From the NCBI GenBank assembly GCA_025929425.1, contig JAICME010000008.1, positions 1-40,029 of the forward strand: a DNA stretch of 40,029 nt, written 5' to 3'. The first letter of the stretch is position 1. The number at the start of each line of letters is the position of its first letter. Made by a program: the position numbers and the translations under genes. The notes below the pieces were generated by a model that worked only from the letters and a program-made list of their open reading frames with translations, was not told the DNA's origin and did no database searches. This DNA is from Thermoleophilia bacterium (GTDB taxonomy: Bacteria; Actinomycetota; Thermoleophilia; Gaiellales; Gaiellaceae). Shown in pieces: positions 1 to 40,029 of the stretch.

Positions 1-891
1 ATCGGCCGCGAGCTCACCCAGGGGCTCGGCTCCGGCGCCGACCCCGACGTGGGACGCCGCGCGGCCGACGAGGCCTACGACGAGCTGAAGCAGGAGCTGA
101 GAGGCGCCGACATGGTCTTCGTCGCGGCCGGCGAGGGCGGAGGCACCGGCTCGGGTGCCGCGCCTATCGTCGCGCGGATCTCCCGCGAGCTCGGCGCGCT
201 CACCGTCGGCATCGTCACGACGCCGTTCAAGTTCGAAGGGACGAAACGGCGCAGCCAAGCGGAGAAGGGGATCGTCGACCTTCGCTCGGCGTGCGACACG
301 ACGATCGTGATCCCGAACGACAGGTTGCTCGAGGTGCTCGAGCGGTCGACCTCGATGCTCGACGCCTTCAAGGTCGCCGACGACGTGCTGCGCCAGGGCG
401 TGCAAGGCATCTGCGACCTGATCACGATGCCCGGCCTCATCAACCTCGACTTCGCGGACGTGCGCACGATCATGTCCGACTCCGACACGGCCCTCATGGG
501 CATCGGCTTCTCGTCCTCGACCGGCGACGGCCGGGCGCGAGAGGCCGCGGAGCGCGCCTTGCGCTCGCCGCTCATCGACGCCGAGATCACCGGCGCGCGC
601 GGCATCCTGCTCTCGATTGCGGGTGGAGACGACCTGACGCTCGTCGAGGTGAACGAGGCCGCCGAGGTGATCCGCGCCGCCGCCACCGACGACACGAACA
701 TCATCTTCGGCGCGACCGTCGACGACCGGCTGAACGGCCAGGTCTGGGTGACCGTCGTCGCCACCGGCTTCGGAGGCCGTGGGAGGCGCCCGCGGGGCGA
801 CGGCTTCGCTCCGCCGGCCGAGCAACGGCGCCCGCCGGGCCCGCCGGGTGAGGGTGGCGACCTCGACGTGCCGTCCTTCCTCCGCACCTGA
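1..891 (+). CDS. ftsZ: Cell division protein FtsZ, C-terminal part (5' end outside window)
   Basis: Frame 1 open from base 1; tubulin/FtsZ signature [19 protein letters not shown], and a C-terminal tail ending [10 protein letters not shown]. Confidence 0.97.
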
Positions 892-941
892 CGCAGGAGC
901 CCGCCGTCGACTCGTACCTCGCCATCGCCTCGAAGCGGGAC

Positions 942-1397
942 GTGCGCGCCTACTCGGACGCGGCGATCCCACCCGAGGTGCGCGAGCGGATCCTCGACTC
1001 GGGGCGGCTGTCCGGCAGCTCGAGGAACCGGCAGCGGTGGGAGTTCGTCGTCGTCTCCGGCGATGCGCAAGAACGTCTGAGTGAGGCCGTCTACGCGCCC
1101 GAGAACGTCAGCTCGGCCGCGCTCGTCGTCGCGATCGTGGGCGAGGCGGGAGCCTTCGACGTCGGCCGCTGCGCACAGAACATGATGCTCGGGGCCTGGG
1201 GTGAGGGCGTCGTCTCCTGCCCGAACGGCGTGCGCGACGCCGATGCTGCCGCGGCGATCTGTGGCGGCGAGGTGCGGGCGATCCTCTCCTTCGGCTACCC
1301 GGCGCGAGCGCGCACACCGGCAAGCCACACCGCCGAGGAGTGGTCGGCGCGGGCGGACCGCAAGCCGCTCTCGGAGCTCGTGCGCGAGACGTCGTAG
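942..1397 (+). CDS. Nitroreductase-family protein (start may lie upstream, around 888)
   Basis: RAYSDAAIPPEVRERILDSGRLSGSSRNRQRWEFVVV and AQNMMLGAWGEGV resemble the FMN-dependent nitroreductase fold; GTG start at 942. Confidence 0.75.
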   Translation: MRAYSDAAIPPEVRERILDSGRLSGSSRNRQRWEFVVVSGDAQERLSEAVYAPENVSSAALVVAIVGEAGAFDVGRCAQNMMLGAWGEGVVSCPNGVRDADAAAAICGGEVRAILSFGYPARARTPASHTAEEWSARADRKPLSELVRETS

Positions 1398-3043
1398 CTC
1401 CGACGGCAGCGCGGGCGCTGACCCGCGAAGGCGGCGAGGAGGCTGCTCGCGTTCACGTCGAACGCGATCCGCACGGTCGCCGGTCGTCGCGTCCGCAGCT
1501 CGACCATCCCATCGCTGCTCGGCAGGAGGCAGCCAGTCGAGGCCTGCCAGTACGGCGACCAGCGCACGGCGAGGTCGTACGTTCCGCCGCGCGAGGCGCG
1601 AACGACGAGGCGCGACTCCTTGAACGCGAGCACGCTCGGTTCGCCGGGCCCACTCACGATCTGCCGTGGATGGGGGACGGCGTAGATCGAGACCTCCCGG
1701 GTCGAGAAGACGCGACGCAGATCGGTGCGCCCGCTGCGCACGAGCCGCTTTTCGGCGCGTGAGCTGTAATCCGGCGGCGAGCGCGTCAGTACGACGTAGG
1801 CGACGCCGAGCCGCCGCAGCCAGCCGAGGTACTGCGCCGGAGCGAGGGTTCGGTGCCGGTAGAGGATCGCGTCGAACGGGAAGTCGTCCTGGCGGAACCA
1901 GCCGCGCGCGAGCGGGATCTTGGCGGTGGCGAGGTAGTACGCGGGCCAGTGATCGGCCGTGTCGACCGCCTCGACGCGATACCCGGGACGAAGGTTCGCG
2001 CGGAGGTATGAGACCGGCGCCCGCCAGAGGGCGGCACGGTCGGTCACGTCCTGGTTCCCACGGGCCCAGCTGGCCGCGAGCGGAGTCACGTTCCACGAGA
2101 GCGCGAGCGCGAGAACGGCCACCGAGACCTTGACCGGACGCCAGCGGCGCAGCGCGAGCACGAGCAACGCCAACGGCACGGCAAAGAAGCGCAGGCGGGC
2201 GACGTTGTCTCCGAGCCCCGACGGCACGACGTAGACGAATACGACCGTGATCGCGTACGTCGCGAAGACGAAGCGAAGCAGGCGCGCCCGCTCGAGGCGC
2301 AGCGTGCAGGCGAATCCGATGGCGCAGAAGGCGAGCGCTCCCGCCATGGAGAGGGTCGGGAAGCTCTGCGCGCCGCCGAAGGGAAAGAGCCGCAGCACCA
2401 CGAGCTCCGTCCCGGCGGCCGCTGCGAGCGCGAGTGCCGGCACGACACGCCCGCGCAGCGGTGCGCGCCGCGCAACGGCGACCCCGACGAGGACGACGGC
2501 CAGCAGGACGAGGGCGACCGGGCTCGCCGCGAGCACGAGCAACGTCAGGCCGGCCCCGACCCAGCGACGCCCGGAGCGGAACGCGACCAGCGCGAGCAGG
2601 GCCAGGGTCACGCCGAGCGAGAAGGGGTACTCGGCCGTGATCACCACTCCCGACCACACGACGGCAAATGCCCGCACGGCCCAGTTCGCGGCAGGTCCCC
2701 ACTCGCGCTGGAGGAGCACGGCGAACGCACCGGCAGCGACCGCGGCCGCAAGCACGGCGAGCAGACGGATCCCGAGCAGCGCGGCGAGCGGGTAGTAGAG
2801 GACGCTGTAGCCGACGAACGCGTAGCGCCCGGCGTACCAGAAGTTGTCCCAGAGCGCGAAGCCGTGGCCGAGGAAGAGCGCGCGCTGGTACTCGTGAGCG
2901 GCGAGATCGCCGGCCGGCGGGGCGAGCCACACGAGCAGCGACGCGACGGCCGCCGCAAGGCCCGTGCAGAGCACGGCTTCGCGTGCGACCGGCGGCCGCC
3001 ACCTTGGCGTACGCCCGGGGTCGGCGTAGGGCACGGTGGCCAT
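1295..3043 (-). CDS. Polytopic membrane protein, glycosyltransferase-C-like architecture, function unknown
   Basis: Many hydrophobic segments followed by a soluble C-terminal domain; ATG at 3043 (MATVPYADPGRTPRW); 583 codons including stop. Confidence 0.75.
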   Translation of the reverse strand: MATVPYADPGRTPRWRPPVAREAVLCTGLAAAVASLLVWLAPPAGDLAAHEYQRALFLGHGFALWDNFWYAGRYAFVGYSVLYYPLAALLGIRLLAVLAAAVAAGAFAVLLQREWGPAANWAVRAFAVVWSGVVITAEYPFSLGVTLALLALVAFRSGRRWVGAGLTLLVLAASPVALVLLAVVLVGVAVARRAPLRGRVVPALALAAAAGTELVVLRLFPFGGAQSFPTLSMAGALAFCAIGFACTLRLERARLLRFVFATYAITVVFVYVVPSGLGDNVARLRFFAVPLALLVLALRRWRPVKVSVAVLALALSWNVTPLAASWARGNQDVTDRAALWRAPVSYLRANLRPGYRVEAVDTADHWPAYYLATAKIPLARGWFRQDDFPFDAILYRHRTLAPAQYLGWLRRLGVAYVVLTRSPPDYSSRAEKRLVRSGRTDLRRVFSTREVSIYAVPHPRQIVSGPGEPSVLAFKESRLVVRASRGGTYDLAVRWSPYWQASTGCLLPSSDGMVELRTRRPATVRIAFDVNASSLLAAFAGQRPRCRRSYDVSRTSSESGLRSARADHSSAVWLAGVRARAG

Positions 3044-3067
3044 TCGCCAAAGCGTACGCTCGCGGGC

Positions 3068-4447
3068 ATGAGAGGCGCGCTGGCAGCCGGCCATCCGCTC
3101 ACCGCGGAAGCCGGGGCGGACATCCTGCGCGCGGGCGGGAACGCCGTCGACGCGTGCATCGCCGCTGCCGCGGTCTCGTGGGTCTGCGAGAGCTCGCTCA
3201 CCGGTCCCGGTGGCGGAGGCTTCCTCCTCGTCCATCTGGCGGGTGAGGGGCGCACGCACCTGCTCGACTTCTTCGTCGACCTGCCGGAGCAGACGCCCGC
3301 CTCGCTCCAGCTCGTCGAGCTCGTCGTCGACTTCGGCGACTCGCAGCAGATCTTCTACACCGGCCCCGCGTCGGTCGCGGTCCCGGGAACCGTGGCCGGG
3401 CTCTGGGACGCGCATTCCCGCTGGGGATCGATGCCCTGGCCCGAGTTGCTCGCGCCGGCGGCGAGGCTCGCCCGCGACGGATTCGTCCTCGACGAGCCGC
3501 GCGCATACCTGCACGAGATCCTCGACCCGCTGCTCCGGCACGCGCCTGAGGGAGACGCGTTGTACGGGCCGGGACGGGCGCGGCACAAGGGGGAGCGCTT
3601 TGCGCTGCCGGAGCTCGGGGACACGCTCGAGCTGCTCGCGGCCGCGGGTGCCGACTGCTTCTACCGGGGCGAGCTGGCGCAGCGCATCGCCGCCCATGTG
3701 CCGATCACACGAGAAGACCTCGGCCGCTACGAGGTGATCGAGCGCGAGCCTCTCGCCGCCACGTTCCGCGACGGCGAGCTCCGGACGAATCCACCGCCGT
3801 CGAGCGGAGGCCGCCTGCTCGCGGTCGGGCTCGAAGAGCTCGGCCCTGCAGAGGCGACGCCGTCGGCGATTGCGCGGGCGATGGAGGCGCAGGAAGCCAT
3901 GCGGCGCGAAGAGGGCGTAGGCGGCACGACGCACATCAGCGTGGTCGACGGCGAGGGCGACGCGGCGTCGCTCTCGTGCTCGCTCGGCTCCGGCAGCGGC
4001 ATCGTCGTGCCGGGCACCGGCATCCACCTCAACAACATGCTCGGCGAGACTCACCTCGCGGGCGACGCGCAGCCCGGGGCGCGGCTGATGTCGCTGATGA
4101 CGCCCTCGATCTTCCTCGAGCAAGGCAGGCCGCGGCTCGTCCTCGGGTCGGCGGGCAGCTCCCGGCTGCACGGTGCGATCCTGCAGGTCGTGGCGAACGT
4201 CCTCGCACGCGGGCTCGGGGTGGAGGAGGCGGTGGACGCGCGGCGGATCCACGTCGAGAAGGGCGTAGCGCATTGCGAGGACCCGGCCGTGGCGGACGAG
4301 CTCGAGGCGGCCGGCTACGCGGTCGTCCGCTGGCGGGAGCGGAACCTCTTCTTCGGCGGTGTCTCGGCCGTCGAGATCCGGGAGGACGGCTCCCTCGCAG
4401 CCGCCGGCGACCCGCGTCGGGGCGGCGGCGGGGTGGTAGTCGCGTGA
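3068..4447 (+). CDS. ggt: Gamma-glutamyltranspeptidase family protein
   Basis: GHPLTAEAGADILRAGGNAVDACIAAAAV...GPGGGGFLL; catalytic-Thr region GGTTHISVVDGEGDAAS. Confidence 0.93.
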   Translation: MRGALAAGHPLTAEAGADILRAGGNAVDACIAAAAVSWVCESSLTGPGGGGFLLVHLAGEGRTHLLDFFVDLPEQTPASLQLVELVVDFGDSQQIFYTGPASVAVPGTVAGLWDAHSRWGSMPWPELLAPAARLARDGFVLDEPRAYLHEILDPLLRHAPEGDALYGPGRARHKGERFALPELGDTLELLAAAGADCFYRGELAQRIAAHVPITREDLGRYEVIEREPLAATFRDGELRTNPPPSSGGRLLAVGLEELGPAEATPSAIARAMEAQEAMRREEGVGGTTHISVVDGEGDAASLSCSLGSGSGIVVPGTGIHLNNMLGETHLAGDAQPGARLMSLMTPSIFLEQGRPRLVLGSAGSSRLHGAILQVVANVLARGLGVEEAVDARRIHVEKGVAHCEDPAVADELEAAGYAVVRWRERNLFFGGVSAVEIREDGSLAAAGDPRRGGGGVVVA

Positions 4448-4959
4448 CGATGGACTTCCTCGTCCGCCATGCCGATCCGTCGGACGCCGAGCAGCTGACT
4501 CTGCTCGCCGATGCGGTGAGCGCCGAGCCGGAGGGCTGGCTGATCAGCATCGCCGGCGAGTGGCGCAGCGCAGGCGACGAGCGCCGCTTCCTCAAGGCGC
4601 TGCGGCGGTACGCCCATGCCGCGGTCTTCGTCGCGGAGCGCGAGGACGGGACCCTCGTCGGCCGCCTGTCGGTCGGGCGCGACCCGCATCCCGCGAGCAC
4701 GCACGTCGCCGACGTCGGGCTGATGGTCGCGCTCGACGCGCGCCGGCAGGGGGTCGGGAAGGCGCTCTTGCAGGCGGCGGTGGACTGGGGGCGCGAGGCC
4801 GGCGTCCGCAAGCTCGAGCTGCACGTCTTCCCGTGGAACGAAGCGGCGATCGCCCTCTACGACGCGTTCGGCTTCGAGCGCGAGGGCTACCGCAAGCGGC
4901 ACTACCGCCGCGGCGGCGAGTTCGTCGACGCGATCCTGATGGCCTACGAGGTCGAGTAG
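4444..4959 (+). CDS. GNAT-family N-acetyltransferase
   Basis: VGLMVALDARRQGVGKALLQAAVDW...NEAAIALYDAFGFEREGYRKRHYRR; GTGA overlap with ggt stop. Confidence 0.9.
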   Translation: MTMDFLVRHADPSDAEQLTLLADAVSAEPEGWLISIAGEWRSAGDERRFLKALRRYAHAAVFVAEREDGTLVGRLSVGRDPHPASTHVADVGLMVALDARRQGVGKALLQAAVDWGREAGVRKLELHVFPWNEAAIALYDAFGFEREGYRKRHYRRGGEFVDAILMAYEVE

Positions 4960-5450
4960 CTCAGCTCGACGGGCACGCCGGCGGCGAGCGTCTGGAAGAC
5001 GACGCAGTACCGCTCGGTGAGCTCGATCAGCTTCGCCAGTTTCTCCTCGGGCGCATCCGAGGCGAGGTCGAAGCGCAGCCGGATCGCCGCGAAGCCGACG
5101 GGAGCTTCACGGTCGACGCCGAGCGTGCCGCGAAAGTCGAGGTCGCCCTCGGCGTGGACGCTGCCGGCGACGTCGAGCTCCAGCGAGGTGGCGACCGAGC
5201 GAAGCGTCACACCGGCACAGGCGACGAGCGCCTCGAGCAGCATGTCGCCGGAGCACGCGAGCGCGCCGGTGCCGCCGGTTGCGGGATGGAGCCCCGCCTC
5301 GACGAGCTGGCGGCCGGTGTCGACCTTGCACGCGATCTTCTCCTCGTCGAGCTGCCCCTGGGCACGGAGGACGATGAGCGCCGTCGCCGCGTCGGACCGG
5401 TATCGGTCCTTCAACGGCTTCTGGATCGCCTGCAGCTCGGCCCGGTCCAT
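4944..5450 (-). CDS. OsmC-family protein
   Basis: GGTGALACSGDMLLEALVACAGVTLRSVA...; LTERYCVVFQTLAAGVPVELSYSTS C-terminus; ATG at 5450. Confidence 0.85.
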   Translation of the reverse strand: MDRAELQAIQKPLKDRYRSDAATALIVLRAQGQLDEEKIACKVDTGRQLVEAGLHPATGGTGALACSGDMLLEALVACAGVTLRSVATSLELDVAGSVHAEGDLDFRGTLGVDREAPVGFAAIRLRFDLASDAPEEKLAKLIELTERYCVVFQTLAAGVPVELSYSTS

Positions 5451-5452
5451 CC

Positions 5453-5482
5453 TTGGAACATGGTTGCACGCGGTACTAGAGT
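5453..5482 (+). promoter_or_regulatory. Putative -35/-10 promoter (TTGGAA N18 TAGAGT) for the FAD oxidoreductase
   Basis: Hexamers 5453-5458 and 5477-5482; followed by AAGGAGGACTGAATG with a strong Shine-Dalgarno. Confidence 0.4.
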
Positions 5483-5510
5483 CGGGGCGCACCCCAGCAA
5501 GGAGGACTGA

Positions 5511-6869
5511 ATGGCCACAGTCGCCGCGACGCTCGACGAGCTGCGCGCAACCTTCACCGGCAGCCTTTTGGAGCCCGCCGACCCGGCGTACGAGGAGGCG
5601 CGCCGTGTCCATAACGCGATGATCGATCGCCGGCCGGCGTTGATCGCGCAGTGCCGGAACACCGCCGACATCGTCGACGCGCTGCATTTTGCTCGGCGCG
5701 CCGGGATGGAGGTCTGCGTCCGCGGCGGCGGGCACAACGTCGCCGGCCGCGCCGTGATGGACGACGCGCTGATGATCGACCTGTCGCCGATGCGGGGCAT
5801 CCACGTGGATCGCGACGCGATGACGCTGCGTGCACAGGGCGGGTGCCTCTGGGCCGAGCTAAACCGTGAAGCGGCGCTGCACGGCCTCGCGACGACCGGC
5901 GGCGCGATCTCCCACACCGGAGTGTCGGGGCTCACGCTCGGCGGCGGCCTCGGCTGGCTGATGGCGAAACACGGTCTCGCCGCCGACAACGTGCTCGCCG
6001 TCGAGCTCGTCACCGCGGACGGGCGAGTGCTCGACGTGACCGCGGGGTCCGACCCGGATCTGTTCTGGGCACTGCGGGGCGGGGGCGGCAACTTCGGGAT
6101 CGCCGCCTCGATCAAGTTCCGCCTTCATCCGCTGCCTCCCGTGACGGGTGGGCTGATCGCTCACCCCGTGGAGCGGGCCGGGGAGATGCTTCGCTTCTAC
6201 CGCGACGCGGCACCGACCGCGTCTGACGACCTCACCGTTTTCGCGGGTCTCGTCCATGCGCCCGACGGCTCGGGGATGAAGCTCGCGGCCCTGATCGTCT
6301 TCCACACCGGGCCGCCGGACGAGGCGGAGCGGGAGCTCGCGCCGTTCAAGGAGTGGGGGCCGCCGGTGATGGTCGAAGTCGGGCCTGTGCCGTACCCGGC
6401 GTTCAACACGATCCTCGACGAGGCGTATCCGCATGGCCTACGCAACTATTGGCTCTCCTCCTTCACGGAAGGGCTTCCGGACGGGCTGATCGACACGATG
6501 GTCGACCGGTTCCTGCAGGTGCCGTCGCCGATGAGCGGCATGGTGCTCGAGCACTTCCACGGTGCAGTCACGCGGGTGGGAGCGTCGGACACCGCCGTCC
6601 CGCACCGCAACGAGGGATTCAACCTCCTGCTGCCCTCCGTGTGGGAGAGCGCGGCCGACGACGATGCGAACGTCGCCTGGACGAAGGACACCTTTGCCGC
6701 GATGAAGGAGTTCTTCACGGGCGGGCGTTGGCTCAACTATCTCGCCGACGATCAGGGCGACGACGCAATCCGCGGTGCGTACGGGGCGAACTACGAGCGC
6801 CTCGTCGAGTTGAAGCGGCGCTACGACCCGGAAAACGTGTTCCGGGCGAACCACAACATCGCCTCGTAG
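5511..6869 (+). CDS. FAD-binding (PCMH/BBE-type) oxidoreductase
   Basis: VCVRGGGHNVAGRAVMDDALMIDLSPMRGI, GVSGLTLGGGLGWLMAKHGL, GGGGNFGI; BBE-like C-terminus YGANYERLVELKRRYDPENVFRANHNI. Confidence 0.95.
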   Translation: MATVAATLDELRATFTGSLLEPADPAYEEARRVHNAMIDRRPALIAQCRNTADIVDALHFARRAGMEVCVRGGGHNVAGRAVMDDALMIDLSPMRGIHVDRDAMTLRAQGGCLWAELNREAALHGLATTGGAISHTGVSGLTLGGGLGWLMAKHGLAADNVLAVELVTADGRVLDVTAGSDPDLFWALRGGGGNFGIAASIKFRLHPLPPVTGGLIAHPVERAGEMLRFYRDAAPTASDDLTVFAGLVHAPDGSGMKLAALIVFHTGPPDEAERELAPFKEWGPPVMVEVGPVPYPAFNTILDEAYPHGLRNYWLSSFTEGLPDGLIDTMVDRFLQVPSPMSGMVLEHFHGAVTRVGASDTAVPHRNEGFNLLLPSVWESAADDDANVAWTKDTFAAMKEFFTGGRWLNYLADDQGDDAIRGAYGANYERLVELKRRYDPENVFRANHNIAS

Positions 6870-6914
6870 AACGCCGGCGATTCGGCCACGGCCGCCGCGG
6901 GTACCTCCCCGGCC

Positions 6915-7667
6915 GTGGCCGACCGCGTCGCACTCGTCACCGGCGCGAACACGGGCATCGGGCTCGCGATCGCCGAGCGCCTGCTCGCCGACGGCTGGAG
7001 GCTCGGGTACGCGACACAGGACAACGAGGAGCGGCATGAAGGGCCGTTCGTCGATCTGCAGAAGCGCTACGGGGACGAGGGGATCCACTGGATCTGGGGC
7101 AACATCGGCGATCCCGACGTGCCCGAGCGACTCGTCGCCGAGACGGTGGAGAAGCTCGGCAGGCTCGACGCGCTCGTCAACATCGCCGGCCTCTCGACCG
7201 CGAAGCCGTTCCTCGAGCTGACGGTCGACGACTTCGACCTCACCTTCGACGTCGACGTGCGCGGCAGCTTCCTCGCGGCACAGGCAGCGGCTCGGCGGAT
7301 GAAGGATCGGGGCGGCGGCTCGATCGTGAACATCACGTCCGTCCACGAGCACATCCCGCGGCCCGACTTCGCGGTCTATGCGGCCGCGAAGGCTGCGCTC
7401 GGGATGCTGAGCCGGAACCTCGCGCTCGAGCTCGCGCAGTACGGGATCCGTGTCAACTCCGTCGCGCCGGGCGTGATCGCGACGCCGCGCAACGAGGCCG
7501 ACGCCGAGCGCCTCGACCCCGAGGTGCCGCTCGGCCGGCCCGGCAAGCCCGAGGAGGTCGCGGCCCTCGTCGCGTGGCTGTGCTCGGAGGAGGCGACGTA
7601 CGTGACCGGCTCGAGCTACGTGATCGACGGGGGCATGACTCAGCAGGTCGTCTCGGTCCCGGCCTGA
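6915..7667 (+). CDS. Short-chain dehydrogenase/reductase (SDR)
   Basis: VALVTGANTGIGLAIAERL; NIAG; YAAAKAAL; GSSYVIDGGM; GTG start. Confidence 0.95.
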   Translation: MADRVALVTGANTGIGLAIAERLLADGWRLGYATQDNEERHEGPFVDLQKRYGDEGIHWIWGNIGDPDVPERLVAETVEKLGRLDALVNIAGLSTAKPFLELTVDDFDLTFDVDVRGSFLAAQAAARRMKDRGGGSIVNITSVHEHIPRPDFAVYAAAKAALGMLSRNLALELAQYGIRVNSVAPGVIATPRNEADAERLDPEVPLGRPGKPEEVAALVAWLCSEEATYVTGSSYVIDGGMTQQVVSVPA

Positions 7668-7866
7668 GGGACGGCCAGCCTTGCCGGCCGCCCCTCGCGC
7701 GCTTGCCGTCGCGAGCGCTGCTAGCTGAGCCGGCCGGCTACGGTGCCGGAGATCGCGAACGTGTCCCCGGCCGGGTCGGACTGCGACCCGTAGAGCCGGC
7801 AGATGGTCTGAGTCTGGCCCATCGGGCACGAGTCCTCGACCTGCGAGCGCGAGGACCTGCCCAGCG

Positions 7867-8484
7867 TCAGCGGTGGACCGAGACGCACGCCCGCAAGCCG
7901 TGGGCCAGGCCTGCCCCGTTGTAGACCCATTCGTGCCTCGCGACGTTGTTGACCGCCACCTCGGCGCAGAGCCAGACGTCCCCGCGGAATGTGTGCGGCA
8001 GCGCGAACGTCGGCCAGTAGTGGCTCTGCGACTGGGCGAGATGCAGCGGCTGGGCCCGGCGATCGACGACGCGGGCGCCGGTGAAGACTCTGCCGTGCCA
8101 GGTCGTAGCGGCCCAGCACGTCGCCTTCGTCTGGCCGATCGGATCGCACGTGTAGCGCTCGAGGTCGATCCTCCATCTGTCGTTCGGCCAGAACATGTCC
8201 GTGTCGTCTAACAACGTCCGGATCTCCGTCACCCGCCGCCCAGAGCCGACCACGCCGATGCACTGCGAACCGTACGAGCTCGATTTCGCGCATTGCCTAC
8301 CGCTGCTCGTGGTCGCCGCGCTCGCATTCGGGCCGGCCAGCTCCCAGCGAGTGAACGAGCTGACGGCCACCACGCCGACGAGCACGGCCGCGAATACCGC
8401 GAGTCGGCGCCGTCGCGCCCGCCTCTTCGCCTCCGCGATCAGGGGATCGAACTGGAGAGGAAGCTGCGGAACCGAGAGTGACAT
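7867..8484 (-). CDS. Membrane-anchored/secreted Cys-containing protein of unknown function (3' portion apparently frameshifted, see findings)
   Basis: N-terminal TM segment RRRRLAVFAAVLVGVVAVSSF; ATG at 8484; coding signal continues in another frame to 7721. Confidence 0.65.
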   Translation of the reverse strand: MSLSVPQLPLQFDPLIAEAKRRARRRRLAVFAAVLVGVVAVSSFTRWELAGPNASAATTSSGRQCAKSSSYGSQCIGVVGSGRRVTEIRTLLDDTDMFWPNDRWRIDLERYTCDPIGQTKATCWAATTWHGRVFTGARVVDRRAQPLHLAQSQSHYWPTFALPHTFRGDVWLCAEVAVNNVARHEWVYNGAGLAHGLRACVSVHR

Positions 8485-8515
8485 GACGCTATTCTCGCTA
8501 CAACCATCGGCCCGG

Positions 8516-9001
8516 TCAAGCGCGGCGAGCGACCCAGATGCCGGTTCCCCCGGCGCCCACCGCTGCGGCTGCGCCCGCGATCGTCCACGCGAGTCCGCGG
8601 TTCGAAGGCGCGGCGGAGAGGGCGACGACAAGCCCAGCCACCCCGAGGCCGGCGAGCGCGAGGACAGCGACGCCGGCTCCGCGCCGCCACGCGAGCAGCG
8701 AATCGGCGCGGACTCCCCACCGTTCGTCGAGCGACCAGCCCGACAGCTCGCCACAGAGGAGAAGGAGCACGGCGACGAGCGGCGCGCTCGCGTCGATCCG
8801 GTGCCCCGCCACGGCGACCGCGGCGACGTACGTCCCGCCCGCGATGAAGAGCGCCAAGCCGAGGCCGCGGCCGCCGAGCACGAGCGCAGCCACGAGCAGC
8901 AACGTCCCGAGCGCCGCACCCGGTGCGAACGCGCCCGCGTGCGGGCCGGCGTGGACAAGCGCGTCGGCGAGGACTCCGCCGTACGCAGCCGCCGCTCCCA
9001 A
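8516..9001 (-). CDS. Small integral membrane protein at the end of the MoxR operon (start approximate)
   Basis: Hydrophobic translation ...GTLLLVAALVLGGRGLGLALFIAGGTYVAAVAV...; TTG start at about 9001, directly after the DUF58 stop at 9010. Confidence 0.6.
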   Translation of the reverse strand: MGAAAAYGGVLADALVHAGPHAGAFAPGAALGTLLLVAALVLGGRGLGLALFIAGGTYVAAVAVAGHRIDASAPLVAVLLLLCGELSGWSLDERWGVRADSLLAWRRGAGVAVLALAGLGVAGLVVALSAAPSNRGLAWTIAGAAAAVGAGGTGIWVARRA

Positions 9002-9009
9002 CGCGGGTG

Positions 9010-10272
9010 CTACACGGGCCGGGCGAAGTGCCTGAACGAGTTCACCTCCTCGAGGGGGACGGCGAGCGGCTCTCCCTCCCGCCACGTGACGACCGGCACG
9101 CCGACCTGCTCGTAGCGCCAGCGCAGCGCCTCGCGGGAGAGCAGCCAGAGCCGGTGCGCGAGCTGCGCCGCCGAGTCGGGATCCGGCGCAACGAGCTCGA
9201 GCGGCGACACCTCGACCACGACCAGGTCGTATCCCCGCGCGCGCAGGTCGAGCAGCGCGCTGGCGGTGCGGTTGTCGAGCAGCGGAGTGATCGCGAGGAC
9301 GAGCGCCTGCGGCGGCAGCGTCCGGGGCGGCAGCACGTCGACGTCGCGCCAGGCGTAGCTGTGCACGATCTGGCTCGTCAGCAACGTGTCGACGATCTGG
9401 TAGAGCTGCCGCGTCCCCGACGCCGGTACGAGCCAGGAGAGGAAGCCGCCGAAGCCGACGAGCCCCACGCGGTCCTTCCGCTCGAGGTAGCGATGCGCGA
9501 GCGTTGCCGCGGCACGCACGGCGCGGTCGTTCGTGCTGCGTCCCTCGACGCGCACCTCGCCGAACGTGTCGAGGAAGAGGACCACGTCGGTGTTGCGCTC
9601 GAGGTGTTGCTCGTTCACCCAGAGCGCGCCGCGGAGCGCGGTCGCGCGCCAGTTGACGCGGCGTAGCCGATCGCCCGGCTGCCATTCGCGGAGGTCGGCG
9701 AACTCGATCCCCTCTCCGCGGGCCCGCGAGACCTGGTTCCCGGCGAAGACCTGCGTCTCGAGCGGCGCCACAAGCGAGCGGAGCGTCTGCTCGCCCGGGT
9801 AGACGCGCAGCGCGTAAGGCTCGCCCGCCGTGCTCTCCCACGAGCGGAAGCCGAGCGTGTCGCGCGCCCGGACGAGCAACGGCCCGATCGAGAACGCACC
9901 CCACCGCTCGCAGCGCAGCTTCAGCTCGACCGCTTGCTCCTCACCGGCGCGGAGGCGGACCGCCCGCGCCGGCCCTCCCTCGGCGCCGAGCTGCGGCGGC
10001 AGCGGGACGAGCAACTCGAGCCGCTCGACGTTGTCGGTTGCGGACAGCTCGACTGTCACCGTGATCTCGTCGCCCTCGAGCACACGATCGCGGTCGAGCG
10101 AGACCCGCACCGCGACCTCCGGCTCGCGCCAGGCGACCGCAGCGACGAGCGCGAGCAGGAAGGGAGCGGCGAGGGCGACCGGCTCGACCCGGCCGAGCGC
10201 GAGCCCCGCGATGAGCCCGGCGGCGGCGAGCGAGCCGTACGCGGGTAGCCGCCGCGAGGTGAAGCCCGTCAC
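9010..10272 (-). CDS. DUF58 domain protein
   Basis: GEGIEFADLREWQPGDRLRRVNWRATALRGALWVNE is the hallmark DUF58 segment; 4-bp overlap with moxR. Confidence 0.93.
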   Translation of the reverse strand: MTGFTSRRLPAYGSLAAAGLIAGLALGRVEPVALAAPFLLALVAAVAWREPEVAVRVSLDRDRVLEGDEITVTVELSATDNVERLELLVPLPPQLGAEGGPARAVRLRAGEEQAVELKLRCERWGAFSIGPLLVRARDTLGFRSWESTAGEPYALRVYPGEQTLRSLVAPLETQVFAGNQVSRARGEGIEFADLREWQPGDRLRRVNWRATALRGALWVNEQHLERNTDVVLFLDTFGEVRVEGRSTNDRAVRAAATLAHRYLERKDRVGLVGFGGFLSWLVPASGTRQLYQIVDTLLTSQIVHSYAWRDVDVLPPRTLPPQALVLAITPLLDNRTASALLDLRARGYDLVVVEVSPLELVAPDPDSAAQLAHRLWLLSREALRWRYEQVGVPVVTWREGEPLAVPLEEVNSFRHFARPV

Positions 10273-11246
10273 GCGTCTGCGGCGCGGACGGCGTCCTCGG
10301 CGGGCGGCGTCGGCACCGTCGCGAGCGCCTCCGCTACGACGTCCTCGCTGCGCAGCCGCTGCACCCAGAGCTCCGGCCGCACCATCAGCCTGTGCGCGAG
10401 CGCGGGCACGGCGATCGCCTTCACGTCCTCGGGGGTGACGAAGTCGCGACCGGAGAGCGCCGCCTTCGCGCGCGCGAGCTTGACGAGGGCGATGCTGCCG
10501 CGCGGGCTCGCTCCGACCGCGAGGCGTTGTGACTCTCGCGTGGCCGTCACGAGGTCGACGACGTAGCCCTGGATCGCGTCCGAGACGTGCACCTGCTCGA
10601 GCGCGCGCTGCATCTCCAAGAGCGTCGCCGCGTCGACCACGGGTTCGAGCTCCACTTCGTCGACGCCGCGCTCGAGCCGGCGCTGGAGCATCTCGATCTC
10701 GGCCTCGCGCGCCGGGTAGCCGATCGAGATGCGCACGAGGAACCGGTCGAGCTGCGCCTCGGGGAGGGGGTACGTCCCCTCGTACTCGATCGGGTTCTGC
10801 GTCGCGAGCACGAGGAACGGCGGCTCGAGCCGGTGCGTCGTGTTCTCGATCGTCACCTGCCGCTCCTGCATCGCCTCGAGCAGCGCGGCCTGCGTCTTGG
10901 GCGGGGCGCGGTTGATCTCGTCCGAGAGCAGGAGGTTGGCGAAGATCGGGCCCGGGCGGAAGACGAACTCGGTCGTCCGCTGGTCGAAGATCTGCGACCC
11001 GGTCACGTCGCCGGGCATGAGGTCGGGCGTGAACTGGATCCGCGCGAACCGGAGCGACGTCGCCTGCGCGAACGACCGCGCGATCAGCGTCTTCGCGAGC
11101 CCCGGGTAGTCCTCGAGCAGCACGTGGCCGTCGCTCAGCAGCGCGAGCAGGATCAGCTCGAGCGGGCCGCGCTTGCCGACGATCGCCTTCTCGACCTCGG
11201 CGAGGATCGACTCGGCGCGATCGCGCAGGTCCGCGAGCGCCGTCAC
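10269..11246 (-). CDS. MoxR-family AAA+ ATPase
   Basis: VGKRGPLELILLALLSDGHVLLEDYPGLAKTLIARSFA; FTPDLMPGDVTGSQIFDQ; DEINRAPPKTQAALLEAMQERQVT; ATQNPIEYEGTYPLPEAQLDRF. Confidence 0.96.
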   Translation of the reverse strand: MTALADLRDRAESILAEVEKAIVGKRGPLELILLALLSDGHVLLEDYPGLAKTLIARSFAQATSLRFARIQFTPDLMPGDVTGSQIFDQRTTEFVFRPGPIFANLLLSDEINRAPPKTQAALLEAMQERQVTIENTTHRLEPPFLVLATQNPIEYEGTYPLPEAQLDRFLVRISIGYPAREAEIEMLQRRLERGVDEVELEPVVDAATLLEMQRALEQVHVSDAIQGYVVDLVTATRESQRLAVGASPRGSIALVKLARAKAALSGRDFVTPEDVKAIAVPALAHRLMVRPELWVQRLRSEDVVAEALATVPTPPAEDAVRAADA

Positions 11247-11758
11247 AGGGCCTCCACCGCCTCGATCACCGCGACGACCTGCTCGCGCTGCACGCCCGGG
11301 CCGTGCCGGTCGTCGGGATCGGGCCGGTCGGGGCGCAGCAGCTCCCAGACCTCGTCCCCGAGCAGCGCCTGTGCGGTCTCGGGTCGGCGCTCGAGTGCGA
11401 TCCCGTGCCTCGCGGCGAGGCGCGCGGCCGCCGCCGCTCGCAGCAGCGGCAGGAGTCGCCGGTGGGCGTGATCCGCATCCGCCATCCCGAGCGAGAGCTC
11501 GCGCTCCATGCGCAGGAACTCGACCGCTTGGGATGGCGCAGGCTTGCGCCTGCGCAGGGCCTCCTCGAAGTGCTGGCGGGGCTCGGACCAGCCGGGCTCG
11601 CCCGAGTGCCGGACGAGCACCATGAGCACGAGCGCCGCAACGAGCACGACCCAGATCGCGAGCGCGCGCGCGGTCTGCAGATTCGGCAGGGAGAGCAGGA
11701 CGACGAGCACCACCGCCGCCAGGAGCGCGGGTCGGATGAGCCGTCCCGCCAGCCTCAC
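11243..11758 (-). CDS. Small membrane protein of the MoxR/DUF58/DUF4129 operon
   Basis: Two N-terminal hydrophobic segments; 4-bp overlaps with both neighbours. Confidence 0.75.
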   Translation of the reverse strand: MRLAGRLIRPALLAAVVLVVLLSLPNLQTARALAIWVVLVAALVLMVLVRHSGEPGWSEPRQHFEEALRRRKPAPSQAVEFLRMERELSLGMADADHAHRRLLPLLRAAAAARLAARHGIALERRPETAQALLGDEVWELLRPDRPDPDDRHGPGVQREQVVAVIEAVEAL

Positions 11759-12621
11759 GCCGGAGTCAGCTCCGACGCCTGCTCAGAAGCGCGGAGCTCG
11801 TCGCGCACCGCGCTGAGCGCGTCCACGGCGTCGTCCCTCATCGACGGCTCCGGCTCATGGTGGCTGAACCTAGCCCATTCGAAGAGATCGGTGAGCCTGC
11901 GGACGGCGGGGGCGCTCGCGTCGAGCGCGAGCAGCGCCCGCTCGACGTACTCGAGCGGCGCCTCGGCGGGATGCCGCGGAATCCCGGCGGCGGCGAGCGC
12001 CTTCTCCATCCGGGCGTAGGCGGCGATGATCGCGCGGCGCAGGTCGGGGTCGGCTCGCAGATCGTCGAGCGACTCGTCGAGCGCCGCCGCGAGCACCTCG
12101 GGGGTGCTCTCGCCGAACAGCCTGGGAGCCCGCCGCGAACGAGTCACCGCGATGACGCCGCTCACCAGGACGACGATCCCGAGGAGGACCACGACCTCGC
12201 CCCAGCGGAACGCCGGAGCTCGCTTCGTGGTGATGTGTTGCCCCTGCGGCGCTTTCGGAGGCACGTGGCCCTGCCCCGCATCCTCGGGTTGGTGCAAGTG
12301 AAGGTGGAACCCGTGTCGCCTGAGGAGGGTCGCGAGCATCGCGAAGAGCGCGAATCCGGCGATGGCGAGGACCATCCGGCTCTGAAAGTGCGGGTTCCCC
12401 TTCCGCGGCCCGCGCATGAAGAACGCCGTCAGGCCCAGCGCGAGCAGGATCGGGGCGGTGATGATGACGGTCGTCGTGTAGGCGTAGTCCCAGAACGACA
12501 AGGGCAACCCGCCGCCGTTCCCGGTCTCAGTGCCGAGCGGCCGTCCGCGGGCCACGATCGCGACGACCGCGAGGAGCAAAGTCACGACGATCGCGAGTGG
12601 GACGAGGCGGCTCCGGCTCAC
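11755..12621 (-). CDS. DUF4129-like membrane protein
   Basis: TM segments plus C-terminal IIAAYARMEKALAAAGIPRHPAEAPLEYVERAL typical of DUF4129; GTG start at 12621. Confidence 0.8.
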   Translation of the reverse strand: MSRSRLVPLAIVVTLLLAVVAIVARGRPLGTETGNGGGLPLSFWDYAYTTTVIITAPILLALGLTAFFMRGPRKGNPHFQSRMVLAIAGFALFAMLATLLRRHGFHLHLHQPEDAGQGHVPPKAPQGQHITTKRAPAFRWGEVVVLLGIVVLVSGVIAVTRSRRAPRLFGESTPEVLAAALDESLDDLRADPDLRRAIIAAYARMEKALAAAGIPRHPAEAPLEYVERALLALDASAPAVRRLTDLFEWARFSHHEPEPSMRDDAVDALSAVRDELRASEQASELTPA

Positions 12622-12686
12622 GCCCGAAGTGTCGCATCGCGGCCGGTCCGGGCGCCTTCCGGGGACAGCGCTAAGCTCGACCTCCC

Positions 12687-15600
12687 GTGCCCGAAGCGCC
12701 GTTCGTCCACCTCCACGTCCACTCCGAGTACTCGATCCTCGACGGCGCCTGCCGCATTCCCGACCTCGCGAAGCGGGCCGCCGAGCTCGAGATGCCGGCG
12801 GTCTCGCTCACGGATCACGGCTCCCTCGCCGGCGCGATCGATCTCTACAAGGCGGCCCGAAACGAAGGAGTGAAGCCAGTCATCGGCTGCGAGGTCTACG
12901 TCGCCGACGACCGGCATGCGCAGCAGAAGGGCTACGCGCACCTCACGCTGCTGGCCGAGACGAACGAGGGCTACGGGAACCTGATCAAGCTCTCCTCGCT
13001 CGGCTACCTCGAGGGCTACTACTACAAGCCCCGCGTCGACTGGGAGCTGCTCCAGACGCACGGCAAAGGTCTGATCGCGCTCTCGGGCTGCCTCTCGGGA
13101 CGCGTGTGCAAGGCGCTCGAGGAGAACCGCGGCACCGACGCCGAGGCCGAGCTCGACCGGCTCGAGCAGATCTTCGGCCGCGAGCAGGTCTACGTCGAGC
13201 TGCAGAACGCGCATTTGGACGTGCAGCAACGGATCAACCCGGAGCTCGTCGCTCTCGCGGGGAAGCGAGACCTGCCGCTCGTCGCGACTGGCGACGTCCA
13301 CTACCTCCGCCACGAGGACGCGCGCGCACACGAGGCGCTCCTCTGCATTCAGTCCGGCGACTCGCTCAAGAACCCGGACCACTGGCGCTTCGAGACCGAC
13401 CACTTCTACTTCAAGACGCCGGAGGAGATGGCCGCCGACTTCCCGGGCCAGGACGAGGCGATGCGCCGGACGCTCGAGGTCGCCGAGCGCTGCAACGTCG
13501 AGATCGAGCTCGGTCGGATCCTGCTGCCGAAGTTCGACACGCCCGACGGGCGGGACGCGTTCGAATACCTCGTCGAGCTCGTCGAGGCCGGCGCCTCGAA
13601 GCGGTACGACACCGTCACGCCGGAGCTGCGCGAGCGGCTCCGCTTCGAGCTGAAGACGATCAAGGAGATGGGCTTCAGCGACTACTTCCTGATCGTCGCC
13701 GACCTCATCTCCTTCGCCCGGCGGAACGGAGTCAGCGTCGGCCCGGGGCGCGGCTCCTCCGCAGGAAGCCTCGTCGCCTACTGCCTCGAGATCACCGACG
13801 TCGATCCGATCGTGTACGGGCTCCTGTTCGAGCGCATGCTCAACCCGGGGCGCAAGTCGATGCCGGACATGGACCTCGACTTCGCCGTGGAGGGCCGGGA
13901 GCGCGTGATCAACTACGCGCGCGAGAAGTACGGCCGCGACCGGGTCGCGCAGATCATCACGTTCGGGACGATGGCTGCGCGCGCCGCCGTCCGTGACGCG
14001 GGTCGCGTGCTCGAGCATCCGTACGGGGTCGTCGACCGGATCGCGAAGCTCATTCCCGAAGGCCCCGGCCAGACGCTCGCGGAGTGCCTGAAGCCGGGCG
14101 GCGAGCTGAAGCAGGCGTACGACTCCGACCCGGCCGCCAAGGAGATCGTCGACCTCGCGCAGCCGCTCGAGGGCCTGACACGTCAGGACGGCATCCACGC
14201 GGCCGCTGTCGTGATCGGCGCCGAGCCGCTCATGAACCTCGTTCCGCTGCAGCAGAAGGGCGCCGATCAGGAGGTGGTGACGCAGTTCTCCGGGACGGTG
14301 ATCGAGACGATCGGCCTCCTCAAGATCGACTTCCTCGGCCTGCGCAACCTCGACGTGATCGACAAGGCCTGTGAACTCGCCGGTGTCACAGACATCGGCT
14401 CGATTCCGCTCGACGACCGGAAGACGTACGAGATGCTCGCGCGCGGCGAGGCGATCGGCGTGTTCCAGTTCGAGGGCTCGGGGATGCGCGAGGCGTTGCG
14501 GCAGGTCAAGCCCACCAACTTCGAGGACCTGATCGCGCTCGTCGCGCTCTACCGGCCGGGGCCGATGCGGTACATCCCCGATTACGCGCGCCGCAAGAAC
14601 CGCCAGGAGACGGTCACCTACCCCGACGCGCGCTTGAAGGCGATCACAGCCTCCACGTTCGGCATCTGCATCTACCAGGAGCAGTACATGGAGATCGCCA
14701 AGCAGATCGCCGGGTTCTCCCCCGCCGAGGCCGACGATCTCCGCAAGGCGATCGGCAAGAAGATCCATTCGCTCATGGCGTCCCTGAAGACGAAGTTCCT
14801 CGAGGGCTGTGCCACCTCCGGCACGGCCGCCGGCGTCGCCCAGCAACTCTGGGCCGACATGGAGCAGGCGCAGGACTACTCCTTCAACAAGTCGCACGCC
14901 GCCTGCTACGCGCTGATCGCGTACCGCACGGCCTGGCTGCGCGCCAACCACCCGCGGGCGTACATGGCCGCTCTCATCTCCTCCGTCATGAACACGAAGG
15001 ACAAGGTCCCGTTCTACGTCGCGGCCTGCGACGAGCTGGGGATCGAGGTGCTGCCGCCCGACGTCAACGAGTCGCAGGTCGACTTCGCCGTCGTCGAGGG
15101 AAAGATCCGCTTCGGCCTCAACGCGGTGAAGAACGTCGGCGAGGCCACGTGCCGCGCGATCGTCGCCGCGCGGGAGGAGGGCGGTCCCTTCACGTCGATC
15201 TGGGACTTCACCGAGCGGGTCGACCCCGGCGTCGCGAACAAGCGCTCGCTCGAGTCGCTCGTCAGCTGCGGCGCGCTCGACTCGACCGGCGCGTCCCGCA
15301 AGGGGATGCTCCACGTCCTCGAAGACGCGCTTTCGTACGGGCAGAAGCAGCAGCAGGACAGGCTCCTCGGCCAGGCGTCGATCTTCGACCTCGGCGAGGA
15401 GCCCGCGACGACGGCCCGGCACCACGCGACGGTTCCGGTGGAGGAGTTCGAGAAGGCCGACCTGCTTCGGCTCGAGAAGGAGAGCCTCGGCCTCTACGTC
15501 TCCGAGCACCCGCTCGGCGCGATCCGCGACCAGTTGCGCCGGCGCACCGACTGCACGCTCGTCGAGCTCGAGCGGCGCCGCGAAGGCGAGACGGTTCTCG

Positions 15601-16073
15601 CAGGCGGGATGGTGGCCTCGCTGCGCACCACCATGACGAAGAAGGGCGAGCCGATGGCCTTCGTCCAGCTGGAGGACCTGACCGGCTCGGTCGAGGTCGT
15701 CGTCTTCAACTCGACGTACGCGGCGGCGCGCGAGCTGCTCGTCGAGGATGCCATCCTCATCGTCAAGGGCCGCGTCGACCACAAGCAGCAGGGGGAGACC
15801 AAGCTCGTCGCGCTCGAGGTGTCCCGCTTCGAGGCCGTGCCGGAGCGGCGCGAGGTGCGGCTGAAGGTGGACGCTCGCAGCGCGCCGGCGGGGGTGATCC
15901 GCGAGCTCGCCGGCGTGGTGCGCGACTTCCCCGGCGAGGCGCCTGTCTACGTCGATCTCGTCACGTCGCTGGGCTCGAAGCTGCTGGAACTGGGGCCCGA
16001 CTACCGCGTGGACCCGCAACCGGACTTCTTCGCCTCCGTGCGCCATCTGCTCGGCGCCGCGTCCGTCCAGTAG
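12687..16073 (+). CDS. dnaE: DNA polymerase III alpha subunit (DnaE1 type)
   Basis: PHP domain FVHLHVHSEYSILDGA; GPGRGSSAGSLVAYCLEITDVDPI; PDMDLDF; C-terminal OB-fold; 1128 aa. Confidence 0.97.
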   Translation: MPEAPFVHLHVHSEYSILDGACRIPDLAKRAAELEMPAVSLTDHGSLAGAIDLYKAARNEGVKPVIGCEVYVADDRHAQQKGYAHLTLLAETNEGYGNLIKLSSLGYLEGYYYKPRVDWELLQTHGKGLIALSGCLSGRVCKALEENRGTDAEAELDRLEQIFGREQVYVELQNAHLDVQQRINPELVALAGKRDLPLVATGDVHYLRHEDARAHEALLCIQSGDSLKNPDHWRFETDHFYFKTPEEMAADFPGQDEAMRRTLEVAERCNVEIELGRILLPKFDTPDGRDAFEYLVELVEAGASKRYDTVTPELRERLRFELKTIKEMGFSDYFLIVADLISFARRNGVSVGPGRGSSAGSLVAYCLEITDVDPIVYGLLFERMLNPGRKSMPDMDLDFAVEGRERVINYAREKYGRDRVAQIITFGTMAARAAVRDAGRVLEHPYGVVDRIAKLIPEGPGQTLAECLKPGGELKQAYDSDPAAKEIVDLAQPLEGLTRQDGIHAAAVVIGAEPLMNLVPLQQKGADQEVVTQFSGTVIETIGLLKIDFLGLRNLDVIDKACELAGVTDIGSIPLDDRKTYEMLARGEAIGVFQFEGSGMREALRQVKPTNFEDLIALVALYRPGPMRYIPDYARRKNRQETVTYPDARLKAITASTFGICIYQEQYMEIAKQIAGFSPAEADDLRKAIGKKIHSLMASLKTKFLEGCATSGTAAGVAQQLWADMEQAQDYSFNKSHAACYALIAYRTAWLRANHPRAYMAALISSVMNTKDKVPFYVAACDELGIEVLPPDVNESQVDFAVVEGKIRFGLNAVKNVGEATCRAIVAAREEGGPFTSIWDFTERVDPGVANKRSLESLVSCGALDSTGASRKGMLHVLEDALSYGQKQQQDRLLGQASIFDLGEEPATTARHHATVPVEEFEKADLLRLEKESLGLYVSEHPLGAIRDQLRRRTDCTLVELERRREGETVLAGGMVASLRTTMTKKGEPMAFVQLEDLTGSVEVVVFNSTYAAARELLVEDAILIVKGRVDHKQQGETKLVALEVSRFEAVPERREVRLKVDARSAPAGVIRELAGVVRDFPGEAPVYVDLVTSLGSKLLELGPDYRVDPQPDFFASVRHLLGAASVQ

Positions 16074-16084
16074 TACTGAACAAA

Positions 16085-16100
16085 TCCCCCCGGAGGGGGA
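16085..16100 (+). terminator. Short GC hairpin downstream of dnaE
   Basis: TCCCCC-CGGA-GGGGGA perfect 6-bp stem; no U-tract. Confidence 0.35.
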
Positions 16101-16146
16101 GATCCGATTCGCGCGGAAATCCGAACATGAGTTACGGAGATTGCGG

Positions 16147-16347
16147 ATGCCTGCGGCTGACACCGACATCGTCGAAACCGAAGCTGAGCGCGTCGAGCGG
16201 TGGCGCACCAGCGAGTTGATGCGGGTGGGCTTCCCCGGAGACGATGCCGTCGTGCTCGCCGCCCGGTTCGACGTCGATCTCCACGATGCGATCACGCTCG
16301 TTCAGCGCGGCTGCCCGGTCGACCTCGCGATCCGCATCCTGAGCTAG
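16147..16347 (+). CDS. Small conserved-looking hypothetical protein (about 66 aa)
   Basis: MPAADTDIVETEAERVERWRTSELMRVGFPGDDAVVLAARFDVDLHDAITLVQRGCPVDLAIRILS; ATG at 16141 or 16147. Confidence 0.7.
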   Translation: MPAADTDIVETEAERVERWRTSELMRVGFPGDDAVVLAARFDVDLHDAITLVQRGCPVDLAIRILS

Positions 16348-16368
16348 ACCCGGTAGCGACCCGTCCTC

Positions 16369-16389
16369 GCGCACCGGCACAATGTGCGC
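16369..16389. repeat. Inverted repeat GCGCAC-N9-GTGCGC between the small ORF and lgt
   Basis: Perfect 6-bp arms with nested GCAC-AAT-GTGC. Confidence 0.35.
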
Positions 16390-16430
16390 CAATGAGCGTA
16401 GGCCCGACGGAGCTCAGCAAAGAGCGGAGG

Positions 16431-16447
16431 CGCCGGCTTTGCCGGCG
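16431..16447. repeat. Perfect palindrome CGCCGGC-TTT-GCCGGCG just upstream of lgt
   Basis: 7-bp perfect arms, 3-nt loop, ends 12 nt before the lgt ATG. Confidence 0.6.
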
Positions 16448-16459
16448 TCGTGAGCGGGA

Positions 16460-17374
16460 ATGACCGGCGTCGTCCTCGGTTCCATCCCGTCCCCCTCGAA
16501 CGGCACCTTCGGCGTCGGGCCGCTGACGCTGCACATGTACGGCCTCATGCTCCTCCTCGGCATCGCGGCCTGCATCTGGCTCACCGGCCGGCGCTGGGTG
16601 AAATGGGGAGGCGACTGGGATCTCGTCTTTCGCGTAGCGCTCTGGGGCGTCATCTTCGGCGTGATCGGCGCGCGGGCGTATCACGACATCACGAGCTGGA
16701 GCCAGGATCCCGCGATCCACCAGCACTGGTGGGGCTTCGCGGCGGTGTGGGACGGCGGCCTCGGGATCTGGGGCGCGATCCTCGCGGGCGTCGCAGCCGG
16801 CGCGACCGTCGTACGGCGCTCCGGCAACAGCGTCCGCCTGATGATGGACGCGGTTGCGCCCGGGCTCCTGCTCGCCCAGGGCATCGGCCGCTGGGGGAAC
16901 TACTGGAACCAGGAGCTGTACGGGAGGCCGACGAGCCTCCCCTGGAAGCTCCGCATCGACCAGGCGCATCAGAACGGGATCCTCGCGAAGTACCGGTCGT
17001 CGGGCGAGTTCGGCTACTACCACCCGACCTTCCTCTACGAGTTCACCTGGGACCTCATCGGGGTGGGTGTCCTGCTGTGGATCGACCGGCGCTTCAAGCT
17101 GCGCCGGCCGGCGCTCTTCGCGCTCTACGTCGTCTGGTACACGACGTTCCGCACGTTCGAGGAAATCCTGCGGATCGATCCTTCGCACTACTTCGCGGGC
17201 GAGCGGATTAACTTCTGGGTCTCGCTCGTGGTCTGGGTTGCGGCGGTCGCGTTCTTCCTCTGGTGGCAGTTCTTCCGCGACCCCGGGCGGGACGAGAAGG
17301 AGAAGCCCGCGCCGAAAGCGCGGCCGATCCCGAAGGGGCCGCAGATGTCGGTCCCCAAGGGCCGCGTCCGGTAA
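16460..17374 (+). CDS. lgt: Prolipoprotein diacylglyceryl transferase
   Basis: LHMYGLMLLLGIAACIWL; GARAYHDI; GLLLAQGIGRWGNYWNQELYGRPTSLPW. Confidence 0.96.
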   Translation: MTGVVLGSIPSPSNGTFGVGPLTLHMYGLMLLLGIAACIWLTGRRWVKWGGDWDLVFRVALWGVIFGVIGARAYHDITSWSQDPAIHQHWWGFAAVWDGGLGIWGAILAGVAAGATVVRRSGNSVRLMMDAVAPGLLLAQGIGRWGNYWNQELYGRPTSLPWKLRIDQAHQNGILAKYRSSGEFGYYHPTFLYEFTWDLIGVGVLLWIDRRFKLRRPALFALYVVWYTTFRTFEEILRIDPSHYFAGERINFWVSLVVWVAAVAFFLWWQFFRDPGRDEKEKPAPKARPIPKGPQMSVPKGRVR

Positions 17375-17393
17375 CGACACTAGGGTCCGGACC

Positions 17394-18164
17394 GTGATCG
17401 TCCGGGAGCTCGAGCTCGACCTCGACGCGTTCGAGGGGCCGTTCGACCTGCTGCTCGCGCTCGTCCTCAAGGAGGAGCTCGAGCTGCGCGACGTCGACCT
17501 CGCGGGCATTGTCACGGCCTTCCTCGAACGGCTTGCGGAGCGGGAGGAGCTCGATCTCGAGGCGTGCGGCGAGTTTCTCGTCCTCATCGCGGCGCTCCTC
17601 GAGCTGAAGGCGCGAGCGCTCTTCCCCGACGAGGAGGCAGAGCTCGCAGAGCTCGACCCGGAGGAGGCGGCCGAGGAGCTCGCGCGGCGCCTGGCGGAGT
17701 ACCGGCGCGCCAAGGAGGCCGCGACCTGGTTGCGCGAGCGCCTCGCCGTGGAGGGCGACCGCTTCTTCCGCCTCGGCCCGGCGCCGCTCGCGCCGAAGGT
17801 CGAGACGCCGCTGGCGCCGCAGGATCCCGAGGGGCTGGCGAAGGTTCTCCGGCTGCTCGCACAGGATCCCCCTGCCGTCTCCCTCTCGCACATGGCGCTC
17901 CGCTTCCCGCCCGTCTCACACTTCCTCGACCGGTTCCGCGCGCTCCTCCGACGGCGCACGAAGTTCGACTTCGAGTCCGAGGTGGCGGAGATGACGCGAC
18001 TCGAACAGGCATCGGCGTTCCTCGCGCTGCTGGAGCTCCGTCGCGCCGGTGAGCTCTCGATCGAGCAGGCGGCGCCGTTCGCACCGATCCGCGTCAGCCG
18101 ACTGACGAAGGAAAACACCGTCGAACAAGAAAGGACCGCTGCATGGACAGCACGCTCCGCCTGA
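17394..18164 (+). CDS. scpA: Segregation and condensation protein A
   Basis: FEGPFDLLLALVLKEELELRDVDLAGIVTAFLE; LIAALLELKARALFP; GTG at 17394. Confidence 0.93.
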   Translation: MIVRELELDLDAFEGPFDLLLALVLKEELELRDVDLAGIVTAFLERLAEREELDLEACGEFLVLIAALLELKARALFPDEEAELAELDPEEAAEELARRLAEYRRAKEAATWLRERLAVEGDRFFRLGPAPLAPKVETPLAPQDPEGLAKVLRLLAQDPPAVSLSHMALRFPPVSHFLDRFRALLRRRTKFDFESEVAEMTRLEQASAFLALLELRRAGELSIEQAAPFAPIRVSRLTKENTVEQERTAAWTARSA

Positions 18165-18745
18165 TTCCCGCTGACCCGCTCGACCGGCTCGCGCGGACGC
18201 TCGAGGCGCTGCTGGTCGTTGCGTCGACGCCGCTCTCGCTCGAGGATCTCGCCGCCGCGGCGGACGATGATCCGGAGCGGGTGGAGGACGCGCTGCAGCT
18301 CGTCGCCGACCGGTTCGCGGAAGAGCGGAGCGGAATCGTGCTGGAGCAGGTCGCCGGCGGCTGGGCCTTCCGAGCAGCACGCGAGGAGGCGGCCGCCTGC
18401 GCGCGCCTGTTCGAGCGGCCGGCGCAGCGGAACCTCTCTCAGGCGGCGCTCGAGACGCTCGCGATCGTCGCGTACCTCGGCCCTTGCTCGCGCCCGGACA
18501 TCGCGCGGATCCGCGGTGTCGCCGCCGACTCCGCGGTCGCGAACCTCCTCGAGCGGGGCCTGATCGCCGAAGCGGGCCGCGACACGGCCGCGGGCGGAGC
18601 GATCCGCTACCGGACGACGCCGCTTTTCGAGCGCGTCTTCGGGCTCGAGAGCCTCTCGGAGCTGCCACGCCTGGACGACGTCGGAGCGGACGCGGCGGAG
18701 ATCCGAGACCGCCTCCACGCGGTCGCCGAACGGCGCAGCGCCTAG
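18143..18745 (+). CDS. scpB: Segregation and condensation protein B
   Basis: LARTLEALLVVASTPLSLEDLA; LSQAALETLAIVAYLGPCSRPDIARIRGVAADSAVANLLERGLIAEAGR; 22-bp overlap with scpA. Confidence 0.95.
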   Translation: MDSTLRLIPADPLDRLARTLEALLVVASTPLSLEDLAAAADDDPERVEDALQLVADRFAEERSGIVLEQVAGGWAFRAAREEAAACARLFERPAQRNLSQAALETLAIVAYLGPCSRPDIARIRGVAADSAVANLLERGLIAEAGRDTAAGGAIRYRTTPLFERVFGLESLSELPRLDDVGADAAEIRDRLHAVAERRSA

Positions 18746-18767
18746 GCCGTTCCAAACACGGCCTAGG
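18741..18767. terminator. Perfect palindrome between convergent scpB and GYD gene, candidate bidirectional terminator
   Basis: CCTAGGCCGT-TCCAAAC-ACGGCCTAGG; contains the scpB TAG. Confidence 0.6.
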
Positions 18768-18805
18768 TACCAGGTACCGACCGTGTCGAAAGAGGACGTG
18801 CCGCG

Positions 18806-19096
18806 TCAGAGCTTCTTGATGATGTGCTCCGCTTCCTCGCGTGTGAACGCGCGGAGCGTCTCCGTCTGCTCGGCTCCGTAATTGGCGAGCCGGGTGATGA
18901 TCTCGAGCGCCGTCTCGTCGTCGGGAGCCTCGAAGACCTCGACGACGTCGTAGCGGCCGAAGGTCACCCAGGCGCCGACGAGCTTCCCGCCGGCCTCCTC
19001 GATCTCTCGCTCGCCGTCCTCGACCCGGTCTCGCCAGGCAGGAAGGCCCATGCGCCCCTGCGACGTCCAGCGCATGAGCGAGATGTAGTGCGGCAC
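18806..19096 (-). CDS. GYD-domain protein
   Basis: MPHYISLMRWTSQGR...VGAWVTFGRYDVVEVFEAPDDETALEIITRLANYG. Confidence 0.88.
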   Translation of the reverse strand: MPHYISLMRWTSQGRMGLPAWRDRVEDGEREIEEAGGKLVGAWVTFGRYDVVEVFEAPDDETALEIITRLANYGAEQTETLRAFTREEAEHIIKKL

Positions 19097-19113
19097 CCCC
19101 GTATCTTCTCAGG

Positions 19114-19797
19114 ATGCGCCTGAATGCGTTCCTCGCCCGGGCAGGGGTCGCCTCTCGCCGGCGCGCCGACGAGCTGATCAAGGCCGGCCGCGTCACCGTC
19201 AACGGCGAGCCGGGGCAGCTCAACACGGTGGTGGGCGCGCGAGACCGGGTCGCTGTCGACGGCGAGGAGGTCTCGCGGCAACCTCTCAGATACGTCCTCC
19301 TCCACAAGCCGGCCGGTGTGGTCACCACTGTGCGCGATCCCCAGGGACGCCCGACCGTCGTCGAGCTCGTCCCGGCCGAGCCAGGTGTAGTCCCCGTCGG
19401 GCGCCTCGACGCGGACACGACCGGAGCGCTCCTGCTCACGAACGACGGCCAGCTCGCCCACCGGCTCGCCCATCCACGCTACGGCGTCGAGAAGACCTAC
19501 GTCGCCGAGGTCGAGGGCGACCCGGAAGAGGACGCGCTCCAGCGGCTGCGCGACGGCGTGGAGCTCGACGACGGCCGAACCGCACCGGCACGGGCCCGCC
19601 GGCTCGGCCGCGGGCGGGTCGAGCTCGTCCTCCACGAGGGACGGAAGCACCAGGTGAAGCGGATGCTCGCCGCCGTCGGCCACCCGGTGACCCGGCTGCA
19701 CAGGAGCGGTTACGCCGGCCTGACCCTCGAAGGGCTCGAGCCCGGCAGCTGCCGGGAGCTCGAGCCCTCGGAGGTCATGGAGCTACGAGCCGGCTAG
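19114..19797 (+). CDS. rluB: RluB/RsuA-type pseudouridine synthase
   Basis: S4 domain MRLNAFLARAGVASRRRADELIKAGRVTVNG; GRLDADTTGALLLTNDG; EGRKHQVKRMLAAVGHPV. Confidence 0.94.
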   Translation: MRLNAFLARAGVASRRRADELIKAGRVTVNGEPGQLNTVVGARDRVAVDGEEVSRQPLRYVLLHKPAGVVTTVRDPQGRPTVVELVPAEPGVVPVGRLDADTTGALLLTNDGQLAHRLAHPRYGVEKTYVAEVEGDPEEDALQRLRDGVELDDGRTAPARARRLGRGRVELVLHEGRKHQVKRMLAAVGHPVTRLHRSGYAGLTLEGLEPGSCRELEPSEVMELRAG

Positions 19798-22077
19798 ATG
19801 CGCAGCCCGCCGTAGCAGCTCACGGACGTGCGCGAGGCCGCTCGTGATCTGACCGTGGGACGGCGTGATGCCGGCCGCGGCGTTGTTCAGCACCTGCTTG
19901 ATGGGAGCGGCCGCCGTATCGCGGTCGGCCGCCAGCTGCTGCAGTGCTGCTTGCGCGTCCTCGTAGGCGCTGTCGTTCGCTGCAGAGCCCGTGGCGAGTG
20001 CGTGGGTGTCGGCGATCAGCGTGTCGGTCGCGAACTGCCCGACGCTCGAGTTGATCTGGTCGTACCCCTTGGCCAGATTCGCCGTCGCCTCCAGCGCCGA
20101 ACTCGGGTCGGTGAGGGCAGCGGTGATCACGTGCCCGTCCGACTCGTAGTCGTCCTTCAGTCCGAGCAGGTAGAGCAGGGTCGGCCGGATGTCGGTCTCC
20201 TCGACCCATGTGCCGTTCGTGCTGGCTTCGGGGACGGTGCGCGTCGAGTTCGGATCCTGCGCCTCGTTACCACCCGTGGGCCCCGGGCCGTCCACGTGGT
20301 TGTTGACCACGCCGGGACCGACCATTCCCACCCAGGTGATGTCGATGTTCGGCGAGTAGTAGCCGTGGTCGTAGGCGAACCCTTTGTTGAACGACACGTT
20401 CGGCGTCCCCGAGGTGCTGAAGAAGTAGTCCGGCACCGGGAAGATCGAGTACGTGGGCGTTCGCAGCGGATCGTTCGTCTGCATGTGCAGGATCCGCTGC
20501 TCGACCCGGTCCGCCTGGTACTGGGCGATGTGCTCGCTGACGCCGCTGTACGCGTTGGTGTTCGTCATCGCGGCGGTGTCGCGTTCGAGCTGGCGGACCG
20601 TCGGATCGTTCGCGCCCGGATTGCCGCGTACGTAGAGCGAGGCGCCCTGCGCGTCGACGTCGAACAGTGTCCCGGCGCTCGGGGTCGTCGACAGCAGGCC
20701 GTTGATGTTGGCCTGGAGTTCGCCGTCCTGCGTCGCGCTGTAGTTGCAGGCGACCGTGACGCCGTCGCAACCGGCCGGCGTGGGCTCGACCGCCCGGCCG
20801 ACATTCGCTCCGGCGAACTGGTCGTTCTCCTCCGCCCCGATCACGAACTCGGTGTTCGACGGGTTGATGCCGTCGTCGGCGAGCCGCTGGAAGAACGCGG
20901 CGAACGCGTTGTCGTAGTCGTGCAAAGCGGCGACATAGCAGGCGTCGCCCGGGCCGAGCGCGTTGCCCGGAGAGGTACAGCCGGTCGCGCCGAACTTCTT
21001 GTCGTGAAGGTCGGAGATGTACCCATAGGTCACCGGGATGCCGGCCTCCTGCATGTCCGCGATCGCCGCGAGGCTCTGCGCTGCGGTCGGGTTGAAGCCC
21101 GGGAAGCCCGGCGTCTGCGAGAACGGCTCCTGCATCGTGTTCCCGTTGAGGTCGGTCAGGTCGCCGTTCGCGTCGGTCACCGGGAAGCCGTCGTGCGTCA
21201 CGTTGTCGCCGCCGCCGATGGCCGGTGCGACGTACTTCGCGCCGAACAGCGCCTGGTAGCCGTTGTAGCCGCCCGGCTCATCCGGCAACGAGTCGGCCAC
21301 GGCATGCGGCGAGTTCGCGCAGATCGCGTCGCCCTGCGCGCAGTGGATCGCCTCGCCGACGTATTCCGCAACCTGGATGTCCTTGAACCGGTCCGGGTTC
21401 GCGGCGGTCTCGATCGCTTCGGGCGAGCCGGCGCCGAAGACGGTGGGGACGTCGACGGCCGCGTTCTCGAGCACCATGTTCGCCGTCGAGAAGTTGCCGA
21501 CCGTGCACCCCGCGCGGGTGAAAGGAACCCACGGCGCGGGCGTGACGCGGTTCGGCGGACCGCTCGCGGGCACCGTGTCGGAGTACGTCATCGACGGCGC
21601 CGTGTCGACTGTGCTGGCCTTGGGAACCAGAGGCTTCGTGTCGATGATCGGCGACGTCCAGTAGGTGAACGAGGTCGCCGTGTCGGTGGTGCCGTCCGGG
21701 TTGTAGACGTTGTAGCTGTTCGTCACCGGCTGGCCGTGGCGGTCGCCGTAGAGCCCCGTGTAGATCGACAGGCTGTCGTCGGCCGTGTGGGCGATCAACG
21801 GCGTGTGCGTGTTCGAGAACACCGTGCCGTTCGACTCGAGGAAATTGAGGAGGTGCGGCATCTGCTCGAGGTCGGACGGGACGTTCCTGTTGTCCCGGAA
21901 GAAGTGCACGTTGTCGAACACGATGTTGATCACGTGCTTGACGCCGTTCCCGAGCTGGCACCCGGACGGCGGATCCGGCTGGGTCTGCTTCGGACCGCCT
22001 GCGCCGGCAACCTGCACGGCGACGAGCACGGAGAGCGTGGCGGCTGCGAGCACCGCGACTGCTGTCAGCTTCTTCAT
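19783..22077 (-). CDS. Secreted alkaline-phosphatase-superfamily phosphoesterase-like protein (764 aa)
   Basis: Signal peptide MKKLTAVAVLAAATLSVLVAVQVAGA; HVINIVFDNVHFFRDN; HTADDSLSIYTGLYGDRHG; EETDIRPTLLYLLGLKDDYESDG. Confidence 0.8.
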   Translation of the reverse strand: MKKLTAVAVLAAATLSVLVAVQVAGAGGPKQTQPDPPSGCQLGNGVKHVINIVFDNVHFFRDNRNVPSDLEQMPHLLNFLESNGTVFSNTHTPLIAHTADDSLSIYTGLYGDRHGQPVTNSYNVYNPDGTTDTATSFTYWTSPIIDTKPLVPKASTVDTAPSMTYSDTVPASGPPNRVTPAPWVPFTRAGCTVGNFSTANMVLENAAVDVPTVFGAGSPEAIETAANPDRFKDIQVAEYVGEAIHCAQGDAICANSPHAVADSLPDEPGGYNGYQALFGAKYVAPAIGGGDNVTHDGFPVTDANGDLTDLNGNTMQEPFSQTPGFPGFNPTAAQSLAAIADMQEAGIPVTYGYISDLHDKKFGATGCTSPGNALGPGDACYVAALHDYDNAFAAFFQRLADDGINPSNTEFVIGAEENDQFAGANVGRAVEPTPAGCDGVTVACNYSATQDGELQANINGLLSTTPSAGTLFDVDAQGASLYVRGNPGANDPTVRQLERDTAAMTNTNAYSGVSEHIAQYQADRVEQRILHMQTNDPLRTPTYSIFPVPDYFFSTSGTPNVSFNKGFAYDHGYYSPNIDITWVGMVGPGVVNNHVDGPGPTGGNEAQDPNSTRTVPEASTNGTWVEETDIRPTLLYLLGLKDDYESDGHVITAALTDPSSALEATANLAKGYDQINSSVGQFATDTLIADTHALATGSAANDSAYEDAQAALQQLAADRDTAAAPIKQVLNNAAAGITPSHGQITSGLAHVRELLRRAAHLAGS

Positions 22078-22240
22078 TCGTTCCCCCTTCGTGCGGTTTG
22101 ACCTAGTCCGCTATGCGATGGGACGAGCCTCGCCGTCCCGCGCCACCACGTGGGCTTCGCAGTGGTGACACGGCTGCTACGAAGCTGTGACCCGGTTCGG
22201 CCGGGACCCTACAAATCGGCGGCGGGGCGCGCTGCGGAGA

Positions 22241-22309
22241 ACCGACCGGCCCCCGATGTTCAGGGGGCCCGAGCCCGGCGCGTGGCCGAAGCTCGAGCCC
22301 CCGGTCGGT
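22241..22309 (-). terminator. Nested inverted repeat directly after the 22311-23408 phosphoesterase stop
   Basis: Outer arms ACCGACCGG/CCGGTCGGT; inner GGGGGCYCGAGC-type arms at 22263-22274 and 22291-22302. Confidence 0.55.
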
Positions 22310-22310
22310 C

Positions 22311-23408
22311 TTACGGCGTGAGGAACTCGGTCATCGGCGTGACCTGGGAGGTGTCCGACGCATAGGCGAGCTTCGGCAGACGCCACACCTCCTCGATCGT
22401 CGAGAGCAGGGAGTAGTGGTTGTACGGGGTCTGGCTGACGTAGCCGCCCGTCTTGCCGTGGCGGTTGACGACGACGACAGCCGGGACGAGCCCGCCGCCG
22501 TAGACGCCGCCGGGCCAGGCAGCGTTGATGTCCGGGTCACCCTTGGCGAGCACCGGGGAGTCGCAGCAGCCGGCCGGGGAGTCCCAGCCGCCGTTCACGG
22601 CATTGCCGGAGTAGTCGCCCTCGTCCGAGACGACGAAGATCGCGTCCTGCCCGTCGTGCCACGCCGGGCTGCCCATGATCATCTGCACGGTCCGCTTCAC
22701 GAACGCATCGGCATTCTGCTTCAGCACGACGTCGTTCGGGTCGTCATTCGTGCTGTTGTACGGACAGGGCGCCTCGGGATGACCCGGGACGGGGCTGTAG
22801 ACGCCGCCGTGCATGTCGTTGCACTGGTCCGGGACGATGAACGAGAAGTCCGCGGTCGTCCGCTCCTTCGCCAGGTCGGCCGCGAGAGCCGTGTAGGGCT
22901 TGTCGTTCGCCATCCGCGCCGGGTTGTTCCGGATGTCGTCGAACAGGACGAACGGGTTGTGCTTCGACGCGTAGAGCGGGTTGCCGGAGCTCGGCCAGTA
23001 GTCGGCCGTCTTGTCATCCGGCAGCGCTTCCATGTAGGCGGCCCACGTCTTGTGCCTCGCCTCGAGCTCGTCGACGAGGTTCACGTGGTCGAACCGGTTC
23101 GCCGGATTGTCGTCGTTGATCCACCAGTTCGAGCCGGAGATCATCGCGACGTAGTTCGGCTCGCTCGGATGCGTGACGCCGTAGTAGTTGGCGGCACTTG
23201 CGTATTGGTGCGCGAGCGAGGTGATGAACGGCGTGTTCGGGTCGCCGATCACGCTCTGCTTCGAGTGGTTCTCGAGCACGATCACGAAGACGTGATGCAG
23301 ATCGCTTCCCGCACGGTGGTGATGGAAGTCCGCCCCCGCCAGCTGAGTGGTGACGAGTGCTGCGATCACGGCGGCCGAGAGTGCCGCCAGTGCCGTGAGC
23401 TTCTTCAT
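22311..23408 (-). CDS. Secreted phosphoesterase family protein (acid phosphatase/phospholipase C-like, PF04185-type)
   Basis: Signal peptide MKKLTALAALSAAVIAALVTTQLAGA; HHVFVIVLENHSKQSVIG...HPSEPNYVAMISG; FVVSDEGDYSGNA; PYNHYSLLSTIEEVWRLP. Confidence 0.88.
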   Translation of the reverse strand: MKKLTALAALSAAVIAALVTTQLAGADFHHHRAGSDLHHVFVIVLENHSKQSVIGDPNTPFITSLAHQYASAANYYGVTHPSEPNYVAMISGSNWWINDDNPANRFDHVNLVDELEARHKTWAAYMEALPDDKTADYWPSSGNPLYASKHNPFVLFDDIRNNPARMANDKPYTALAADLAKERTTADFSFIVPDQCNDMHGGVYSPVPGHPEAPCPYNSTNDDPNDVVLKQNADAFVKRTVQMIMGSPAWHDGQDAIFVVSDEGDYSGNAVNGGWDSPAGCCDSPVLAKGDPDINAAWPGGVYGGGLVPAVVVVNRHGKTGGYVSQTPYNHYSLLSTIEEVWRLPKLAYASDTSQVTPMTEFLTP

Positions 23409-23496
23409 TCGACCTCCCCTTTAGGTCGTGGTTTCTGACCAGGCCGAGGCTGTCGGGACAGCCCGAGCCGAAGCCCCCTTCGAGCTCGCGCGGACC

Positions 23497-24534
23497 CTAC
23501 AAACCGCGCGGCCGCGCTGCCCCGAAGAGGCGCCCGGCCTCGGCCTTGACGAAGCCCATCCGCTCGTACATCGCCTCGAGCGTGGGCTCGCTCGCCCGTC
23601 GCGCCTTCTCGGCCCCGACCGCCAGCAGGCGCTGCAGCTCCCGCTCGTCGGCGCGGAGCTCGCGGTAGCGATCCTGGATCGGACTGAGGAGCGCGACGAC
23701 CGCCTCGCCGACGTCTTCCTTGAACCGGCCGTAGCCCGCGCCGTCGTAGCGGCGCTCGAGCTCGGCGACCGGATCGCCGGTCGCGACGGACATGATCTCG
23801 AGCAGGTTCGAGATGCCGGGCTTCGCCTCGGGATCGTGACGGATCTCCCTCTCCGAGTCGGTGACGGCGGTCTTGAACTTCTTCCGGATCACGTCGGGCT
23901 CGTCGACCATCCGGACGACGCCCTGCGGGGCGCCTCGCGTCGTCGACATCAGACGCTCGGGCTCCTGGAGGTTCTTGATCCGCGCGCCCTCCTCGGGATA
24001 GACACCGCGCGGGACCGTGAACGTCTCGCCGTAGCGCTGGTTGAAGCGCTCCGCCACGTCGCGTGTCAACTCGACGTGCTGCCGCTGGTCGTCGCCGATC
24101 GGGACGATGTCGGTCTGGTAGAGGAGGATGTCGCCGGCCATCAGCACCGGGTACGTGAAGAGCCCGGCCGAGACGAAGTCCTGGCCCTCGGACTTCTCCT
24201 TGAACTGCGTCATCCGCCTGAGCTCGCCGAAGCTCGTCGCGGCGCTCAGCAGCCACGCGGCTTCTGCGTGCGCCACGACGTGGCTCTGCGCAAACACGGT
24301 CGAGCGGTCGGGATCGAGGCCCGTGGCGAAGAGCATCGCGGCGCCGGAGAGCGTGTACTCGCGCAGGTCGTCAGGCTCTATCGGGGTCGTGATCGAGTGG
24401 AGGTCGACGATGCAGAAGAACGCCTCGCCCTGCTCCTGGGTCGCGACGTACTGCCGGTAGCCGCCCGAGTAGTTCCCGAGCGTCTTGTCGCCCGTCGCCC
24501 GGATGCCGGAGAAGATGCGGGGCTCGTCGGTCAC
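23497..24534 (-). CDS. trpS: Tryptophanyl-tRNA synthetase
   Basis: FSGIRATGDKTLGNYSGGYRQYV; GDILLYQTDIVPIGDDQRQHVELTRDVAERFN; KPGISNLLEIMS; GTG at 24534. Confidence 0.95.
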   Translation of the reverse strand: MTDEPRIFSGIRATGDKTLGNYSGGYRQYVATQEQGEAFFCIVDLHSITTPIEPDDLREYTLSGAAMLFATGLDPDRSTVFAQSHVVAHAEAAWLLSAATSFGELRRMTQFKEKSEGQDFVSAGLFTYPVLMAGDILLYQTDIVPIGDDQRQHVELTRDVAERFNQRYGETFTVPRGVYPEEGARIKNLQEPERLMSTTRGAPQGVVRMVDEPDVIRKKFKTAVTDSEREIRHDPEAKPGISNLLEIMSVATGDPVAELERRYDGAGYGRFKEDVGEAVVALLSPIQDRYRELRADERELQRLLAVGAEKARRASEPTLEAMYERMGFVKAEAGRLFGAARPRGL

Positions 24535-24562
24535 GGAGGGTGATTCTGCCTAAGCTGTCCCG

Positions 24563-25603
24563 ATGGCGATCACAGGCGCACCCGAGCTCTTGATCGTGAT
24601 GGGCGCGAGCGCCACCCAGGATCAGGTGGACGAGGTCGTCGCGCGCCTCGACGAAGCGGGCTGCTCGGCACTCGTCACTCCGGGCCGCGAGGCGACGGTG
24701 ATCGGCGCGATCGGGGAGCGGGAGCTGCTCGCGACCCTGCCTCTCGAGGGCTTCGCGGGCGTCGAGCAGGTGCTGCCGATCCTCAAGCCGTACAAGCTCG
24801 TTTCCCGCGAGCTCTCGCCCGATCCCACCGTGATCGAGGTGCGCGGCCGCCGGATCGGGGACGGGTACTTCGGCTTCATCGCCGGCCCCTGCACGGTCGA
24901 GACGCGGGAGCAGACGCTCGAGACGGCGCGCGCCGTGGCCGCCGAGGGCGTGACGATGCTCCGCGGCGGCGCCTTCAAGCCCCGCACCTCGCCGTACGCC
25001 TTCCAGGGCCTGGGCGACGAGGCGCTCGAGATCCTCAAGGAGGCGCGCGAGGAGACCGGGCTGCCGCTCGTCACCGAGCTGATGGACCCGCGCCATGTCG
25101 AGCCGGTCGTCGAGGCCGCGGACGTGATCCAGATCGGCGCCCGCAACATGTCGAACTTCTCGCTCCTTTCCGAGGTCGGCCGCGCGCCGAAGCCCGTCCT
25201 CCTCAAGCGCGGGCTCTCCTCGACCGTCGAGGACCTGCTCATGGCGGCTGAGTACATCGTCAAGGAGGGGAACTCCGAGGTGATCCTCTGCGAGCGCGGG
25301 ATCAAGACGTTCGAGACGGCGACGCGCTTCACGCTCGACATCGGCGCGATCCCGGTCCTCAAGCAGGAGACGCACCTGCCGGTGATCGTCGACCCGTCCC
25401 ATCCCGCCGGGCGGCGCGATCTCGTCCTGCCGCTGGCGCGTGCCGCAGTCGCCGCGGGCGCCGACGGGATCATCGTCGAGGTGCATCCACGGCCGGAGGA
25501 AGCGCTGTGCGACGCCGCGCAGCAGATCCCGACCTCCGAGTTCGGCGACTTCGCCGACGAGATCCGCGCGCTCGCGTCCCTCATGGGCCGCACGATCGGC
25601 TAG
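24563..25603 (+). CDS. aroF: 3-deoxy-7-phosphoheptulonate (DAHP) synthase
   Basis: FIAGPCTVETREQTLETA; GGAFKPRTSPYAFQG; LLKRGLSSTVEDLLMAAEYI; DPSHPAGRRDLVLPLARAAVAAGADGIIVEVHP. Confidence 0.95.
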   Translation: MAITGAPELLIVMGASATQDQVDEVVARLDEAGCSALVTPGREATVIGAIGERELLATLPLEGFAGVEQVLPILKPYKLVSRELSPDPTVIEVRGRRIGDGYFGFIAGPCTVETREQTLETARAVAAEGVTMLRGGAFKPRTSPYAFQGLGDEALEILKEAREETGLPLVTELMDPRHVEPVVEAADVIQIGARNMSNFSLLSEVGRAPKPVLLKRGLSSTVEDLLMAAEYIVKEGNSEVILCERGIKTFETATRFTLDIGAIPVLKQETHLPVIVDPSHPAGRRDLVLPLARAAVAAGADGIIVEVHPRPEEALCDAAQQIPTSEFGDFADEIRALASLMGRTIG

Positions 25604-25626
25604 TGCCTCGCCCGGTGGGGCACTAG
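25600..25626. promoter_or_regulatory. Perfect hairpin spanning aroF stop and aroA start
   Basis: CTAGTGCC-N11-GGCACTAG; aroF TAG at 25601-25603, aroA GTG at 25626. Confidence 0.6.
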
Positions 25627-26903
25627 TGCGCGTCGAGCCGGCGGTGGCGCTCGTCGGTCACATCGTCGTGCCCGGGGACAAGTCGATCTCGCATCGCGCC
25701 GTCCTGATCGGTGCGCTCGGCGAAGGTGAGGTACGCGTTCACGGCTTCGGCCGCGCGGGCGACACGCAGTCGACGGTGGACGGAGTCCGCGCACTGGGCG
25801 TCGAGGTCGAGGACGTCGCCGACGACGAGCTCGTCGTGCACGGCGTCGGACTGCGCGGGCTTCATGCGGGCAGCGTCGACTGCGGCAACTCCGGGACGCT
25901 CATGCGCCTCCTGGCGGGTGCCGTCGCCGGTCAGAACGGCGAATTCGCGCTCACCGGGGACGAGTCGCTGAGCGCGCGGCCGATGGAGCGGATCGCCGCT
26001 CCGCTGCGCCAGATGGGCGCGACCGTCGAGACGACGGACGGCCATGCGCCGCTCGTGATCCGCGGCTCCGGCGCCCTCCGCGGGGTCGAGTTCGAGCCGG
26101 AGGCGGCGAGCGCGCAGGTGAAGTCCGCGATCCTCCTCGCCGGGCTGAACGCCGGCGGGCCGACGACGGTGGTCGAGCGGATCCCGACCCGGGACCACAC
26201 CGAGCTCATGCTCGAGGCGGCGGGCGCGCGGATCCGTCGCAGCACGAGCTCGGTGACGCTGGAGCCCGCCGCCGCGCTGCGACTCGATGCGGTCGTCGTC
26301 CCGGGCGATTTCTCGTCCGCCGCCCCGCTGCTCGTCGCAGCCGCGCTCGTTCCCGGCAGCGACCTCACGTTCCACGACCTCGGCGTCAACCCGCGCCGCA
26401 CGGGGCTGCTGGCAGTGCTCGAGCGTATGGGAGCGCGTGTCTCCGTGTTCGACCGTCGCCGCGTGGGCGGCGAGCCGGTCGCGTCCGTCCAGGTGCAGCC
26501 GGGGGAGCTCGTCGCCACCGAGATCGGGGCCGCGGAGGTGCCTGCTCTCGTGGACGAGCTTCCGCTCGTCGCGCTCCTGGCCTCGCACGCCCGCGGCGAG
26601 ACGCGTGTCTCCGGTGCCCGCGAGCTGCGAGTCAAGGAGACAGACCGCATCGAGGCGGTCACCGACGGGCTGCGACCCCTCGGCGCCCGCATCCACTCGC
26701 TGGACGACGGCTGGACCGTGACCGGCGTTCCCGCCCGCCTGCGCGGTGGTCGCATCGACGCGCGCGGCGACCACCGAATCGCGATGCTGGGCGCGGTCGC
26801 GGGCCTGGCCTCACGCGAGGGAGTGGCGATCGAGGGCGCCGACACGGCCGCTATAAGCTTCCCCGGCTTCTACGAGCTTCTGGAGTCGGTAACGAGGCGA
26901 TAG
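25626..26903 (+). CDS. aroA: 3-phosphoshikimate 1-carboxyvinyltransferase (EPSP synthase)
   Basis: VVPGDKSISHRAVLIGALGEGEVRVHGF; DCGNSGTLMRLLAG; RELRVKETDRIEAVTDGLRPLG. Confidence 0.95.
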   Translation: MRVEPAVALVGHIVVPGDKSISHRAVLIGALGEGEVRVHGFGRAGDTQSTVDGVRALGVEVEDVADDELVVHGVGLRGLHAGSVDCGNSGTLMRLLAGAVAGQNGEFALTGDESLSARPMERIAAPLRQMGATVETTDGHAPLVIRGSGALRGVEFEPEAASAQVKSAILLAGLNAGGPTTVVERIPTRDHTELMLEAAGARIRRSTSSVTLEPAAALRLDAVVVPGDFSSAAPLLVAAALVPGSDLTFHDLGVNPRRTGLLAVLERMGARVSVFDRRRVGGEPVASVQVQPGELVATEIGAAEVPALVDELPLVALLASHARGETRVSGARELRVKETDRIEAVTDGLRPLGARIHSLDDGWTVTGVPARLRGGRIDARGDHRIAMLGAVAGLASREGVAIEGADTAAISFPGFYELLESVTRR

Positions 26904-26906
26904 GCG

Positions 26907-27539
26907 ATGGTGGTAGCGATCGACGGGCCCGCGGGTGCGGGAAAGAGCACGGTGGCGCGCGCGCTCGCGGAGCGGCTCGGCTTCCGCTACCTCGACACCG
27001 GCGCGATGTACCGGGCGCTCACCTGGCTCGCCATGAAGCGAGGGCTCGACCTCGGCGACGCCCCAGGGCTCGCCGAGCTCGCGCGCGACAACGCGGTCAT
27101 CTTCACCGAGGATGACCGCGTCTGGATCGCCGGCACCGACGTGACGTCCTCGATTCGCGAGACGCGCGTCGACCGGATGGTGCCGGTCGTGGCGCGTCAT
27201 CACGCCGTGCGCGAGGTGATGCGCGACCGGCAGCGTGAGCTCGGCCGCGACGGCGACGTCGTGATCGAGGGGCGCGACATCGGGACCGTGGTGGCTCCCC
27301 AGGCCGACGTCAAGGTGTTCCTCGTCGCCGACCGGGAGGAGCGGGCGAAGCGCCGCGTCGCGGAGCGGCCCGGCATCGGCGCCGACGCGCTGGCAACCGA
27401 CCTGCGTCTCCGCGACGAGAGCGACGCGGCGCGCATGCAACCGGCGGCCGACGCCACCGAGATCGACACGACGAATCTGCAGGTCGAGGACGTCGTCGAC
27501 CGGATCGAGGCACTCGTGCGCGAACGTTCCGCGGCGTGA
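26907..27539 (+). CDS. cmk: Cytidylate kinase
   Basis: [62 protein letters not shown]. Confidence 0.96.
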
Positions 27540-28219
27540 ACGCTCACGACGTCGCCTGGATCCTGGGCCGTCCGCCCATCGGCGGGTCCGCCGCCCTCAC
27601 CACCCGGCTCCGCTCGTACGGCACCGAGCGCGTCCCGCGCAGCGGCGGTCTCGTGATGGCGTTCAACCACTTCCACTGGATCGACATTCCGTGCGCCGGC
27701 TTCGTCTGCAAGCGCCACCTCTACTTCCTCGCCAAGGTCGAGGCGCACGTGGTTCCGGGCCTCGGCCAGGTGATCCGCACCTTCGGCACGCTGTCCGTAC
27801 GACGAGGCGAGTCGGATCGCGAAGCCGTGCGCCAGATGCGGGAGGTCGTGCGCAAGGGGGAAGCGCTCGGCGTGTTCGTCGAGGGGACGCGGCAGCGGAG
27901 CGGCGTTCCCGGGCACGTTCAGCCCGGTGCGGCGATGGTTGCGCTGCAGGAAGACGTGCCGGTGATCTGTGCCGCGATCCACGGCTCGCAGAGCTGGAAG
28001 CTCGGCAACTTCGCTCCGGTCTCCATCGCATTCGGCCAGCCGATGCGCTTCGAGGGCCTGCCGCGCGGCGGCAAGGGCTACCGAGAGGCCTCGCAGCAGA
28101 TCGAGGACGAGCTGTACCGACTCTGGAGCTGGTTGCGCGACCTCCACGAGGCCGGCCGGCCCCGCGACGCGGTTCCCCCGGCGCGGGACGACGCCGGCCC
28201 GGTCACGCTGCCGGAGTGA
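27536..28219 (+). CDS. Lysophospholipid acyltransferase (PlsC-like)
   Basis: NHFHWID (HX4D), [12 protein letters not shown], cmk-der context; GTG start. Confidence 0.88.
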
Positions 28220-29580
28220 GCGACCTCGAAGACACGGACTCGGCCGAGCTACCCGCACCACCCCCTCCGCCGCTCCTCGGCGCTGTGGCGATCGTCGGCT
28301 TTCCGAACGTGGGCAAGTCGACGCTGATCAACCGGCTCACCGAGACCCGCGACGCGGTCGTGCACGAGACCCCGGGCGTGACGCGCGACCGGAAGGAGCT
28401 CGTCTGCGAATGGACGGGCAAGCGCTTCGTCCTCGTCGACACCGGTGGCGTCGATATCGCGGATCCGACTCCGATCACCCGCGCGATCGCGCAGCAGGCT
28501 CGAGAAGCGGTTGCTGAGGCGGATCTCGTGCTCTTCGTCGTCGACGCGCGCGCCGGCGTGACGCCCGGCGACGAAGAGGTCGCACAGATCCTGCGCGAGA
28601 CACGCAAGCCGGTGATCGTCCTCGCGAACAAGATCGACGATCCGCACCAGGAGCCGCTCGCGCTCGAGCTGCACCGGCTCGGGCTCGGCGACCCGATTCC
28701 GATCTCGGGGCTCCACGGAACCGGTAGCGGCGACCTGCTCGACCACATCGTGGCCGAGCTCGAACGAATCTCGCCCACCGGCCGTCCCGCGCTGCCCGAC
28801 GACGCGATCCGCGTCGCGATCCTCGGCCGCCCGAACGTGGGGAAGTCGAGCCTCGTCAATGCGCTCCTCGGCCGCGAGCGGCTGATCGTGAGCGAGATCC
28901 CCGGCACGACTCGCGATGCGGTCGACACCGTGCTCGAGCGCGGCGAGCGCACCTTCGTCCTGATCGACACGGCCGGCCTCCGTCGCAAGAGGCGACATCG
29001 GCGGGGGATCGAGTTCTACTCCGAGCTGCGCGCGCTCGAGGCGGCGGAGCGAGCAGACGTGGCTCTGGTCCTGATCGACTCGTCCGAGGGAATCGTGGAG
29101 CAGGACATCGCGGTCGCCGACGTCGCCCGCCATGCCGACTGCTCGACGCTCGTGGTTCTCTCGAAGTGGGACGCGACCACGATCGGCGTCGAGGACGTCC
29201 GCGGCCAGCTGCGCCGGCGCCTGCGCCAGCGGCCGCCGTTCGTCGCCGTCTCCTCGCAGACCGGCCGCGGGCTCGAGCGGCTGCTCGACGGGGTCGCGGA
29301 ACTCTTCGACCGCCATACGGCGCGGATCCCGACCCCCGAGCTGAACCGCGCGCTCGCCGAGTTGCGCGAGGCACGGCAGCCGCCGAGCGGTCCGCGCGGC
29401 CGCAGGCTCAACCTGCTCTACGGCGCGCAGATCCGCGTGCGCCCGCCGCGGTTCCGGTTCTTCGTGAACGACCCCGGCCTCGTCACCCGCGACTACGGCT
29501 ACTGGGTCGAGAATCAGCTGCGCGCGCGCTTCGGCCTGGACGGCGTCCCGGTCTCGATCGACTTCGTGAAACGATCCTGA
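28216..29580 (+). CDS. der: Ribosome biogenesis GTPase Der (EngA)
   Basis: Two GTPase domains: [18 protein letters not shown] and [23 protein letters not shown] in GTGA overlap. Confidence 0.97.
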
Positions 29581-29584
29581 CCGC

Positions 29585-30538
29585 ATGAGGTTCCTCGTCG
29601 TCGGCGCCGGTTCGTGGGGGACGGCGTTCACGCGTGTCCTCCTCGACCGGGAGCACGACGTCGTCCTCGCCTGCCGTTCGTCCGAGCAGGCCCAGGCGAT
29701 CGCGAAGACCGGCTGGAACCCGCACTACCTGCAGGGCGTGGATCTCAGGGCTGCCGAGCCGCTGCCGCTCGCCGACGCGCCGGACGATGTCGACGCCGTG
29801 GTGGTGGCGGTGCCGAGCAAGGCCTTCGCCGCAGTTGTCGAGGCGCTACCGGGTGACGCTCCGGTGATCAGCCTGGCGAAGGGCCTCGATCCCGCGACCG
29901 GCGAACGCCTCTCGACGCGCGTCCACCATCGCCCGGTCGCCGTCCTCTCCGGCCCGAACATGGCGGAGGAGATCGCCGAGGGGCTCCCGACCGCGGCCGT
30001 GATCGCGAGCGAGGACGGCGGGCTCGCAGGAGACCTCCAGGACGCGATCAACTCGAGCCTTTTCCGCGTCTACGTCAACCCGGATCTCGTCGGCGTCGAG
30101 CTGTGCGGCGCGGCGAAGAACGTGATCGCGCTCGCCGCCGGAGCCGTCGACGGCCTCCGCCTCGGCGACAACGCGAAGGCCTCGCTGATCGCGCGAGGCC
30201 TCGCGGAGATGGCGCGGCTCGGCGAGGCGGCGGGTGCGCGGGCGGAGACCTTCGCGGGGCTCGCAGGCATCGGCGATCTCGTCGTGACGTGCTGGAGCCG
30301 CTACGGCCGCAACCGGCACGCCGGCGAGCTGATCGCGCAGGGCCTCACTCCGGAGCGGGCGATGGCGGAGATCGGCCAGACCGTGGAGGGACTGACGACG
30401 GCGCCCGTCCTGAGAGACCTCTCGCACCGGCTCGGGGTCGAGCTGCCGGTCACCGAGGGCGTCTGCTCGGTGCTCTCGGGGCAGAGCATCACCGAGCTCG
30501 CCGCGGGCCTGATGGGACGCAGACCGACAGAGGAGTGA
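29585..30538 (+). CDS. gpsA: Glycerol-3-phosphate dehydrogenase [NAD(P)+]
   Basis: VVGAGSWGTAFTRVL; LSGPNMAEEIAEGLPTAAV; ELCGAAKNVIALAAGAVDGL. Confidence 0.96.
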   Translation: MRFLVVGAGSWGTAFTRVLLDREHDVVLACRSSEQAQAIAKTGWNPHYLQGVDLRAAEPLPLADAPDDVDAVVVAVPSKAFAAVVEALPGDAPVISLAKGLDPATGERLSTRVHHRPVAVLSGPNMAEEIAEGLPTAAVIASEDGGLAGDLQDAINSSLFRVYVNPDLVGVELCGAAKNVIALAAGAVDGLRLGDNAKASLIARGLAEMARLGEAAGARAETFAGLAGIGDLVVTCWSRYGRNRHAGELIAQGLTPERAMAEIGQTVEGLTTAPVLRDLSHRLGVELPVTEGVCSVLSGQSITELAAGLMGRRPTEE

Positions 30539-30562
30539 GTCGCCTCGGCTAGCCTGCCCGCC

Positions 30563-31813
30563 ATGACCAGCCGCAGCTTCTCCTTCACCTCGGAGTCCGT
30601 CACCGAAGGCCATCCCGACAAGATCGCCGACCAGGTCTCCGACTCCGTGCTCGACGCGGTGCTCGCCGACGACCCGAACGGGCGCGTCGCCTGTGAGACC
30701 CTGATCACGACCGGGCTCGTCGTCGTGGCCGGCGAGATCACGACCAAGACCTACGTCGACATCCCGCGCCTCGTGCGCGAGCGGATCCGCGAGATCGGCT
30801 ACACGCGCGCGAAGTTCGGCTTCGACGCCGAGACGTGCGGCGTCGTCGTCGCCATCGACGAGCAGTCGCCCGACATCGCGCAGGGCGTCGATCACTCCTA
30901 CGAGAACCAGCACGGCGACAGCGATCCGATCGACGAGCTCGGCGCCGGCGACCAGGGGATGATGTTCGGCTACGCCTCGAACGAGACGGACGAGCTGATG
31001 CCGCTGCCGATCATGCTCGCGCACCGGCTGGCGAAGCGGCTCGCCGAGGTGCGGAAGGCGGACGTGCTCCCGTATCTGCGGCCCGACGGAAAGACGCAGG
31101 TCACGGTGCGCTACGAGCTCGACGAGCACGGGCGCCAGCGGCCGGTCGAGATCGAGCGCGTCCTCGTCTCGACGCAGCATCGCGACGGGCTCGACATCGA
31201 CACGCTGCTCAAGCCAGACCTGATCGAGCACGTGATCGAGCCGATCCTCCCGAAGGAGCTCTACGACCAGCGACGGCTCGACCACGACAAGGACTTCGTC
31301 TACTGCAACCCGACCGGCAAGTTCGTGATCGGCGGCCCGATGGGCGACTCCGGCCTCACGGGACGGAAGATCATCGTCGACACGTACGGCGGGGCCGCAC
31401 CGCACGGCGGCGGCGCGTTCTCCGGCAAGGACCCGACGAAGGTCGACCGTTCGGCGGCCTACGCGGCCCGCTGGGTGGCGAAGAACGTCGTCGCGGCAGG
31501 GCTTGCGGATCGCTGCCAGATCCAGGTCGCGTACGCCATCGGCGTCGCGCATCCGCTCTCGGTGCTGGTCGACACGTTCGGCACCGAGGCGATCCCGGTT
31601 CCGCGGATCGAGGAGCTCGTCCGCGAGCAGTTCGACCTGCGGCCGGCGGCCATCCTCCGCGACCTCGACCTGCGACGGCCGATCTACCGGAAGACGGCGG
31701 CGTACGGCCACTTCGGCCGCGACGACGGGGACTTCACGTGGGAGCGCACCGACAAAGCGGACGCGTTGCGCGAGGCCGCGGGACTCGGCGCCGCCGCGGC
31801 TACGCCGGCCTGA
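30563..31813 (+). CDS. metK: S-adenosylmethionine synthetase
   Basis: [64 protein letters not shown]. Confidence 0.98.
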
Positions 31814-32489
31814 CGAACAGCCCGGCGGCGGCCTTCTCCGAGATCGCCCGCTCGCCGACCTTCTCGATCGCGACCGTGAACTGATCCGCCGCCGGCTCGG
31901 CGGCGCGCACGAGGATGCCCGTCCCGGGCACGAGGCCCTGGTCGTAGAACCAGTGCAGGAGGTCCCCGTCGTGCTCCGCGAGCCGGACGATTGTCGCCCG
32001 CGTCCCGGCGGGCAGCGTCGCGAGCGGCGCGAGCTCGGCGTTCTCCGCCTGCTCCACCGCCGGATCCACCGGCCACCCGTGCGGGCAGCGCTGGGGATGG
32101 CCGAGCTTGTCGTCGATCCGCTCGATCATCTCGTCGGTGAAGGTGTCGCCCATCTCGTCGGCGCGTTCGTGCGACTCGTAGCCCGTGTAGCCCATGAAGT
32201 CGGTGAGGAGCCGCTCGATGATCCGGTGCTTGCGGACGACGCGCTCCGCCCGCTCGCGGCCCGCCTCGGTGAGGAGCGCCTCCTTCTTGGAGCCGCGCTC
32301 GATCAGGCCCTCTGACTCGAGCCGCTTCAACATCTCGCCGGCCGAGGCGCGCGAGACGTGGAGCATCTCGGCGACGCGCGAAGCGAGAGGAGGGGAACCG
32401 GCGCCGTGCGGGGTGTACTCGCCGATCGGAAACGCGAGGAAGTAGATCGTCTCGAGGTACTCGTCTACCGAGTGGCCGGCGGCTGGCAC
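31800..32489 (-). CDS. DtxR/MntR-family metal-dependent transcriptional regulator
   Basis: [11 protein letters not shown]...[55 protein letters not shown]. Confidence 0.94.
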
Positions 32490-32508
32490 GCCGCTATATT
32501 GCCCGCGA

Positions 32509-32542
32509 GCCTGCGTGTAAGGGAACCCTTACACGGGCAGGC
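32509..32542. promoter_or_regulatory. Candidate DtxR-type operator between the regulator and ZIP gene
   Basis: GCCTGC-GTGTAAGGG-AA-CCCTTACAC-GG-GCAGGC dyad; TATATT at 32495-32500 just upstream. Confidence 0.7.
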
Positions 32543-32553
32543 GCTCAATCACC

Positions 32554-33396
32554 ATGTCGACCGGGCACATCCTCCTGCTGGGCGCGATCGCGGGCGCGAC
32601 GATCTTCCTCGGCCTGCCCGTCGGCCGCGTGAACACCTTTGGGCCGATCGTGCGCGCGTGTCTCTCGGCACTGGCGACCGGGATCCTGCTCTTCCTCTTC
32701 TGGGACGTCCTCACGGGCGCCGTCGACCCGATCGACTCGGCGCTGCAGGCGCGGCACTGGGGAAGGTTCGCGTGGCTCTCGGCGCTCGGTGCCGCGGGCT
32801 TCGCGCTCGGCCTGATGGGGCTCGTCCACTACGCGGTCTGGATGCGGCGACGTGCAAGCCGGCGCGTGACGACGATGGTCGGCCCGGGAGCGGCGGCCGT
32901 CGACGAGTTCACGCATCGCCGCTGGATCGACGAGCTCACGCCGGGCAAGCAGCTCGCACTGTTGATCGCGGTCGGGATCGGCGTTCACAACTTCGGCGAG
33001 GGGCTCGCGATCGGCCAGGCGGCCGCCGCCGGCTCGATCAGCCTCGCCGTGACGCTGATCGTCGGCTTCGGTTTGCACAACGCGACCGAGGGCTTCGGCA
33101 TCTGCGGGCCGTTGGCGGGGGAAGGCACGAAGCCGACCTGGGGGTTCCTCGGCCTGATGGGCGTGATCGGAGGCGCCCCGACGTTCCTCGGCACCGTGCT
33201 CGGGCAGGCGTGGTCGAGCGAGGCGATGTCGGTCGTCTTCTTCGCCGTCGCCGCCGGCTCGATCCTCTACGTGGTGCAGGAGCTGATGGCGGTCAACCGC
33301 AGCTACGGCCGCACGGCACTCGTCACGTGGCTCGTCCTCGCGGGGCTCCTGCTCGGCTTTGCGACGGACTTCGTCGTCAGCGCCGCAGGCGTCTGA
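32554..33396 (+). CDS. ZIP-family metal transporter
   Basis: GIGVHNFGEGLAIGQAAAAG and GFGLHNATEGFGICGPL are ZIP TM4/TM5 signatures. Confidence 0.93.
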   Translation: MSTGHILLLGAIAGATIFLGLPVGRVNTFGPIVRACLSALATGILLFLFWDVLTGAVDPIDSALQARHWGRFAWLSALGAAGFALGLMGLVHYAVWMRRRASRRVTTMVGPGAAAVDEFTHRRWIDELTPGKQLALLIAVGIGVHNFGEGLAIGQAAAAGSISLAVTLIVGFGLHNATEGFGICGPLAGEGTKPTWGFLGLMGVIGGAPTFLGTVLGQAWSSEAMSVVFFAVAAGSILYVVQELMAVNRSYGRTALVTWLVLAGLLLGFATDFVVSAAGV

Positions 33397-33405
33397 CCTG
33401 GTCGC

Positions 33406-34881
33406 TCACCAGAGGAGGACTGGAGAACATGCCCGGCGGTTTCTGCCGACGTGGGCTCCGCCGCCGATCAGGACTTGAGCCGAGGCGTCCGGGTTGGAGG
33501 CGCCGGTGAGGGGCCGGCCGCAGAGGTGGAGACGCTGGCTCGGGCCGACGGTTCCGTCCCGAGCGATGGTCGCGGAGAACTGTTTCCCGTCTCCGTCCGC
33601 CCACACGATGGTGTGTAGGTCGCCGGCGCGTGCCAGCGCGATCCAGAAGCCGCTGCTTCCATTCTGGGTTTGGGAGAGAACCGTGTCCGACGCTCCCTGG
33701 GCTCCGACGGTCCCCACGTAGAGGCCGGAGACGTTGTCCGGGTCACCCACCCAGATTCCGGCCAGCGCCCCTGTCGCGGTGAACCAGAACGTGTCGTCGA
33801 GGGTGACCGCAGAGGGCAGCCAGGAGGCGCCGTGCGAGTGCGGGAAGACGAGAGGAGCAGACCAGCCGGCTCCGGGGCTGGAGCGGATCGTCGCCTCGAC
33901 GGGGCCGAGGAAGCCTTGCGTGTCGTCTTGCCAGACCAGCGCCGCTCGTGACCCATCCGAGACGAAGAGCGGGTAGACGGCGACGGGGATGCCGCCGGGG
34001 CTCGACCCGGTGATCGCCTGCACGGGCGTCGTCCAGGTGGAGCCGTTCCAGGAAGAGACGACGACCGCCGCCGAGGCGTCCTGCCAGGCCGCGGTGATCG
34101 AGCCGTTCACCGAGGCAACGGTCGCTCCGACCTCGGCCGCAATCGTCCGTCGGCCCGATGGCTGCGGAGGAGTGACCGGCGTCCACTGTTGCGAGCCGCC
34201 CGCCAGTCCCCACATGCGAGCGGTCGTATCGCCGTTCGCTCCGTGCAGGCTGACGAGGAACCGGTCCTCGTCGTCGCTCGCGACCAGGACCCTGTAGAGC
34301 CCGGGCTGGGAGGACTGCGTCTCGTACAGGACCTTTGCGGCGCTCCAGCCCGTCCGGCCGACGATCGCTGCCTCGACGCGCCGAGTCCGTCCAGTGGTCG
34401 CCCAGACGACGACGGCGCGCCTCGCATCCGAGCCGACGACGAGAGACCCAGGGAAGAGAAGACCGGTCGACCCGGACGGCGACCAGCGGGATGCCAAGAG
34501 GTGTGACGGCCCGCGGAATCGTCCACCGGCGTCCAGCTCTCTCGCCGCGAGCCGCCGCCGACTCGTATACAGGAGCAGGAAGCGGCCGTCTGCGAGCGCC
34601 GTGAGACCCACCGCGTAAGGCCAGCGCAGAGACAGTCGCCCGACGGTCTCGAATCGCGAGCCATTTGCCGTACGCCGGGCCACGCTCATCGAGTGTGCGG
34701 ACGAGAACACGACGACCGAGGTTCCGGAGCGGTTCACTGCGGCCTCGTGCACGTTGCTGAGCTGTGCACCGAGCCGGGCCGCAGACTGGACGTGCCAGCC
34801 CGTGGCCGCCGCGTCCGCGGCCGGCGCAGTTACGCACAGGACGGCCAGAAGAGGTGTCAGCAAGCGACCCGCTCGCCGCAT
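33406..34881 (-). CDS. Secreted protein with beta-propeller/sialidase-like repeats, function unknown
   Basis: Signal peptide MRRAGRLLTPLLAVLCVTAPAADA; repeated VVVWATTGRTRRVEAA, AAWQDASAAVVVSSWNGSTW, ALVWQDDTQGFLGPVEA; ATG at 34881. Confidence 0.75.
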   Translation of the reverse strand: MRRAGRLLTPLLAVLCVTAPAADAAATGWHVQSAARLGAQLSNVHEAAVNRSGTSVVVFSSAHSMSVARRTANGSRFETVGRLSLRWPYAVGLTALADGRFLLLYTSRRRLAARELDAGGRFRGPSHLLASRWSPSGSTGLLFPGSLVVGSDARRAVVVWATTGRTRRVEAAIVGRTGWSAAKVLYETQSSQPGLYRVLVASDDEDRFLVSLHGANGDTTARMWGLAGGSQQWTPVTPPQPSGRRTIAAEVGATVASVNGSITAAWQDASAAVVVSSWNGSTWTTPVQAITGSSPGGIPVAVYPLFVSDGSRAALVWQDDTQGFLGPVEATIRSSPGAGWSAPLVFPHSHGASWLPSAVTLDDTFWFTATGALAGIWVGDPDNVSGLYVGTVGAQGASDTVLSQTQNGSSGFWIALARAGDLHTIVWADGDGKQFSATIARDGTVGPSQRLHLCGRPLTGASNPDASAQVLIGGGAHVGRNRRACSPVLLW

Positions 34882-35001
34882 GGCCGTGAATCTAGTGCAA
34901 CCGGAGGGCGATGTCATTCCTGAGCCTGGGCGGCTGTCGCGCCGGTTTCGCGCGCAGCGAGGGAGAGGCAGCCTGACGCGCGAGTCCAGTAGATTCCGCG
35001 A

Positions 35002-35832
35002 ATGACGGTGGACACCGCCGTGCTCACGCTCGCCCTCCACCCTTTTCGAGAGCTCCCGCCTGCGCCCGGCATCGAGCGGGTCGAGCAGGACGGCTTGCTC
35101 TGTTTCTTTCATCCGTATCCGAATGCGCAACCCGTCGAGCCGCTCGGTTTGGCTCCGGGCGACGTGCCTGCGGCGGTCGCGGCGGCCCGCGGCGCTGCCC
35201 GGGAGCGCGGCAAGGGGCTGCAGGTGTGGTGGGTCGCTCCCGAGGACTCCGATCTCGGGCCGGCGCTGGAGCGGGAAGGGCTGGTGAACGAGGACACGCC
35301 GGGCTTCGAAGCGGTCGAGAACGCGATGGCGCTCGTCCATCCTCCGTACGGTGGGAGCAGCGGCGAGATTGCGGTCACCGCCGTCGACGCGTACGAGGAT
35401 TTCACCGCTGCGACCTTCGTGGTGCTCGACGCGTTCGAGTTTCCCGAGGCGATGCGCGCGGAGGCGGCTGCGGAGCTTCCGCAGCGGTGGGACGAGTACC
35501 GAGACCCGGCCAATCCCGGGCGACAATACGTTGCCCGGATCGACGACGAGATCGTCGGCACGGCCGGCGCCGTCTTCGGGGGAGCCGGCGTCAACCTGTT
35601 CGGCGGCGCCGTTCTCCCGCGTGCCCGCGGGCGCGGCGTCTATCGCGCGCTGACGGCCGCTCGGTGGCAGGAAGCCGTGGAACGGGGGACGCCGGCGTTG
35701 ACCGTCCAGGCGGGGCGCATGTCCATGCCGGTTCTCGCCAAACTCGGCTTCGTCGAGGTCGGCGAGGCGCGTATGTACGTCGACGACGTCGGAGCCGCGG
35801 AGAGCAGCGCTGGGCTGCCCTCCGCAGGGTGA
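35002..35832 (+). CDS. GNAT-family N-acetyltransferase
   Basis: GGAVLPRARGRGVYRALTAARWQEAVERGTPALTVQAGRMSMPVLAKLGFVEVGEARMY. Confidence 0.85.
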   Translation: MTVDTAVLTLALHPFRELPPAPGIERVEQDGLLCFFHPYPNAQPVEPLGLAPGDVPAAVAAARGAARERGKGLQVWWVAPEDSDLGPALEREGLVNEDTPGFEAVENAMALVHPPYGGSSGEIAVTAVDAYEDFTAATFVVLDAFEFPEAMRAEAAAELPQRWDEYRDPANPGRQYVARIDDEIVGTAGAVFGGAGVNLFGGAVLPRARGRGVYRALTAARWQEAVERGTPALTVQAGRMSMPVLAKLGFVEVGEARMYVDDVGAAESSAGLPSAG

Positions 35833-35848
35833 TTTGCCGAGGACTCCC

Positions 35849-36154
35849 CTAGCGCACGACGTGGTGAAGCTCGTAGAAGCCGTCTCGCGTGGGCTCCGCG
35901 AAGTTGTCGGGGTTCGGAAACGCCTGCGGCCCCCCCTCGACCACCGGCTGGACCTGCTCGGCGAGGAACCGTTCGGCGTCCTCCCGGGTCTCCCAGACGT
36001 CGAGAATCCGGAACACGCCGGCCTCGTCGTCGAAGCCCGCCGTGTGCGCGATCAGGCCCTGAAACGGGCCGTCGCCGATCTTGTCCGCCACGAAGTCATA
36101 GTTCGTCGTCGTACGATCGCCGATCGCGAACTCCTGGATGTAGGCAACTGCCAC
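35849..36154 (-). CDS. Small dimeric alpha/beta-barrel-like protein (monooxygenase/NIPSNAP-like fold)
   Basis: VAVAYIQEFAIGDRTTTNYDFVADKIG...AGFDDEAGVFRILDVWETREDAERFL; SD AAGGAGG before GTG 36154. Confidence 0.65.
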   Translation of the reverse strand: MAVAYIQEFAIGDRTTTNYDFVADKIGDGPFQGLIAHTAGFDDEAGVFRILDVWETREDAERFLAEQVQPVVEGGPQAFPNPDNFAEPTRDGFYELHHVVR

Positions 36155-36185
36155 GGGACGCCTCCTTGCTGGTTTGCCGGATCGT

Positions 36186-36491
36186 ATGAAGCTCGATGAT
36201 CTCACTCGTCTCGGCGCGCAGCTCCGCGGTGTCTCGGAGCGTCGTCGAGACGGGCTGCTCGACTGGCGCTACCACGGGCGCCTCGTGGCGCGCCAACTGG
36301 ACGACACCCACGTCGTCATCCGTGCGTCGTTCGACTTCCGCGACCTCCTGCTCCACTCGTTTCCCGAGACGTTCTCGGTGCCGGAGCGCTTCGCCAGGCA
36401 CATGATGATCGTGGCCGACCTCGAGCACGGAGATGTCCGCGCCATCGAAGATGCCGTGATCGCTGCCTGGGAGCTCCAGTCGGGCAGGTGA
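36186..36491 (+). CDS. MmcQ/YjbR-like DNA-binding-fold small protein
   Basis: LVARQLDDTHVVIRASFDFRDLLLHSFPETFSVPERFARHMMIVADLEHGDVRAIEDAVIAAWEL. Confidence 0.55.
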   Translation: MKLDDLTRLGAQLRGVSERRRDGLLDWRYHGRLVARQLDDTHVVIRASFDFRDLLLHSFPETFSVPERFARHMMIVADLEHGDVRAIEDAVIAAWELQSGR

Positions 36492-36525
36492 GCGACGACC
36501 AGCGTCCCGGCTACGCTCGCTGCCC

Positions 36526-38520
36526 GTGTCTCGCCTCGCCTCCGTCTACCCGATCGTCAACGCACGCTCGCTCGCGCGGCCGTTCACCTATGAGATCGAG
36601 GACGAGGTGGGCAAGGGGGCGGTTCTCGCGATTCGCTTCGGCAACGCCCGCCGGCGAGGCGTGGTGGTCGACACAGACACCGAGGCGCCGCCCGACGTCG
36701 AGCCGGTCGCGGCCGAGCGGGTGCTCGAGACCCTGCCGCCCGCGCTCGTCGATCTCGCCCTCTGGGTCGCCGACTACTACGGCTCGACACCTGCCCGCGC
36801 GCTCGCGCTGATCGCGCCGCAGCAGCCGGCGCGGCGTGGCGAGCGGCGGGACGTGACGGCGTCCGCGGGCCTGCCCGCCGAGCCTGCGCCCGTTCAGCTC
36901 TCCGAGTCGCAGGGCCGCGCACTCGCCCGGATCGAGACGTTGCTGCGGGACGGCGGGGGCAACGTCCTCCTCGCCGGGGCGACCGGAAGCGGCAAGACCG
37001 AGGTCTACATCCGTGCCTGCGAGGCCGCGCTCGCCGCGGGACGCGGCGCGATCGTCCTCGTGCCCGAGATCGCCCTCACGCCGCAGACGCTCGGGCGCTT
37101 CCAGGCGCGCTTCGGCGACCGCGTGGCGCTGCTCCACTCGGGCCTGACGGACGCCGAACGGCGGGACGAGCGCGAGCGGATCGTGACCGGCGAGGCGCCC
37201 GTCGTCGTCGGCGCGCGCTCGGCCGTGTTCGCGCCGCTCCCTTCGCTCGGGGTCGTCTGCGTCGACGAGGAGCACGACAGCTCGTACAAGCAGGAGTCGG
37301 ATCCACGCTACGACGCGCGCACCGTGGCCGCGAAGCGCGCGGCTCTCGAAGGAGCCGTCGCGATCTTCGGCACGGCGACGCCGCGGCCGGAGTCGTGGCA
37401 GGCCCTCGAACGGCTCGAGCTCGGCGGCCGGATCGCCGCGCCGATGCCGACCGTTCGCGTCGTCGACCTGCGCGAGCAGACCGGATATCCCCTCTCGGGG
37501 CCGCTTCTCACCGAGCTCGGCAGGCTGGCGGAAGGTGGAGGGAAGGCGATCCTGCTCCTCAACCGAAGAGGCGTCGCACCAGCGCTCCATTGCCGTGCCT
37601 GTGGCGTCACGCGGCGCTGCCCCAATTGCGATGTGGCGTTCACGCTCCATGGTGCTGCAAGTACCGGCGGCAAAGCCGCCGGTACGCGGCCGGAAGACCG
37701 CGCTGCCTTCGGCAGCGCTCGGGACGGCACCCTGCGCTGCCACCACTGCGGGTCTCGCGAGCCGGCGGGTGAGACGTGCCCCGCCTGTGGCTCGCCGGAG
37801 GTGGCGCGGATCGGCGCCGGGACGCAGCGGCTCGAACGCGAGCTCGAGCGGCATGTGCCCGAGCTCGAGCGGATCAGGCTCGACGCCGACGCGGTCGCGA
37901 AGCCCGAAGACCTCCGGGCGGCACTCGAGCGCTTCGCGCACGCCGACCGAGCCGTCCTCATCGGAACGCAGATGGTCGCGAAAGGGCACCACTTCCCCGG
38001 CGTCGAGCTTGCCGCCGTCGTCGATGCCGACACGGGTCTCGGGCTACCCGACTTCCGGGCCGAGGAGCGGACGTTCCAGCTCCTCACCCAGCTCGCCGGC
38101 CGCAGCGGCCGCGATGCTCCCGGCCGCGTCATCGTCCAGACGTTCCAGCCCGAGTCGCGCGCCGTGCAGCACGCCGCACGCCACGACGTCACCGGGTTCC
38201 TCTCGGGTGAGCTCGAGCGCCGACGCGCACTCGGCTACCCGCCGTTCCGGCACCTCGTCCGCGTGCTCGTCTCGGGCCCGGAGGCAGCCGACACGATCCG
38301 CGCGCTCGAGGAGCTGAAGGCCGGGTTGGCGGAGTTCGAGCTGCTCGGCCCGGCGCCGCTGCTTCGCCTGCGTTCCCGGCACCGTGCTCAGCTGGTCGGC
38401 AAGACCGACCGGCCGCGGGCGCTCGCGTCGCGCGCAGCTGCGCTGCTCTCGGCTGCCGCCCCGGCGATGCGGCGCGCCGGGCTGACGGCCGTCGTCGACG
38501 TCGATCCGCAATCCCTGTGA
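36526..38520 (+). CDS. priA: Primosomal protein N' (PriA helicase) with apparent insertion in the zinc-ribbon region
   Basis: LLAGATGSGKTEVYIRACEAAL; VPEIALTPQTLGRF; DEEHDSSYKQE; CRACGVTRRCPNCDVAF...LRCHHCGSREP...CPACGS; GTQMVAKGHHFPGVELAAVVDAD. Confidence 0.96.
   Translation: MSRLASVYPIVNARSLARPFTYEIEDEVGKGAVLAIRFGNARRRGVVVDTDTEAPPDVEPVAAERVLETLPPALVDLALWVADYYGSTPARALALIAPQQPARRGERRDVTASAGLPAEPAPVQLSESQGRALARIETLLRDGGGNVLLAGATGSGKTEVYIRACEAALAAGRGAIVLVPEIALTPQTLGRFQARFGDRVALLHSGLTDAERRDERERIVTGEAPVVVGARSAVFAPLPSLGVVCVDEEHDSSYKQESDPRYDARTVAAKRAALEGAVAIFGTATPRPESWQALERLELGGRIAAPMPTVRVVDLREQTGYPLSGPLLTELGRLAEGGGKAILLLNRRGVAPALHCRACGVTRRCPNCDVAFTLHGAASTGGKAAGTRPEDRAAFGSARDGTLRCHHCGSREPAGETCPACGSPEVARIGAGTQRLERELERHVPELERIRLDADAVAKPEDLRAALERFAHADRAVLIGTQMVAKGHHFPGVELAAVVDADTGLGLPDFRAEERTFQLLTQLAGRSGRDAPGRVIVQTFQPESRAVQHAARHDVTGFLSGELERRRALGYPPFRHLVRVLVSGPEAADTIRALEELKAGLAEFELLGPAPLLRLRSRHRAQLVGKTDRPRALASRAAALLSAAAPAMRRAGLTAVVDVDPQSL
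37662..37719. repeat. Cluster of perfect palindromes inside priA
   Basis: GTACCGGCGGC-AAA-GCCGCCGGTAC (37662-37686), CGCGG-N8-CCGCG (37686-37703), GCGCTGCC-TTC-GGCAGCGC (37701-37719). Confidence 0.75.
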
Positions 38521-38888
38521 TGCGCACCGGAGGATGCCTGTGTGGTGCTGTGCGGTACACGGTCGCCGGCGAGTCCTTCCATGTGGGGCGCTGTCACTGC
38601 GGCGACTGCCGCAAGAGGTCGGGGAGCACCTACACGATCTACGGGCAGTGGCCGCTCGAGGCGTTCGAGGTGGCCGGCGAGTATGCGACCTATGACGGAG
38701 ACAGCTTCTGTCCCGCGTGCGGATCGCGCCTCTTCAGCGTCTACGAGGAAGGCGTCGAGGTTCAGCTCGGCTCGCTTGACGAGGCGCCGTTCGAGCTACG
38801 ACCGGAGGCGGAGATCTGGATCAAGCGCCGCGAGCCGTGGCTGCACGAGATCGAAGGCGCCGCACAGCACCAGGAGAACCGGCACTAG
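38520..38888 (+). CDS. GFA/CENP-V-family (glutathione-dependent formaldehyde-activating-like) protein
   Basis: GGCLCGAVRYTV...GRCHCGDCRKRSGS...FCPACGSRLF zinc motifs. Confidence 0.92.
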   Translation: MRTGGCLCGAVRYTVAGESFHVGRCHCGDCRKRSGSTYTIYGQWPLEAFEVAGEYATYDGDSFCPACGSRLFSVYEEGVEVQLGSLDEAPFELRPEAEIWIKRREPWLHEIEGAAQHQENRH

Positions 38889-39379
38889 TCGGCGATTCGC
38901 TGGAAGAGATAGAAGTCGCGCCAGTCGCCGGCGATGCGGAGGAAGCTGCGAGCGAGGCCGATCCGGTCGAAGCCGTTCTTCTCGAGCACGCGCTGCGATG
39001 CGACGTTGTCCACGAGCGTCGCCGCCTCGACGCGGTGCAGGCCGAGTGCGCCGAACGCGTAGGACACCACCTCGCCGACAGCGCCGGTCGCCAGGCCGCG
39101 ACCGTTCCTGCGGCCGTCGATCCAGTAGCCGATCGTGCAGCCCTGGAGCGCCTCGCGGACGATGTGGAAGACGTTGATCGTGCCGGCGATCGACTCGCCG
39201 TCGAGGATCGCGAAGGGATGCGTGTCGTCTGCGAGCTGCCGCTCGAGCCGCGCGAGCTGGCCCTCCGCGGTGAAGAACTCGGGCGGCCGAACCGGCTCGA
39301 ACGGCCTGAGGAAGTCCCGGTTCGCGGCGTAGAGCGCGGCGAGCTCCTCCGCGTCCTCGGGCCGCACGGGCCGAATCAT
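38885..39379 (-). CDS. GNAT acetyltransferase, RimJ/RimL-like
   Basis: IGYWIDGRRNGRGLATGAVGEVVSYAFGALGLHRVEAATLVDNVASQRVLEKNGFDRIGLARSFLRIAGDWRDFYLFQRI. Confidence 0.93.
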   Translation of the reverse strand: MIRPVRPEDAEELAALYAANRDFLRPFEPVRPPEFFTAEGQLARLERQLADDTHPFAILDGESIAGTINVFHIVREALQGCTIGYWIDGRRNGRGLATGAVGEVVSYAFGALGLHRVEAATLVDNVASQRVLEKNGFDRIGLARSFLRIAGDWRDFYLFQRIAD

Positions 39380-39906
39380 GCTGCGACGGCCGCCTCGCGG
39401 TCGGGCGGGAAGCGATCGAGGATCCAATCGGCGTCGAACGGCTCGCGCAGGTACGAGCGGCCGTTGAGGCGGACGAAGTCGCGTGTGCGGGGGTCCATCG
39501 GCAGCCGCGCCTCGGCGGGGAAGTTCCGGTTGTGGCGCTCGACGAGGTGATTGACCTCGGTGAAGTTCCAGCTCGTAGCGACATCGCGCCAGGCGGCCGC
39601 GAACTCCGCCGGATCCTCGGTCTCCTCGGCGAGCCTGCGCCACGCCTCGCCGAGCTGGCGCTCGTGCTGGTCGACGGCGTCTTCGATCGCGCGGAGGCGG
39701 CGCATCCAGGCCGTCGGCCCCCCGAGCGCACGCACTCCCGATTCGGCGTCGGGACGGAAGTTGCGCAGCCGCTGCCGCAGAGGCTTGCGGCGCACCGGGC
39801 TCGATTCGAGATCCGCCTCGAGCGTCTCGCGCTCGTGCCGCTCGCGCGGGGTCTCGGGCCGGGTCGCGCCCTGCCCCATGAGCTCCTTCAACGTCTTGGA
39901 ATCCAC
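39376..39906 (-). CDS. Conserved hypothetical protein
   Basis: 176-aa ORF, MDSKTLKELMGQG...VNHLVERHNRNFPAEARLPMDPRTRDFVRLNGRSY; 4-bp overlap with the GNAT gene. Confidence 0.65.
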   Translation of the reverse strand: MDSKTLKELMGQGATRPETPRERHERETLEADLESSPVRRKPLRQRLRNFRPDAESGVRALGGPTAWMRRLRAIEDAVDQHERQLGEAWRRLAEETEDPAEFAAAWRDVATSWNFTEVNHLVERHNRNFPAEARLPMDPRTRDFVRLNGRSYLREPFDADWILDRFPPDREAAVAA

Positions 39907-39933
39907 CGCCGCGAGGGTACAGTCCGCCTTTCC

Positions 39934-40029
39934 ATGGCGGAGATCGAGGGACAGGTCAAGGAGGAGCAGCTGGATCCGGAGCAGGCGGCGCGGCGTCGGC
40001 TCGCCCTCGCGCAGATCCGCCAGTACCCG
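39934..40029 (+). CDS. def: Probable peptide deformylase, N-terminal fragment (continues beyond window)
   Basis: MAEIEGQVKEEQLDPEQAARRRLALAQIRQYP; IRQYP fits the deformylase N-terminus; priA context; no catalytic motif visible. Confidence 0.55.
   Translation, partial: MAEIEGQVKEEQLDPEQAARRRLALAQIRQYP

Follow-up and report, generated by a model that had tools for sequence, protein, structure and literature searches.

The analyzed stretch, referred to here as the window, comprises 40,029 nt of a Gaiellaceae genome and harbors, side by side, a minus-strand gene for a DtxR-superfamily regulator of 229 aa (31800-32489, with its GTG start at 32489) and a plus-strand gene for a ZIP-family metal transporter of 280 aa (32554-33396, with its ATG at 32554; PF02535 51 bits, cut-off 35.1). 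Between both genes lies the dyad GTGTAAGGG-AA-CCCTTACAC, which the initial annotation had described as resembling a DtxR-family operator; its position at 32515-32534 is as claimed, and so are those of TATATT (32495-32500, plus strand) and of the regulator GTG. The dyad is real and perfect over its full length, but its outermost G/C and innermost G/C pairs are not conserved, and the element that relatives share is the shorter, 18-bp TGTAAGG-N4-CCTTACA, represented in the window by the operator core TGTAAGGGAACCCTTACA (32516-32533) and kept family-wide.

As a bare inverted repeat the dyad is unremarkable. In this window of 70% GC, 9 inverted repeats with 9-bp arms were found as compared with ca. 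11 in Markov shuffles, which is not above chance, hence the reality of the site rests on the comparison with relatives. Another perfect inverted repeat, CCTAGGCCG-N9-CGGCCTAGG, is present at 18741-18767. The exact dyad pattern occurs a single time in the window, and the 2.7-Mb genome likewise contains it once when as many as 3 mismatches are allowed. The search for more sites in the window's own genome yielded no second good one, the others all having 3 mismatches and being fewer (7) than those of the reversed control (23).

The conserved core was defined by scanning the genomes of relatives, with the reversed pattern as control. At no more than 1 mismatch, TGTAAGG-N4-CCTTACA is present in 86 of 103 Gaiellaceae genomes, as compared with 4 of 103 when the pattern is reversed. 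In its exact form the core is found in 82 of 103, versus 3 of 296 genomes from other Thermoleophilia, with no match for the control. A sample of the phylum contained the exact core in 5 of 397 genomes, 4 of the 5 being Gaiellaceae; one exact copy lies in a distant genome within the same phylum (L217, G658:C1:2001261-2001278). The dyad core is a real element, and it is this conservation that is decisive. A chance inverted repeat, also considered, is ruled out by conservation across relatives. Our literature search on the motif TGTAAGG-N4-CCTTACA or on a Gaiella regulon retrieved nothing relevant.

Conservation at orthologous gene pairs, proposed initially as a check, was also found: the site is kept next to the orthologous DtxR-family regulator, and in about 40 distinct loci it lies directly between regulator and ZIP. 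Among 61 relatives, 27 have both regulator orthologue and site, 5 the regulator only, 5 the site only and 24 neither (Fisher 1e-7), in a test that ignores kinship, is confounded by shared ancestry and relies on incomplete metagenome-assembled genomes (MAGs); the corresponding numbers within the family are 26/1/4/6 (p 6e-4). Of the 5 relatives with a site and no detected regulator, several are represented by short contigs or by contigs that break off ahead of the place where the regulator gene would be expected, and about 20 regulator loci show no adjacent site. In outgroup loci, whose regulators are 60–63% identical, no clear equivalent of the motif was found: in the outgroup Thermoleophilia loci L189, L192, L193 and L195 the regulator lies upstream of fbpC-fbpA without it, with one near-match before fbpA in L193. 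Since the gene arrangement persists without the motif, the operator has probably changed while the regulator-fbp pair was kept.

Concerning the regulator itself, the N-terminal winged HTH of Fe_dep_repress type (PF01325, 35.6 bits, cut-off 26), the metal-binding and dimerisation domain (PF02742, 80.5 bits, cut-off 27) and the C-terminal FeoA/SH3-like domain (PF04023, 40 bits) are all present, and the structure model (pLDDT 84.7) has IdeR as its closest fold, with TM scores of 0.81–0.82 to 7b1v and 7b20. By domains and fold, the protein belongs to the DtxR superfamily. The metal site departs from that of the canonical DtxR/IdeR and MntR proteins. The ancillary-type residues H88, E92 and H107, equivalent to H79, E83 and H98, and E172 of the SH3 domain are kept in 88 of 88 orthologues, in which C135, H137, H173 and D174 are also invariant, whereas the primary-site pair E105-H106 is missing in all 88, being replaced by G114 in 82 and D115 in 72 of them. 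In the same 88 sequences M10 is replaced by E/D10 and C102 by D/E111, so that the IdeR/DtxR primary ligand set is lacking; the MntR primary site (D8, E99, E102, H103) is lacking as well, as the E-H pair is absent. Either E/D10, D111 and D115 would form a different metal site or sensing would have shifted to the ancillary region, and given the loss of the E105/H106 equivalents the sensed metal is not readable from the residues. In IdeR the primary metal site matters more than the ancillary one, and full activity requires both (PMC10317159). The recognition helix is also distinct, with an SRASAGEM stretch nearly invariant in the 88 orthologues where IdeR has SGPTVSQT, a change that may cause altered DNA specificity. 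A third DtxR-like type (L200 2167-2841 and L105 2553-3248), 42–45% identical to the regulator, has a Tyr in place of the ancillary H107 and a further altered primary site, and in L105 is preceded by a TGTAAGG site.

According to the initial annotation the dyad differs from the IdeR box and might define a distinct specificity. The sequence does differ, but the departure is smaller than this suggests. The target of a single IdeR dimer in S. erythraea has been redefined as the 14-bp TTAGG-N4-CCTAA, with specific contacts only to C1, C2 and T3 of CCTAA (PMC8464063). The Gaiellaceae site, TAAGG-N4-CCTTA at its center, keeps CCT at these direct-contact positions as well as the N4 spacing, carries a T at position 4 and adds CA on the outside. 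Both systems share the AGG-N4-CCT core, the spacing, a palindrome of one-dimer size, the DtxR fold and iron-uptake targets; they are unlike in TAAGG/CCTTA versus TTAGG/CCTAA, in the outer TG/CA and in that the one-dimer site serves in Gaiellaceae as the main operator and not as an exception. The 19-bp two-dimer iron box TTAGGTTAGSCTAACCTAA was found in 0 of 61 relatives' genomes at up to 3 mismatches. Because core and spacing match those of the one-dimer IdeR site, the Gaiellaceae operator is, by sequence, a modified version of a known operator type, not an unrelated one.

The position of the operator with respect to the promoters differs on its two sides. A TANNNT box lies 4–10 nt before the regulator start in 67 of 86 orthologues (the background is 0.35% for a 4–9 nt test), hence the regulator mRNA is probably leaderless. 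In the window the probable -10 is CAATAT (32497-32502, minus strand), 6–7 nt before the GTG, and the operator then occupies about -27 to -44 upstream of the leaderless start, that is, the -35 region. On the transporter side, the ATG of fbpC usually takes its A from the final A of the site. Many ZIP genes have a start codon that either shares one base with the site or begins 0–3 nt after it. The first spacer base, N1, is a T in 22 of 22 fbpC sites and in 30 of 35 ZIP sites with a start no more than 8 nt away. This T breaks the dyad symmetry and turns TAAGGT into a TANNNT-type -10; as symmetry does not require it, TAAGGT is a plausible -10 within the operator, and the fbpC operators and most near-start ZIP operators probably contain it.

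In the genus of the window the T at N1 is often lost and TATATT is present upstream. The operator in the window has no TAAGGT, TATATT is found in those relatives whose operator also lacks it, and in the closest relatives the ZIP start lies 16–21 nt from the operator. A ZIP-specific role of TATATT, as initially proposed, was rejected, because orthologues in general, even at loci that have no ZIP gene, carry a TANNNT at this distance from the regulator start. The hexamer may act as a shared element, possibly only in this genus, but in the first place it is the opposite strand of the regulator's -10 box, which it overlaps. That a shared two-way TATA element serves ZIP in the window is our best guess, held with low confidence.

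The metal signal is suggested by the genes that the site precedes. The expectation that it would recur near metal genes was borne out in relatives, where sites lie before fbpC, fbpA and EfeU/FTR1. In other genera the regulator is located downstream of an fbpC-fbpA-fbpB operon in which fbpC and fbpA are each preceded by a site, and one FbpA from this set has structurally characterised ferric-ion-binding proteins as its matches (best E 6.6e-67). Sites also precede EfeU/FTR1 iron permeases, two of them above the curated EfeU cut-off, one such site belonging to the window's own genus (L115). At L101 (1120-1162 and 2186-2310), L208 and L209 the operator stands in tandem before fbpC/fbpA, with spacings of 24–25 or 37–39 bp. 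Sites are also found before genes for sucrase/ferredoxin-like proteins (Suc_Fer-like, PF06999; L010, L008, L213 and L111), which recur as predicted members of the iron regulon. With FbpABC and EfeU/FTR1 among the targets in relatives, the signal is most likely iron, and the ZIP protein of the window probably imports it. This iron role of ZIP rests on the relatives, since the window's genome (an 86% complete MAG) has one site and no FTR1 was found in it, and no clear FbpA was found in the genus; ZIP is the sole importer of the regulon visible in this genome.

A second DtxR protein is encoded in the same genome. It has the canonical MntR-type ligands (E-x2-E-H), and its gene lies immediately upstream of an Nramp gene, which it overlaps (L197, G000:C9, genes at 1751-3723). 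The promoter of this paralogue carries the palindrome CCTAATCTAGAATTTAGG at about 1732-1749, kept as CCTAATCTAAGATTTAGG in another member of the genus. Within the palindrome lies TAGAAT, a hexamer resembling a -10, and 1 nt separates its end from the ATG, which is the same embedded-promoter layout with a different box. This MntR-MntH unit resembles the system described here in pairing a DtxR-family gene with an operator close to a probably leaderless start, and is unlike it in its canonical E-x2-E-H site, its Nramp transporter and its CCTAA-N8-TTAGG box. Manganese is likely handled by the MntR-type/Nramp unit, and with a separate MntR-like paralogue that has Nramp and a box of its own the two DtxR systems can be told apart.

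From these comparisons, we consider it likely that the adjacent DtxR-superfamily iron regulator uses the dyad, with the conserved form TGTAAGG-N4-CCTTACA, as its operator, as the conservation of the site and its co-occurrence with the regulator orthologue suggest. With ample iron, the regulator would very probably repress iron-uptake genes, in the window those for ZIP and for itself. The site with its conservation, position and target genes, the domains of the protein and the altered residues of its primary metal site are what we observed; binding, metal, repression, stoichiometry and promoter use are what we infer for the following scheme. At high cellular ferrous iron the metal-loaded dimer would bind the operator, one dimer per site to judge from size and spacing. 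On the regulator side it would lie over the -35 region and cause autorepression; on the transporter side it would obstruct the promoter or an early stage of transcription. For the majority of relatives this would take place at a -10, TAAGGT, within the operator, the start codon overlapping or abutting the operator end, while in the window TATATT (32495-32500) would probably serve as the ZIP promoter and the operator would lie a short way downstream of the start site. As iron falls, the repressor would leave, allowing production of the ZIP importer or, at other loci, of FbpABC or EfeU.

The same operator and regulator could also respond to manganese or zinc, with ZIP importing that metal. This reading, which we hold to be unlikely, would fit the versatility of ZIP proteins, which carry several metals, the best sequence matches of the regulator in the PDB, all of them Mn regulators (DR2539, ScaR, SloR and MtsR), and the CPHG motif that it has in common with ScaR; however, the other conserved targets are the ferric FbpABC and EfeU/FTR1, the predicted structure is closest to IdeR, and the genome has the canonical MntR-type paralogue adjoining Nramp with its own box. 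It is very improbable that some other regulator, be it the paralogous DtxR protein or a factor of a different kind, binds the dyad and that the adjacency to the present regulator merely reflects chance gene order. The paralogue is also a DtxR protein and the orthologue was not detected in some genomes with sites, but site and orthologue co-occur, the site tracks the regulator gene across differing neighbours (ZIP, FbpABC, EfeU), genomes that have only the paralogue (most of family f3) contain no sites, and the box of the paralogue, CCTAATCTAGAATTTAGG, is a different one.

Least probable is a function mainly at the RNA level, in which the element would form a hairpin in the leader of ZIP and act by attenuation or translational control; such a hairpin had been put forward initially as a possible second control layer. 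The dyad as RNA has a strong predicted fold (-23.5 kcal/mol), and in three long-leader loci the stem extends beyond that obtained with shuffled flanks (L016 0.004, L190 0.014, L020 0.033). The window's own flanks are no better than shuffles (fraction 0.22), no U-run follows the dyad, and there are also sites upstream of the regulator, where its leaderless transcript does not include them. In most orthologues the dyad reaches up to or into the ZIP start codon, so that their transcripts would lack the hairpin; hence, the dyad is regarded as a DNA site and not an RNA element. The outer arms noted at first (32509-32542) are indeed present, as GCCTGC at 32509-32514 and GCAGGC at 32537-32542, but the right arm is offset by two extra bases and neither is conserved beyond the closest relatives. 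An extended dyad that includes these arms was therefore discarded, its flanks being at shuffled level and unconserved.

With the adjacent iron regulator as the preferred reading, Gaiellaceae, actinobacteria known here mostly from metagenome-assembled genomes, gain a predicted iron regulon whose operator can be read. A broader proposal, which we put forward only tentatively, is that of a lineage-wide iron regulon in which a DtxR homologue dispenses with the canonical primary site, senses metal through the ancillary-type residues H88, E92, H107 and E172 and the invariant Cys and His of CPHG, and acts on single-dimer, -10-containing operators that touch the start codon; if true, one protein would be switching near-leaderless transcripts. 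That all orthologues lack two of the primary-site ligands speaks against the view of this site as essential for activation and constitutes a natural experiment. The role of IdeR at one-dimer sites was listed as open in a 2023 review (PMC10317159); in Gaiellaceae they appear to serve as the standard operator throughout the family, which makes this question testable.
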